Below, piece after piece: positions 1 through 55,351 of a stretch of 55,351 nucleotides of DNA. Each line of letters starts with the position of its first letter. Position 1 is the first letter of the stretch. This DNA comes from Chthoniobacteraceae bacterium (GTDB lineage Bacteria; Verrucomicrobiota; Verrucomicrobiia; Chthoniobacterales; Chthoniobacteraceae). A program made the translations under genes and the position numbers. Below the pieces are notes generated by a model that did no database searches, was not told where the DNA came from, and worked only from the letters and a program-made list of their open reading frames with translations. The stretch is from contig CANIWM010000034.1 of NCBI GenBank assembly GCA_947471505.1, forward strand, positions 1-55,351, in the 5' to 3' direction.

Positions 1-113
1 CAAAGGCTTGACCCTGTACGGAACTCACCAAAAACGACGGCTTTAACCCGATTTCGCCCAAAAAACACCACCCGGAACGCTCAACGAGGCGTCTCATCGC
101 AATCGCGCCAGAA

Positions 114-296
114 TCACGCCGCTTTATTCAGGCATTCCTTAGAGAGGAAGCCTTTCATCACCGGAATCCCCATGGATGCCGAAAATCCGGCACCTAGTAA
201 GAAGACGGTTTTTCCCGGTAATCGCCGGTATGGCCCGTCGAGTATCTGTCGCGGTAGATCTGCCAGCGAGACGGCTGTGCTTTTGGTATTGTTCAT
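114..296 (-). pseudogene. Truncated SIR2-like protein remnant
   Basis: A 60-codon reading frame whose residues 31-47 contain VFLLGAGFSASMGIP, the glycine-rich NAD-binding signature that opens SIR2-like domains (as in sirtuins and the SIR2 effector domains of phage-defence proteins). Family members run for 250 residues or more after this motif. Here a TGA stops the frame 13 codons later and the other two frames also hit stops near 114-130, so the gene is cut just after its nucleotide-binding loop. No ribosome-binding site is evident before the ATG. A separate short open frame continues leftward from about position 97 to the window edge, but it is too short to assign. The motif is seen directly; that this is a decayed defence or NADase gene is inference. 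It could also be a chance preserved fragment. Confidence 0.5.
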
Positions 297-497
297 GGGA
301 AGTAGAAGGTGCCGTGCTTATTTCACGTTTCGGGGCGGAGGAGCAAGGAATTTCCGGAACGATGCCGCGTGAACCCGGGTGGCATCTCGGAGGAACATTA
401 GAACAACACTCCCGCGCTTGGGAGTATCAAAAAGAACCTCGTTGTGCTTTGCGCTGCGGAGCCTCGCGCTTTGCGTGGGCAGGGTTGCCTGCTCGGT
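297..497. other. Intergenic region with hairpin
   Basis: No convincing gene. Positions 408-425 form a perfect six-base-pair hairpin (ACTCCC, six-base loop, GGGAGT). Read on the minus strand it lies about 75 bases after the stop of the 498-956 gene and could act as a weak terminator, but no clear T-run follows. Confidence 0.35.
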
Positions 498-956
498 TCA
501 GAGAGGTGAGGTTTGGGCGTTGAGAGTCGCGAAGTCTTTCTCGGAAATGATGCGGGCGGAGAAGTCGCTCAGCCCGATAATCCTGTCCCCTTTATACGCC
601 TCGGGTGAGGCGAGGATGATTCGTGGCTCGGTGTCACCTTCTTTGAAATGCTCTGGGTAATAGAGCCAATCCATGCGCTGCTTTGTCGTCGGTGAGGTGA
701 ACTTTGAAATCTGCGCCCAACCGGCTTTGTCCACGTATCTTTGGGAGCCGTTGGCGGCCAGTTCATCGAGAGTTTTCGGCAGGTGGTCTTCGTCTCGGAG
801 ATAGAGTTGCAGGGCATTTTCCACCTGTTTGAGGTCGTTTAGTCTCTGTGTGAGTATGCCCTTCCTCGCGCTGTGGTGGACTATGGGCATGGTGAGTACC
901 CAAAAAAGCATGATGCCGGCGGAGATCGCGAGTAGGGCTTTCCATCGTATTTTCAT
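498..956 (-). CDS. Membrane-anchored prepilin-like protein
   Basis: A 152-residue protein with a short basic N-terminus (MKIRWK), one hydrophobic segment at about residues 7-27, and then a soluble domain. Residues 38-66 (QRLNDLKQVENALQLYLRD) resemble the long helix and the region after it in type II secretion/type IV pseudopilins, where a stretch of this sort is followed by a small beta-rich head. A canonical prepilin cleavage site (G followed by FTLIE) is not present, so it is probably a membrane-anchored protein of similar shape rather than a processed pilin. It begins 18 bases after the stop of the secreted protein gene upstream (975-2963), so the two are probably co-transcribed. Function is not known. 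Confidence 0.6.
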   Translation of the reverse strand: MKIRWKALLAISAGIMLFWVLTMPIVHHSARKGILTQRLNDLKQVENALQLYLRDEDHLPKTLDELAANGSQRYVDKAGWAQISKFTSPTTKQRMDWLYYPEHFKEGDTEPRIILASPEAYKGDRIIGLSDFSARIISEKDFATLNAQTSPL

Positions 957-974
957 GGTCGTGGGTGTGTTTGA

Positions 975-2963
975 TCACGGCATCTCTAGCAGCACAGCCC
1001 AAGTCGCGGTGGTCGTGGCATTGGGAGTGAGGATGAGGTGTGTGGGTTCGGTTTTTACGGCGACGATTTCATCGGTCGCTCCGCGGATGGAGTTTTGGAG
1101 CATCCGGGCGATCCATGGTTTTTGGGCGCGGGCTTCGCCGACTTCGATGGTGAGTTCGCCTACTGGGGTGGGCTTTCCAGCGCGCCGGTCGGTGGTGGCG
1201 ATGTAGATGATGAGGAGGCGGTTGTCGCCTGCGCTGATGCGGTAGAGCGTGCCGGAGTCGCGGGCTTCCATGCCAAATTGCAGTGCTCCACTCATGGTTT
1301 CACCGAGCTGCGTCATGAGGGATACGCAGTCGTCGCTTGCTCGTTGGCGGCCTACGAAATCCCAGATGAGGCGGGCTTGTTGGGCGTCGAGATCGTTGAC
1401 GGCGACCCATTCGTAGAAGTGGGCGATGCTGCTGAGGATATGGCTAGGGCTGCGCCCGATGGAGCCGAATTCGTTGGTAATCCAGAGCCCTTTGATTTGC
1501 TTTCCGTATGTGCTCCACAGGCCTTGGAGGGCCTTGGTATCGGGGGCGTCGGCGAAGGGGTGGCTGACGGTAAGGTAGTCAACGAGGTCGATGACGCGTT
1601 TGCCTTTGAGCGTCGGCGCGAGCTCACCTGTGATGACGTGATCGAGGACGCTGCGGAACCATTCACGGTTGGCATCGACGCCGACACGCGCGCAACTTCC
1701 AACGACGACAGGGATGCGGCGCTCGTCGCCGAAGACATCCGTGGAAGCGCGTCGGACGGCCTCCACGGCGGGCGCGAAATAGTTCTCCGCGTAGGCTGTC
1801 GCATCGGCGGGATTGTTTGCGCCACGCGCGACGCTGGTGCCGTGGCGTAGTGTGACTTGGAGCGAGCGGACGTCGGCGCTGGTGCCGAGGGCTCGCGAGT
1901 TGATGTCGTCGCCCCACTGGAAGAATAGGCGGTTTTCCGCGCCTGTATTCGCGCCGTAGGCGAGCTTGAGTAGCGCCCATATTTGGTCCTGCTGAATCTT
2001 GCCGAGCATGGATTGCCACGGGGCGACGTAGAGGGCTTGGAGGTCGTTCTGGATGATGATGGGGACGTTCCTATCGAGCCCGAGGGACGCACGCTTTTGG
2101 TAGTCACGGAACCAGGCAAGGTCCATCTCCACGGGGGCTTTATTAAATGGGCCGTTCATCCGCTGGCTGGCGAGTTGGGGCTTGAGGGGTAGGCCGTTTG
2201 CGGGGCCATCGAACTGCCGCACGGTCTTCCACGGGCCTGGCGCAGTCTCGCTGTGGACGCCGAAGTAGTGCTGCCAGTCGCCGCGTAGAGGCGTCATTTT
2301 CGTGTCGGTAAAATCGACCGCGAGTCTTGCGGTCGCGATCACTTTCAGCGGAACGGCGAAATGCTTAGGCGGGGTTTTGGTGATGGCGGGCTTCGCGGGC
2401 TCGCCGCCGAGGAGGATGTCCTCAAAAGTTGCGTGACCTCGCTCGACGAAGAGGCTCGGCGTGATGGTGCCTTCTTCGAAGACGACCGGCAGTTCTGCGA
2501 TCTGCGCGCCGCTGGAGAGCAATCTCATCGTGTCTGTAGTGAATTGTAGCACTAGTTCCACGGGCTTTTCTAGCGCCCCGGCGGGAAGCGTCGCGATGGT
2601 GCGTCCCCGCCCGTTGGTGATTGTTCCGGAGGCAGCGTCGAGTTGCAGGCGGACAAGATCGCCTTTCGCATCGCGCAGTCCGGCCAGCCACAGTCCGGCC
2701 TTCGCTGCGCCGCCGTTTACGGTGATGCGGAGCGACAGCCAGCGACCTTTCAGCGGGATCCCTGCGGAGGCTGCATACTCTGAAAGCGTTTCTTTAGCCG
2801 TGGCCTCTACGCCGCTTGCCGCAGCGGTCCATACGCCGCTTTGCTTGCGCCATGCGAAGTCGGGCGCGAGCAGTAGTCGCGCATGGCTCTTCGGTTCCTC
2901 CTGCGAGTGCAGTGGTGATAAAAGTGCAGCGAACGCGAAGACAAGTGCGGCGACGGATTTCAT
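975..2963 (-). CDS. Secreted hypothetical protein, possible glycosidase fold
   Basis: The ATG at 2963 is preferred because it places a clean signal peptide (MKSVAALVFAFAALLSPLHS) at the N-terminus; 13 further codons upstream are open but would bury it. The mature protein is about 640 residues. The first 200 look like a beta-rich domain that measures weak similarity to laminin-G/concanavalin modules (GLWLAGLRDAKGD, FEDILLGG). The second half (from about residue 270) has a pattern of strand-helix alternation with acidic motifs (WGDDINSRALG, GLWITNEFG) as in TIM-barrel glycoside hydrolases that act on polysaccharide outside the cell. No specific family could be named. It is divergent from the TraB-like gene with a gap of only 91 bases and probably heads a two-gene operon. 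Confidence 0.6.
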   Translation of the reverse strand: MKSVAALVFAFAALLSPLHSQEEPKSHARLLLAPDFAWRKQSGVWTAAASGVEATAKETLSEYAASAGIPLKGRWLSLRITVNGGAAKAGLWLAGLRDAKGDLVRLQLDAASGTITNGRGRTIATLPAGALEKPVELVLQFTTDTMRLLSSGAQIAELPVVFEEGTITPSLFVERGHATFEDILLGGEPAKPAITKTPPKHFAVPLKVIATARLAVDFTDTKMTPLRGDWQHYFGVHSETAPGPWKTVRQFDGPANGLPLKPQLASQRMNGPFNKAPVEMDLAWFRDYQKRASLGLDRNVPIIIQNDLQALYVAPWQSMLGKIQQDQIWALLKLAYGANTGAENRLFFQWGDDINSRALGTSADVRSLQVTLRHGTSVARGANNPADATAYAENYFAPAVEAVRRASTDVFGDERRIPVVVGSCARVGVDANREWFRSVLDHVITGELAPTLKGKRVIDLVDYLTVSHPFADAPDTKALQGLWSTYGKQIKGLWITNEFGSIGRSPSHILSSIAHFYEWVAVNDLDAQQARLIWDFVGRQRASDDCVSLMTQLGETMSGALQFGMEARDSGTLYRISAGDNRLLIIYIATTDRRAGKPTPVGELTIEVGEARAQKPWIARMLQNSIRGATDEIVAVKTEPTHLILTPNATTTATWAVLLEMP

Positions 2964-3054
2964 ATGGGCGCGAGTGAACCAGCAATCCACCGCAGCCGCC
3001 AAAGGAATCTTGTCTTCTAGTCACACGGCCCGCGCCGTGCTATTCCCCACCGCC

Positions 3055-3933
3055 ATGAGCCGCATTTATTTTCTCGCTATCGCCTTTCTCGTCGTCGTTT
3101 TGCAGCCGACTTCCGCTGCCGAGATGAAAAAAGACTACGTTCGCTACGTCGGTGACGACAAGGCGGGCAAGCTCGATACCGTCGTCGTCTCGATGAAGAA
3201 AGGCGACATCAAGCTCGACCTCATCGGCGCAGTCCATATCGCCGATAAGAGCTACTACAGCGCACTCAGCGGCCTTTTCAAAGGGTACGACTCTCTCCTT
3301 TTCGAACTTGTCGATGGTCAACGCCTCAAAGAGGAGACGGAAGGCAAAAAAACGGAGCCTTCTGACAAGGAGGCCGATCCCGCTTTCGCCATCCTCCGTG
3401 GCATGATGACGAACCTCGCGAGCTACTTCAAATTCCAGTATCAGACCGAAGGCATCGACTACCACAGCGCCAACTTCGTCCACGCCGACGTGAGCTTTGA
3501 GGAGTTCGAGCGCCTGCAAGCGGAGAAACACGAGACTTTCTTCACGCTCTTCCAAAAAGCCATGCGCGCGCAGTTGGCCATCGGCACGGACAAAAATGCG
3601 GAGCCCAAAGGCGGCCAACTCCTCCTCGCACTCCTCGGAGATTCCAGCGGCCTCAAAGTCGTCATGGCCCGCAGCCTCGCCAGCGCCGATGCCCTCCTGA
3701 ACGCCATCGAAGGCGAAGACGGCACCGCCATTTTGTCCGAGCGCAACAAGGTCGCACTCCGCGTCCTCGAACAACAAGTCGCCGCTGGCAAAAAGAACCT
3801 CGGCATCTTTTACGGTGCCGCCCATCTCCCCGATATGGAGGATCGCCTCATCAAAATGGGCTACGAAAGAACCGGGGAAAAATGGATGACCGCTTGGGAC
3901 ATCCAGCCCCGCGTCCAGTCGGCAGCGAAGTAG
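3055..3933 (+). CDS. TraB/PrgY/GumN-family protein
   Basis: A 292-residue protein with a signal peptide (MSRIYFLAIAFLVVVLQPTSA). After it come the marks of the TraB/GumN (Tiki-like) superfamily: a first GxxH motif (LIGAVHIADKSYY), an acidic run following a hydrophobic strand (SLLFELVDG), and a second C-terminal motif, GIFYGAAHLPDME. The paired GxxH motifs and an acidic residue form the presumed metal site in the family, whose members are membrane or exported putative metalloproteases. Here the protein is predicted to be periplasmic or lipid-free exported. The frame is open far upstream, but the ATG at 3055 is the one that gives a signal peptide. The next gene starts 72 bases later. Substrate unknown. 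Confidence 0.8.
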   Translation: MSRIYFLAIAFLVVVLQPTSAAEMKKDYVRYVGDDKAGKLDTVVVSMKKGDIKLDLIGAVHIADKSYYSALSGLFKGYDSLLFELVDGQRLKEETEGKKTEPSDKEADPAFAILRGMMTNLASYFKFQYQTEGIDYHSANFVHADVSFEEFERLQAEKHETFFTLFQKAMRAQLAIGTDKNAEPKGGQLLLALLGDSSGLKVVMARSLASADALLNAIEGEDGTAILSERNKVALRVLEQQVAAGKKNLGIFYGAAHLPDMEDRLIKMGYERTGEKWMTAWDIQPRVQSAAK

Positions 3934-3941
3934 CGTTCGCT

Positions 3942-3962
3942 TTTTCCTTCGCCGCAGGAAAA
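3942..3962 (+). terminator. Possible hairpin after TraB-like gene
   Basis: TTTTCCT at 3942-3948 and AGGAAAA at 3956-3962 can pair across a seven-base loop just after the TraB-like stop codon. The stem is A/T-rich at its base and no separate T-run follows, so termination is only a possibility. Confidence 0.25.
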
Positions 3963-4005
3963 TCGCTTTCCTATTCCAAGAAACACGGGAACGCTTCGCG
4001 CCGTC

Positions 4006-4659
4006 ATGAAAAAATTCCTACTCATCGCCCCCGTTCTACTCACCGTCATCGCGGCACGCGCCGACGTCGTCATCACTCAGAAAATGGAGAGCGCCATGAT
4101 GAATGGCGAGATGGTGATGAAAATCAAAGGCGACAAAGGTCGCGTGGACATGCCAAACAGCCCAGCCGGAGCCGTCTCAATGATTATTGACGGCGCTTCG
4201 GGCGAAGTCTCCACCGTGATTCATAGCCAGAAGATGGTAATGAAAATGGGCGGCGATCAGCTCAAAGCCGCTGTCGAGCAAGCCAAGAAAACCGCTGCTG
4301 CCACGCCTTCGGAAAAGCCGAAAGCAACGGGCAAGATGGAGAAGATTGGCGAATGGGACACGGAGATCTATGACGCCAATATGGGCGGACAGACCGCGAA
4401 AATCTGGGTGGCAAAGAACTTCCCCAACGCTGAGAAATTGAAGGCGGAGATGCTGAAGATTTCCAAGGCGATGGGCCAAGGTGGGATGGATGCAGCTTCG
4501 GCGGATGTCCCCGGAATGCCCGTGAAGACGGAAATCACGACGGCGATTGGCAAGATGACGACGACCATCATCAAAGCGGTCGAGCAAGCCGTGGACGCGA
4601 AGGATTTTGAAGTGCCGAAGGACTACAAGGAGATGAGCGTGCCTCAGCTCCCGAAATAA
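4006..4659 (+). CDS. DUF4412-type secreted protein
   Basis: A 217-residue protein with a signal peptide (MKKFLLIAPVLLTVIAARA). The mature part is rich in Met and Lys, and has the layout of the DUF4412 family: an opening strand that describes a parameter like MVMKIKGDKGRVDM, a stretch such as GEVSTVIHSQKMVMKM, a charged linker with Ala/Lys/Pro, and a conserved turn (GEWDTEIYDANMGG) before IWVAKNFP. Proteins of this family are exported and of unknown role; their fold is thought to be like that of LolA-type lipid-binding domains. It starts 72 bases after the TraB-like gene and ends four bases before the possible GTG of maf, so the three may form one transcription unit. The hairpin at 4688-4712 may end or attenuate it. 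Confidence 0.75.
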   Translation: MKKFLLIAPVLLTVIAARADVVITQKMESAMMNGEMVMKIKGDKGRVDMPNSPAGAVSMIIDGASGEVSTVIHSQKMVMKMGGDQLKAAVEQAKKTAAATPSEKPKATGKMEKIGEWDTEIYDANMGGQTAKIWVAKNFPNAEKLKAEMLKISKAMGQGGMDAASADVPGMPVKTEITTAIGKMTTTIIKAVEQAVDAKDFEVPKDYKEMSVPQLPK

Positions 4660-4663
4660 CGGC

Positions 4664-5269
4664 GTGGCAGGAGAAAACAATCACAGCAAGGCCGGGCCGA
4701 GCGCCCGGCCTTTGCTCGTACTGGCATCCACTTCCCCGCGCCGCCGCTCGCTGCTCGCGGAACACGGCTACCACTTTGAAGTCGTCGCGCCCGACGGTGT
4801 GGAGGAGATCGCGCCGCCCGACCTTTCGCCGGGCGAGACGGTCCTCGCGAATGCTCGTGCGAAGGCCCGCGCCGTAGTGCGGCCCGACGCCACGGTGCTC
4901 GGCGTGGATACGGAGGTTTTCTTTGAAGGCCGAGTGCTCGGGAAGCCACGCGATATGGAGGACGCGTTCGCCATGCTCTCGCGGCTGAATGGGCGGACGC
5001 ATGAGGTTTACTCGGGCTGCTGGCTCGTGGCGACGAGCGACGAGCGTGGGTTTGTGGAGGTGACGCGCGTTCACTTTCACCACCGGAGCGATGACGCATT
5101 GCGCGCTTACCTCACCCGCATCGGCCCGCTGGATAAAGCAGGGGCCTACGCCGCGCAGAACGACGACGGAGAGATGATCGCCCGCGTGGAAGGCAGCTTT
5201 ACCAATGTGATCGGGCTGCCGATGGAGGCGCTGGCGCGTGAGTGCGCCAAAATGACGAGTGCCGAATGA
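4664..5269 (+). CDS. maf: Maf-family nucleoside triphosphate pyrophosphatase
   Basis: Hydrolyses non-canonical or modified nucleoside triphosphates to monophosphates in the cytosol (house-cleaning). The family's substrate loop ASTSPRRRSLL is at residues 21-31, followed by the acidic catalytic motif (GVDTEVFFEGRVLGKPRD) and RTHEVYSGCWLV, ending with YAAQNDDGEMIARVEGSFTNVIGLP, all in the usual order. With the GTG at 4664 the protein has 201 residues. A TTG at 4712 (then LVLASTSPRR) would give 185 residues, nearer the usual N-terminus, and would leave the strong hairpin at 4688-4712 outside the gene; I consider that start at least as likely. Its last six codons and stop lie inside the left arm of a palindromic element. 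Confidence 0.92.
   Translation: MAGENNHSKAGPSARPLLVLASTSPRRRSLLAEHGYHFEVVAPDGVEEIAPPDLSPGETVLANARAKARAVVRPDATVLGVDTEVFFEGRVLGKPRDMEDAFAMLSRLNGRTHEVYSGCWLVATSDERGFVEVTRVHFHHRSDDALRAYLTRIGPLDKAGAYAAQNDDGEMIARVEGSFTNVIGLPMEALARECAKMTSAE
4688..4712 (+). terminator. GC-rich hairpin, possible terminator before maf
   Basis: AAGGCCGGGC (4688-4697) pairs perfectly with GCCCGGCCTT (4703-4712) across a five-base loop. This is the form of an intrinsic terminator following the DUF4412 gene, though the T-run is only three bases (TTT at 4711-4713). It lies inside the first 17 codons of maf if the GTG at 4664 is used. Confidence 0.5.
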
Positions 5270-5307
5270 CAAACCGGCGAAACTTCGTCATTCGTCATTC
5301 GTCATTC
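5251..5307. repeat. Palindromic element with tandem GTCATTC words (copy A)
   Basis: The left arm (5251-5270) and the reverse complement of 5287-5306 match at 18 of 20 positions, with a loop of 16 bases. The right arm is three perfect copies of the seven-base word GTCATTC (5287-5307). The left arm overlaps the last codons and stop of maf. The same word forms the arm of copy B before mutL. Confidence 0.8.
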
Positions 5308-5362
5308 CCCCACCGCCTACGTGCTCGACACTGCTGCAAATCATGGCAATTTCCCCCACCGA

Positions 5363-8300
5363 ATGTTTATGCGAATTCCTATCCTGAGCGCGCTGTTTCT
5401 GCCTGTAGTGGCCGTCGCCGACGACGCCACCTTTTTCCGCGAAAAAGTGCGCCCGATTTTGGCCGACCATTGCTTCAAGTGCCACAGCCACGAAGCCAGC
5501 AAAAGCAAGGGCGGGCTCGTGATGGATTCGCGCGAGGGGATGCTGGCAGGCGGCGATACGGAGCCTGCGATGGTGCCGGGGAAACCGGAGGAATCGCTGT
5601 TCATCAAAGCCATTTCGTATGCAGACAAAGACCTCCAGATGCCGCCCAACAAAGGCGAGACGAAGAAGCTCACCGATGCGCAAATCGCGACGCTGACGGA
5701 GTGGGTGAAGCTCGGCGCACCGTGGCCGTCCGAGGGCAAGGGCGAGAAAATGACGGCGCGCAAGAAAGGCGGAATCACGGACGAAGACCGGAAGTGGTGG
5801 GCCATTCAGCCCGTGGCAAAAGTGGAGCCGCCCAAAGGCGCGAGGCATCCGGTAGATGCGTTTCTTTTGGCAAAGATGGACGGGCTCTCGCCTGCAAAGC
5901 CCGCTGCACCGGAGCGGCTGGTAAGGCGCATTTATATGGACCTCGTGGGGCTGCCGCCGACTGCGCGGGAAAGCGATGCGTTTGTGAAAGCGGCGCGCGA
6001 AAACAGCCCGGCGGCGGTGGCCGAGTTGGTGGACCGCTTGCTCGCTTCGCCGCAGTATGGGGAACGCTGGGCGCGCTCCTGGCTCGACCTCGTGCGCTAC
6101 GCCGAATCCGACGGCTACAAGCTCGACGAGTATCGCCCAGCTTCGTGGCGCTACCGCGACTACGTGGTGCAATCGCTGAACGCGGATTTGCCTTACGACC
6201 GCTTCGTGCAAGAGCAACTCGCCGCAGACGAGTTGTGGCCCGGCGACCCTCGGGCGCTGGCGGCGACGGGCTATCTGCGCGCGGGCATTTACGAATACAA
6301 CAACCGCGATGTGGAGGGGCAGCGCGACAGTATCGTGAACGAGCTTACCGACGTAACGGGCGATGTGTTCATGGGCCTCGGCGTCCAATGCGCGCGCTGT
6401 CACGACCACAAGTTCGACGCGATCTTGCAGCGCGATTACTTCCGGCTGCGCGCCTTTTTCGAGCCGCTGCTGTGGCGCGAGGATGTCCCCGGCGCGACCG
6501 CGCAAGAGCAGGCGACCTACGCAAGCACGATGAAGTTGTGGGAGGAAAAGACGGCATCCATCCGCGAGCGCATGGCCCCGCTGGAAGCGAAGGCGCGGGA
6601 GACCGGACGGAAGAAAGCAGCCATCGCGTTTCCGCCCGAGACGCAGGAGATTTTGGCGAAGCCGATGGAGTCCCTCACGCCCGCAGAACGTCCGCTTTAC
6701 GACCTCGCGTTCCGACAGGTTCAGTATGAGTGGGACCGAATGCTCACGCACTTGAAAGGCGCGGAGAAGGACCAACTCATCAAGCTCCAGAAAGAACTCT
6801 CCGCGTTCGACGCCGAGAAGCCCACGCCTTTGCCCGTGCTGCTCTCCGTCTCGGATGTCGGCCCCGTCGCACCGCCCACGCGCATCCCGAAAAAGGACGG
6901 CGAAGTCGAGCCCGGCTTCCTCACGATCCTCTCACCGCAGCCCGCCGTTATCCCTCCCTTGGCAAACTCCACGGGCCGCCGCGCCGCCCTCGCGAAATGG
7001 CTCACCGACCCGGCGAACCCACTCACCGCCCGCGTCATGGTCAACCGCGTCTGGCAGTCGCACTTCGGGCGCGGGCTCGTGGTGAATGCGAGCGACTTTG
7101 GCAAACTCACCGAGCCGCCCATCCACGGCGCACTACTCGACTGGCTCACGCGCAACTTCGTGGAGAACGGCTGGTCGCTCAAGAAGCTCCATCGCGTGAT
7201 GATGACGAGCGCCGCTTACGCACAATCCAGCGACGGCGACACCACGCGCGACCCGGAGAACAAGTTCCACGCACGCCAGCCGAGCCGCCGCCTCGACGCC
7301 GAGCAAGTGCGCGACGCCATCCTCGCCACCACCGGCGAACTCGACCTCCAGCCCGGCGGCCCCAGCATCGGCCCCGACAAACCGCGCCGCACCATCTACA
7401 CCAAAGTCCTCCGCAACACCCGCGACCCACTGCTCGAAGTCTTCGACGTGCCCGAGGGCTTCCAGAGCACCGCGCTGCGCAACTCCACCACCACCAGCAC
7501 GCAAGCGCTCACCCTCTTCAACGGCGCATGGACGCTTGCCCGCGCGAAAGCTCTCGCCGCTCGCGTTTCCAAAGAAAGCTCCGCCGACCTCGCTGAGCGC
7601 GCCATGCGCCTCGCCTGGAATCGCGAGCCCACCGCCGCCGAAGCCGAAGCCGCCCGCGCCTTTTTAGAAAAAGAAACGCGCCTCATCGAAGCCCGCCCGC
7701 CCGAGATGAAACCCCTCGCGCTCACCACCGAGAAAATGCCCTTCCGCGAGGGCAAAGGCGTCGTCCTTTCCCCCACGGGAGTGGACCGCCTCTTCATGCG
7801 CGCATCGCCCGGTTTCCCCGATGGCGACTTCACTCTGGAGGCATTCGTCGTCCTCCGCTCGCTCTACGAAAACGCCGAAGTCCGCACTATCGCCTCGCAT
7901 TGGTCCGGCGATAAAAAGCAGCCCGGCTGGGCGTTCGGCATCACGGGCCGCCAATCACGTTACAAGCCGCAGACGCTCGTCCTTTTGCTCAACGGCGAAG
8001 GCTCCCCCGAGAAAGAAGCCGAGCCCGTCTTTAGCGGGATGCACCTCGAAGTCGGCAAACCCTACTACGTCGCCGTCTCCGTCAAGCTCGCCGAGCTGGC
8101 CGAAGGCGTCACCTTCTACTCCAAAGACCTCTCGAACGACGACCTGCCTCTCCAAGTCGCCGCCATCCCGCACCTCACACGCGGCGGCATCCGTGGCCCC
8201 GGCGACTTCGTCCTCGGCGCGCGCGGCACACAAAAAAGCAGCGTGTGGGACGGCATCATAGACGACGTCCGCCTCTCCCGCACCGCTCTCCCCGCCGAGG

Positions 8301-8515
8301 CCCTCATGCTCAACAGCGCCCAGCCCATCAGCGACGCCACCGTGGGCTACTGGAAGTTTGAAACCAGCAGCGGCCTCTACAAAGACAGCTCCCCCAAAGG
8401 CCACGACATCGAAGCCAAAATCGTCCAATCCAAACCCGCCGACCCCGCCGCCGCCGCCTTCGTGGATTTCTGCCACATCCTCTTAAATTCGAACGAGTTT
8501 CTGTATCTCGATTGA
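5363..8515 (+). CDS. Secreted c-type cytochrome/DUF1549/DUF1553 protein with LamG-like C-terminus
   Basis: About 1,050 residues from the ATG at 5363, chosen because a signal peptide (MFMRIPILSALFLPVVAVA) follows. Residues 22-115 form a Planctomycete-type cytochrome c domain with a heme motif CFKCH at 37-41. Then comes DUF1549, with the typical second motif CARCHDHKFDAI, and DUF1553 (NPLTARVMVNRVWQSHFG, LKKLHRVMMTSAAY, RRLDAEQVRDAILATTG). The C-terminal third (from about residue 790) looks like a laminin-G/concanavalin domain (FTLEAFVVLRSL, WDGIIDDVRLSRTAL), which ends with a short tail FVDFCHILLNSNEFLYLD that belongs to DUF1553, so the LamG domain is inserted in or before the end of DUF1553. 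Such proteins are exported, abundant in Planctomycetes and Verrucomicrobia, and thought to take part in polysaccharide degradation. The usual partner gene, DUF1501, is missing. Confidence 0.9.
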   Translation: MFMRIPILSALFLPVVAVADDATFFREKVRPILADHCFKCHSHEASKSKGGLVMDSREGMLAGGDTEPAMVPGKPEESLFIKAISYADKDLQMPPNKGETKKLTDAQIATLTEWVKLGAPWPSEGKGEKMTARKKGGITDEDRKWWAIQPVAKVEPPKGARHPVDAFLLAKMDGLSPAKPAAPERLVRRIYMDLVGLPPTARESDAFVKAARENSPAAVAELVDRLLASPQYGERWARSWLDLVRYAESDGYKLDEYRPASWRYRDYVVQSLNADLPYDRFVQEQLAADELWPGDPRALAATGYLRAGIYEYNNRDVEGQRDSIVNELTDVTGDVFMGLGVQCARCHDHKFDAILQRDYFRLRAFFEPLLWREDVPGATAQEQATYASTMKLWEEKTASIRERMAPLEAKARETGRKKAAIAFPPETQEILAKPMESLTPAERPLYDLAFRQVQYEWDRMLTHLKGAEKDQLIKLQKELSAFDAEKPTPLPVLLSVSDVGPVAPPTRIPKKDGEVEPGFLTILSPQPAVIPPLANSTGRRAALAKWLTDPANPLTARVMVNRVWQSHFGRGLVVNASDFGKLTEPPIHGALLDWLTRNFVENGWSLKKLHRVMMTSAAYAQSSDGDTTRDPENKFHARQPSRRLDAEQVRDAILATTGELDLQPGGPSIGPDKPRRTIYTKVLRNTRDPLLEVFDVPEGFQSTALRNSTTTSTQALTLFNGAWTLARAKALAARVSKESSADLAERAMRLAWNREPTAAEAEAARAFLEKETRLIEARPPEMKPLALTTEKMPFREGKGVVLSPTGVDRLFMRASPGFPDGDFTLEAFVVLRSLYENAEVRTIASHWSGDKKQPGWAFGITGRQSRYKPQTLVLLLNGEGSPEKEAEPVFSGMHLEVGKPYYVAVSVKLAELAEGVTFYSKDLSNDDLPLQVAAIPHLTRGGIRGPGDFVLGARGTQKSSVWDGIIDDVRLSRTALPAEALMLNSAQPISDATVGYWKFETSSGLYKDSSPKGHDIEAKIVQSKPADPAAAAFVDFCHILLNSNEFLYLD

Positions 8516-8518
8516 GCC

Positions 8519-8998
8519 CTACGCCACTGCGGCGATGCGGTAGGCGTCGCTGGCTTTGCCTACTTTGATCTGGAGACGGTCGCCTTGTTTTCTGCCGACG
8601 AGTTGTTGGCCCATGGGCGAGCTTGGGGTGATGACGAGGACTTCTTGCCCGTCGCACTCCACCTCGGTGCCGCCTGCGCGGGGGCCGATGAAGTAGAAGG
8701 TGTGGTCCGTTTTGCGCTCTAGCTCGACGAGCGCTCCGATGTGGATCGGTTCGCCCGGCCCGAAGTCGCGGAGTGCGAGCTTTTCGTAGTCCTGCACAGC
8801 TCGGATGATCTCGGCAGCTTGGAGGGATTGGCCTCGGGCGAGGTAGGAGGATTCGATGGCGCGGGTGTCGTATTTGCCTTCGGATTTGCTCTGCTCATCC
8901 GTCGCGGCGGCGAAGGCGTCGCGGGCGGAGTGGGTGTAGATGGCGAGGTCGGCGGTGAGCGCGGCGATGATGCGCTCGATGATGGTGTGTTTGTTCAA
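8519..8998 (-). CDS. GreA/GreB-like protein
   Basis: A 159-residue protein whose C-terminal half matches the GreA/GreB FKBP-like domain: HIGALVELERKTDHTFYFIGP, then the signature SPMGQQLVGRKQGDRLQI. In true Gre factors a coiled-coil N-terminal domain with acidic tips (Asp/Glu) enters the RNA polymerase channel and rescues backtracked complexes. Here the N-terminal 75 residues are helical (ESSYLARGQSLQAAEIIRAVQDYEKL) but shorter and of different sequence, as in the stand-alone GreA/GreB-like family. Translation apparently starts at TTG 8998, only three bases after the stop of the PmoA-like gene, suggesting coupled translation. Cytosolic, acting with RNA polymerase, by inference. Confidence 0.78.
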   Translation of the reverse strand: MNKHTIIERIIAALTADLAIYTHSARDAFAAATDEQSKSEGKYDTRAIESSYLARGQSLQAAEIIRAVQDYEKLALRDFGPGEPIHIGALVELERKTDHTFYFIGPRAGGTEVECDGQEVLVITPSSPMGQQLVGRKQGDRLQIKVGKASDAYRIAAVA

Positions 8999-9001
8999 AA
9001 T

Positions 9002-9955
9002 CTACTTCCAAGCGGCGAAGCGCTCGCTCGCTTTTGCTGCCGTGGCGTCGCCTTCGGAGAAAAGGATGCGGTATTTGAGGGTGAGCGATTGCCCGGCTTT
9101 GAGGGTGTATGCGCCGGAGCCTTTTTCGGCGGTTTTATCCATCTCGCCTTCGCAGAAGGGATTGGCGGCGAAGAGGCCGTAGTCGCGAGCGTGCCAGCGG
9201 GTGGGGTGGCGGAGGTTGGAGGGGTGGTCCATCATGGTGATGGTGTAGGTTTTCTCGCCGATGGGGCCGGTCATGGCGACCCACTTGGCGTGCTTGCCCC
9301 AGGCTTTGTCGTTGGCGTCGCCTTCGCTGTTGAGGATGGTGCCTTTGCCGGGTTCTTTGGGCTGCTTGAGGCGCATGGATTCTGCGATGCGGATGCCGGC
9401 GCTGCCTTCTTTCGTGTCGCCGAACACGACATCTTTTTCGCCTGCGGTGAGGGTGACTTCAAAGTCCACGAGGCGCTCGCTGGCGGGGCCGGAATAGACG
9501 CGGAGGAGCTGGGTGCTGCGGAGGGGCGTGGTGCCGTCGGGGGCGTTCCATTTTTGCCGAGTCTCTAGGGTGCCGGATTCTTTGCCGCTGGTGGCTTTTA
9601 CGACGCCGTCGTGTTCAATTTTCCCGACGGGGTGCTTGGGCGTTCCTTTATAACTGGCGGTCTCGCCCCAGAAATCTACGCCGTTCACGTCGCCGTGGGA
9701 GAACCAGAGAGAGCGGTGGTGCGGGTGGTCTTGCTCCTCGCCGGCGGTATTTGCCATGGGGTAATCGCGGGTCATTTTCACTCCGCCGGGGCCGAGGACG
9801 GGGTGGTAATAGACATGCGGCGCGTCGCCGAAGTGGTATTCGGTGAAGGGCTGGCCATCTACGACGATGGCGAAGGTGCCGGGTTTTTCGGTGACGGTGA
9901 CATCGGCCCATACGAGCGGGCTGACGGCGAGAAGTGCGAGTGCGGTGAGTTTCAC
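9002..9955 (-). CDS. PmoA-family (DUF6807) secreted protein
   Basis: The GTG at 9955 gives a signal peptide (VKLTALALLAVSPLVWA, read with initial Met) and a mature protein of about 300 residues. It has the features of the family named PmoA in Pfam (now DUF6807): VDGQPFTEYHFGDAPHVYYHPVLGP at the start, EEQDHPHHRSLWFSHGDVNGVDFWGE, and a C-terminal MMDHPSNLRHPTRWHARDYGLFAANPF. Despite the name it is not the particulate methane monooxygenase subunit; this family is secreted and linked to polysaccharide or sugar metabolism in Bacteroidetes, Planctomycetes and Verrucomicrobia. Its His/Asp-rich motifs could bind a metal (inference). The three-base gap to the Gre-like gene points to a two-gene operon. 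Confidence 0.82.
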   Translation of the reverse strand: MKLTALALLAVSPLVWADVTVTEKPGTFAIVVDGQPFTEYHFGDAPHVYYHPVLGPGGVKMTRDYPMANTAGEEQDHPHHRSLWFSHGDVNGVDFWGETASYKGTPKHPVGKIEHDGVVKATSGKESGTLETRQKWNAPDGTTPLRSTQLLRVYSGPASERLVDFEVTLTAGEKDVVFGDTKEGSAGIRIAESMRLKQPKEPGKGTILNSEGDANDKAWGKHAKWVAMTGPIGEKTYTITMMDHPSNLRHPTRWHARDYGLFAANPFCEGEMDKTAEKGSGAYTLKAGQSLTLKYRILFSEGDATAAKASERFAAWK

Positions 9956-10153
9956 GCGGGCATGTCTAGTGGGTCGGCGGCGCTTTGCAAAGTGTCCCTT
10001 TTCCCGCCCAAGAATACTGTTGCCCGGACGTGGGAAAACCCGCATTTGAAGTGCAGCCATGCCGCTCTTTTTATTTGAACCCAACCGCCGAGTTTCCCTC
10101 CGCGTCTTCGCCGCGTTCGTGGTGACTTGCCTCTACGCGCTCTGGAGCTAGAG

Positions 10154-10203
10154 AAATGACGAGCGACGAGGTTTCGTCATTCGTCATTCGTCATTCGTCA
10201 TTT
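10154..10203. repeat. Palindromic element with tandem GTCATTC words (copy B)
   Basis: The left arm 10154-10169 pairs with 10188-10203 (14 of 16 positions). The right arm contains four tandem seven-base units: three GTCATTC and a final GTCATTT (10176-10203). It ends four bases before the ATG of mutL, so it covers the place where a ribosome-binding site would be expected. Confidence 0.8.
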
Positions 10204-10207
10204 CACC

Positions 10208-11995
10208 ATGTCTCGCATCGCTCTTCTTTCCGAAGCCGTCGCCTGCCAAGTCGCAGCGGGTGAAGTCGTGGAGCGTCCGGCCAGCGTGGTGAAAGAGCTG
10301 GTGGAAAACTCCCTCGACGCCCAGGCGACGCGCATCGAAGTCCTCATCCGCAAAGGCGGAAACAGCTCCATCCGCGTCGTGGATAATGGCATCGGCATGG
10401 ACCGCGACGACGCGCTCCTGTGCCTCGAACGCCACGCCACGAGTAAGATCAAAACAGGCGCGGACCTCATGGCGATCAGCACACTGGGCTTTCGCGGGGA
10501 GGCGCTGCCGAGCATCGCCAGCGTCTCGCGCTTTCGACTCGCCACGCGGGAACGCGGCGCACTTGTCGGCTCGGAAGTGCTGGTGAATGCGGGAAAGATC
10601 GAAGCTGTCCGCGACTGTGGCGAGGCGGAGGGCACACAGATCGAAGTGCGCTCGCTCTTTTACAATCTCCCCGCCCGCCGCAAGTTCCTGCGCACGGAAA
10701 ATACCGAGGCGAATCACGTCGAGCACGTCCTTTATCTGCAAGCAGTCGGGCATCCGCAGACGGGCTTTGTTTTCCTGAATGACGAGCGGCTCGTCTATCA
10801 GCTCCCGCCCGGCCAGACCTTGCGCGAGCGCATCCGCGACCTCGCAGGAGCGCCACTCGTCGCCGAGTTGTTGGAGGTGCCCGAGGAGGAAGTCGCGGGC
10901 ATCCGCGTGCGTGGATTCATGGGCCGCGCCGGGGTGAGCCGGTCGTCGCGGCAGCAGCAAATCATTTTTCTAAACGGACGCCCGGTGGAGAACTCCACGA
11001 TGAACTTCGCACTCCGCGAAGGCTACCACACGGCGCTGATGAAAGGGCAGCACCCCGTCACGTTCCTCTTCCTCGATATGGACCCCGCCGCTGTGGATGT
11101 GAACGTCCACCCCGCCAAGCGCGAAGTCCGCTTCCGCGACCCGGCGCACGTCCGCGAAGTCATCGTAGAAATCGCCCGCCGCACGCTGGAGACCGACCGC
11201 GCGAGTTGGACGAAAACCTTCACAGCTCCCATGCCCCGCAGCGTGCCGCTCCCCGACTTCACGATGCCGCTCGCGCTGCCGGTAGAAGACCTCGTCCTCC
11301 GCCGCGAACTCGCCCCGCCTATCCCCTCCCCCGCCGTCCGCGAGCCGCTCCCCGCGCAGCCTTTGCCAGAGCCCCCGCGCCCGGCCCCGCTGCCACCGCC
11401 GCAGCCACGGCCCGCGAGCGAGTTCAAAATCCACGGCATCCTCGGCAAGCTCTACATCCTCATGGAAAACGCGACGGGCCTCGTACTCGTGGACCAGCAC
11501 GCCGCGCACGAGCGCATCCTCTTCGAGGAAATGAGCCGTCGCATGGAGAGTGAAGGCGTCCCCACGCAGCGACTGCTCCTCCCTTTCACCCTCCAAGTCC
11601 CACCGCGCGACGCGGACTGGCTCACAGAAAATCTCGACATGATGAACCGCGCCGGGATCGGCCTAGAGCCCTTCGGCGGCGGCACGTTTAAGATCGACGC
11701 CCTCCCTCAATTCATCAAAGCCACCGACCCGTCGCAGATGCTCCGAGACATGATTGACGACCTCCGCGAAACCTCTGCGCAAACCAGCAAGCTCCGCCTC
11801 GGCGAAGACATGATCGCCAAGACCGTCTGCCGCCACGCCGTGAAAGCGAACGATGTCCTCCGCGAGCCCGAGTGCCTCCGGCTCATCCAAGATTTGCTGG
11901 CCTGCGACCTCCCCTACACCTGCCCCCACGGACGCCCCACGATGATCCAGCTCAGCTATCCCGAGCTGGAGAAAAAATTCGGCCGCAAAGTGTAA
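10208..11995 (+). CDS. mutL: DNA mismatch repair protein MutL (endonuclease type)
   Basis: A full-length 595-residue MutL. Residues 1-330 carry the GHKL ATPase motifs: ENSLDAQAT (motif I), VVDNGIGMD (II), and STLGFRGEALPSI (III). A proline-rich linker lies at about 370-405. The C-terminal domain (from about 408) has DQHAAHERILFEE at about residue 429, matching the metal-binding nuclease motif DQHA-x2-E-x4-E; further conserved patches are VCRHAVKA and CPHGRPT. A MutL with these motifs nicks the new strand itself in mismatch repair, which fits the absence of MutH in this phylum. It functions with MutS (not in the window). The ATG at 10208 lies four bases after a palindromic element and has no clear ribosome-binding site. 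Confidence 0.97.
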   Translation: MSRIALLSEAVACQVAAGEVVERPASVVKELVENSLDAQATRIEVLIRKGGNSSIRVVDNGIGMDRDDALLCLERHATSKIKTGADLMAISTLGFRGEALPSIASVSRFRLATRERGALVGSEVLVNAGKIEAVRDCGEAEGTQIEVRSLFYNLPARRKFLRTENTEANHVEHVLYLQAVGHPQTGFVFLNDERLVYQLPPGQTLRERIRDLAGAPLVAELLEVPEEEVAGIRVRGFMGRAGVSRSSRQQQIIFLNGRPVENSTMNFALREGYHTALMKGQHPVTFLFLDMDPAAVDVNVHPAKREVRFRDPAHVREVIVEIARRTLETDRASWTKTFTAPMPRSVPLPDFTMPLALPVEDLVLRRELAPPIPSPAVREPLPAQPLPEPPRPAPLPPPQPRPASEFKIHGILGKLYILMENATGLVLVDQHAAHERILFEEMSRRMESEGVPTQRLLLPFTLQVPPRDADWLTENLDMMNRAGIGLEPFGGGTFKIDALPQFIKATDPSQMLRDMIDDLRETSAQTSKLRLGEDMIAKTVCRHAVKANDVLREPECLRLIQDLLACDLPYTCPHGRPTMIQLSYPELEKKFGRKV

Positions 11996-12010
11996 TTCTC
12001 GACGCGAGAA
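11996..12010. terminator. Bidirectional hairpin between mutL and the SirB1-like gene
   Basis: TTCTCG (11996-12001) and CGAGAA (12005-12010) form a six-base-pair stem with a three-base loop in the 19-base gap between two convergent stop codons. No T-run is present, so its strength as a terminator is uncertain. Confidence 0.35.
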
Positions 12011-12014
12011 CAGC

Positions 12015-12845
12015 TCACTCTCCGCTCTTCTGAAGTGCCTCGATCCAGCCTTGGACGAGCAAGGTAAGAATGGGGTCGTCCTCTTGATTCGCCGCATGGA
12101 GGATGTTGTTAAGCATTCTGCCGAGGATGGCTTTGGGTGAGCACGGGAGAAGGTGACTGGGGTGCAAGTCGAGACCTTGGCTTTCCAAGAGTTTGCGGCA
12201 TTCATCAAGGTGGAGACGGCGCCCTCCGTGGAATGGATCGAAGAATACGTAGTCGAGCTTCGCAATAAAGTGACCGGGGATGCCGACGCCATGGACGGGA
12301 AGAGCTGCGCGTTTGGCGACGAGAATGTAGATGAGAGTGAGAGTGATGGGATTTCCCAGTCGCGCCTGGATGACGCAGGGCAGAAGCGAGTTTTCGAGGT
12401 TGTAGTAGTCTTCTTCGTTGCCGTGAAGGTGCATGTGCTCTCCGAGAAGATCGGAAAGGATTTCATGCTGCTCGTCGATATTTTCGGCTTCGACGAGGCG
12501 CCTAGCGAGTTCACGGCCCCATTCGTCGAGGATGCGGCGGCTCTCCGTGAAGTCCTCGCCGGGCCGGAGGGCAGCGGCGATAGCCCAGGCGGCGGGCTCA
12601 ATGTCGCTGTCGCGTTGAAAGTGGGCGCAGATTTGTGTAACAGCGTTCTCGGCGATGTAGCGTTCGATTTCCCCCACGGTCTCGCGGAGTCGTCGTTCGA
12701 CGCGCCCTGTCGCGGTAGCGAGGAGGGCATGGAGATCGGGCAAGACCTCGGAGCCGCGAGCAACGAGCTGACGCTCTACAAGGTCAGCCGTTTCGGTATC
12801 TTCGTCGTTCAGTAATCGAAGGATGGATTCACGCTGCGATAGCAT
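12015..12845 (-). CDS. SirB1-family transglutaminase-like protein
   Basis: A 276-residue cytosolic protein of the SirB1/transglutaminase-like family. The N-terminal half is helical. The characteristic core is GNPITLTLIYILVAKRAALPVHGVGIPGHFIAKL, which gives the position where active family members have their catalytic segment; a DPFHGGRRL follows. The Cys of a true transglutaminase triad is not evident (LPVHGVGIPGHF holds the His region), so catalytic activity is doubtful. The second half carries a tail (LLPCSPKAILGRMLNNIL) typical of tetratricopeptide-like ends in the family. The name comes from a Salmonella gene adjacent to prfA/prmC and the molecular role is not known. It converges on mutL with a 19-base gap. 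Confidence 0.75.
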   Translation of the reverse strand: MLSQRESILRLLNDEDTETADLVERQLVARGSEVLPDLHALLATATGRVERRLRETVGEIERYIAENAVTQICAHFQRDSDIEPAAWAIAAALRPGEDFTESRRILDEWGRELARRLVEAENIDEQHEILSDLLGEHMHLHGNEEDYYNLENSLLPCVIQARLGNPITLTLIYILVAKRAALPVHGVGIPGHFIAKLDYVFFDPFHGGRRLHLDECRKLLESQGLDLHPSHLLPCSPKAILGRMLNNILHAANQEDDPILTLLVQGWIEALQKSGE

Positions 12846-12930
12846 GGACGCAGGTTATCGGCGTGAGGTCTGGGGTGCAAGTTGGACATGGTGATTTCCT
12901 ACAATTCCCGCCTCTTACACACGAACGTCG

Positions 12931-13935
12931 CTATTTTCCACTCGCCCAAAGGATGCCGCTCACGAGTCGCTCTACGAGGTGGTCGGCGTGGTGACCGGGA
13001 GTCTCGGTGAAAATGGCGGGCGCGGGGCGGGATTTGAGGATGTCGTAGATTTTGCGTGCGCCGATGTTTGCGCCAAATTCGTCGTGCTCTGCGCCGTCGA
13101 GGTAGATGCGCTGGGAGACGGCGAATGCGTCCGCTTTTTTGCCGACGATGGTGAGTGGGTCTTGCTCCAGCCACCGCTGCCACACATCGGCACGCCAGCG
13201 CCCATCCTCGTCGTAGATCCACTCGAAGCGGCCCGCTTTGGCCGCCGGTGCGTAGTTGGCGCTGAGCCCGAGCATCATCCCGGCAGTGCCACTCGCAGGC
13301 ATCTGCGGCCTCGGAGCCATCGCGGCATCGAGGTCGGCGCGCGTGATTCCGCGGACGGCGGGGTCTTTGGCAAAGCCGATGTGCGTGACGCCGAGATCGC
13401 TATCCGGGGATAGCGCGACGACGGCGGCAAAGCTGTCCGCGCGCCCCATGCCGAGCCGTAGCGCGCCGAAGCCGCCGCTGGAGTGCCCGGCGACGATCCA
13501 CTTCGCGCCGGGCGGGAGCGGGTGCCGTGCTTCGATGGCGGGCATGACTTCGCGGGTGAGCCATTGCGCGTAGTTCCCGGTGGCCGTGGAGTCTAGATAC
13601 TGGCTGCCGCCGTAGCGCGAGCGCGCATCCACAGCGGCGATGCGGATGGGGTGCCCGGCAGCGGCGAGGCGGGCGACGACTTCCGCGAGCCAATCACGCG
13701 AGCCACGGGCGATGGAGTCCTCCGATGAGCCGCCCCAGCCCGGAAGATAAAGCACGAGCGGCAGCGCAGCGTCCGCTTTCACCGGGGAGTAAAGCGCGAC
13801 CCGCCGAGCAGGCGGATCGCCAGCGGGATTGTCGGCGAGGAGCTTGCCGGGGATGTCGATGACGGTAAGCGTGGCGCGCTCCTCCGCACAGGCGGAGAGA
13901 GCGATGAGAGTGAGAAGGAGCGCGGTGGATTTCAT
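12931..13935 (-). CDS. Secreted alpha/beta-hydrolase (esterase)
   Basis: A 334-residue protein. The start chosen is the ATG at 13935, which follows a leader MKSTALLLTLIALSACAEE; the cysteine in LSAC could be a lipobox, so the product may be a lipoprotein. LVLYLPGWGGSS forms the oxyanion-hole strand region, and GHSSGGFGALRLG at about residue 150 is the nucleophile elbow with the catalytic Ser. A C-terminal His is found in PGHHADHL, and an acidic residue in DGAEHDEFGANIG. These are the features of the Esterase D/putative esterase group acting on acyl or feruloyl esters. Substrate not known. Its ATG overlaps the stop of the glycosyltransferase gene by four bases, so it is the last gene of a four-gene operon. 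Confidence 0.8.
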   Translation of the reverse strand: MKSTALLLTLIALSACAEERATLTVIDIPGKLLADNPAGDPPARRVALYSPVKADAALPLVLYLPGWGGSSEDSIARGSRDWLAEVVARLAAAGHPIRIAAVDARSRYGGSQYLDSTATGNYAQWLTREVMPAIEARHPLPPGAKWIVAGHSSGGFGALRLGMGRADSFAAVVALSPDSDLGVTHIGFAKDPAVRGITRADLDAAMAPRPQMPASGTAGMMLGLSANYAPAAKAGRFEWIYDEDGRWRADVWQRWLEQDPLTIVGKKADAFAVSQRIYLDGAEHDEFGANIGARKIYDILKSRPAPAIFTETPGHHADHLVERLVSGILWASGK

Positions 13936-14846
13936 GGAAAAAGGATGTCCGGCGGGAGCAAGGCGAGGTCGCCGTCGGGTGCTTCGATGATGCGGACGTG
14001 GTCGCCGAGGGGTGCCCAGACTGCGGCGGGCGTGGGGCCGAAAAGGAGCGTCGCTTTTGCTCCGACGGCTGCTGCGAGGTGCGAGATGCCGGTGTCGTGG
14101 CCGAAGTATGCGCCGCAGCGAGAGAGGATTCCGGCGAGGAGTGGGAGCGGGAGATTTTGCGCACGGGGATGCCCGGGGAATACGCCGAGCTGGGCGGCAT
14201 CGGCCTCGCCGCCGATGATGAGGATGCCGCTCTGCATCCGCTCGGCGAACGCCTGCCAGTGAGCGAGCGGCCAGTTTTTTCGTGGACTCCCGCTGCCGGG
14301 GTGAATGGCGGTGAATCCTTGCTGGAGCCCCACGCCCGCGAGCCATGCGTCAGCCTGCGCGAGGATGTCTGCGGTGGGGCGCAAGACGGCGGCGGGCGGG
14401 GCATCGAGAAACAGCGCCATGCTTTCCAGCCCACGCGCGAGCTGCGCGGAGGCGTGGTGGTCGGCGGTGACTTTGGTGTAGGCGGAGAGGTAGTTTTTCA
14501 CACCTGCGCGGCGGATGTTGGCCTCGAAGATTCCATCGGGGTCGAAGAGCCAACTGACGACTTGCTGGTAGCCTGCGAAGAATTCGCAGAGCGCAGGATC
14601 GAGGTCGCCGCGCCGTGTGAAGAAGCCGGCGAGCGGCCCGTATTCGATGCTGTGGACGGCGTCGGCGTAAGTGCGCTCATCCGTGGGGCCGCATCGTTGC
14701 GCCAGCGCGGCGATGTGCGGATAGCCGAGAATCTCCAGCCGACATTGCGCGAAGTTCTCCCGCAAAAGTCGGAGCGCCGGAAGCGTGAGGATGAAGTCGC
14801 CGATGGCACCGCCACGAATGGCCAGAATGCGGGGCGAGCTGCTCAT
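13932..14846 (-). CDS. Glycosyltransferase family 9 (heptosyltransferase-like)
   Basis: A 304-residue GT-B glycosyltransferase of the GT9 family that includes the heptosyltransferases of lipopolysaccharide core synthesis. It begins with ILAIRGGAIGDFILTLPALRLLR, the typical N-terminal Rossmann strand and loop; the C-terminal domain has IHPGSGSPRKNWPLAHW and GHDTGISHLAAAVGAKATLLFGPT, which together match the ADP-heptose binding signature. Members act on the cytosolic face of the inner membrane and transfer a sugar (often heptose) to the growing core. Acceptor and donor are not known for this one. It overlaps both neighbours by four bases (ATGA), so its translation is probably coupled. Confidence 0.88.
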   Translation of the reverse strand: MSSSPRILAIRGGAIGDFILTLPALRLLRENFAQCRLEILGYPHIAALAQRCGPTDERTYADAVHSIEYGPLAGFFTRRGDLDPALCEFFAGYQQVVSWLFDPDGIFEANIRRAGVKNYLSAYTKVTADHHASAQLARGLESMALFLDAPPAAVLRPTADILAQADAWLAGVGLQQGFTAIHPGSGSPRKNWPLAHWQAFAERMQSGILIIGGEADAAQLGVFPGHPRAQNLPLPLLAGILSRCGAYFGHDTGISHLAAAVGAKATLLFGPTPAAVWAPLGDHVRIIEAPDGDLALLPPDILFP

Positions 14847-15520
14847 TCCTCAAACTTGGCGGCGATAGTGGGGTCGGGCGTGGCCCCGAGGTCGAGGGCG
14901 CGCTGGTAGTGTCGGCGGGCCAGCTCCACAGCAGGCGGGGTGCGCTGGAGATACAGCACGGCGAGATTGTAGTGCGCATCTGCGAGGCGGCCATCGAGCT
15001 CCAGCGCCCGGCGGAACTCGTCTTCGGCGGCGCTGTTCCAGCCTTTGCGGGCGAGCGTGACGGCGAGATAGACGTGCGTCTGCGTGTTCTTCGGGTCGAG
15101 GTATGCGGCCTCGGCAAAGTGGGCGAATGCGGCGTCGAGCTTTCCCTGCTCCAAGCTCACGATGCCCAGCAGGAGCCAGCCCGCGCCGCTTGTAGGCGAG
15201 GCTTGCACGGCGCGGCGGAGGACGCGCTCGGCTTCGGTGAAGTTGTTCAGCCGTTGCTCGACGATGCCGAGATTGATGAGCGCGGCGGGGTTGTTCGGGG
15301 AAAGGTTGAGCACTTTCTGGAAGGCCGTGCGCGAGCCTTGGACATCCCCAGCGGCGAGTAGTTTGAGGGCTTCGTTGTGCGCCTTCTGTGCCTCGGAGCG
15401 TTGCTCTGCGGCGACAGGTGATGCAAACAGGACGGGCGATGTGCGGAAGGCAGGCTTGGGCAGTTCCGCACACAGCCCGCTCGTCGCGAAAAGGAACACC
15501 GCCGCGACTGCCGTCTTCAT
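14843..15520 (-). CDS. Exported tetratricopeptide-repeat protein
   Basis: A 225-residue protein with a signal peptide (MKTAVAAVFLFATSGLCA) followed by three to four 34-residue TPR repeats between residues 45 and 205: repeated patterns such as ALINLGIVEQRLNNFTEAE, GWLLLGIVSLEQGKLDAA and AHYNLAVLYLQ. TPR arrays make protein contacts and give no hint of a substrate. The Cys in SGLCAE may be a lipobox. It starts within the four-base overlap with proC (15517-15520) and ends within the overlap with the glycosyltransferase gene. Confidence 0.8.
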   Translation of the reverse strand: MKTAVAAVFLFATSGLCAELPKPAFRTSPVLFASPVAAEQRSEAQKAHNEALKLLAAGDVQGSRTAFQKVLNLSPNNPAALINLGIVEQRLNNFTEAERVLRRAVQASPTSGAGWLLLGIVSLEQGKLDAAFAHFAEAAYLDPKNTQTHVYLAVTLARKGWNSAAEDEFRRALELDGRLADAHYNLAVLYLQRTPPAVELARRHYQRALDLGATPDPTIAAKFEE

Positions 15521-16362
15521 TGTCCGAGCTGCTTGGCCCGCTCCGACCCGGCGCGGACGGCTGCGATGAGTGCGGCACGGAGACCGTTCTTTTCCAGTTG
15601 CTCGATGCCCGCGATGGTCGTGCCGCCGGGGCTGGCGACTTGGTCGCGCAGCGCAGCGGGGTGCGTCCCCGTCTGCAAGACCATCGCCGCAGAGCCCGCA
15701 ACGGTCTGCGCCGCGAGCCGGAGCGAAAGATCGCGCGGAAGCCCCATGAGCACGCCGCCGTCAGCCAGCGCCTCGATGATCATATACACATACGCAGGCC
15801 CGCTGCCGCTCAGCCCGGTGACCGCGTCGAGGAGCGATTCCTTTACCTCCACGGCGATACCGATACTGCCAAAAACTTTCTGCGCGACCTCCGCATCCTG
15901 TGGCGTAGCGCCCGTGCCGAGGGAAAAACCTGACGCGCCTTGCAGGACGAGCGCAGGAGTATTCGGCATCGAGCGAACGACGCGGAACCGGGAGCCCGCT
16001 GCTTCTTCGAGGCGAGAAATCGGGAGCCCGGCGACGATGGAGAGCAGCAGCTTCCCAGCTTCCTCAGACTTCCACGCCCACTTCATCGAAGGCCCAGCGT
16101 CCGCCTGCCCAAAGCTCGGGAGCGCCTCCAGCGCAGCGATGGCATCGTGCGGTTTCACGGCGAGGATGATGACATCTGCCGTCTGAAATACCTCGGCATT
16201 GCTCGTCGCTAATTGCACGCCCGTCGCCGCCGCGAGCCGCTCCGACGCGGCGGGGATGGCATCGCTCACGATGATATCTGCGGGCAAGCAAACGCCCGAT
16301 TTGATGACGCCCTGCACGAGAGCGGTTGCCATTTTCCCTGATCCGATAAAGCCGAGTTTCAT
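15517..16362 (-). CDS. proC: Pyrroline-5-carboxylate reductase
   Basis: Catalyses the last step of proline synthesis, reduction of 1-pyrroline-5-carboxylate to proline with NAD(P)H, in the cytosol. The ATG at 16362 gives a normal 281-residue protein that begins with the Rossmann motif MKLGFIGSGKMATALVQG; 31 codons upstream are open but have no function in the family. The C-terminal signature (LSGSGPAYVYMIIEALADGG) and LAAQTVAGSA are present. It is the first gene of the operon proC - TPR - GT9 - esterase, divergent from a small toxin-antitoxin pair across 120 bases. Confidence 0.95.
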   Translation of the reverse strand: MKLGFIGSGKMATALVQGVIKSGVCLPADIIVSDAIPAASERLAAATGVQLATSNAEVFQTADVIILAVKPHDAIAALEALPSFGQADAGPSMKWAWKSEEAGKLLLSIVAGLPISRLEEAAGSRFRVVRSMPNTPALVLQGASGFSLGTGATPQDAEVAQKVFGSIGIAVEVKESLLDAVTGLSGSGPAYVYMIIEALADGGVLMGLPRDLSLRLAAQTVAGSAAMVLQTGTHPAALRDQVASPGGTTIAGIEQLEKNGLRAALIAAVRAGSERAKQLGQ

Positions 16363-16482
16363 GTGGCGCGCACCCATAGCGGGCAGGGCGAGGGAGGGGA
16401 AGCGGAATGGCTGTGGGAAGGATGAAAAAGCCGGAGTGAATCCGTCGTTGCACATCGTCTGTGCTAGTGGTTTTATCCACCC

Positions 16483-16698
16483 ATGAGCTTGGAAATCTTA
16501 AAGCAGGAAGCTGCGGCCCTAGATGATACTTCACGCAAAGAGTTGTTTTCTTTCTTGGTGTCGCTGCGCGAACAGCAATGGGCAGGGCAGGCCCGCAAAT
16601 TGGGACGCGCTCTGGATGATTCGGACCCAAATCGCTGGCTTACGCTGGATGAGTTTCAGTCCCGACTCGATCAACTCCCTGAGCCGCCGGAGAATTGA
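16483..16698 (+). CDS. Candidate antitoxin of a type II toxin-antitoxin pair
   Basis: A 71-residue acidic protein starting at ATG 16483 (MSLEILKQEAAALDDTSRKE). It is largely helical, with a C-terminal stretch (NRWLTLDEFQSRLDQLPE) like that in small antitoxin proteins that neutralise RelE/ParE toxins. No DNA-binding domain of a named family can be recognised with certainty. Its stop codon overlaps the TTG start of the following gene by four bases, the usual layout of such a pair. Confidence 0.6.
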   Translation: MSLEILKQEAAALDDTSRKELFSFLVSLREQQWAGQARKLGRALDDSDPNRWLTLDEFQSRLDQLPEPPEN

Positions 16699-16955
16699 AA
16701 TCGAGGCTGTTGATTGATTCGGCGGTGCTTGAGTTCATCGGCTCCCTGCGCAAACAATATCGCACTTTCCTGCTCGGACGCTTCGAGGCCATCCGGGACT
16801 TTCCGGGGCGTCACGCCGATTATCGCACGACAGACGCAAGTGGTCGCGAACTCGATGGTCATATCGCAGGCCGGTTTGCTATCGTCTTTTGGGATGATTT
16901 CTCCGACCACCATCTGAAAATCCTCGGCGTGATGTGGGCTGACTCGGTGCTGTGA
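16695..16955 (+). CDS. RelE/ParE-like toxin candidate
   Basis: An 86-residue protein that appears to start at TTG 16695 inside the stop region of the preceding gene (TTGA). The pattern LLIDSAVLEFIGSLRKQYRTFLLGRFEAI followed by ELDGHIAGRFAIVFWDDFSDHHLKILGVMWAD fits the ParE/RelE fold: a helical hairpin, then a beta sheet with the typical VFW-D and KIL-V strands. Toxins of the family cleave ribosome-bound mRNA (RelE) or poison gyrase (ParE); the catalytic residues cannot be placed with confidence. The short size and coupling to the upstream gene support a toxin role, not proved. Confidence 0.6.
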   Translation: MKSRLLIDSAVLEFIGSLRKQYRTFLLGRFEAIRDFPGRHADYRTTDASGRELDGHIAGRFAIVFWDDFSDHHLKILGVMWADSVL

Positions 16956-16988
16956 AAAGATCGGCACTGCCCTGCTAAAACACGCCCG

Positions 16989-19868
16989 CTATTTCCCGTA
17001 GCTCTCCACAGGTGGGCAGGAGCAGATGAGGTTGCGGTCGCCGAAGACGTTGTCCACGCGCCCGACGGAGGGCCAGAACTTCGCCTCTGCGACCCACGGC
17101 GCGGGGAATGCGGCAGTCTCGCGGGTGTAGGCGTGCTCCCACTTGTCCGCGATGACGCAGCGGGCGGTGTGCGGTGCGTGTTTGAGTGGGTTGTCGGCTT
17201 TATCCATCGTGCCGTTTTCGACGGCGGTCATCTCGCCGTGGATGGCGATGAGGGCGTCGCAGAGGCGGTCGAGCTCGGCTTTTGTCTCGCTCTCGGTGGG
17301 CTCGATCATGAGCGTCCCGGCGACGGGCCAGCTCAGCGTGGGGGCGTGAAAGCCGTAGTCCATGAGGCGCTTTGCTACGTCCTCGGCGGTGGTGAGCTTG
17401 AAACCGCGAATGTCTATGATGCACTCGTGGGCGACGGTGCCGCTCTCGCCGGTGAAGACGACGGGGAAGTAGCTCCGCAGCCGGGCGGCCATGTAGTTGG
17501 CGTTCAAAATGGCGAGCTTCGTCGCGAGGGTGAGGCCGTCTGGGCCCATCATGCGGATGTACATCCACGGGATCGGCAAGATGCTGGCGCTGCCATACGG
17601 CGCGGCGGAGATTGCTCCGGTGTGCCGCGCCGGGCCTGTGCGTGCGCGGGGCGGGAGGAATTCCGTGAGATGCGCTGCGACGCAGATCGGTCCCATTCCG
17701 GGGCCGCCGCCGCCGTGCGGGATGCAGAAAGTTTTATGAAGATTGAGATGGCACACGTCCGCGCCGATGCGGCCTGGGCTCGTGAGTCCGACTTGGGCGT
17801 TCATGTTTGCGCCGTCCATATAGACTTGCCCGCCGTTGCCGTGGATGAGGTCGCAAATCGAACGCACCGTCTCCTCGAAGACGCCATGCGTGCTCGGGTA
17901 GGTGAGCATCAGCGCGGCAAGTTCTTCGGCATGTTCGCCTGCTTTTTCAAAGAGATCGCCCATGTCGATGTTGCCCGTCTCGTCGCACTTGACGGGGACG
18001 ACGCGCATCCCGGCCATGACGGCGCTGGCGGGGTTGGTGCCGTGGGCGCTGTTCGGGATGAGGCAGATGTTGCGCCGTTGTTCGCCGCGCGATTCGTGGA
18101 ATTTGCGGATGGCGAGCAGCCCAGCGTATTCGCCTTGCGAGCCCGCATTGGGCTCAAGCAGGACGCCGGGAAGTCCGGTGATTTCGCCGAGCCATTTCTC
18201 AAGCTGCGTGCACATTTCGCGGTAGCCGATAGTCTGATCGTTCGGGGCGAATGGGTGGATGCGCGCGAACTCCGGCCACGTCACGGGGAACATCTCGCTG
18301 GTGGCGTTCAGCTTCATCGTGCAGGAGCCGAGCGGGATCATCGAGTGGCAGAGCGAGAGGTCTTTCGCCTCCAGTCTGCGCAGGTAGCGCAGCATCTCGT
18401 GCTCGGTGTGGTGGGAGTTAAAAACCGGGTGCGTGAGGAACGCGCTCTTGCGCAGATGCACGGCGGGGATGTCCTCGTGGGCTTGCTTGGCAATCTGCGC
18501 GGCGACGACGGCGGTGTTGTGGCCGAAGGTGAAAATGGCGATGAGCGTATCAATGTCTTCTGCCGTCGTGGTTTCGTCGAACGCCACGGAGAATTGGTTG
18601 TCGCCGACGCGGCGGAGGTTCACGCGCATGGCTTTCGCCGTCGCGAGGATCGCGTCCACGTCGTTCTTCGCTGCCTTTACTAAAACGGTGTCGAAAAACG
18701 GCTGCGCACCCACCTCAAACTTGCGGGTCAAACTCGCCAGCGCCAGCGCGAACGTGCGCGCACAGCGATGGACGCGCTGGGCGATTTTCTTCAGCCCATC
18801 CGGGCCGTGATACACCGCATACATTGAGGCGATGACGGCGAGGAGCACCTGCGCCGTGCAGATGTTCGAGGTCGCCTTGTCGCGGCGGATGTGCTGCTCG
18901 CGCGTTTGCAGCGAGAGGCGGTAGGCGGGGTTGCCGTGCGAGTCTATGGAGAGGCCGACGAGCCGTCCGGGCATGAGGCGTTTGTATTCATCCTTCGTCG
19001 CGAGATACCCCGCGTGCGGCCCGCCAAAGCCGAGCGGCACGCCGAAGCGCTGCGTGCTGCCCACGACGATGTCCGCGCCAAATTCCCCCGGCGGGCGCAG
19101 GAGCACGAGCGCCAGCGGGTCGGCGGCGCAGATGCAGAGTGCGCCAGCTTTCTTCGCACTCTCAAAGAGCACGTCGTAGGCGTGGATGGCCCCATTTACA
19201 TCAGGATACTGCACGAGCACGGCGAAGACGCTCCCGTCCTCTGGCAGCGTGCGGTCGTCGTTCAACTGCACGGAAATTCCCAGCGGCTCCGCACGCGTCT
19301 GGATGACGGCGATGGTCTGCGCATTGCATCGGCTGGAGACAAAAATCGTCCGCGCCTGCTTGTTCTTCCGCACCGCGAAAGCCATGTGCATTGCCTCCGC
19401 CGCAGCCGTCGCTTCGTCGAGCAGCGAGGCATTGGAAATCGGAAGGCCCGTGAGGTCGGCGACCATCGTCTGGAAGTTCAGAAGCGCCTCCAGCCGCCCC
19501 TGCGCGATCTCCGCCTGATACGGCGTGTAGGCGGTGTACCAGCCGGGATTTTCCAAAATATTGCGCTGGATGACGCCGGGAGTGAAGCAGTCGTAGTAAC
19601 CCTCGCCGATGAAGCTACGAAAAATCCGGTTCTTCGCAGCAAGCGCGCGCAGCTCTGCCAGCGCCGCATTTTCGCCAGCGGCAGCAGGGAGATTCATCGG
19701 CCCTGCCAGCCGGATGCCGGAGGGCACGGTCTTGGCGATGAGGGCATCCAGCGAAGGCTCGCCGAGCGTGGCGAGCATCTGCGCGATTTCCGCGTCGGTG
19801 GAGCCCAAATGCCGACGGGCAAAGGAGTCGCAAGGTGAAAGCGGATCGGATACAGGCAGATTGGTCAT
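16989..19868 (-). CDS. gcvP: Glycine dehydrogenase (decarboxylating), P protein
   Basis: The 959-residue pyridoxal-phosphate subunit of the glycine cleavage system, which decarboxylates glycine and passes the aminomethyl group to the lipoyl arm of GcvH. The N-terminus ([17 protein letters not shown]) and [21 protein letters not shown] are diagnostic. The PLP-binding Lys lies in [18 protein letters not shown] at K712. Length and domain layout are those of the single-chain form, not the split gcvPA/gcvPB. Neither gcvT nor gcvH is adjacent; hrpB is divergent upstream over 150 bases and the toxin-like gene converges 33 bases away. No glycine riboswitch was recognised upstream. Confidence 0.97.
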
Positions 19869-20018
19869 ACGGATAAAATCGCGGACGCTAGTAGCCTCGC
19901 TGCGAAGTGCAAGTCACGAGGCCACAAGTCCGCCAAAAACACGGAGACGCCATGCTCGTGCAGGGAGTTGTGCGAAAAAGATGCTGGCGATCGGCGGGCG
20001 TCGTGTAAACCCGGCGGC

Positions 20019-22553
20019 GTGTCGAATACTGCTCTGCCTATTTACGAACTGGAGTCCGCGATTGTGGACTCCTTGCGCCGCAATCATCGGCTTATTCTCC
20101 AAGCGCCCACGGGCTCGGGCAAGAGCACGCAGGTGCCGCAAATGTTGCTGAATCACGGGCTGGCCGGGGACGGAGAAATCGTCGTGCTTCAGCCGCGTCG
20201 GCTCGCCACGCGGATGCTGGCGCAGCGCGTGGCGTCGGAGCGGAAATGCAGACTGGGCGATGAAGTGGGCTACCAAATCCGGCTCGACCGCGTGTGCTCA
20301 AAGGCGACGCGCATCCGCTTCGTCACCGAGGGCGTGCTGCTGCGGCAGATGCTCTCGGACCCGATGCTGCGCGGCGTGGCGGCGATTGTTTTCGATGAGT
20401 TTCACGAGCGGCATCTGTATGGCGACATCACGCTGGCGCAGGCGCTCAATCTGCAAGAGACGCGCAGGCCGGACCTCCGGCTCATCGTCATGTCGGCGAC
20501 ACTGGAGACGGGCACGCTGGGCAAATATCTCGCGCCGTGCGAGACGCTCACGAGCGAGGGCCGGACGTTCCCCGTGGACATCCGCTACCTCGACCGCGCG
20601 GTGAATGCGGACACGTATTCCGTGTGGGACGCGGCGGCGGATTCGCTGGAGGAACTCGCGCCGCTCACGGAGGGCGACGTGCTCATTTTCATGCCGGGCG
20701 CATACGAGATTCAGCGGACAATCCAGGCGGTGCGAAACTCGCGATGTGGCAGCTCATTCATCGTCCTCCCGCTCCACGGCGAGCTGCCTGCAAGCGAGCA
20801 AGACGCGGCGATTTCGCGCTACGAAAAACGCAAAGTCATCGTGAGCACGAACGTCGCGGAAACCTCGCTGACGATTGACGGCGTGCGCGTCGTCATAGAC
20901 GCCGGGCTGGCGAGAATCGCGCGCTTCGACCCGCATCGCGGCATCAACACGCTGCTCATCGAGCGCATCTCGCGAGCCAGCGCGGACCAGCGTGCCGGCC
21001 GCGCGGGGCGGACTGCGCCGGGCGTGTGCTTGCGCATGTGGACGGAGCGGGAGCATCGCGACCGGACGGCGCAGGAACTTCCCGAAGTGCGACGGCTCGA
21101 CCTCGCGGAAGTCGTGCTCACGTTGAAAGCGAGCGGGGTGACGGATGTGGCCGCGTTCCGCTGGCTGGAAGCGCCAGACCCGAAGTCGCTGGCTAAAGCG
21201 GAGACGCTGCTCCTTGACCTCAGCGCCGTAGATTCCGCTGGAGAAATCACCGAGCTAGGCCGCCGGATGCTGGCCTTCCCCGCTCACCCACGATACGCGC
21301 GGATGCTGCTCGCGGCAGACGAGCGCGGATGCGTCCCGGCGGTGTGCAAAATCGCGGCGCTCACGCAAGGGAAGCCCATCCTGCCTCGCGCGCAGGGCAA
21401 GCAGCAGGAGGACGAACGCGAGGCGCTGCTCGGCGAAGAAACAGCGAGCGACCTCTTCCGGATCATGCGCGCGATGCGTCACGCGGAGGATGCGAACTTT
21501 AACCCAACGCGCCTGCGGCCCATCGGCATCAATGGCGTCGCCGCACGCGAGGCGTGTGCGCTGGCGGCGCAGTTCCTCGGCATCGCGAAAGACGAAGGGC
21601 TCGACTGCTCCCCGCGCGACCGCTCGGACGAAGCGCTCGCGCGCTGCATCCTCGCGGGCTTCCCGGACCAAGTCGGGATGCGGCTCGACCGTGGCACGCT
21701 CCGTATCCAGCTCGTCCACGGGCGGCGCGGCGTCCTCGCCCGAGAAAGCGCGGTGCAAGAGGCAACGCTTATCGTAGCGGGCGAAATTCGCGAGGTAGAT
21801 TCGCGCGACGACGTGCAGACGCTCATCACGCTGGCGACGGCTGTGCGCGAAGAATGGCTCCGGGACTTATTCCCCGAGGGGTTCAGCGATAAAGTGGAAG
21901 TCTTCTACGAGACGACACAGCGCCGCGTCATGGCGCGGCGTGTGGCGCGGTTCCGGGATTTAGAAATCCGCGTCGAGCGCACCGACAACGTGCCGAGCGA
22001 GCAAGCCGCCGCCATTTTAGCCGCCGAAGTCAGCGCTGGGCGACTCGTGCTCGATAAGTGGAACCACGAAGTTGAGCAGTGGATCGTCCGACTGAACCAA
22101 CTTGCTGAGTGGTGCCCGGAATACGAGCTACCGAAGCTCACGCAAGAAGACCGCAGCACACTAGTGGAGCAAATTTGTCTCGGCGCGAATACATACCGCG
22201 ACATCAAGGACCGCGACGTATGGCGCGTAGTGAAGTCGTGGCTATCGCCGATGCAGCTCGATTTACTCGACCGAATGGCCCCAGAGCGCCTCGAACTCCC
22301 GAACGGAAAAAAGGCAAAAATCACCTACGCCGAAAACACCCAGCCGACGCTCGGTGCGCGCATCCAAGACCTGTACGGAGTGACCGGTGATTTGCGAATC
22401 GGAGGAGGGAAAGTGCCGCTGGTGATCCAAGTCCTCGCTCCGAACTGGCGGCCCGTGCAAGTCACCAGTTCGCTCGCGAATTTTTGGAAGGAAAGCTACC
22501 CGAAGCTAAAGCTGGAGCTGTCGCGGAAGTACCCGCGCCACGAGTGGCGTTAG
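20019..22553 (+). CDS. hrpB: ATP-dependent helicase HrpB
   Basis: A DEAH-box superfamily 2 helicase of the HrpB subfamily, 844 residues from the GTG at 20019 (VSNTALPIYELESA). An in-frame ATG further upstream exists but lacks family similarity. The ATPase core has APTGSGKSTQVPQML (Walker A), DEFHERHLYGD (Walker B), SATLETG (motif III), and in the second RecA domain STNVAETSLTIDGVRVVIDAG and QRAGRAGRTAPG (motif VI). The C-terminal HrpB-specific domain follows, with APNWRPVQVTSSLANFWKESYP near the end. It is probably an RNA helicase; its physiological role is not well settled. It is divergent from gcvP and its last four bases overlap the stop of the convergent gene. Confidence 0.92.
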   Translation: MSNTALPIYELESAIVDSLRRNHRLILQAPTGSGKSTQVPQMLLNHGLAGDGEIVVLQPRRLATRMLAQRVASERKCRLGDEVGYQIRLDRVCSKATRIRFVTEGVLLRQMLSDPMLRGVAAIVFDEFHERHLYGDITLAQALNLQETRRPDLRLIVMSATLETGTLGKYLAPCETLTSEGRTFPVDIRYLDRAVNADTYSVWDAAADSLEELAPLTEGDVLIFMPGAYEIQRTIQAVRNSRCGSSFIVLPLHGELPASEQDAAISRYEKRKVIVSTNVAETSLTIDGVRVVIDAGLARIARFDPHRGINTLLIERISRASADQRAGRAGRTAPGVCLRMWTEREHRDRTAQELPEVRRLDLAEVVLTLKASGVTDVAAFRWLEAPDPKSLAKAETLLLDLSAVDSAGEITELGRRMLAFPAHPRYARMLLAADERGCVPAVCKIAALTQGKPILPRAQGKQQEDEREALLGEETASDLFRIMRAMRHAEDANFNPTRLRPIGINGVAAREACALAAQFLGIAKDEGLDCSPRDRSDEALARCILAGFPDQVGMRLDRGTLRIQLVHGRRGVLARESAVQEATLIVAGEIREVDSRDDVQTLITLATAVREEWLRDLFPEGFSDKVEVFYETTQRRVMARRVARFRDLEIRVERTDNVPSEQAAAILAAEVSAGRLVLDKWNHEVEQWIVRLNQLAEWCPEYELPKLTQEDRSTLVEQICLGANTYRDIKDRDVWRVVKSWLSPMQLDLLDRMAPERLELPNGKKAKITYAENTQPTLGARIQDLYGVTGDLRIGGGKVPLVIQVLAPNWRPVQVTSSLANFWKESYPKLKLELSRKYPRHEWR

Positions 22554-23986
22554 TCTGGATTCGAGTCCGCAGTGAGTTCGACTTTGCCCGTTTTCGTTTC
22601 CGTGTTCCACAGTCCGAATGCTTTGTTTTCACCTTGGATGAAGACGCCGTTGATTCTGTGGTCCCGGCGTGTCGTTGGATTGTAAAACGACCCGCGAAAT
22701 ACACCGGTCCGCGGGGTTACCGTCAACATGGCGTCGAGCCGCTTGGCACCATCGAATAGAAAATCGTAGCGACCAGCGCTTGGGCGCTTTGTAATCGCGG
22801 CTCTCTCGGTGCGAGGAGTGCGTAGGTTCGCTCCGCTGACGGTGATGTTTCCATTATAGACGGCACTGCTTACGGAAAGGACGGGGCTTTCCTTTGCAGG
22901 CTCGGTGTAACGGGACCCGTGGATGGGGACATCTAGTTTCACCCCATTTGGGAAAAGTGCGCGCTTCGAGTCTTTCGCTAAAAACCAATGCAGAACTCCA
23001 GTAGCTGCATCTCGGTCTAGTGTGCGCGATGCGGGGCTGTTGACGATGACGTCTCCGTAGATGCTCCCGTTTGGCCGGATGCCGCCGTACACTGGGACGG
23101 TGGTCTCATCGTTCGCGAGGTAGGTGGAGGAGGAAAAAGGGCGGTTATCTCCAGTGCGTCCGAGTGAGGCGATGACGCCGGTGCGGTTCACCAAAATCGT
23201 CGCATAACCGTTACCCTGGGGCGTGGTGGCACTCGTACTTGGGGCGGGGATGACGATGGTATAGCGCCCTTGTGTAGTCGGGATATCCGTTCTGGACCAT
23301 CTGACCTTTGGCGCGGTGAATTTGATCTCCTCCGCAGCAATGGTGAGCACGCCAGAGATTTCCTGCGTTTTTCCGGAGATGTCGTAGCTCAACGCCACTT
23401 CAATATCCGGCAGTCCGATACGTGTAATGTGCCCCAAGAAATTACCGTTCAGATCAAAATTACCGCTCATTCGGGTGGTCGTTCCGGCCAAGCGAATGGC
23501 AGAGGAAAACGTCCCAGATGGGGTGACTGATATATTGAAGAAGCCCGAAACATCGTGTGACCCACCGGGCCCCGAGAGGCTAGATGCATAGATTCCACGC
23601 CCACTCAGGAAGGGGTTGATCAGCGTAATGGTCGCGGTCGAGGAGGTTCCGAGGCCGTTTTGACGGTCGTTAATCCGGTAGGTAAAGGAGTCTATACCGG
23701 TGAACGAGCGGTTCGGAGTGTAGGACACAAAAGTGACATTGTTGCTGTCTCTGCTTAGCAAGGCGGTTCCGAACTGTGGCGTGCCGACATTTAAAATGAA
23801 GAGGGGCGCCCCATTGATCTCAGTGTCATTGTTCAACAGCGTTGTGATTGGGATGCTTCCGCGGGTCACATTTGTGACGATGGTGTCGTCGTTCGCGACG
23901 ACGTTTTGAGCTTGGGGGGCGGCATCTACACCGACGGCTCCGAGTGCGGTTGCGACGATCTTCGTTAAGAGCTGTTTGATTTGCAT
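22550..23986 (-). CDS. Secreted protein with cadherin-like/Ig-like domain
   Basis: A 478-residue protein with an N-terminal hydrophobic leader (MQIKQLLTKIVATALGAVGVDAAPQA). Residues 28-127 form a Big_9/cadherin_5-type beta sandwich: VVANDDTIVTN, LLNNDTEINGAPLFI, SYTPNRSFTGIDSFTYRIND are its standard marks and the Asp-rich turns could bind calcium. The rest has no recognisable domain but is all-beta and rich in Thr/Ser/Gly (GYATILVNRTGVIA, GYSIGDV), which resembles repeats of cell-surface proteins in Verrucomicrobia. Probably exported and involved in surface adhesion (inference). It is convergent with and slightly overlaps hrpB. Confidence 0.65.
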   Translation of the reverse strand: MQIKQLLTKIVATALGAVGVDAAPQAQNVVANDDTIVTNVTRGSIPITTLLNNDTEINGAPLFILNVGTPQFGTALLSRDSNNVTFVSYTPNRSFTGIDSFTYRINDRQNGLGTSSTATITLINPFLSGRGIYASSLSGPGGSHDVSGFFNISVTPSGTFSSAIRLAGTTTRMSGNFDLNGNFLGHITRIGLPDIEVALSYDISGKTQEISGVLTIAAEEIKFTAPKVRWSRTDIPTTQGRYTIVIPAPSTSATTPQGNGYATILVNRTGVIASLGRTGDNRPFSSSTYLANDETTVPVYGGIRPNGSIYGDVIVNSPASRTLDRDAATGVLHWFLAKDSKRALFPNGVKLDVPIHGSRYTEPAKESPVLSVSSAVYNGNITVSGANLRTPRTERAAITKRPSAGRYDFLFDGAKRLDAMLTVTPRTGVFRGSFYNPTTRRDHRINGVFIQGENKAFGLWNTETKTGKVELTADSNPD

Positions 23987-24089
23987 GGGTAATTGGAATT
24001 TTCCGAAGGCTACGGGGATAGCGCCGGAGGCTTCTAGTGACGGGATTGTGTTCTATTCCCCGCGTTTTCGCAAGGAGCGAAATGGCGTT

Positions 24090-27000
24090 TTATGGTAACG
24101 ATACTTTGAGCCTGATGTGTCGCTGCGTCGCAGAGCTGATGGGTGTCGTATCTCGGTATTTCAAGGTTTCACTTCCATCTCCATTGTTCACGACGCCAAG
24201 TTGCAGAGTATTCCCGCCACCGGAGAGCCACGCCCCTCCAAGGGTTGCCGTGACTTCAGGGCTAAACGAAGTACTTTGGAGCGATAAGCTACGGCGGAAC
24301 GAAATCGTTAAAAAGGGGCCGCTGGCTCCGTCCATTTCCACCGTCGATACAATGGCGTCAGAGCTATCCGCCACACGTGGGTTTCGCGCGAATGCATACT
24401 CTAATCCGTTGCTCAGTCCGTCGCCGTCAGGGTCGGCGTTGATCCCGCTGATGGCGCTCTCGGCGGCGGTGAACCATTGGCTTTGCCAATTCGAAAATGT
24501 CACGGTGCCGAATCGCCCGATGTTTCCTGAGTTTGTGCTGGAGGCTATCCAGCTATTCTTATCATCGCCAAATGCGGAGACACTCCTGCGCTCCAAGCTC
24601 CGCCCACCGCCCGCCGCCAGCGTGGGCCACGGCGCGACATTCGAGTAGGTGACGAAATCAATATCGATATAGGGCACGACAGTCTGCCCCGAGCCATTCA
24701 CATACGGGGTGCCGGGTTTTTGAAGGGCGACCCGTTCTCCAGTATTGAGCAAATCGGATGGAGCGTAGGGGCCGTAGATTTCGATCGATGAAGCGACGGA
24801 ATAGGCGGTGCGGAATGTGGCGGGCGAGATTGCGGAGATGAGGAAGAACTCACGAGGATGGATCGTCAGCCCTGTCGGGAAGCTGAAATCCACTCCCTGA
24901 ATCCGCCATGTATTGGCGGGATTCACGGGGTCGTAGAGAGGGATGGGCGTGTTGCCATTATTGCGAATCTCGATGAATTCGGAGGCTGTGCCACTCGGTT
25001 GGTAATGGATCTCGCTCAAGAGGATCGGGCCGATTCTCGGCCCGCTATTCGCCGAACCGAGCGTAGGCGTTTTTTGCTGCACGAAGAACGTCCTCGCGGG
25101 GCTCTCGGTATTGGCGTAACGGGCCATCGTGACTCCTGTTTCAGATGCGCCGAATTGAGCAAAAACGGTGTATCCCGTGAGGTCACCCACGGAATTCCCA
25201 GAAGAAAGCACAACCTCATCGCCATTCGCACTCAGGGCAAATGCGTTGGCTCCCGTGTTGAACTGGCTTTCATTGAAAAGCAAGTAGCCCCCTGGAGCAA
25301 CCGTAGTCCCGGCAGGGATGCGATACTTTTGAGGAGTGCCGAGGTCGTCGCTCAGCCACCAATCGCCGAGATCTGCCGTCTCGGTCGTGCTGGGGTTGTA
25401 AATCTCGATGGTGTCGGTGAGCGGAGCCTCGCTATTGGCGAGGATTTCATTGATCAAAACGGCCACGACTCCATTTGGCGCATCGTCCGCGCCGGGAGAG
25501 CCATTAAGGTTCGTGCTCGCCCGCCATGAGCCGGAAAGATTCGGCGCGGTGTTGCTGTTGGGCAGGACGGGGACGAGCGAGCGCCCTCCGCCGTCCGCAG
25601 CCACCGGCCAAGGGGCGGCGTCGTCGTAGGTAGCAGAAAAGACGACATTGCTCGCTGCGTCCTCGATGGTGAGCGTGTCGCCGCCGTTCGAGAGCGCGGT
25701 GCTCGGCCCGTATTGGCCGAGGACGGAAACGCCGGGATATTTCAGTGCAAACTGCGCGGCATTTCGCGCGATGACGGCGTGCGTATTACCCGCCAATATC
25801 GCGCCCGCCGGGAACGTAAAATCCACGCCGGTCCTGAATCGCAGCCCGAACAGGCTGACTGGCTGGCTGGAGGTGTTCTTGATTTCCAGAAACTCAAACT
25901 CGCTCCCCGAAGTGAGCACCCCGCCCGGAGGCGTGTAATCTGGCGGATTATACATGATCTCCGTGATGAGGATTGGGGCGACCGCCGTGGTGGTAAATGT
26001 CGCCTCGATCAGCGGACTCCATTCACCGCCGGGGCTGATGATGCGAGCCTTCACCACCGTCGTCGCAGAAAGCGTCAGCGGCCCCGTGTAGAGCGTGCCG
26101 TTCGCCGAGCCGCCAGGTTGTCGAGGATCGAGCCCATCGGTCGTGTAATATATCGACCCACCGCCGGCGTTGGGGTTCGTAATCGAAAGACTGAACGGCG
26201 CAGTGATCGCTCCGCCATGCTGGCTCAATGTGGGAGCAAGCGTCGCAGGAAACAGACCCTCCGTTTTGAAGTAACCGTTGATCGAACCTGCAGGCAGATA
26301 GAGGTAAGCCGTGTCGTTTGTATACCCGTCCAACAGCACACGGCGGCGACCAGGGGCATTCGTCGTGGCAGTGATAGTCCCATTCACATCGCGCGTGACG
26401 GTCCAACGCGTCGTGTCGCCGATTCCGTTCACCCAATTCGTGACGCGCGTCGAATTAAACCCAGCGACAAACGGCGAGCATTCGTTTGCCAGCGCCGTGT
26501 TCCTCGCGAGGATCGCTGAGTCCATTAGCGCGCCGCCGTTAAAGAAGTGTTTCTGAATCCGATCTGCGAAGAGCAGCTTAAACTCCGGGCTGTCGCGCAA
26601 AAGTGTGTAGAGCACACGCGCGGCGACCGTCGTTGCCTCCGTCTGCGGCGCCGTGGAGATGAGCCCGCTTTGCGTCCCCGCAGCTCCGTTGAGTTGGGGC
26701 GAACTCACGAAATTATTGCTCGTCACCGTGAGGCCGAACGAGCCGTAACCGCCCTCTGCGTCCCACACAAAGAAGCGCCACTTCCCAGTCGTCGAACGTT
26801 CCCTCGATCCGACCCAGTTGTTATGCGGCCAATCACCGCCAGCGGCGTAGATATTGACGAGTAGGTAATCGATAAACTCCTTCATATCGAGCCGCGCTTC
26901 CATCCCCTGATAGTTCGCCAACGTCGCTTGGGCGTTGTTGCGGAGGAAAGTGAACATCTCTTGGAAAGCGATCCCGTCCCCATCCGAAGGCACTCCCACT

Positions 27001-29666
27001 TGGAGCACGTCCCAATCGAGGTCGCTATGAAATGCCTCCCGCATCCACTCCTGCCGGAGATGCTGCACGAGGTTGAAAATGCCTTTGTAAGCCGCGTTGA
27101 TGTAAAGCGTCGTGTTCACCCCGAGACTTCCCTTATTACCCGTATCAACGAACAGCCGCCGTGAGAGCTCATCGAGGATAAACGGGTTCAAGTCATTGTG
27201 GCCCCCACGAAAACGAAAATCGCTATAACTCGTCACGGGCGAGTTCGGGATGACCGGGTAGTTCAGAGGGTCGCCGCCGAGGTCATCGCGCATGTAAAAG
27301 TTCATCGAAGGCTTATCCAACGCATTTGTGGTGCTCCACGGCGTCGTGTTGGGTGTCGCGCCGTTTGGCCCCGCCAAAATGTAGCGCGGGCGTGTGAAGG
27401 GGCTGCCGGCCATCCGCAACCCGATGTCGAAATTGAAGAGCTGTGGCCCGTTCGCCGCCATGTGCTGCCAAGTCACCGGACGCTCGCCCCAGATGCCCCG
27501 GAAGTTCGCGTTATTATATTGCTGGTTGTCGCCGAGCGCCGACCACGGCCCAGCCGGATAGTTCCCCGCCGTCCCCGCCACATCGTTCTGAATCGCCATC
27601 ACCCCGAACGGACGGTAAAGCGAGCGCGGCTGTTCACCCACCAGCGTCACCGCCGGAATCGTCGGACGCGGCGCCGACTCATTGATCAAATATGTGTGCG
27701 TCGTGGCGGGCGATGGCAGCATCCCCGGAGCGAACGCCACCGCGCGAATCGAGCGCGATGAACTCACGTTGATCGATCCAGTGAAAACAATCCCCGTCGT
27801 GTCCGTGGGGATCGTCCCGTCCTGCGGCCCCGCAGCATTCGCCGTATCCGAATAGCGGATCGTCGCACCCGGCGTGGTCGTCGCAAACGCCACCGACTGC
27901 GCAGGCGTGTAAAAACCACCAACGACATTCACCGTCGGTGCCGCCGCCATGCCTGCGAACTCATTCCCGGCATTCGCAGTACCCGGAGTCGCGAGGTCAA
28001 AATACACGTAGTTTCCGACGCCATTGCGCCCGAAACTGTGATGCGGCGAGCCCTTCGGCAGCGGGTTAAACTGCTGCACGAGCACATTCGCCGCATCCCT
28101 CAACGCCAGATACTCTCCGTCGGAATCCAGCTTAAAGTCCGCGTGCAAATACCCGTTCACGCCCGGCGCTTTGATATCCTGACCATCCAGAATCACCACT
28201 ACGTAGCCGCCCGCCGGGATGCTCACGTTCGGAAAAAGCCACTTTTGCGGCTTGCCGCTATCGTCCGTCAGCGCCCACCCACTCAGCGAAACACTCGACA
28301 ATCCGTTGTTGTATAGCTCCACCCAATCGTTCACCGACTCAGGCGCATCAGGGTTATCCTCGATAGCGCCGTCCAAGTCCGCCACCGGCTCCGTTGAACC
28401 CACGAAATACTTCCACGTCGCTGCATTGTTCACCACCAGCATCGCGCCCGCCGCGCCGATGCGGAGGTCGGCCTTCACCGCGATATCCGAGTCGCCGATG
28501 CTTAAATTGTGCGTCTGGATCGCCAGCACGTTCGCCCCTTGCACAAGCACATTTTTCGCCGGGTCTATTGTGTAAGTCGTTGTCGTCCCGTAGTTGCGCG
28601 CCGCCGTCGCTACCGCCGTCCGCGGCACCACAGTATTCGGCGAGCCTTGGTTCGCCCGCGCAACCTCCACGCCATTGATGTAAGCGACGAACGAATCGTC
28701 AAAATCCATCAGCAACTGCAGCGGAGTTACATCCGCGGCTTGCGTAGCGTCCACGTTAAAGACAATGCGAGTATAAAGCGACGGCGTCACCCCCACGACC
28801 CCGCTCACTGTCGTCCCCAGCCCCGCAATCCCTTGGCCGTGCGGCCCCGTCGATTGAATCCAAGTCGCATCCGAAAAAGCCACTTTCCCCCAAGGCACCG
28901 ACAACCGCCCCGCAAAAAGCAGCGCCGGATCATAGAGCCCGCCCGCAGGCTCCACGACGCCGGGGAAAAACTTCCACGCATCCGTGCTCGCGATCAGCGT
29001 CGTCGGCGAAGCGCCTCCGATTTGTAACATCCCGCTGAAAAGAAAGTTCGCATTGATGTAGCTCTGGTTCAGCGCATGGACCGCGATCACGTTCGTCCCC
29101 GCCACCAGTCGCGTATTCGCCGCACCGAGATTCACCGTCTCCACATACTTCGTCGTATCCGCCGTCGCCGTCGCGAGGTCCGGGTCGTAAGCGTGTTGGT
29201 CGTGATACTGAAACTGCCCCGCTGGCCCCGCCCAGCGCCGCGCAATTTCCACCCCGTTCACGTAAATGATGAAGCCATCATTGTATTCCACATTCAGCTC
29301 CAGATTATCTGTCCGTGCCGCATCACCCGCACTCACCGTGATAGTCTTCCGCAGGTAAAGCGTCGGCGTAAGATACAACATCTGCGTCTGCGTATTCGTC
29401 CCCAAAGTCGCCGAAGCAGGAGCCACCGTGCCGAAGCCGAACGGCCCATTCCCCGTCTGCCACCCTCGCGCAGCACTATCGTCGTAGTTACTTGCATAAA
29501 ACGTCGGTCCAGCCCCAAGTCTCGGAACCCCCGCAGGATGCGGAGCCGACCACTTCAAGACCCGGTCAGACGCCGCATGAACTACTTCATTAATAATCAC
29601 ATCCCCTCTGGACTGAGAGACGACGAGTGAAAGTGTGAGTAGGAGCGAGGTGAAAAATCTGAACAT
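24090..29666 (-). CDS. Giant secreted CotH/lamin-tail protein
   Basis: A 1,858-residue exported protein, starting at ATG 29666 with signal peptide MFRFFTSLLLTLSLVVSQSRG. Order of parts (approximate residues): two large beta domains with APHP/NVIAVHALNQS-like motifs (40-420), lamin-tail domain (EPVADLDGAIEDNP, WVELYNNG, 430-530), CotH kinase-like domain (FRFRGGHNDLNPFIL, NIYAAGGDWPHNNWVG, WRFFVWDAEGGYG, 770-1080), chitobiase-type C-terminal domain (YYTTDGLDPRQPGG, 1150-1235), then three further lamin-tail domains (LITEIMYNPP, LINEILANSE, LLSEIHYQP). The end has DPDGDGLSNGLEYAFARNP, a calcium-binding thrombospondin-3-like repeat. The order is typical of Verrucomicrobia/Planctomycetes surface proteins. 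CotH-type kinases phosphorylate secreted proteins in Bacillus; activity here is inference. Confidence 0.88.
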   Translation of the reverse strand: MFRFFTSLLLTLSLVVSQSRGDVIINEVVHAASDRVLKWSAPHPAGVPRLGAGPTFYASNYDDSAARGWQTGNGPFGFGTVAPASATLGTNTQTQMLYLTPTLYLRKTITVSAGDAARTDNLELNVEYNDGFIIYVNGVEIARRWAGPAGQFQYHDQHAYDPDLATATADTTKYVETVNLGAANTRLVAGTNVIAVHALNQSYINANFLFSGMLQIGGASPTTLIASTDAWKFFPGVVEPAGGLYDPALLFAGRLSVPWGKVAFSDATWIQSTGPHGQGIAGLGTTVSGVVGVTPSLYTRIVFNVDATQAADVTPLQLLMDFDDSFVAYINGVEVARANQGSPNTVVPRTAVATAARNYGTTTTYTIDPAKNVLVQGANVLAIQTHNLSIGDSDIAVKADLRIGAAGAMLVVNNAATWKYFVGSTEPVADLDGAIEDNPDAPESVNDWVELYNNGLSSVSLSGWALTDDSGKPQKWLFPNVSIPAGGYVVVILDGQDIKAPGVNGYLHADFKLDSDGEYLALRDAANVLVQQFNPLPKGSPHHSFGRNGVGNYVYFDLATPGTANAGNEFAGMAAAPTVNVVGGFYTPAQSVAFATTTPGATIRYSDTANAAGPQDGTIPTDTTGIVFTGSINVSSSRSIRAVAFAPGMLPSPATTHTYLINESAPRPTIPAVTLVGEQPRSLYRPFGVMAIQNDVAGTAGNYPAGPWSALGDNQQYNNANFRGIWGERPVTWQHMAANGPQLFNFDIGLRMAGSPFTRPRYILAGPNGATPNTTPWSTTNALDKPSMNFYMRDDLGGDPLNYPVIPNSPVTSYSDFRFRGGHNDLNPFILDELSRRLFVDTGNKGSLGVNTTLYINAAYKGIFNLVQHLRQEWMREAFHSDLDWDVLQVGVPSDGDGIAFQEMFTFLRNNAQATLANYQGMEARLDMKEFIDYLLVNIYAAGGDWPHNNWVGSRERSTTGKWRFFVWDAEGGYGSFGLTVTSNNFVSSPQLNGAAGTQSGLISTAPQTEATTVAARVLYTLLRDSPEFKLLFADRIQKHFFNGGALMDSAILARNTALANECSPFVAGFNSTRVTNWVNGIGDTTRWTVTRDVNGTITATTNAPGRRRVLLDGYTNDTAYLYLPAGSINGYFKTEGLFPATLAPTLSQHGGAITAPFSLSITNPNAGGGSIYYTTDGLDPRQPGGSANGTLYTGPLTLSATTVVKARIISPGGEWSPLIEATFTTTAVAPILITEIMYNPPDYTPPGGVLTSGSEFEFLEIKNTSSQPVSLFGLRFRTGVDFTFPAGAILAGNTHAVIARNAAQFALKYPGVSVLGQYGPSTALSNGGDTLTIEDAASNVVFSATYDDAAPWPVAADGGGRSLVPVLPNSNTAPNLSGSWRASTNLNGSPGADDAPNGVVAVLINEILANSEAPLTDTIEIYNPSTTETADLGDWWLSDDLGTPQKYRIPAGTTVAPGGYLLFNESQFNTGANAFALSANGDEVVLSSGNSVGDLTGYTVFAQFGASETGVTMARYANTESPARTFFVQQKTPTLGSANSGPRIGPILLSEIHYQPSGTASEFIEIRNNGNTPIPLYDPVNPANTWRIQGVDFSFPTGLTIHPREFFLISAISPATFRTAYSVASSIEIYGPYAPSDLLNTGERVALQKPGTPYVNGSGQTVVPYIDIDFVTYSNVAPWPTLAAGGGRSLERRSVSAFGDDKNSWIASSTNSGNIGRFGTVTFSNWQSQWFTAAESAISGINADPDGDGLSNGLEYAFARNPRVADSSDAIVSTVEMDGASGPFLTISFRRSLSLQSTSFSPEVTATLGGAWLSGGGNTLQLGVVNNGDGSETLKYRDTTPISSATQRHIRLKVSLP

Positions 29667-29757
29667 GGTTCGGTGGTATCCGGAAGATGGAGAAAAATCC
29701 GGTTCCCGCAAGTGCTACATCGTCCGCAGATGTCGTTGAGTTAAAGCGAACGCCCCT

Positions 29758-29786
29758 TTGACATTTCCCCAAATGTGATTCATTCT
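29758..29786 (+). promoter_or_regulatory. Promoter-like site with operator-like palindrome
   Basis: TTGACA at 29758-29763 fits a -35 box; 17 bases later CATTCT (29781-29786) could be a poor -10 box. The perfect inverted repeat ACATTT-CCCC-AAATGT (29761-29776) overlaps the -35 box and would be placed to bind a repressor. It lies just upstream of the metal-efflux genes, where metal-responsive control is expected. No binding site of a known regulator was matched. Confidence 0.4.
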
Positions 29787-29792
29787 TCCGCC

Positions 29793-30197
29793 GTGAAAGC
29801 AATCCGCGCCAATGCCGCAGTCCGAGGGCTGGTCGTCATTCTGACGATGCTCGGCTGGGTCGTGCTTTCCAATCACTGTGCCCTCAGCCTCATGGCAAAT
29901 CGCGTCACCGCCACCGAGCATAGCTGCTGCCAAAAGACCGCGCCAAAGCCCCAGCAAGACCAAGTGCCGATGGAGTGCTGCAAGACGCTCAGCGCCGTCG
30001 TGCCTGACGCTGGGACCGCGAGTGTGCCCCCTGGTTGGCCGATGTTTCTGACTTTCGCAGAGACGCTCTTTATTTTCGTGTCCAGATCCGAAGAGCCTGT
30101 GGCTCTTACTCATTCCCCGCCGGAGCGAACGGTCTCATTCCCGGAACTCATCCTCCAACAGAGCCTGCTCTCGCACGCTCCGCCTGCCCTCTCGTAA
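29793..30197 (+). CDS. Small Cys-rich membrane protein of the efflux locus
   Basis: About 134 residues from the GTG at 29793 (VKAIRANAAVRGL); a GTG at 29775 would add six residues but overlaps the palindrome. The N-terminus has one hydrophobic segment (LVVILTMLGWVVL). After it come Cys and His motifs, SNHCALSLM, EHSCCQKT, and MECCKTL: the CC pairs and nearby Met/His suit binding of soft metals such as copper or silver. A second hydrophobic stretch is at PPGWPMFLTFAETLFIFV. Its place at the head of the CusB/CusA-like genes (95 bases before the adaptor gene) suggests a metal-binding accessory or sensor. The family is not recognised. Confidence 0.55.
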   Translation: MKAIRANAAVRGLVVILTMLGWVVLSNHCALSLMANRVTATEHSCCQKTAPKPQQDQVPMECCKTLSAVVPDAGTASVPPGWPMFLTFAETLFIFVSRSEEPVALTHSPPERTVSFPELILQQSLLSHAPPALS

Positions 30198-30292
30198 GCA
30201 GCGCCTTCTCGCGCCGCTAAGTCCATTCGCGCTACGCGCCTGCCTGCCCGCGTATCGCGAACCCGTTTCGCAGGCACTCACTTTTCCGTTTT

Positions 30293-31894
30293 ATGAAAAC
30301 ACTCGCCATCATCTTTCTCACTCTCGCACTCGCTGTGCCCGCGACGTGGCACTTCGCCCATCCTTCGGCCGCTACAGCGACTTCCAGTGGACGCAAGGTC
30401 CTCTTCTACCAAAGCGCCATGCACCCTTGGGTGAAGAGCGACAAACCGGGGCGCTGCACGATCTGCGGCATGGAGCTCACTCCCGTTTACGAGGGAGAAA
30501 AGGGCTTCGTAGCGGACGACGTAATCGTCTCGCTCAGCGAAAGCGCGGCCCGCGTAATCCATGTGCAAACTGCGGAAGCCACGAAGCGTCCGCTGGCAAA
30601 GACGCTCGTCTTTGGAGGCACGGTGGACGATGACGCACGGCAGCACCGAATCATCTCCGCCACCGTGGATGGCCGCATCGAGAGACTCTTCATCAACCAC
30701 AGCGGCGCCGAGATTACCGAAGGAAAGCCGCTCTACGAAATCTATAGCCCCACACTTCTCCGCTCGGAGCGCGAGTATGCCCTCGTAGGTGCCGAATCAC
30801 GCCCGGCCCAAGCCCAGCGACTACGCCAACTCGGGCTTTCCGACGAACAAATCGCCGCGCTCCAGCGCAAGCCTCCCGAGTCCCTAACAAGCGAGATCGT
30901 CTCACCCATCAGCGGCATAGTAGTGAGTGACGACATTTACTCCGGCCAGTCCGTCACCGCCGGGCAGAAGCTCTTTGAAATCGCGGACTTCTCGACGATG
31001 TGGTTTGTCTTTCCTGTCTATGAGCAAGACCTGCCGTGGCTAAAAGTCGGCCAACCCATCGAGGTCGCGACGCCCTCTGTGCCCGACCGAAAGTTCGCCG
31101 GCACCATCAGTTTCATCGATCCGAATTTCGACGAACTCACTCGCACCACGAAAGTGCGCGTCGAACTCCTCAACCCGCTCGTGGATGGCAAGCGCGCCTT
31201 GTTGCATCGGCTCACGGGCGAGGCAGTAGTGCAACTCGACGCTCCCGAAGTCCTCACCGTTCCACGCCCCGCAATCATCCAGACCGGCGCGGAAGCCGTG
31301 GCGTACGTCGAGCAATCCGCCGGCAACTACGAACGCCGGATCGTGAAGCTTGGCCGACGCGGAGACTCTCTCGTGGAGATTCTCGACGGCATTAAAGCGG
31401 GCGAGAAAGTAGTGACCAACGGCAACCTGCTGCTCGACGGGCAAGCGGAAATGAATCGATCATTTTCCGCCCCGCCGCCGCTGCCACAGTCCGCGCCCGT
31501 GGCGGCATTCGTCCGAGTCGCAGACGCCATCGCAGCAGCGCTGTCAAAGGACGATCTCGCCGCGTTTCAAACAGCTGCGAAAGGGGCGCATGCCGCGACC
31601 AAAACACTCGCGGACGCATTCCCTGCATTCACATCATCGCTTGAAACCGCCGACCAACTCCGAACAGCCCACGATCTCGCCGCTGCCCGGAAGCTCTTTC
31701 ACGCATTCTCCGTTGCCGCGCTGGCAAAGCTCCCAGCGGACAAAAGCTTCGACATTTTCGAGTGTCCGATGGTGGACCAAATCGTCCCCGGCGTCCCACC
31801 TAAAGGCCGATGGCTACAGGCATCCGGCACCCACATGCGCAATCCATACTTCGGCAGCGAGATGCTGGAGTGCGGGCAGAAAGTTCAGCCATGA
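30293..31894 (+). CDS. CusB-like RND efflux periplasmic adaptor
   Basis: A 533-residue adaptor (membrane fusion protein) of a heavy-metal RND pump. Signal-like N-terminus (MKTLAIIFLTLALAVPATW). Residues 35-70 form a heavy-metal-binding domain: SAMHPWVKSDKPGRCTICGMELTPVY with a CTICGM motif. Then come lipoyl and alpha-hairpin/beta-barrel parts (LIFGGTVDDDARQHRI, ISPISGIVVSDDIYSGQSVTAG). The C-terminus has a DUF3347-like helical domain and FECPMVDQIVPG with HMRNPYFGSEMLECG, again rich in Cys and Met, like CusB relatives. It should carry metal ions from the periplasm to the CusA-like pump. The last ten bases overlap the convergent PIN-domain gene, and the pump gene is separated by 694 bases. Confidence 0.88.
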   Translation: MKTLAIIFLTLALAVPATWHFAHPSAATATSSGRKVLFYQSAMHPWVKSDKPGRCTICGMELTPVYEGEKGFVADDVIVSLSESAARVIHVQTAEATKRPLAKTLVFGGTVDDDARQHRIISATVDGRIERLFINHSGAEITEGKPLYEIYSPTLLRSEREYALVGAESRPAQAQRLRQLGLSDEQIAALQRKPPESLTSEIVSPISGIVVSDDIYSGQSVTAGQKLFEIADFSTMWFVFPVYEQDLPWLKVGQPIEVATPSVPDRKFAGTISFIDPNFDELTRTTKVRVELLNPLVDGKRALLHRLTGEAVVQLDAPEVLTVPRPAIIQTGAEAVAYVEQSAGNYERRIVKLGRRGDSLVEILDGIKAGEKVVTNGNLLLDGQAEMNRSFSAPPPLPQSAPVAAFVRVADAIAAALSKDDLAAFQTAAKGAHAATKTLADAFPAFTSSLETADQLRTAHDLAAARKLFHAFSVAALAKLPADKSFDIFECPMVDQIVPGVPPKGRWLQASGTHMRNPYFGSEMLECGQKVQP

Positions 31895-32316
31895 GCGACA
31901 ACCGACCAGTCTTCCACCCGCAAGTTTTGCACACGCCGAAACTCGCTCACGTTGCTCGTCACGACGGTCAAATCGTGAACAAGCGCAATCGCCGCAATTT
32001 GCATATCGAACGGGCCAATCACATTCCCTGCACGCTCAAGCTCATCCCGGATGCTGCCATAGACATCGGCGGCGCGATCATCGAATGGCAGCGAAACAAA
32101 CTTCCCGAGCAATCCCGCGATCTTCGCTTTGCGCTGCTCGGGAGCTTCATACTTTCTCGCGCCGTGCATCAGTTCCGAGCGGACGATTGCGCACAGACAA
32201 ATTTGCTCGGAGGGCGTTGCGGTGAACCGGTTTCCAACGGCAAGATCGGAACCGTTCCGTGCGCTAGACCGCATGAATTGAATCCAGACGTTGCTATCGA
32301 GGAGGTACCGCTTCAC
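31885..32316 (-). CDS. VapC-type PIN-domain toxin
   Basis: A 143-residue PIN-domain protein, the type II ribonuclease toxin of VapBC modules. It opens with KRYLLDSNVWIQ (first catalytic Asp at residue 7), carries an acidic residue in RSELMHGARK, and GPFDMQIAAIALVHD and TSNVSEF in the second half, giving the usual group of acidic residues for Mg2+-dependent RNA cleavage. Its start overlaps the end of the small gene upstream (32313-32540) by four bases. It reads against the flanking adaptor and pump genes and its 3' end overlaps the adaptor gene by ten bases. Targets are unknown. Confidence 0.82.
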   Translation of the reverse strand: MKRYLLDSNVWIQFMRSSARNGSDLAVGNRFTATPSEQICLCAIVRSELMHGARKYEAPEQRKAKIAGLLGKFVSLPFDDRAADVYGSIRDELERAGNVIGPFDMQIAAIALVHDLTVVTSNVSEFRRVQNLRVEDWSVVAHG

Positions 32317-32540
32317 CAGACTTTCGCAGGTGGAAGTGGCAACTCAGGCGCTATCTCAAACTCCACATCGGCAAGGCAACCTATGAATTCGGCCAAGTCG
32401 GGACGGCGGAGTTTCAGTTCCTCCACAGTGGGTAGTTCCGCCTCGGCCATAATCAGACTTACGCGGTCTTCTACCTCCTTCGCTCTCTCTGCATCGAGCC
32501 GACTCAGTAGTTCCGTCAGTTGCTTCGGTATCTTGCTCAT
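32313..32540 (-). CDS. Candidate antitoxin partner of the VapC-like toxin
   Basis: A 75-residue protein from ATG 32540 (MSKIPKQLTELLSRLDAERAKEVE). Two helical parts are followed by a Pro-rich C-terminus (EIAPELPLPPAKVW), the kind of flexible tail that clamps a PIN toxin. No AbrB, RHH or Phd fold can be named with confidence. The four-base overlap with the toxin gene supports a functional pair. The ATG lies 48 bases before the start of the pump gene, so the promoter of this unit must lie inside the pump gene's 5' region. Confidence 0.65.
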   Translation of the reverse strand: MSKIPKQLTELLSRLDAERAKEVEDRVSLIMAEAELPTVEELKLRRPDLAEFIGCLADVEFEIAPELPLPPAKVW

Positions 32541-32588
32541 GCCCACATCCTGCCACGCTCCCCGCTCCGCTTCAACCTCACTCTTACT

Positions 32589-35500
32589 ATGATCGAACGC
32601 ATTATCGAATGGAGCCTCCGAAACCGTTTCCTTGTCGCTTGCGGCGTGCTCATGCTCGTCGCGCTGGGCATCCGCGCCGTGCGGACGACGCCGGTGGACG
32701 CCATCCCGGACCTCACGGAAAACCAAGTGCTCGTCTATGCGGACTTCATGGGGCGTGGGCCGCAGGAGGTGGAAGATCAAGTCACGTATCCACTCACCAC
32801 CGGCCTCCAAGGGCTCAGCGGCGTGAAGGATGTGCGGGCGACTTCAATGTTCGGCTTCTCGCTCATCACGGTCATCTTCAAAGAGGAGATCGATCCGTAT
32901 TTTGCCCGCGCTCGCGTGCTGGAGCGGCTCAACTACTTGCAAGGCACGATGCCCGAGGGCGTGAAGCCGCAGCTCGGGCCGGACGCCACGGGGCTCGGCT
33001 GGGTGTATCAGTACTACCTCGATGTGGACCCGGCGACGGAAGGCTACGACCTCGCGCGGCTGCGGTCGTTGCAGGACTGGCACATCCGCTACCAACTCGC
33101 CAGCGTCGAGGGCGTCGCGGAGGTCGCGAGCATCGGCGGGTTCGTGAAGCAGTATCAGATCGAACTTTCCTCCGCGAGAATGCGCGCTGTGGGCGTCTCG
33201 CTCATGGACGTGACGACCGCCGTGCAGGCCGCGAACCTCAACGTCGGCGGCAAAGTCGTGGAGGAAAACGGCGCGGAGTTCGTCCTGCGCGGCATCGGGC
33301 TCGTGGAAAACGCGGAGGACTTAGAGCTTGTCGCAATCAAGGCCCGCGACGGCGTGCCCATTTATCTAAAGGACGTGGCGACCGTGCAAATCGGCGGCGA
33401 TTTCCGGCGCGGCGCGCTGGATGTGAACGGCCATGAAGTGGTCGGCGGAACCGTCGTCATGCGCAATGGCGAGAACGCCAAAGCCGTCATCGAGCGCGTG
33501 AAAGCGCGCATCGTCCAACTCGCCCCCAGCCTGCCGCCAGGCGTGACGATTCGCCCGTTCTACGACCGCAGCGAACTCATCGACCGCACGATCGACACGC
33601 TCAAGCACGCGCTCATGGAGGAGATCATTCTCGTGACGCTGGCGCATGTGATTTTCCTGTGGCACTTCCGCAGCATCCTCATCGTCACGCTTCCTTTGCC
33701 CGTCAGCATTCTCATCTCGTTTTTGCTGATGAAGCAGTTCGGCATTTCCTCGAACATCATGTCGCTCACCGGCATCGCCATCGCCATCGGCGTGCTCGTG
33801 GACGCCGCTATCGTCGTGACCGAAAACGTCATCCGCCACTGCGAACGAGAGACAGAGGAGAAGGGGCGAGAGCTGACCGCGCAAGAGACGTGGCAAACCG
33901 CGCTCGTTGCGTGCCGCCAAGTCGGGCGACCCATCTTTTTCGCCATGGCGATCATCATTCTCGCGTTCGTGCCCGTCTTCGCGCTCTCGGGGCAGGAGGG
34001 GAAACTGTTTCATCCGCTGGCCTTCACGAAAACCTTCGCGATGCTCGGCTCCACGCTGCTCGCCGTGACCATCGTGCCCGTGCTCTGCGCGTGGCTTGTG
34101 CGCGGGCCGTTTCACGCGGAGGAGAATAATTGGGTGATGCGCGTGCTGCTGCGGATTTACACGCCGACGCTCGACTGGGCGTTGCGCCACCGCGCCGTCG
34201 TAATCTGCACCGCGATGATGATTCTCGCCAGCGCGCTGCTCGTCGCATTTGGCCTGCCGAGGGCCACGGTGAAACAGCTCCACGATGCAGGCTGGGAGCG
34301 CACGGCCACGCTCACTGCGGGCTTTGGCAAAGAGTTCATGCCGCCGCTGAATGAGGGCAGCCTGCTCTTCATGCCCGTGCTTTTACCAAAGACCGGCCTC
34401 ACCGAAATCCAGCGTGTCATGTCGTGGCAAGACACCGTCATCGCGCAGACGCCGGAAGTCGCCAGCGTCGCCGGAAAGCTCGGACGATTCGAGAGCGCCA
34501 CCGACCCCGCGCCCACGGAAATGCTGGAGACGACCATCATGCTGAAGCCCGAGTTTATCCCCGACGGACGCTTCTCCGTGAAGCGCAACCCCGCGTGGCG
34601 CGAAGGCATGACCGTCGAGAAATTGAAGGCCGAGCTGACGGAAAAAATGAAGCTCGTCCCCGGCTACGTGCCCGCGTTTTTGCAGCCTATCGAAAACCGT
34701 ATCCTCATGCTCTACACCGGCATCCGAGCCCAAGTCGGCGTCAAGATTTACGGCGATAGCCTTGATGCGATTCAGCGCAAAGCCTACGAGGTCGAAGCCG
34801 TCATCAAGCGCATCGACGGTGCCGCCGGAGTCTCGCCCTCGCGAGTGCAGGGGAAGCCTTACTTGAACGTCAAAGTCGATCGCCGCGCGATGGCCCGCTA
34901 CGGACTCAGCGCCCGCGACGTGCTCGACGCCGTGGAGGTGGCCATCGGCGGCAAAAACGTCGGCGTCACCATCGAAGGCCGCGAGCGTTACCCCATCCAA
35001 ATCCGCATCCAGCGCAGCGAGCGCGACGACCTCGAAGAGCTGGGCCGCATCCTCATCGCTACAAAGCCCGGCATGGCTCCACCCGCGCCCGCCAACGGTG
35101 CCGTGAGTGCGAGCAGCGACGCCACTTACATCCCCCTCGGCATGGTCGCCAAACTCACCCGCGAACTCGGCGCAAACGAAATCTCCAGCGAGAACGGCAA
35201 GCTCCGCGCCTACGTGCAAGCCAACGTCCAAGACCGCGATCTCGGCGGATTCGTCGCCGATGTGGAGCGCCAACTCGCCGCGATGAATTGGGACGGCATG
35301 ACCTACAGCATGACGGGCGAATACGAAAACCAGCGCCGCTTCGTGCAGACGATGACGCTCGTTTTCCCCATCGTCCTGCTCATCATTTTCGTCCTGCTCT
35401 ACATCGTCTATCACAGCGCGCTGGAAGCTGCGCACGTCATGCTCGCCGTCCCCTTCGCGCTCAGCGGCGGCGTCTTCCTGCAATACCTGCTCGGCTATAA

Positions 35501-35873
35501 TTTTAACGGCGCAGTCTGGGTCGGCTACATCGCCCTCTTCGGCACCGCCGTGCAGACGGGCGTCGTCATGGTCGTCTATCTCGAAGAAACCGTCCGCGAC
35601 CGCCAAGCCAAGCTCGGCGCAGCCTTCGACTACGCCGCCCTCGTTCAAGCAGTAAAGGACGGAGCCCGCCTTCGTCTTCGCCCAAAAGTGATGACCGTCG
35701 CCACCATCGTCGCGTCGCTCATGCCGATCATGTGGAGCCACCGCCAAGGCGCAGAAGTAATGAAGCCTCTCGCCACGCCCGTCATCGGCGGGATGCTCTC
35801 CAGCCTCGTCCACATCCTCATCGTCACCCCCGTCATCTTCCTCTGGCTGCGCAGCCGGGAGTTGAAAAAGTGA
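32589..35873 (+). CDS. CusA/CzcA-family heavy-metal RND pump
   Basis: A 1,094-residue inner-membrane RND transporter of the heavy-metal efflux group. It starts with [24 protein letters not shown] and carries [37 protein letters not shown]-type N-terminal marks typical of CusA/CzcA. The transmembrane proton path has [17 protein letters not shown] in TM4; later helices include [31 protein letters not shown]. The substrate class (copper/silver versus cobalt/zinc/cadmium) cannot be fixed from these motifs, although the accompanying CusB-like adaptor points to Cu/Ag. No outer-membrane TolC/CusC gene is next to it; it may be supplied from elsewhere. The gene converges on the hypothetical at 35877 with a three-base gap. 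Confidence 0.92.
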   Translation: [1094 protein letters not shown]

Positions 35874-35876
35874 CGT

Positions 35877-36473
35877 TCACTCCTCAAATATTCCCACTGC
35901 GCGGATGCCGTTGGCGGTCAACTCGAATACTTCGCGGCTGACTTTGGGCAATTTGCTGTGCCATGCGCCGAGGATGATGTCGGAGTAGGCGTTCTGGTTT
36001 CCCGCGATGCCGGGGAAGACGAAGACCGTGTATAGGTTCGGCATCACCACGATCATTTTCGGGCCGAAGACTTCCTCGAACTCCTTGAGGAACTCCGGCG
36101 CGAGCACCGTCGCGGCGATTGGGATTTTGTCCGACTTCAGCAGCGCGAACTCGATAATCTTCCGGTCATTGCGCACGAGCTGCGGCTTCACCTCCCGCAG
36201 CCACGCGGCGGCCAGCTTGCGGGTGGACGCGGTCGCTTTCTGGACATCCATCCCTGCCTCGTTCCACTCGTTTGCCGTCGCGAAGTCCGGGCCGATGTCC
36301 GTCCAGCGCGCGGCGGCGAACACCGTCTCCTTTGAGGCTGCGATGGGCTGTGTGACTTTGTGGGCGAGGAACTTCGGCTGAGCCACGAGCATCCACAAGT
36401 TCGCCTCCCCAGCCCCGAGCGGCGAACAAAACAGCACCAGCAATAGACGCAGCCCGCCGAGCCTGCTACGCAA
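35877..36473 (-). CDS. Exported hypothetical protein
   Basis: A protein of about 198 residues if translation starts at TTG 36473; a GTG at 36491 is also possible and would overlap the ruvA start. A hydrophobic N-terminus (LRSRLGGLRLLLVLFCSPLGAGEANLW) looks like a signal peptide. The mature part (LVAQPKFLAHKVTQPIAASKE, MIVVMPNLYTVFVFPGIAGNQNAYSDIILG) is of mixed alpha/beta composition and not recognised. No catalytic motif is visible. The frame is open much further upstream only because it is the reverse of ruvA. It is divergent from ruvA and its promoter would lie within that gene. Confidence 0.6.
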   Translation of the reverse strand: MRSRLGGLRLLLVLFCSPLGAGEANLWMLVAQPKFLAHKVTQPIAASKETVFAAARWTDIGPDFATANEWNEAGMDVQKATASTRKLAAAWLREVKPQLVRNDRKIIEFALLKSDKIPIAATVLAPEFLKEFEEVFGPKMIVVMPNLYTVFVFPGIAGNQNAYSDIILGAWHSKLPKVSREVFELTANGIRAVGIFEE

Positions 36474-36479
36474 CGCGGC

Positions 36480-37085
36480 ATGATTTATCACCTTTCCGGC
36501 ACGCTCGTAGAAGCGTTGCCCACGCAAGTCGTTCTGGATGTCGGCGGTGTCGGCTATCATGTGTTCATTCCTATTTCGAGTTACGACAAGCTGCCGCTCG
36601 TCGGTTCGCAATGCAAGATACTCACGCACCTCACCATCCGAGAAGACGCGCACGTCCTCTACGGCTTCGCCACCGAGGGCGAGCGTGATCTCTTCCGCCT
36701 CCTCGTCACCCACGTCAGCGGCATCGGGCCAAAGACCGCGCTCGACGTTCTCAGCGGGACGAGCGTGGCGAACTTCAAAGCCTGCGTCGTCCGAGGAGAC
36801 GCCGCGGCTCTTTCCAAAACGAAAGGCATCGGCAAGAAAACCGCCGAGCGCATCTTGGTGGAGCTGAAGGATAAAGTGGGCATCGCCGCTGCGTGGGAAG
36901 CCGCCAGTGCCGCCAACGCCCCGACGCCCGAGCAGGCAAAAGTGAACGACGCCGTGCTCGCCCTCATCGCCCTCGGCTGGAAGCAAGCCGACGCCGAGAA
37001 AGCCGCCCGTGCCATTCACACCAGTATGCCCGCCGCGAAGACCGATGAGATCGTCCGGGCCGCCCTGAAGCTCCTGCTCGGCTAG
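36480..37085 (+). CDS. ruvA: Holliday junction branch-migration protein RuvA
   Basis: The 201-residue DNA-binding subunit of the RuvAB complex, which recognises Holliday junctions and loads the RuvB ring. The N-terminal OB fold has IYHLSGTLVEALPTQVVLDVGGVGYHV, then SGIGPKTALDVLSG and GIGKKTAERILVELKDK as the two helix-hairpin-helix motifs, and a C-terminal three-helix domain (VLALIALGWKQADAEKAARAI) for RuvB contact. The sequence is complete. ruvB and ruvC are not in the window. Confidence 0.95.
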   Translation: MIYHLSGTLVEALPTQVVLDVGGVGYHVFIPISSYDKLPLVGSQCKILTHLTIREDAHVLYGFATEGERDLFRLLVTHVSGIGPKTALDVLSGTSVANFKACVVRGDAAALSKTKGIGKKTAERILVELKDKVGIAAAWEAASAANAPTPEQAKVNDAVLALIALGWKQADAEKAARAIHTSMPAAKTDEIVRAALKLLLG

Positions 37086-37136
37086 ACGAGTGTTGTGAGG
37101 GATGATCCCTTGAAGCACTTGCTTTGCGGCGGGGCT

Positions 37137-37164
37137 GCGGACTACACGAGAGGCGTAGTCCGAC
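37137..37164. repeat. Hairpin after ruvA
   Basis: CGGACTAC (37138-37145) pairs with GTAGTCCG (37154-37161) across an eight-base loop, just downstream of ruvA. No T-run follows. It may be a weak terminator or a copy of a short dispersed palindrome. Confidence 0.45.
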
Positions 37165-37170
37165 GCTCTC

Positions 37171-40100
37171 ATGCTCCATTTTCCATCCACCGTTTTGCCC
37201 TATTTTTCCATCCTCGCCTCTTCGCCGCATGAGGAATCCGGGCGCGCGATAGGCACCGTCTTGGTGTGCCTTCTGGCGCTGGTGGGCGCGGTAAAGTGCG
37301 TGCAGCTCATGCGACGGAGCACGACGAGTGCGCTGTGCGTCACGCCGCTTTTCCTAGCTCTGTTCTCCTGTGTGATCTCGGCTCCGACGGCACTTTTCCG
37401 GGAGTATCTCGGGTTCACGTTTGAGATGTCGGTGAGTGTTTTGTGCTGTCTGCTGCTGCTTGTGGGCCTCGTGCTGGGGGCGGTGGGGCTGGGGCTGTAT
37501 AGGCGCGGGAGTTTCTCGCAGGGGCGGAAGCAGGCGGTGTGGGGAATGTTGCTCGCTGGGCTGATGCTCTCGGCTCGCGTGGCGGTGATCGTCATGGTTT
37601 TGCAAATCCGGGCGCGGCTACCGGCTCCGCCGCCGACCATCGCGCAGGCGGGAATCGAGAAAATGGGTGAGGTGGTGGAGCTGCCGGGCGCGAACTGCCG
37701 CTTCAGCGCGCCGTCGGATCGCTGGATGCAGTTGAAGAATCCGAAGGCGGTGAATCCGGCGGCGACGGTGATCATGCGCTGTGCGGACCCCAATTTGAAT
37801 GCGGTGCTTATCGCGGAGCCGCTGGAGCTGGGGAGTAAGGCGCTGATGGAGATGGCAAAGTCGAACATGGAGATGCGCCTGAAGACGGCGAAGGTGTCGA
37901 ATGAGAAGACGCAGACGCTCAATGGAACGTCGTGGGAGACTGCGGAGGTAACGCTCGCGCGGGGAGGCGGCTCCGCACGAGAGCTGACGGAAATGTGGGG
38001 GACCTCGGTGGCGGGCTATTCTTACCAATGGTTTTTCTCGGGCCTCGAAAGCGATCGGGGCTATTTACTCACGGCCGCAAACAAGATTATCGGGACCTTC
38101 TCGGTGATCGATGCGAGCCACTCTTCCGGCGGTGCGACGCCGGTGACGGATGCGACGCTGGAGACGGCAGGATTTCGCACGAAGCTCGCGCCGCTGGGCT
38201 GGCGCGTGTGGAAGTCGGAGCAGTCTGGGGTGGATGGCTGCACTCTGGCGGCGATCCATGGTTCGCTGGCGTTCCTCATCGCGGATTCGGTGCCGCTGTG
38301 GAGCGAGACGGTGAGCTTTGAGGACATAGACCGCGTGTTCTTTTCCAACTACGAAGTTCTCAAGGGGGCGCGTGCGACGGCAAAGAAAGAGCCGCTCGCG
38401 CTGAAGGGGGCGGATGAGGCGGCGAGGTTCACCGTCGAGGCGACGATGGCCGATGGTCCCATCATCGCACGCGTCATCATCGCGCGCTGCGGAAAGAATG
38501 CGTTTTTCTTCTACGCATGGCGCTCGGCGCTGGGCGGGAAAGACTTTGCGGCGCTCGACGCGGCGCTGAATACGGTGGAGCTAACGGAGGAGCGCGCTCC
38601 ACTACCGCCGCCGCAGGATGAAGCGGCAGCGAAGAAGCAGTCGCTCACCTTGAATCAATTCGGGATCGTGCTGAGTGAGCGCGCGGACTGGCCAAACGCG
38701 CTGGCCGCATTTCAGCAGTCGTTCCGAATCTCGGACGCGGACGATACGACGATGCAAAATGTGGCATATGCGATGGAGGAAATGGGCGACATCCAAGGCG
38801 CGCACGATTGGCTGGCGCAGCACAGTGAGCGACTGGAAAAGCGGGTGAAGCTGCGGTCCATCTTCGGGCGGCTGAAGAAGAAGCTGGGCGACTTCGCGGG
38901 GGCGACTTCGGAGTATGAGAAGGCGCTGGCGGAGGGCTCGAAAGACGAGGCGGACGTACTGGCATACATCAATTTCCTCATCGGCGCGGAGAAGGCGCCG
39001 GAGGCGGTGAAGTTCATAGACGCACTCGTGGCCAAAGGCGGCGCGAGCACGAAGGTGCGGCGCTGGCAGGCGGAGTCGCACGAGTCCGCCGGGAATGCGA
39101 AGCGGGCGATGGAGATTTACGATGAGCTGCTGGCAAAGCCGCCCTTTGATCCGCTGAGTGCCTACGGCCTCGGCGAGACGGCGAATGGCGAGGGAGAATA
39201 CGACCGCGCCGCCGCCGCCGCTGCGAGTCTGCTCAAAGCCGGAAACGACACCGCACGCACGCGGCTGATTGAGGGCTGGAGTCTCTTTGGCAAAAAGTCG
39301 TGGCGCGATGCGAAGACAGCATTTGAAAAAGCCCGCGCGTTTGCGCCAGATGATCCGTCCGTGGCGTCTGCCCTTGTCCGCACATCGGCCATGCTCGGCG
39401 AGGGGGATAATTCGTCGGTGAAGACGCCGATTGCCCCCGTGCCTCTGCCGCCTGCGCTGGACGAAGCGATGGCAAAAATCGCGCGTGACGAGGCCATCCC
39501 GGAAGGCTCGGCGGTGTGCTACTTGATGCGTGCGAGCGCGTATTTCTTCGAGCCCGGAAAGCCCGTGAAATCCACGCAGTATCGGCGCGCAAAGATCATC
39601 ACCCAAGCGGGTGTCGGCGAATTCAGCACGATGGCGTTCTCTTTTGATCCGCTGAGCGAAAAAATCCATGTGAACCGCCTCGTGGTGACGGATGAATCGG
39701 GCAAGGTGACTGCCGAGGGGCTGCCGGAGGAGCAGTATGTCGTGGACCTCTCTGCCGACTCCTCCGAGGCGACTCACGGCAAGGTGCTGCGCGTCGTCGT
39801 CTCCGGCCTGAAACCGGGCTGCACGGTGGAGGTGTCCGTCACGCGGGAGGACCGGAGCCCGTCGAGCGAGTTTCCTTACGAGCGGTGCGTTTGTGCGACT
39901 ACGGTGCCGACACTGGCGGAGGCTGTGGTGGTCGCCGGAGATATCGCCCGCATCCGCGCCGTGCCCTCGGCGGCGATGGGAAAAGACGCGACGGTCCTAG
40001 AGGGAAAAGGCTCGCGCGCTTGGCTGTTGCGGAAGCCCACCGTATGGAAAATGGAGCAGAACCTTCCTTTCTCGGAGGCGTATCTGCCCGTGCTCCAACT

Positions 40101-41268
40101 CGGGACGACCAAGGGCGATTGGGCGGAACTCGGGCGCGATTACCTGAAGCAAATCGACACGCTTTTAAAGCCCGACGCCAAGGCCAAGTCGCTCGCCGAA
40201 GAAGTGGTGGGCACTTTGAAAAACGACGAGGAGAAAATCCGCGCACTCGCCGCGCATGTCCAAAAAAACGTCACCTACCAAGCCATCGAGTTTGGCCGCC
40301 GCGCACGCATCCCCAAGGCCCCGGAGCGCGTGCTCACGAGCCGCTACGGCGACTGCAAAGATCAGGCGCTGCTCCTTTACCAGCTTTGCAAAGCCGCCGG
40401 CATCCCGGCACAGCTCGCCCTGATTAACTCGAACAACGATGTGGAGCCCGCTCTGCCGTCGCTCGATCAGTTTAACCACATGATCGTCCGCCTGCCGGGA
40501 CAGAAGGTCGCGTTCGTAGATTCGACGAGCACCACGCTCCCCGCGTGCAAGCTCCCTCCCGATCTATTCCAGCGGCAGGCGCTCGTGCTCTACCCGGATA
40601 AACCGCGACTAGAGCCCCTGCCGGAGCGCACCAGTTTCCCCGCGGAGAAAGTGACCTCCGAGCGAGATATCACGGTAGCCCCCGACGGCGGGATGACCGT
40701 GCGAGAGAGCCTGCGAGTCGGCGGATACACGGGCATGAGCTGGCGAACATGGCTCGCCGATATTCCAGCATCGGACCGGCAAGCGGCAATCCAGCGATTC
40801 CAAAGCGAGAGCCGCTGGCGTGTGGAGGAATTCACCGTGGACGGGCTGGAGAACAACACCGCCGAACTCGTATTCCACTTCCGCTACACACTCCCCGCCA
40901 CGGCGAAGACGGACACGTTGATCATCCCTGCCATTTGGGAGCATGACTACGTGGATGTGCCATTTCTCAAAGAGCGGCGCTTTCCGATGGAAATCATCCA
41001 TCCGAAGGAAATCGCGAGTCACGTGACACTCCATCTGCCACGCACCGCTGGCGACGAATCGCTGAAGGCATTTACCAGCTCCGGGGACTCCGAGTTTGGG
41101 AAATGGAAGCTCGATGCCAAGGCTGGCTCCGAGGGTGGAAACAGCATCGCCGTGGAGTTCGCGTTCACGGCTCCGGCGCTGAAACTCCCGGCAGCACGCT
41201 ATGGGGAGTGGCAGTCATTTCGCAGCAAGATCGCCGAAGCCTGGCAACAACCGCTAAAATTGAAGTAA
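37171..41268 (+). CDS. Membrane TPR/DUF3857/transglutaminase protein
   Basis: A 1,365-residue multi-domain protein. The first 140 residues carry three to four transmembrane helices (IGTVLVCLLALVGAVK, VSVLCCLLLLVGLVLGAVGLGLY, GMLLAGLMLSARVAVIVMVL). A region of about residues 160-460 lacks known motifs. About 485-720 has TPR-like repeats (ALAAFQQSFRISDADDT, ATSEYEKALAEG). From about 800 a DUF3857 domain is followed by a transglutaminase-like core with the catalytic Cys segment RVLTSRYGDCKDQALLLY and a His in DQFNHMIVRLPGQ and Asp in AFVDSTS. The C-terminal part resembles DUF2569-type tails of such proteins. The role is unknown; domain order suggests a membrane-anchored protein acting on the outer side or periplasm. 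Confidence 0.75.
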   Translation: MLHFPSTVLPYFSILASSPHEESGRAIGTVLVCLLALVGAVKCVQLMRRSTTSALCVTPLFLALFSCVISAPTALFREYLGFTFEMSVSVLCCLLLLVGLVLGAVGLGLYRRGSFSQGRKQAVWGMLLAGLMLSARVAVIVMVLQIRARLPAPPPTIAQAGIEKMGEVVELPGANCRFSAPSDRWMQLKNPKAVNPAATVIMRCADPNLNAVLIAEPLELGSKALMEMAKSNMEMRLKTAKVSNEKTQTLNGTSWETAEVTLARGGGSARELTEMWGTSVAGYSYQWFFSGLESDRGYLLTAANKIIGTFSVIDASHSSGGATPVTDATLETAGFRTKLAPLGWRVWKSEQSGVDGCTLAAIHGSLAFLIADSVPLWSETVSFEDIDRVFFSNYEVLKGARATAKKEPLALKGADEAARFTVEATMADGPIIARVIIARCGKNAFFFYAWRSALGGKDFAALDAALNTVELTEERAPLPPPQDEAAAKKQSLTLNQFGIVLSERADWPNALAAFQQSFRISDADDTTMQNVAYAMEEMGDIQGAHDWLAQHSERLEKRVKLRSIFGRLKKKLGDFAGATSEYEKALAEGSKDEADVLAYINFLIGAEKAPEAVKFIDALVAKGGASTKVRRWQAESHESAGNAKRAMEIYDELLAKPPFDPLSAYGLGETANGEGEYDRAAAAAASLLKAGNDTARTRLIEGWSLFGKKSWRDAKTAFEKARAFAPDDPSVASALVRTSAMLGEGDNSSVKTPIAPVPLPPALDEAMAKIARDEAIPEGSAVCYLMRASAYFFEPGKPVKSTQYRRAKIITQAGVGEFSTMAFSFDPLSEKIHVNRLVVTDESGKVTAEGLPEEQYVVDLSADSSEATHGKVLRVVVSGLKPGCTVEVSVTREDRSPSSEFPYERCVCATTVPTLAEAVVVAGDIARIRAVPSAAMGKDATVLEGKGSRAWLLRKPTVWKMEQNLPFSEAYLPVLQLGTTKGDWAELGRDYLKQIDTLLKPDAKAKSLAEEVVGTLKNDEEKIRALAAHVQKNVTYQAIEFGRRARIPKAPERVLTSRYGDCKDQALLLYQLCKAAGIPAQLALINSNNDVEPALPSLDQFNHMIVRLPGQKVAFVDSTSTTLPACKLPPDLFQRQALVLYPDKPRLEPLPERTSFPAEKVTSERDITVAPDGGMTVRESLRVGGYTGMSWRTWLADIPASDRQAAIQRFQSESRWRVEEFTVDGLENNTAELVFHFRYTLPATAKTDTLIIPAIWEHDYVDVPFLKERRFPMEIIHPKEIASHVTLHLPRTAGDESLKAFTSSGDSEFGKWKLDAKAGSEGGNSIAVEFAFTAPALKLPAARYGEWQSFRSKIAEAWQQPLKLK

Positions 41269-41532
41269 AGGAAAACTTTCCATCTGAATAGAATACGAAA
41301 GAGAAAAGCCTTGCATCGATATGGGAATTATAACTAGGGTGCAGAAAGAAATTGCGATAGTCCAACAACATGAGTTACGCCTCGACACAACCAATTGGGG
41401 TCGGGAACCGTAATTCGTCCAAACCAACACTACATTTTGAAGAAGAAAATTGACTCTTCAGGGGGGAAACCTCAGAAGGCTCCTGTGCCTGCGCAGAAAA
41501 GCGCAAGCATTCAGCCCAACACAGGTCTTTCC
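41269..41532 (+). other. AT-rich leader region
   Basis: This 264-base stretch is clearly richer in A and T than its surroundings (for example 41281-41345). It precedes the helix-turn-helix/receiver gene and probably holds its promoter, but no convincing -35/-10 pair was found. A 27-codon frame at 41370 has no ribosome-binding site and was not called. Confidence 0.4.
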
Positions 41533-42084
41533 ATGCACAATCTCATGACCGTCAAAGAGACAGCAGAGTATCTCAGGATACCGCTGCCGACCGTCTATTA
41601 TCTCGTCCAACGCGGGCAACTTCCAGCCGTCCAAATCGGAGGCCGTTGGCGCGTAAAAAAGGATGCAATCGACAGGGACGTGTTGCGCTCGGAAGAGCAC
41701 GGACAGCCTACTGTCCTCGTAGTGGATGATGATCCGGGATTGCAGAGCATGTTCAAACTCTTCCTGAAAAAGCAGGGCTTCAGCCGCCTCGTAGTCGGCA
41801 CGGGTAAAGAGGCGATCGCTGCAATGCAAAAGCAGAAGTTCGACCTGTGCTTCCTCGACCTTCAGCTCCCCGATTTCACCGGCGACGAAGTGTATGCGCA
41901 GGCCAAGGAGATCGACCCGGACCTGCCTATCGTCATCATCACCGGCTTCCCCGACAGCCAGATGCTCGACAACATTCTCAAGCACGGCGCGGTCACCGTT
42001 TTGAAGAAGCCGCTAGAAATCGAGAAGCTCCAGCAGACGCTGAAGATGCTCGGGCACAAGCAAGCAGGCGCTAAGGCGGCTTAA
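41533..42084 (+). CDS. Helix-turn-helix/receiver fusion regulator
   Basis: From the ATG at 41533 (MHNLMTVKETAEYLRIPLPT), which has an AGG seven bases upstream, the protein has 183 residues. A TTG at 41395 would add 46 residues rich in Lys, Pro and Ser. Residues 5-50 form an excisionase/MerR-like DNA-binding domain (HTH_17: TVKETAEYLRIP, VYYLVQRGQLPAVQIGGRWRVKKDAI). Residues 58-175 form a CheY-like receiver: VLVVDDDPGLQSMFK, phospho-acceptor D109 in FLDLQLPDF, and VTVLKKPLEIEKLQQ with the conserved Lys. Having the DNA-binding domain first and the receiver last is the reverse of usual response regulators. No partner kinase is beside it. It may act in a phosphorelay from a distant kinase. Confidence 0.75.
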   Translation: MHNLMTVKETAEYLRIPLPTVYYLVQRGQLPAVQIGGRWRVKKDAIDRDVLRSEEHGQPTVLVVDDDPGLQSMFKLFLKKQGFSRLVVGTGKEAIAAMQKQKFDLCFLDLQLPDFTGDEVYAQAKEIDPDLPIVIITGFPDSQMLDNILKHGAVTVLKKPLEIEKLQQTLKMLGHKQAGAKAA

Positions 42085-42100
42085 ATGCTGGGTTTGAGTA

Positions 42101-42196
42101 GTGAGTGGTGATTTGTCGCAAGCGACACGATGCGATTTCCATGAAAACTCGGACTGTTCGCTTGCGACGAATCACTTCTCACAAATCACCACTCAC
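42101..42196. repeat. Palindromic element with tandem words (copy C)
   Basis: The left arm 42101-42125 and the reverse complement of 42158-42196 agree except for a 14-base insertion in the right arm. That insertion is itself a near copy of the neighbouring 14-15 base word (GTGAGTGGTGATTT versus GTGAGAAGTGATTC). The inner part is TCGCAAGCGA/TCGCTTGCGA and the loop is about 32 bases. It ends seven to ten bases before the likely start of the desulfurase gene. Confidence 0.75.
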
Positions 42197-42205
42197 GACG
42201 CATTG

Positions 42206-43357
42206 GTGATCTACCTCGACTACAACGCGACGACTCCCCTCGCCCCGCAAGTCGTCGCGGCGATGCGGCCTTACTTCGAGGAGTTCCACGGCAACCCTTC
42301 CTCCATCCACACTGCGGGCCGACGGACTCGTGCGGCGATCGATGATTCCCGCGATCAACTCGCGCGCATTCTCGGGGCGAAGTCACACGAAATCATCTTC
42401 ACGGGCGGCGGGACGGAGGCGGACAATCTCGCCATCCTCGGCCTCGCGCGGCGGCGGGCGGCGGATGGTGGCGGGCGACATATTATTACCTGCGCGACGG
42501 AGCATCACGCGGTGCTCCACGCCTTCGAGTGGCTGGCGCTGCGGGAGGGATTCTCCATCACCGTGCTGCCCGTAGATGCCCACGGGCGGCTCGATCCAGC
42601 GCGATTGCAAGACGCTCTCACCGCTGAAACGGCGCTCGTCTCCGTGATGAGTGCGAACAACGAAACCGGCGTCCGCCAGCCCGTCGAGGAACTCAGCGCG
42701 ATATGCAGAAAGCGCGGCGTCTTCTTCCACACGGACGCCATCCAGACCTTCGGCAAAGAGCCGCTGCCGCCGCTCGGTGCGAGTAGTTTCGACGCCGTCT
42801 CGCTGGCTGCACACAAGTTCTACGGCCCGAAAGGCGTGGGCGCGCTTTGGCTGCGCGAGGGCATCAGCATCGACCGCACGGCCTTCGGCGGCAGCCACGA
42901 AGGCGACCGCCGCGCGGGCACGGAAAACGTCCCCGGCATCGTCGGCATGGCAGCCGCCGCACAACTCGCTCTGGAAGGCATGACGGCGGAAACCGAGCGC
43001 CTCCACGCCCTCCGCGAACGGCTCTGGCAGGGCGTCAGCGCACTTTCCCCCAGCGCGCAGCGCAACGGTTCGAGCGAGCACGCGCTGGCGAATACGCTCA
43101 ACGTCAGCTTCCCCGGCCTCGACGGCGAGAGCCTCCACATCAGCCTCGACCTCGCCGGGCTCTGCGTCTCCAGCGGCTCGGCGTGCATGGTCGGCAGCAT
43201 CCAGCCGTCGCACGTCTTACTCGCGATGGGCGTCGCGCCGGAAGTCGCGCAAGCCACCGTCCGCTTCAGCCTTGGGAAAATGACCACTGCTGCGGAAATC
43301 GAAGACACACTCGTGCGCATGGGGCCGGTGCTGGCGCGGCTCTCCGCCATCGAATAG
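42206..43357 (+). CDS. Cysteine desulfurase (NifS/IscS family)
   Basis: A 383-residue PLP enzyme that takes sulfur from cysteine to make the persulfide used for iron-sulfur clusters and other sulfur carriers. Start GTG 42206 (or TTG 42203) gives MIYLDYNATTPLAPQV, the usual beginning; no ATG is available. It has GNPSSIHTAGRRTRAAID, the PLP lysine K204 in SLAAHKFYGPKG and the catalytic cysteine C327 in SSGSACMVG, as in class I (IscS/NifS) enzymes. No iscU, iscA or sufE is near, so it cannot be told which assembly machine it serves. Its start lies just after a palindromic element, and its stop is two bases from the convergent sulfatase. Confidence 0.93.
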   Translation: MIYLDYNATTPLAPQVVAAMRPYFEEFHGNPSSIHTAGRRTRAAIDDSRDQLARILGAKSHEIIFTGGGTEADNLAILGLARRRAADGGGRHIITCATEHHAVLHAFEWLALREGFSITVLPVDAHGRLDPARLQDALTAETALVSVMSANNETGVRQPVEELSAICRKRGVFFHTDAIQTFGKEPLPPLGASSFDAVSLAAHKFYGPKGVGALWLREGISIDRTAFGGSHEGDRRAGTENVPGIVGMAAAAQLALEGMTAETERLHALRERLWQGVSALSPSAQRNGSSEHALANTLNVSFPGLDGESLHISLDLAGLCVSSGSACMVGSIQPSHVLLAMGVAPEVAQATVRFSLGKMTTAAEIEDTLVRMGPVLARLSAIE

Positions 43358-43359
43358 CA

Positions 43360-44805
<1,446 letters not shown>

Positions 44806-44916
44806 AGCCCCTTCCATAGCCGAGTCGGCGGGGTTCGGGACAACTCTTCCTTTTTCCCGCGCTCCGCGAGATTCTGGCTGGCGTTCATCGGAGTGCAGTG
44901 GCAGACACTTCCCTCC

Positions 44917-45597
44917 ATGCGAATCCTCGTAGTCGAAGACGAAGAAAAAATAGCGGTTCTGGTCGTGCGCGCACTCCAGAAGGCCGGTCACCAAGTCGAA
45001 TCCTGCTCAGACGGCGCGGCTGCGCTCTCCGCCATCTCTAGCAACAACTTCGACTTCATCGTGCTCGATGTGAACCTCCCCGTCATGGACGGCCTTGAAG
45101 TTCTCAAGAAGATGCGCGCCGACAAGAACCACACGCGCGTCCTCCTCCTCACGGCTCGCGACGGCGTCACCGACCGCGTCACCGGCCTCCGCACGGGGGC
45201 CGACGACTACCTCACCAAGCCCTTCGCGATGGAGGAACTCCTCGCCCGTGTCGAAGTCATCGGACGCCGCGCGCCATCGCCCAACCAAGGCGACATCATC
45301 GACGTAGGCGACATCCGCATGGACATCCGCAAGCACCGCGTCACCCGCGCCGGGGCGATCATCAGCCTCTCGCCGCGCGAGTTTGAGCTTCTGCAAATCT
45401 TCCTCCAGGAGCCAGGCCGCACATTTTCCCGCGAGGAAATCTGCGAGCGCATCTGGGAGCGCGAGCACGAATACGACACGCGCACCGTGGAGATATTCGT
45501 CATGCGCTTGCGCAAAAAGCTGAGCGAAGACCGCGATGAGAACATCATCGAGACCGTGCGCGGCATCGGCTACGTCCTCAATCCCCCCGCGCCCTAG
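44917..45597 (+). CDS. OmpR-family response regulator
   Basis: A 226-residue regulator. The ATG at 44917 is chosen since MRILVVEDEEKIAVLVVRAL is the standard beginning. The receiver has an acidic pocket (VVEDEE), the phospho-acceptor D51 in FIVLDVNLPVMDG and K101 in DDYLTKPFAMEELL. The winged-helix output domain (from about 130) has ISLSPREFELLQIFLQEPGRTFSREEICERIWE and TRTVEIFVMRLRKKL with RGIGYVLN. It is the first gene of a pair with the sensor kinase, separated by 18 bases. Its target genes are unknown; the divergent sulfatase is a possible target. Confidence 0.94.
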   Translation: MRILVVEDEEKIAVLVVRALQKAGHQVESCSDGAAALSAISSNNFDFIVLDVNLPVMDGLEVLKKMRADKNHTRVLLLTARDGVTDRVTGLRTGADDYLTKPFAMEELLARVEVIGRRAPSPNQGDIIDVGDIRMDIRKHRVTRAGAIISLSPREFELLQIFLQEPGRTFSREEICERIWEREHEYDTRTVEIFVMRLRKKLSEDRDENIIETVRGIGYVLNPPAP

Positions 45598-45615
45598 CCC
45601 GTCGCTGCTCCGACG

Positions 45616-46980
45616 ATGCGCTTCCCGCTCCAGTACAAGCTCGGCCTCTACGCAGCAGTCGTCTCCGCCATCGCCCTCATGCTGCTCCCCACCATCATGC
45701 CCCGCTACATTTACCATCGGCAGATGACCGAGCTGGATAAAGAGCTGCAAGACGGCACGGACGACCTTTTCAAAGACCTCGGCGAGCGCGCCGCCACGGG
45801 CATAGCCCCCCGCAAGCCTCTCACCCGCGACTTCCTCCAACCCTCGCTCCGCGCACGGCTCATCCGCATCACCAACCGCGACGGCTCCGAGCTTTACCGC
45901 TCGACGAACTGGCGCAACTTCGACCCCCGCACACTCCCCGTCGGGCATGCAACCGTCGTCATTCAGGATAAAGAAGGGCTCGACCGGAACTGCCGCGTCG
46001 TCACCGAAAGCAAGGGCGACTTCAACGTCAGCATCGGCACCCGCCTCGGCACGATCGAAGGGATGCAAGAGGACCTCAAGTTTGCCTTCAAAGTCGCCCT
46101 CCCCATCGTCTCCCTCCTTGTCCTCGTCGGCTCCTTTCTCGTCGCCCGCCGCGTCCTCCGCCCCATCGCAGCCATGACAGCCGCCGCCGAGCGCATCAGC
46201 GCCGAGCGCCCCAGCGAGCGCCTCCCTGTCCCCAATACCCGCGACGAAATCGCACGCCTCTCCCGAGTCCTCAACGCCTCCTTCGACCGCCTCGAAAAAG
46301 CCTACTCCGCCGCCGAGCGCTTCTCCTCCGCAGCCTCCCACCAATTCAAAACTCCCCTCACCGTCTTCCGCGCCGGCCTCAGCGAACTCCGCACCTGCGA
46401 CTACCTCCACCCCACCGAACGCGAAACCGTCGAATCCCTCCTCCAGCAAACCCGCCGCCTCACCACCCTCTGCGAAGACCTCCTCCTCCTCGCCAAGACC
46501 GATGCCGGGCGGCTCGAACTCCTCCCCGAGCCCCTCGACCTCATCCCGCAAATCCACCGCGCCATAGACGACATGGAAGTCCTCGGCCTCGACAACGACA
46601 TCACCGTCCAGCACACGCTCCCCGACACCCTCATCGCCCTCGCCGACCCCCGCCGCATCTCCATCATCCTCCAAAACCTCGGCGACAACACCGTAAAATA
46701 CAACCGCTCCCACGGCACCATCCACATCACCGCCCGAGAAGAAAAAGACACCGCCATCATCTCCGTCACCAGCACCGGTCCCTGCATCCTCCAGCAAGAC
46801 GCCGAGCGCATCTTCGAGCGGTTCAACCGCGGCAAGGCCAACGAGAACGTCAAAGGCCACGGCCTCGGCCTCAACATCGCCCGCGAACTCGCCCGCGCCC
46901 ACGGCGGCGACCTCCGCCTCGCCCGCTCCGAAGCCACCGGCACGCAGTTTGACCTCATCCTTCCCCTCGCCAAAACCTAA
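45616..46980 (+). CDS. HAMP-domain sensor histidine kinase
   Basis: A 454-residue kinase. Two transmembrane helices (LGLYAAVVSAIALMLLPTIM and FKVALPIVSLLVLVGSFLVA) bracket a periplasmic domain of about 130 residues. A HAMP linker follows (VLRPIAAMTAAAERIS). H242 in SSAASHQFKTPLTVFRAG is the phosphorylation site. ATPase boxes: QNLGDNTVKYN (N) and VKGHGLGLNIARELARAHGG (G). The sensing domain shows no known fold. Its stop codon is immediately followed by the ATG of purU with no gap, so the three genes are probably in one transcript. Confidence 0.92.
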   Translation: MRFPLQYKLGLYAAVVSAIALMLLPTIMPRYIYHRQMTELDKELQDGTDDLFKDLGERAATGIAPRKPLTRDFLQPSLRARLIRITNRDGSELYRSTNWRNFDPRTLPVGHATVVIQDKEGLDRNCRVVTESKGDFNVSIGTRLGTIEGMQEDLKFAFKVALPIVSLLVLVGSFLVARRVLRPIAAMTAAAERISAERPSERLPVPNTRDEIARLSRVLNASFDRLEKAYSAAERFSSAASHQFKTPLTVFRAGLSELRTCDYLHPTERETVESLLQQTRRLTTLCEDLLLLAKTDAGRLELLPEPLDLIPQIHRAIDDMEVLGLDNDITVQHTLPDTLIALADPRRISIILQNLGDNTVKYNRSHGTIHITAREEKDTAIISVTSTGPCILQQDAERIFERFNRGKANENVKGHGLGLNIARELARAHGGDLRLARSEATGTQFDLILPLAKT

Positions 46981-47835
46981 ATGCACAAAACCATCCTCAA
47001 ACTCACCTGCCCCGACCGCGTCGGCCTCCTCGCCCGCATCACCGCATTCATCGCCGAGCACGGCGGCAACCTCGACGAAGTCCACCAATTCACCGACTCC
47101 CAAGCCGGCTGGTTCTTCACCCGCATGGCCATCGAGACAGACACCCTCCGCCTCCCTCTCGCCCAGCTCCGCGCCGAATTCTCCCCCCTCGCCGCCGAAC
47201 TCAGCGCCCAATGGACCATCCGCCGCGAAGCCGACAAAATGCGCATCGTCCTCATGGTCTCCCGCCTCGGCCACTGCCTCGCCGACCTCCTCTGGCGCTG
47301 GAAAGCAGGCGAACTCCCCTGCGACATCGCCGCCGTCGTCGCCAACCACGAAGACTTCCGCACCACCGTAGAGCGCGAAGGCATCCCCTTCCACCACATC
47401 CCCTTCACCCCCGGCGAAAAAGCCGCCGCCTTTACCCAAATCGAGCGCATCTGGACGGATGCCGGAGCCGACCTCATCGTCCTCGCCCGCTACATGCAAA
47501 TCATCCCCCCTGACCTCTGCCACCGCTGGCAAGGCCGCATCATCAACATCCACCACTCCTTCCTCCCCTCCTTCGTCGGAGCCAACCCCTACCAACGCGC
47601 ATGGGAGCGCGGCGTGAAGCTCATCGGAGCCACCTGCCACTACGTCACACCCGACCTCGACGAAGGCCCCATCCTCGAACAAGAAGTCATCCGCGCCGAA
47701 CACTTCCACGACACCGAAGACCTCCTCCGCCTAGGCCGCGACTGCGAAAAACAAGCCCTCGCCCGAGGAGTCCGCTGGCACCTCTCCGACCGCGTCCTCC
47801 TCCACGGCAAACGCACCGTCGTGTTTCGGGATTAG
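46981..47835 (+). CDS. purU: Formyltetrahydrofolate deformylase
   Basis: A 284-residue enzyme that hydrolyses 10-formyltetrahydrofolate to tetrahydrofolate and formate, supplying formate for PurT and balancing the one-carbon pool. Residues 1-80 form the ACT domain (TILKLTCPDRVGLLARITAFIAEHGGNLDEVHQ) that responds to Met and Gly in other bacteria. The catalytic formyltransferase-like domain has HHIPFTP, LARYMQIIPPDLC, INIHHSFLPSFVGANPY, VTPDLDEGPILEQE, with the conserved His and Asp. It starts one base after the kinase's stop codon. Linkage of this folate gene to a two-component system is unusual. Confidence 0.95.
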   Translation: MHKTILKLTCPDRVGLLARITAFIAEHGGNLDEVHQFTDSQAGWFFTRMAIETDTLRLPLAQLRAEFSPLAAELSAQWTIRREADKMRIVLMVSRLGHCLADLLWRWKAGELPCDIAAVVANHEDFRTTVEREGIPFHHIPFTPGEKAAAFTQIERIWTDAGADLIVLARYMQIIPPDLCHRWQGRIINIHHSFLPSFVGANPYQRAWERGVKLIGATCHYVTPDLDEGPILEQEVIRAEHFHDTEDLLRLGRDCEKQALARGVRWHLSDRVLLHGKRTVVFRD

Positions 47836-48372
47836 TTAAAGTGCGCCGCGACTCGCTTTCACCAGTCGGGTGAAGGCATTGCGCTTTTTCCAAGTCCACC
47901 CGACGAGCGCCGCGCTGCCGAGGAGGGCTGCGGAATAGGCAGCGAAGTGAGACCACGTCAGCGCCACGTAGGCGGCGTGTTTCTCCGCTGGGTAGCCGCC
48001 AGCCCACGGCGTCTGGAGCGGGTAACGGCCCGTCTTTTCTGCGTAATGCCCCACCGCTCCGCCAGTGATGGCGAGAAGGGCGACGAGGACGAACAGGGCG
48101 ATGAGGGGCTTGATGAAAAAGCCGGGTTTGATCTGGATTTCGCCGCCGATTCGCCCGGCGATGGCAAGGGGCGAGCCGAGTGCCGCGCCAACCCACCACC
48201 AGCCGAGGAAAGAATACTGGAGGCCGAGCCAGAAGGGTGATTCGGTGGCCACCAGCGGGCGATAGCCGAGGGTGAAATACTCCACACACACCGCCGCCGA
48301 GATGGCCTCGTAGGCAAAGCCAAAGCCCATCGCCGCGAGCACCGCGTAAAGAATGATTTTTGCGAAATCCAT
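47836..48372 (-). CDS. Integral membrane protein
   Basis: A 178-residue protein from the ATG at 48372 (MDFAKIILYAVLAAMGFGF). Four hydrophobic segments are visible: FAKIILYAVLAAMGFGFAYE, SFLGWWWVGAALGSPLAIAG, LIALFVLVALLAITGGAVG and YSAALLGSAALVGWTW. An acidic/His-rich stretch (HYAEKTGRYPLQTP) is between the last two. No family can be named. It starts 11 bases after the stop of the TVP38-like gene and converges on purU. Confidence 0.7.
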   Translation of the reverse strand: MDFAKIILYAVLAAMGFGFAYEAISAAVCVEYFTLGYRPLVATESPFWLGLQYSFLGWWWVGAALGSPLAIAGRIGGEIQIKPGFFIKPLIALFVLVALLAITGGAVGHYAEKTGRYPLQTPWAGGYPAEKHAAYVALTWSHFAAYSAALLGSAALVGWTWKKRNAFTRLVKASRGAL

Positions 48373-48383
48373 GCGCGCAGCGT

Positions 48384-49025
48384 TCAGGGATTCGGGGGCT
48401 CCTGTCGAGCGAGGAAAGGCCGGAAGACGAGCCAGAGCACCACGGGCAGCGCGACGCTGAGTGCCAGAGCCCACTTTGGCTCCTCCGTGAAGAGCGCGCC
48501 GACGGCTGCATACGTGAAGCCCATCGGCAGCGTCCCACACAGCAGCGCGAGGGAGAATGTGCGCAGCCGCATCCGTGCAAGCCCCGCGAGGCAGGCGATG
48601 ACTTCGGGGAAGACGGGCAGCCAGCGCGAGAGCGCGACGAGCCACGGCCCGCCTCGGTGAAAGAGTGCTTCGTTCTGCGCGACGCCCTCCGCGCCCGCGA
48701 GTCGCTCGGCAGCGCGGCGGCCAAAGGCGCGGCACAGCCCGTATGCAAGCATCCCGCTGAGAAACGAGCCGACGACGCTGAGCGCGCCGCCCACGAGTGT
48801 GCCATAAAGATACCCGGCTGCGGACATCACGCCCGTCGCCGGGATGGGCAGGAACAAGTCGGCGACGAGCAGGGCGATGACGGCGACACCACCGAGTTTG
48901 CCCCACGAGAGGAGCCACTGCCGGGCGGATTCGCCGTCGAAGAGCGCCATCAATGAATCGCCCCATATAAAGAACGGGATGAGGACGAGGGCGGTGAGGA
49001 TGAGAAAGATGCGGAGTAGGCGCAT
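48384..49025 (-). CDS. TVP38/TMEM64 (DedA-like VTT domain) membrane protein
   Basis: A 213-residue polytopic protein from ATG 49025 (MRLLRIFLILTALVLIPFFIWG). The core of the VTT/SNARE-associated family is seen: VAVIALLVADLFLPIPATGVMSAAGYLYGTLVGGALSVVGSF, with the conserved FLPIPxxxx(A)G motif and an amphipathic re-entrant loop before it, then SRWLPVFPEVIACLAGLARM. Family members are thought to move lipids across membranes or to couple proton flow. It is followed by the membrane protein at 47836-48372 (11-base gap). Confidence 0.85.
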   Translation of the reverse strand: MRLLRIFLILTALVLIPFFIWGDSLMALFDGESARQWLLSWGKLGGVAVIALLVADLFLPIPATGVMSAAGYLYGTLVGGALSVVGSFLSGMLAYGLCRAFGRRAAERLAGAEGVAQNEALFHRGGPWLVALSRWLPVFPEVIACLAGLARMRLRTFSLALLCGTLPMGFTYAAVGALFTEEPKWALALSVALPVVLWLVFRPFLARQEPPNP

Positions 49026-49086
49026 GGTGGGAGTCAGCGGAGTTTTTTTGCCGCACGCTTGAGCGATGCGGGGACTCGCAAGCCGT

Positions 49087-49332
49087 TCATTCGCCGCGAA
49101 TGGCAGCGTCCACCTTCGCGCAGATGTCCGGCGGGATTGGCTCGGAGCGAATCCGAAGTTTGCGCGCTCGGAAGTCCGGCCATTCCGGCTTCCTTTCCGA
49201 TACAGCATCGACCGGGGTAAGCCGGAACTGCCGCCCGTCGCGATGACGGATGATGACCTCACCTTCCTGCTCGCAGGTTTTGAAGACGGAGGCGGTATCG
49301 CGGTTTAGCTCGCGGACGGTGACGGTGCGCAT
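49087..49332 (-). CDS. Phd/YefM-family antitoxin, orphan
   Basis: An 81-residue protein starting with MRTVTVRELNRDTASVFKTCEQEGEVIIRHRDGRQFRLTPV, the standard N-terminal DNA-binding part of Phd/YefM antitoxins, in which the TVRELNR strand-helix leads. The C-terminal half (ARKLRIRSEPIPPDICAKVDAAIRGE) should bind a toxin. No toxin gene is adjacent: the next gene on this strand (48384-49025) is a membrane protein 61 bases away. It may be an orphan or a solitary antitoxin. Confidence 0.78.
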   Translation of the reverse strand: MRTVTVRELNRDTASVFKTCEQEGEVIIRHRDGRQFRLTPVDAVSERKPEWPDFRARKLRIRSEPIPPDICAKVDAAIRGE

Positions 49333-49444
49333 GACGGTGTCAGACGTAGCCGCGCCCCATGTCAGTCGTCAAGCAGGCGACGCAGTAGCCGCGAAACGCA
49401 ACGTTTTGGAAAATCCCCTTGTCGCCCTGGGCTCGCTGAATAGT

Positions 49445-49480
49445 GTCCCCGCCCCGCTCTGGCGGGACCATTATTTTTTC
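49445..49480 (+). promoter_or_regulatory. Terminator-like hairpin just upstream of the TPR gene
   Basis: GTCCCCGCC at 49445-49453 pairs with GGCGGGAC (49461-49468), one base bulged, with a seven-base loop. It is followed by TTATTTTTT (49471-49479), so it has the form of a rho-independent terminator. It is only four bases before the ATG at 49484, and no plus-strand gene precedes it, so it may be an attenuator in the leader of that gene. Confidence 0.5.
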
Positions 49481-49483
49481 ATT

Positions 49484-51250
49484 ATGAGCACATTTATCTG
49501 GATTGAATCACCGGCCTGGCAACTCGACTTTTTTGGCATCCCGCACCGCATCCCATGGCCGGAGGGCGCGCCTGTGCCGGATGGGCAGCACGCGCAGTTC
49601 GACATGGCGGCGCTGCTCTCGGGCGTCGAGTCGTGCGTAAATGCGGAGCCGGGGCTCATCGGGCCTTGGCGCGGGTTTTTGGCGGCAGCGCAGCACTTTG
49701 ATGGGATGACGGAGGCGCTGGAAGACCATGAGTATTCCAAGGCGGGCGAGCTGCTGGCAGAAATCGAGAAACACCACGCGGAGTCACCGTATTCGCTCTT
49801 TCACCAAGCGTTCATCGCTCGGCAGTGTGGCAATGATCAGGAGGCGGTGCGCCTCTACGCAGCGGCAGCGGAGAAAGCTCCGGGCATCCCGTTCATCTGG
49901 GACAATCTCGGCACGATGCTGGCGGAAAATGGGAACCGCGAGCAGGCGATTCACGCTTTCATGAATGCGCTGCAAACGAACCCGCAGGACCAAGTCGCGC
50001 TGGAGTCGCTCGTGCAGCTCAAAGCGGCGGTGAAGCTACTGCGCGACCCGAAAGACCCGAAGAGCGCGGTAGTCGTGCCGATGGAGCAGTTCAAGCAAAT
50101 GGCCGAACAGCAGCTCGGGCAAATCGAGCAGCACCCGGAGCAAGTGCTCGCTTTCGGCGAACAACTCTTAAAAGACGGCCTCGTGCCGGAAGTCGGCATC
50201 GCCGCGCTGGAGAAGGCAAACGCGGCGCAGCCAGACCAGCCGCGCGTCCTCGTCGCACTCGGCGCGGGCTACCGGATGCTGGGCAAGTTTGAGGAGAGCA
50301 AGGCGGCGTTTTCGCGCTACTGTGAACTCCAGCCGCAAGACCCGTGGGGGCCGTTCAATCTCGCACAGACGCTGAACGCGATGGACGACAAGGATGGCGA
50401 GAAAGCCGCACTGGCAAAGGCGCTGGAGGTGGACCCGAACATCCAGCAGGCGCTCGGCATTCACTTTGAACTCAAAGGCGAGAACGACATCGAGAAGGAG
50501 AATCGCCTCGTCGCGTTCGCCGAAGAGCGCAGCGCGTGGATGCCGCTGCTCATCGCGAGCAGCATGGCGCGCGACCGGGGCGATGTGGCCACGGCGGTAA
50601 GCTACGTCGCGAAGGCGCATGAGCGGAATCCGAAGGCGGAAGAAGTCCTCCTGCAATACGCCGCGATGCTCGGCGATGCGAAAGACGCCACCACGCTGGA
50701 AGTCGTTATCCAGCCCGCAGTCTCCAGCGGTCGCTACACGAAGCGCCTCGATTGGAACTACGCGCAGTCGCTCCGCCAAGTGGACAAGACTTCGCAAGCT
50801 ATTGAAGCCCTGCGCCGCGCACAAATGGGGGACGCTCCGGCTGACTTCAAAGCAGCGGCGGAAAGCGCCATCGAGCACTGGACCGGCCTGCGCGCACAGA
50901 GCGGCGCGGCGATGGAGGTGCATGGCAGCGGCCAGCTCCTGCGCCCGCTCGTCCTTGCGCTGGAAGACGGCGACGGCGGCATGATTTTGAACCCACGGCA
51001 GGCGCTCCCCGCGCAGCACAAATTCCCATGGCGGGCCAACGGCAACGAAGCCCGCGTGAAGCTCCAGCAAGGCCAGACCGGCATCGGCGGCGCTCCCACT
51101 TCGCTCGGCACATTCGTCGTGCGCAATGTGACGCCGGCCACGGAGGGCAACACGACGGTGGAATGCCGCGTGGAAGCCACGCCAGACGGACGCCTCACGT
51201 TCACCGCCGGGCAAAACGGACGGAAGCTGCCGGTGGATTGGGAGGCATAA
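49484..51250 (+). CDS. Tetratricopeptide-repeat protein
   Basis: A 588-residue protein from ATG 49484 (MSTFIWIESPAWQLDFFG); it has no signal peptide. Residues from about 100 to 460 contain TPR-like pairs of helices (YSLFHQAFIARQCGNDQEAVRLYAAAAEKAP, FIWDNLGTMLAENGNREQAIHAFMNALQTNP, RVLVALGAGYRMLGKFEESKAAFSRY). The C-terminal 110 residues turn to beta strands (FPWRANGNEARVKLQQGQ, VECRVEATPDGRLTFTAG). The reason for its link with the permease gene (one base apart) is not apparent. Function unknown. Confidence 0.75.
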   Translation: MSTFIWIESPAWQLDFFGIPHRIPWPEGAPVPDGQHAQFDMAALLSGVESCVNAEPGLIGPWRGFLAAAQHFDGMTEALEDHEYSKAGELLAEIEKHHAESPYSLFHQAFIARQCGNDQEAVRLYAAAAEKAPGIPFIWDNLGTMLAENGNREQAIHAFMNALQTNPQDQVALESLVQLKAAVKLLRDPKDPKSAVVVPMEQFKQMAEQQLGQIEQHPEQVLAFGEQLLKDGLVPEVGIAALEKANAAQPDQPRVLVALGAGYRMLGKFEESKAAFSRYCELQPQDPWGPFNLAQTLNAMDDKDGEKAALAKALEVDPNIQQALGIHFELKGENDIEKENRLVAFAEERSAWMPLLIASSMARDRGDVATAVSYVAKAHERNPKAEEVLLQYAAMLGDAKDATTLEVVIQPAVSSGRYTKRLDWNYAQSLRQVDKTSQAIEALRRAQMGDAPADFKAAAESAIEHWTGLRAQSGAAMEVHGSGQLLRPLVLALEDGDGGMILNPRQALPAQHKFPWRANGNEARVKLQQGQTGIGGAPTSLGTFVVRNVTPATEGNTTVECRVEATPDGRLTFTAGQNGRKLPVDWEA

Positions 51251-51251
51251 A

Positions 51252-52658
51252 GTGGACTGGTGGCCGCTCGCAGTCTTGGGGATTGCGCTCGTCTTCATCG
51301 TGCTGGCGATTACGTGGTTTCGCGTCCACGTCTTCGTCGCGCTGGTGATGGCGGCGATCCTCACGGGTGGCCTCTCGCACACACAGCTCCCCGGCGAATA
51401 CGGCACGCTGCCGAAGACGCCGGGGAAAGAGAAAGGCCACTGGACCCGTGCAGCAGAGCTGACGGCGGAGGGCTTCGGCACGATGGCATCGAAGATCGGC
51501 ATCGTTGTGGCGCTGGCCGCCATCATCGGCGTCTGCCTCGTCGAGAGCGGCGCAGCGGAGAAAGTGGTGCGCCGCTTCCTCGCGCTGCTGGGGGAAAAGC
51601 GGGCGGGCCACGCGCTGTTTGTGAGCGGCTACGTGCTCTCCATTCCCATTTTCTTCGAGACGTATTTCATGCTGCTCATGCCCATCGCCCAAGCGCTGCA
51701 CGTCCGCACGGGCCGCAGCTATATGGCGTTCGTGCTGGCGATTTGTTGCGGAGGGACGATCACGCACTCCCTCGTCGCGCCGCATCCCGGCCCGCTGATG
51801 ATGGCGGAAAATCTCCACCTCGATGTCGGGCAAACCATCCTCGCCGGCATCTCCGCTGGCATCATCCCCGCGCTCGCCGCGTGGTGGCTGGCGCGGAAGA
51901 TCGCGGCGCGAGTCGCGGCACCGCTGCGGGATTCCGCAGGCGTGCGCGTGGCGGATTTGGAAGCGACGACTGCGCGCCCGGAATCCGAGCTACCCTCGCT
52001 GCTGGCCTCGCTCCTGCCCATCATTCTTCCGCTCGGTTTAATCGGATCGGTGTCCGTGCTTTCCGTGCTGCAAGTGCGGATGGATTGGCTGGCCTTCCTC
52101 GGCGAGCGGCACGTCGCCTTGCTCCTCGGAGCCATCGCCGCCATCGCGCTTGTCATGCGCCAGCGCGGACTGAGCATGGTGAAAGTGAACGCTCTCATCG
52201 GCCCGCAATTCGCCACAGCGGGCGTCATCATCCTCGTCTCCTGCGCGGGTGGAGCATTCGGCGCGATGCTGAAGCACGCAGGGGTCGCCAGCGTGGTGGA
52301 ATGGCTCGCTGTGCGCTGGGATTTGAACCTCGTCTTTTTAGCGTGGCTCATCTCCGCCATCATCCGCGTCGCGCAAGGCTCGGCGACGGTGGCCATGATG
52401 ACGGCCTCGGCCATCATGTTCCCCATCATCACCAGCGCGAAGCTGCCCTATCACTCCATCTACATCTTCCTCGCCATCGGCTTCGGCTCGAAAATGGTCT
52501 CGTGGATGAACGACAGCGGCTTTTGGACCGTGAGCAAAATCAGCGGCTTCACGGAAAAGGAGACGCTGCAAAGTTGGACAATCCTTGTCACGTTCGGTAG
52601 CCTCATCGGCCTCGTGCAGTGCCTCATCTGCTCGAAGCTCCTGCCTTTCGCGCCGTAG
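51252..52658 (+). CDS. GntP-family permease
   Basis: A 468-residue secondary transporter of the GntP (gluconate/sugar-acid) family, from GTG 51252, directly after the TPR gene's stop. About 12 hydrophobic helices are seen. Diagnostic motifs are SIPIFFETYFMLLMPIA, equivalent to the conserved FFE region, and SLVAPHPGPLMMAE (the PHPGP signature). ICRVAQGSATVAMMTASAIM near the end is also usual. Family members import gluconate, 2-keto-3-deoxy acids, D-serine or other organic acids with protons. Its neighbour 1.1 kb further on is a tagaturonate epimerase-like gene, so a uronate or aldonate substrate is a fair guess. Confidence 0.9.
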   Translation: MDWWPLAVLGIALVFIVLAITWFRVHVFVALVMAAILTGGLSHTQLPGEYGTLPKTPGKEKGHWTRAAELTAEGFGTMASKIGIVVALAAIIGVCLVESGAAEKVVRRFLALLGEKRAGHALFVSGYVLSIPIFFETYFMLLMPIAQALHVRTGRSYMAFVLAICCGGTITHSLVAPHPGPLMMAENLHLDVGQTILAGISAGIIPALAAWWLARKIAARVAAPLRDSAGVRVADLEATTARPESELPSLLASLLPIILPLGLIGSVSVLSVLQVRMDWLAFLGERHVALLLGAIAAIALVMRQRGLSMVKVNALIGPQFATAGVIILVSCAGGAFGAMLKHAGVASVVEWLAVRWDLNLVFLAWLISAIIRVAQGSATVAMMTASAIMFPIITSAKLPYHSIYIFLAIGFGSKMVSWMNDSGFWTVSKISGFTEKETLQSWTILVTFGSLIGLVQCLICSKLLPFAP

Positions 52659-52660
52659 GG

Positions 52661-53554
52661 TTACATCATCCAATTCAGCGCATCCTCGGCCGCACAGAGC
52701 CAGCCTTTGAGGGTCAAATAAGCGGTGGCTTTGATGCGGTTGAGCGTGCTGGAGCTTGATACGAGATCGCGGCGCATATCCGCCCAGTTGCTGGAGTTTC
52801 CGATGTTCGTAGAGAGCGAGATACTTGGGCTCAGCATCTGTGTCGTGTGCCACCAACCGCTCGGGATGAACAGCGTCTCGCCGGGCTCTAGGACAAAGAC
52901 GGCGGGCTTCGCCTTGGCAAAAAGCGGATACTTTTCGAGGTCCACGTTTTTGATGTCGGCGCAGAGCGAGATATTCGGGCAATCCTCGCGCGGGTAGAGG
53001 AACTTCGTTTGGTCTGGTCCATAGACGAAGAACTCCTTGCGCCCATGGAACTGCATGAGGAAGGCGTGCGTGTGGTAGCCGTCCCAGTGCAGCACCGGGA
53101 AGCCGCGCCCGTTCCCGCCGATGTAGAGCTCGATCGCGCTGCCGCGGTGGAAGAGTTCGCGGAATACCGCGTTGCGAAATGCGCGCTGCATCCAGTTGCG
53201 CCCGAAGTAAGGGTTATCGGGGCGGACGTCCTCCCACAGCTCGGGGAAATGCTCACGCAGCACTTGGTTGCGCAGATACGGCGCGGGGTTCGCGGGGTCG
53301 GAGGCGAGGACGGCGGAGATGAACTCGCCGAGCTTCCACGTCTTGCCATCCATCTCGAACGTCTTATCCGGCCAGCGCTCCGCGAAAAACTCCGGCGTCC
53401 ATTTGCCCAGCGCGGGCCACTTGGACAACATATCCGTGAGCACCAACGGGCGGCGCGGGAGCATGTAGTCGCGAAAAAACTCCTGCGGGCTCACATTGGC
53501 GCGCTTTTCGACGGTGGGCGCTGTGGCTCCCGTGCTGGATTGAGTCATTGTCAT
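52661..53554 (-). CDS. JmjC/cupin-like oxygenase
   Basis: A 297-residue protein of the cupin_8/JmjC-like group of Fe(II)/2-oxoglutarate enzymes. The facial triad is placed in PVLHWDGYHTHAFLMQFHGRKEFFVYGP (HxD) and LFIPSGWWHTTQML (second His), with the Lys/Phe positions for 2-oxoglutarate nearby (RKEFFVYGPDQTKFLYP). N-terminal part (FFRDYMLPRRPLVLTDMLSKWPALGKWTPE) matches the entry strands of the cupin_8 family. Substrates could be protein side chains or small molecules. It is cytosolic (no signal). It converges with the permease gene, two bases apart, and is divergent from the epimerase gene. Confidence 0.85.
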   Translation of the reverse strand: MTMTQSSTGATAPTVEKRANVSPQEFFRDYMLPRRPLVLTDMLSKWPALGKWTPEFFAERWPDKTFEMDGKTWKLGEFISAVLASDPANPAPYLRNQVLREHFPELWEDVRPDNPYFGRNWMQRAFRNAVFRELFHRGSAIELYIGGNGRGFPVLHWDGYHTHAFLMQFHGRKEFFVYGPDQTKFLYPREDCPNISLCADIKNVDLEKYPLFAKAKPAVFVLEPGETLFIPSGWWHTTQMLSPSISLSTNIGNSSNWADMRRDLVSSSSTLNRIKATAYLTLKGWLCAAEDALNWMM

Positions 53555-53651
53555 GATTTGGCTTTAGTTGCCTTGACGAATTCCATCAAGACGTGTCCGC
53601 ACAATTGCAGGAGATGTGCCGAGCGGAGCCAATTCTTCGTCCAGTAGGGTC

Positions 53652-53720
53652 GTGGGCAGTAGTCAGTGGGGCGATTTCACTTCGCTTGCGACCGCCGACT
53701 GCCCACCGCCCACTGCCCGC
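53652..53720. repeat. Palindromic element with tandem words (copy D)
   Basis: The left arm 53652-53670 and the reverse complement of 53702-53720 match at 15 of 19 positions. The right arm contains repeated CACTGCCC/GACTGCCC words separated by short spacers. TCGCTTGCGAC (53682-53692) beside the stem is shared with copy C. It lies in the intergenic region between the divergent cupin and epimerase genes. Confidence 0.65.
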
Positions 53721-53786
53721 TAAAAATCCCCCTCCCGGCAAGGTTTTCTTCCCAAACGGGCTGGCGGCGCTTTAGCGTATGCGCAC

Positions 53787-55037
53787 ATGATTCTCGAAAA
53801 ATTCACCATCGGTGTGGGCGACCGTTTTGCCCATCAGGCTAAGGCTCAACTTCAGGCGTGTGTGCAAGTCTCCAAGGATGGCGCGGATGTCGTCCCCGTG
53901 TGGAATAAATCCAACCGCGAGCACACCTTCATCGGCAGCGAACCCGCATCCGTGCTGGCTGCGGCGCAGGCGGCGGTGGCGGCGCTCGATTGGAAGAAAG
54001 GCTGGCATGTGGATGCCGACCACATCCGCATCGAGACGGTGGACCGCTTTCTCGAAGCGTCGGATTTCTTCACCATTGATGTCGCCGACAGCATCGGCCA
54101 AGCGGCGGAACCGGCGGACGTTTTCTCCTTTCTCGCCAAACATCCCGAGCTGATCGGGGCGCTCTCGATCCCCGGAGTCAGCGCGCCTTTTACCACCACC
54201 CGCGAGGAAATCGGGCGCATCGCAACGAAGTATCTGCGCGCTGTGCAGGACGCCGGGCGCATCTTCCGCCACATCTCCGTGCGCAAGGGTGGCGACGACA
54301 AGTTCATCGCCGAAGTCTCTATGGACGAAACCGACGCGCCGCAGACCCCGCCGGAGCTACTCGTCATCCTCGTCGCTCTCGCCGACGAAGGTGTGAAGGC
54401 GCAGACCATCGCGCCGAAGTTCACCGGGCGGTTTAATAAAGGCGTGGATTACGTCGGCGACCTCGCGCAGTTCGAGCGCGAGTTTAACGACGACCTCGCC
54501 GTCATCGCCCACGCTGTCGCCACCTACGGACTGCCCGCCAATTTGAAGCTCAGCGTCCACAGCGGCTCCGATAAATACTCCCTTTACCCCATCATCCGTC
54601 GCGCCCTCGCCCGCACCGGCGCAGGCGTCCACCTCAAGACGGCAGGCACGACGTGGCTGGAAGAAATCATCGGCCTCTCCGAAGCCGGCGGCGACGGCCT
54701 CGCGCTCGCCAAAGAAATCTACGCCTACGCCTTAGAGCATGTGGACGAGCTGTGCGCCCCCTACGCCTCCGTCATCGACATTGACCGCTCGCAGCTCCCC
54801 GCCGCAGACGTTGTGAATGGCTGGACGGGGCCACAACTTGCCAGCGCCGTCCGCCACATCCCCGGCCACCCCGAGTTCAACGCCAACATCCGCCAGCTCC
54901 TACACGTCTCCTTCAAGCTAGCCGCCAAAGCAGGCACCCGCTACACCGACTTGCTCAAAGCCAACGAAGCCATCGTCGCCAAGAACGTCATTGAAAACCT
55001 TTACGACCGCCACCTCCGCCCGCTGTTCGTCGGGTAG
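53787..55037 (+). CDS. uxaE: Tagaturonate epimerase-like enzyme
   Basis: A 416-residue protein from ATG 53787. It matches the pattern of tagaturonate/fructuronate epimerases (UxaE): GWHVDADHIRIETVDRFLEASDFFTIDVADSIG, TGRFNKGVDYVGDLAQFEREF, LKLSVHSGSDKYSLYP, HLKTAGTTWLEEIIGL and WTGPQLASAVRHIPGH. These enzymes interconvert D-tagaturonate and D-fructuronate in galacturonate catabolism. The GxDKYSLYP and the His/Asp/Glu groups are likely metal ligands (inference). The Thermotoga enzyme is slightly longer. With the GntP-like permease it may belong to a pectin-uronate pathway. It is preceded by a palindromic element. Confidence 0.8.
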   Translation: MILEKFTIGVGDRFAHQAKAQLQACVQVSKDGADVVPVWNKSNREHTFIGSEPASVLAAAQAAVAALDWKKGWHVDADHIRIETVDRFLEASDFFTIDVADSIGQAAEPADVFSFLAKHPELIGALSIPGVSAPFTTTREEIGRIATKYLRAVQDAGRIFRHISVRKGGDDKFIAEVSMDETDAPQTPPELLVILVALADEGVKAQTIAPKFTGRFNKGVDYVGDLAQFEREFNDDLAVIAHAVATYGLPANLKLSVHSGSDKYSLYPIIRRALARTGAGVHLKTAGTTWLEEIIGLSEAGGDGLALAKEIYAYALEHVDELCAPYASVIDIDRSQLPAADVVNGWTGPQLASAVRHIPGHPEFNANIRQLLHVSFKLAAKAGTRYTDLLKANEAIVAKNVIENLYDRHLRPLFVG

Positions 55038-55257
55038 GTAATCGCTATGGGCGTAAGCGCGCAAATAGTGCCGCAGCACCAACGGTGGAGTAGTCGTCGG
55101 AACGAGGCGTTCCTGCTCGGTGCGGAATGGCGGGCGCAGATGAACCGCGAGGGCCGGTAGGCTGAATTCCCAAAACCCGGCGTGACTTACCGGTTTCAAG
55201 TGATACTAAATTTCATAATTAAAGTGACATTTTAGAGTAAAAAGGCAAAAAAACGAA
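55038..55257. other. Intergenic region with AT-rich leader
   Basis: No supported gene. The last part (about 55195-55257) has many A and T (AATTAAAGTGACATTTTAG), sharply unlike the flanking GC-rich genes, and could contain a promoter or the terminal inverted repeat of an insertion sequence. A frame on the minus strand (55199 down to 54918) overlaps the end of the epimerase gene and is not accepted. Confidence 0.4.
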
Positions 55258-55351
55258 ATGGCGGGAGTGAAACTCAAACTTGGACTACCGGAAATTGCAG
55301 CGATCATAGACGAGCGGCACGCGAACGAACCCGATGGGTGGAGCAAAAACC
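55258..55351 (+). CDS. Partial CDS, possibly a transposase N-terminus
   Basis: An open frame from ATG 55258 (MAGVKLKLGLPEIAAIIDER) continues to the right edge of the window, 31 codons. LPEIAAIIDERHANEPDGW is similar in tone to the start of helix-turn-helix proteins and IS630-like transposases, but the visible part is too short to prove it. The AT-rich region before it fits a mobile element end. The rest of the gene is outside the window. Confidence 0.35.
   Translation, partial: MAGVKLKLGLPEIAAIIDERHANEPDGWSKN

Follow-up and report, generated by a model that had tools for sequence, protein, structure and literature searches.

A worn inverted repeat of tandem heptads and the intergenic word hairpins of a Chthoniobacteraceae genome

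The palindrome at positions 53,652-53,720, here element D, is a real but worn inverted repeat. We read it as a degraded representative of a class of inverted doublets between genes that would be non-autonomous and mostly selfish, copied in trans, with arrays renewed by the spread of variants, and give this reading a probability of roughly 0.45. The unit, some 28 nt long, typically consists of four tandem heptads (GTGA-n-T-n in the class of element C) and then an inner core, often GTCGCAAGCG. Two such units face each other across a variable loop and can fold as a hairpin. Whole doublets come and go in spacers, as REPINs or MITEs do, and their words change at free positions, in one whole arm, or entirely. 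The anatomy, the copy number, the presence or absence of elements between sister species, the differing words at shared sites and one hybrid were observed directly. An enzyme acting in trans would do the copying, and arrays would later be renewed as variant heptads spread along them, probably with no function for the host.

Element D and the core it shares with C

The window, 55,351 nucleotides long, is the whole of contig C34 in a genome (G000) of 6,068,697 bases and 153 contigs, with a G+C content of 61% in the part sampled. A crude ORF call places D between two genes that diverge: a Cupin_8/JmjC-like gene on the minus strand (52,661-53,554) and the tagaturonate epimerase-like gene uxaE on the plus strand (53,787-55,037). 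The 5' arm (53,652-53,672, plus strand), delimited by sequence and inverted repeat, consists of three degenerate heptads, GTGGGCA, GTAGTCA and GTGGGGC. The inner core (53,682-53,692), located by pattern search, is TCGCTTGCGAC on the plus strand and GTCGCAAGCGA on the minus strand. The 3' arm (53,693-53,720, minus strand), delimited by sequence, inverted repeat and tandem period, holds the four heptads GCGGGCA, GTGGGCG, GTGGGCA and GTCGGCG. Read on its minus strand, D displays four tandem heptads of GTNGGCR type followed by GTCGCAAGCG, and a tandem repeat of period 7/14 was detected on its 3' side.

The arms of D are 82% complementary across 17 nt (53,654-53,670 and 53,702-53,718). Among 1000 dinucleotide shuffles, two reached its inverted-repeat score, none its period-7 score and none both. 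The element is missing from the list of our de novo scan because its inverted-repeat score, 10.2, is below the threshold of 11.5. As RNA it folds weakly above chance (z = -1.81, with 9 of 200 shuffles equally good).

Three other hairpins in the window were compared with it. Element C (42,094-42,197, plus strand) is a hairpin of GTGANTN-type heptads with the core GTCGCAAGCG...CGCTTGCGAC on both sides, and is flanked by genes for a response regulator and a class-V aminotransferase. Elements A (5,251-5,306, plus strand) and B (10,153-10,204, plus strand) are hairpins of AATGACG heptads; A is upstream of a PSD1/PSCyt gene, and B, with four heptads on one arm, is directly upstream of mutL. For each of the three, none of 1000 dinucleotide shuffles matched both the inverted-repeat and the period-7 score, and none of 200 folded as well as RNA (z of -7.68 for C, -5.31 for A and -5.70 for B).

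An earlier note on this DNA had reported that C and D share a core beside stems of different words. The core is present in both, TCGCTTGCGAC occurring on the plus strand at 42,158-42,168 and 53,682-53,692, and also on the minus strand at 42,115-42,125, which is the other arm of C. The stem words do differ, although their order was swapped if C versus D was meant: C is of the ATCAC type and D of the CTGCCC type. The note had also held that a core at random frequency would speak against a family. The frequency is at chance: the 11-mer is enriched neither in the window (4 matches with at most one mismatch, 2.98 expected) nor genome-wide (7 matches, 8 for the reversed pattern). Its placement is not, since six of the seven genome copies lie inside five heptad hairpins and one in coding-like sequence, and we therefore rejected a chance origin of the shared core.

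The class of word hairpins in the genome

Further palindromes with tandem arms, for which the earlier note had proposed a genome-wide search, do exist. A sample of 1.255 Mb contained 167 hairpins (85 in Markov sequence), 32 of which had tandem arms (3 in Markov sequence); about ten of the 32 are, by eye, REP, terminator, coding or long-repeat cases. Words of period 7 include GTGANTN, AATGACG, CAATCAA and AAATAGC, and there are longer words of eight (AGTCAGGG), nine (GTCCATNNN and CGCAGATTN) and ten bases (CGCTAATCTN).

The GTGANTN words form the best sampled class. A pattern of three such heptads plus GT, with at most one mismatch, matched the genome 53 times and not at all when reversed, and 18 elements lie behind these matches. 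Exactly four heptads are present in 26 of their 31 detected arms (the rest have 3, 3, 2, 2 and 5), a count that under-samples arms shorter than three heptads because the elements were picked by a three-heptad pattern. Position 6 is T in 100 of 119 heptads; positions 5 and 7 are mixed, and the two arms of an element mismatch freely there. The third word counted from the outside is often GTGAGAA, so that the arms resemble copies of a single module some 28 nt long, and aligned elements end, by eye, in T-GTGA...TCAC-A. The AATGACG word is nearly invariant. Neither of these words contains a GGG tract, which is present in some D-type words.

D's own word recurs in seven further palindromes recognised by eye among the loci printed (7 of 11), on contigs C54, C31, C4, C26 (twice), C39 and C63. 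It is on these palindromes that the siblings of D rest, and not on the search with two mismatches, whose 25 matches against 21 for the control mark such matches as noise. Arrays of D's class spread over 2-6 units by a crude chain count, and in one D-type element (L301) the arms agree with each other by eye. The idea of one plan with changing words is therefore borne out, in a family larger than first seen (18 GTGANTN elements, seven siblings of D and further words). That each element sits in a gene leader holds in part: many occupy short spacers that follow a stop or precede a start, but D lies between divergent genes and some elements fall inside mechanical ORFs (crude ORF call).

Two simple rules of word formation were rejected. 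Copying of one arm from the opposite arm would raise their agreement at the free positions, and nine GTGA elements with four-word arms agree at position 5 in 18 of 36 cases (18.4 when shuffled) and at position 7 in 11 of 36 (10.6 when shuffled). A universal word of four fixed positions followed by a free, a fixed and a free one fits the GTGA class, and D's class only in part; we retain it solely within the more speculative single principle considered below.

The same sites in a sister genome

We compared 31 elements with their sites in the genome of a sister species (G006), whose long matches to G000 are mostly 88-97% identical: a single flank served to locate 30 of the 34 listed elements (19 of 20 and 11 of 14), and uxaE served to locate D. 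The word is kept at 14 sites (C4a, C9b, C15, C55, C70, C98, C5, C34, B, p2b, p12c, p13, p20 and A), of which p20 is anchored on the left only and A on the right only, with an AATGACG palindrome upstream of the orthologous right-hand gene in G006. A palindrome of a different word stands at eight sites. Five of them have both flanks in place (C9a, changed to GTTGAGA; C38, p7 and oct, changed to AATGACG; C124, changed to GTCCATNNN) and three are anchored on the left only (C12, C35 and C47, all changed to AATGACG). At r20 the G006 site holds a REP-type palindrome, and C26 is a hybrid in which the loop and one arm are kept and the other arm is four CTCTCAA heptads. The element is absent at six sites, with both flanks in place for C2, s2, q8 and D and anchorage on one side for p2 and r11; C66 fell into none of these groups. 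None of the G006 loci compared matches the right flank of C12, C35, C47, p2 or p20.

D is missing from G006 along with its Cupin_8/JmjC-like neighbour. Occupied and empty sites, the sign of REPIN-type mobility, are thus seen for C2, s2, q8 and D, in an unpolarised comparison. In the other direction, G006 has elements without a counterpart in G000 at window positions 51,250-51,253 and 46,975-46,981. No target-site duplication was seen by eye at C2 or D, which counts against our preferred reading.

Sites are also re-used. Among nine two-flanked sites that did not keep their element (C2, C9a, C38, p7, oct, s2, q8, r20 and C66; C124 and D, also two-flanked, were left out of this test), four carry another word. 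The binomial chance of this is 0.002 at the rate of 32 tandem-armed hairpins per 472 sample spacers and 0.034 at a rate of 0.15. Permissive hot spots would lift the expected rate, and re-use by another word could reflect such permissive spacers, a further point against the preferred reading. Rewriting in place is likely, with direct evidence in the single hybrid C26.

That hybrid would also fit plain heptameric microsatellites, in which slippage makes and renews arrays in place, nothing moves and inverted pairing is secondary. Heptamers are reported to be over-represented among bacterial repeats, with polymerase slippage suggested as the cause (work cited in the available part of PMC4692102), and other genomes of the phylum hold direct arrays of varying length. 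Against slippage stand the exactly four units in 26 of 31 arms and the whole doublets that are absent where both flanks are in place, and we consider it rather unlikely as the main explanation.

Within kept words, GTGA and T6 are held and positions 5 and 7 are free. In nine GTGA elements including C26, changes between the genomes number 7/248 in GTGA, 13/62 at position 5, 2/62 at position 6, 13/62 at position 7 and 92/1789 in the flanks; the eight kept elements without C26 give 15/108 at positions 5 and 7 together, 2/216 in GTGA and 79/1589 in the flanks. The free positions change faster than the flanks at p = 2e-6 for nine elements and, for positions 5 and 7, at p = 0.0006 without C26. Faster change than in the flanks was nevertheless rejected as a general rule: it depends on C5 and C26, without which the counts are 8/92 and 75/1389 (p = 0.24). 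Change is uneven, with 0/72 in C4a, C9b and C15 together and 9/24 in C5, whose flanks have 4/200.

The alignments also contained differences of other kinds. In one spacer (L076:15619-15704 in G000, L205 in G006) two unrelated kinds of palindrome occupy the same site, one of the word CGCTAATCT and one of the REP type CAAGGAGGGGG. A GTCCATNNN/TGGACNNN palindrome of about 75 nt in G006 (L195:10449-10526), possibly within a coding region, is absent at the aligned place in G000 (L183, about 4220). Between L186:7181-7479 (G006) and L171:2981-3240, some 260-300 nt are unrelated inside otherwise conserved sequence, which looks like a replaced gene segment.

Possible movers, readers and relatives

We wondered whether the hairpins might be a RAYT-mobilised REP/REPIN family in the strict sense, a link that the earlier note had raised. 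They resemble REP/REPIN sequences as described in the available part of PMC3733652 in being short intergenic palindromes in inverted doublets and many copies, subject to gain and loss, and the genome has nine Y1_Tnp genes. They differ from that description in their arms of tandem words, in having no linked RAYT and in the GTAG or CGTC end tag, which was not seen by eye at the ends of GTGA elements. No word hairpin and no period-7 run of at least 9 turned up in the nine Y1_Tnp loci, which were covered with about 1.5 kb to either side (less where one contig ended), so the RAYT link is not supported and we rejected RAYT as the mover; the strict family is quite unlikely. At least four of these loci carry other palindromes in several copies. 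At L029, L032, L033 and L035 (C2, C97, C100 and C1 of G000), Y1_Tnp (RAYT-like) genes stand beside multi-copy palindrome families of their own (ATGAGCCCTGTAAGGGCG, AAGGAGCGGCGGCATTCC, GGAGCGGGGCTTTCC and AAAGTAGC[TC]CGCGAG), some of which are dispersed in the genome sample.

Manufacture of the words by a reverse transcriptase was rejected as well: the 3.6 kb locus of the one RVT_1 gene (C40) has no period-7 run, tested word or core. That neither a transposase nor another mover could be tied to the class counts against the preferred reading, copying in trans.

The arrays might instead be binding sites for a protein, for instance an RHH protein reading 7-bp steps as ParB/Omega of pSM19035 reads WATCACW. 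The held GTGA and T6 beside free positions 5 and 7 would suit such reading. The parS sites of pSM19035 are likewise 7-bp repeats with an ATCAC core, and full activity requires a minimum of four in a row, making them another four-heptad precedent; as far as the available part of the source describes them, they differ in being plasmid partition sites of 7-10 repeats, in promoters (PMC9499535). The PF07764 profile had no matches in G000, and likewise none in control genomes. The many different words in one genome and the gain and loss between sister species speak against a binding function, and we regard it as improbable. Transcript hairpins (terminators, attenuators or mRNA stabilisers) are most doubtful: C, A and B fold far above shuffles and several elements lie near a stop or start, but D sits between divergent genes and folds weakly, Rfam gave no match at gathering score in the window, and positions 5 and 7 are free to mismatch between the arms.

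Cyanobacteria have tandem heptamers of several words per genome, the heptameric STRR sequences, and we know of no inverted four-word plan among these. Our searches of open-access papers returned no report on such elements in Verrucomicrobia.

The closest described repeats are the intergenic heptamers GGGAATC/GGGANTN of Xanthomonas and GGGGA(C/T)T of Nostoc (Rehm et al. 2015, PMC4692102). As presented in the available part of that paper, the majority have four units, positions 1-4 and 6 are conserved and 5 and 7 free, inverted pairs number 70 and 75 cases, and two related genomes mostly have their arrays between corresponding genes, with differences in length and sequence. On that account the GTGA class is alike in being intergenic and heptameric, with four units, conserved positions 1-4 and 6 and inverted pairs, and in often keeping its place in related genomes while length and sequence vary. 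The pattern of conserved positions extends in part to D's class, the AATGACG class being nearly invariant, and the preference for four units extends to D's 3' arm. The call of an "undescribed system" was therefore too strong.

Set against the same account, the present elements stand apart in having several words per genome, a shared inner core and different words at the same sites of sister species. The Xanthomonas and Nostoc heptamers are discussed there as G-quadruplex formers; GTGANTN and AATGACG have no G-tract, though some D-type words hold GGG. Since the same four-unit inverted plan exists here without G-tracts, quadruplexes cannot explain the four units in general, and the number four in heptamer repeats needs another cause. 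The TAACTGA direct repeats of Beggiatoaceae, Cyanobacteria and Bacteroidetes (MacGregor 2015, PMC4679880) are similarly intergenic tandem heptamers near starts and patchy among phyla; the available part of that source describes one fixed word in direct orientation (one indirect repeat is reported) and no inverted doublets. We regard the elements described here as heptameric intergenic repeats of a new sort, REPIN-like in anatomy and working, and as a fast-changing kind of repeat described only in part so far. A sister pair that shows a hybrid, and sites at which the words differ, makes it testable how these common, neglected repeats arise.

A single principle could conceivably lie behind GTGANTN, GGGANTN (Xanthomonas, Nostoc) and WATCACW (pSM19035), although we think it improbable too. 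Four contiguous 7-bp sites would be read by word-specific repeat-binding proteins or by a copying enzyme, each word being one specificity, and the hairpins would be mobile or rewritable intergenic labels. The hybrid C26 suggests that their word would be switched one arm at a time.

Across 288 genomes of the phylum, 21, among them G000, contain four GTGANTN heptads in a row. Since GTGATTA arrays also fit the reversed pattern, which reached 193 matches on one strand of one genome, we did not take that pattern as a null. Among 30 loci inspected, one (G000) is plainly inverted, L222 has an inverted pair 160 nt apart and the others are direct; that arrays elsewhere in the phylum are mostly direct also counts against the preferred reading. 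Three AATGACG heptads (20 bases) occur in 10 of 288 genomes, again including G000, and at least two loci outside it, L264 and L284, look inverted. This distribution makes the inverted form with four words look like the local version of heptamer repeats that are more widespread. When named genomes were searched exactly for two GTGATTN heptads together with the core, three stretches were returned: a MAG labelled Prosthecobacter debontii supplied two, each a hairpin, and the third, from an alphaproteobacterial MAG, is not a hairpin. On this result the host probably belongs to the Verrucomicrobiota.

For a third-species comparison, 13 of 19 loci in G009, G003 and G004 were read (all except L248, L249, L251, L253, L261 and L263). 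Ten showed no word-like repeat evident by eye, and other word-like repeats were seen by eye at the sites of C9a in G009 and of C55 and C47 in G004. Upstream of the uxaE orthologue, the congener G003 (L083) shows, by eye, a palindrome built on a different heptad word, GCAAATT/AATTTGC, and G011, from another genus of the family (L090), has tandem ten-base words of CCTGCACGCT type.
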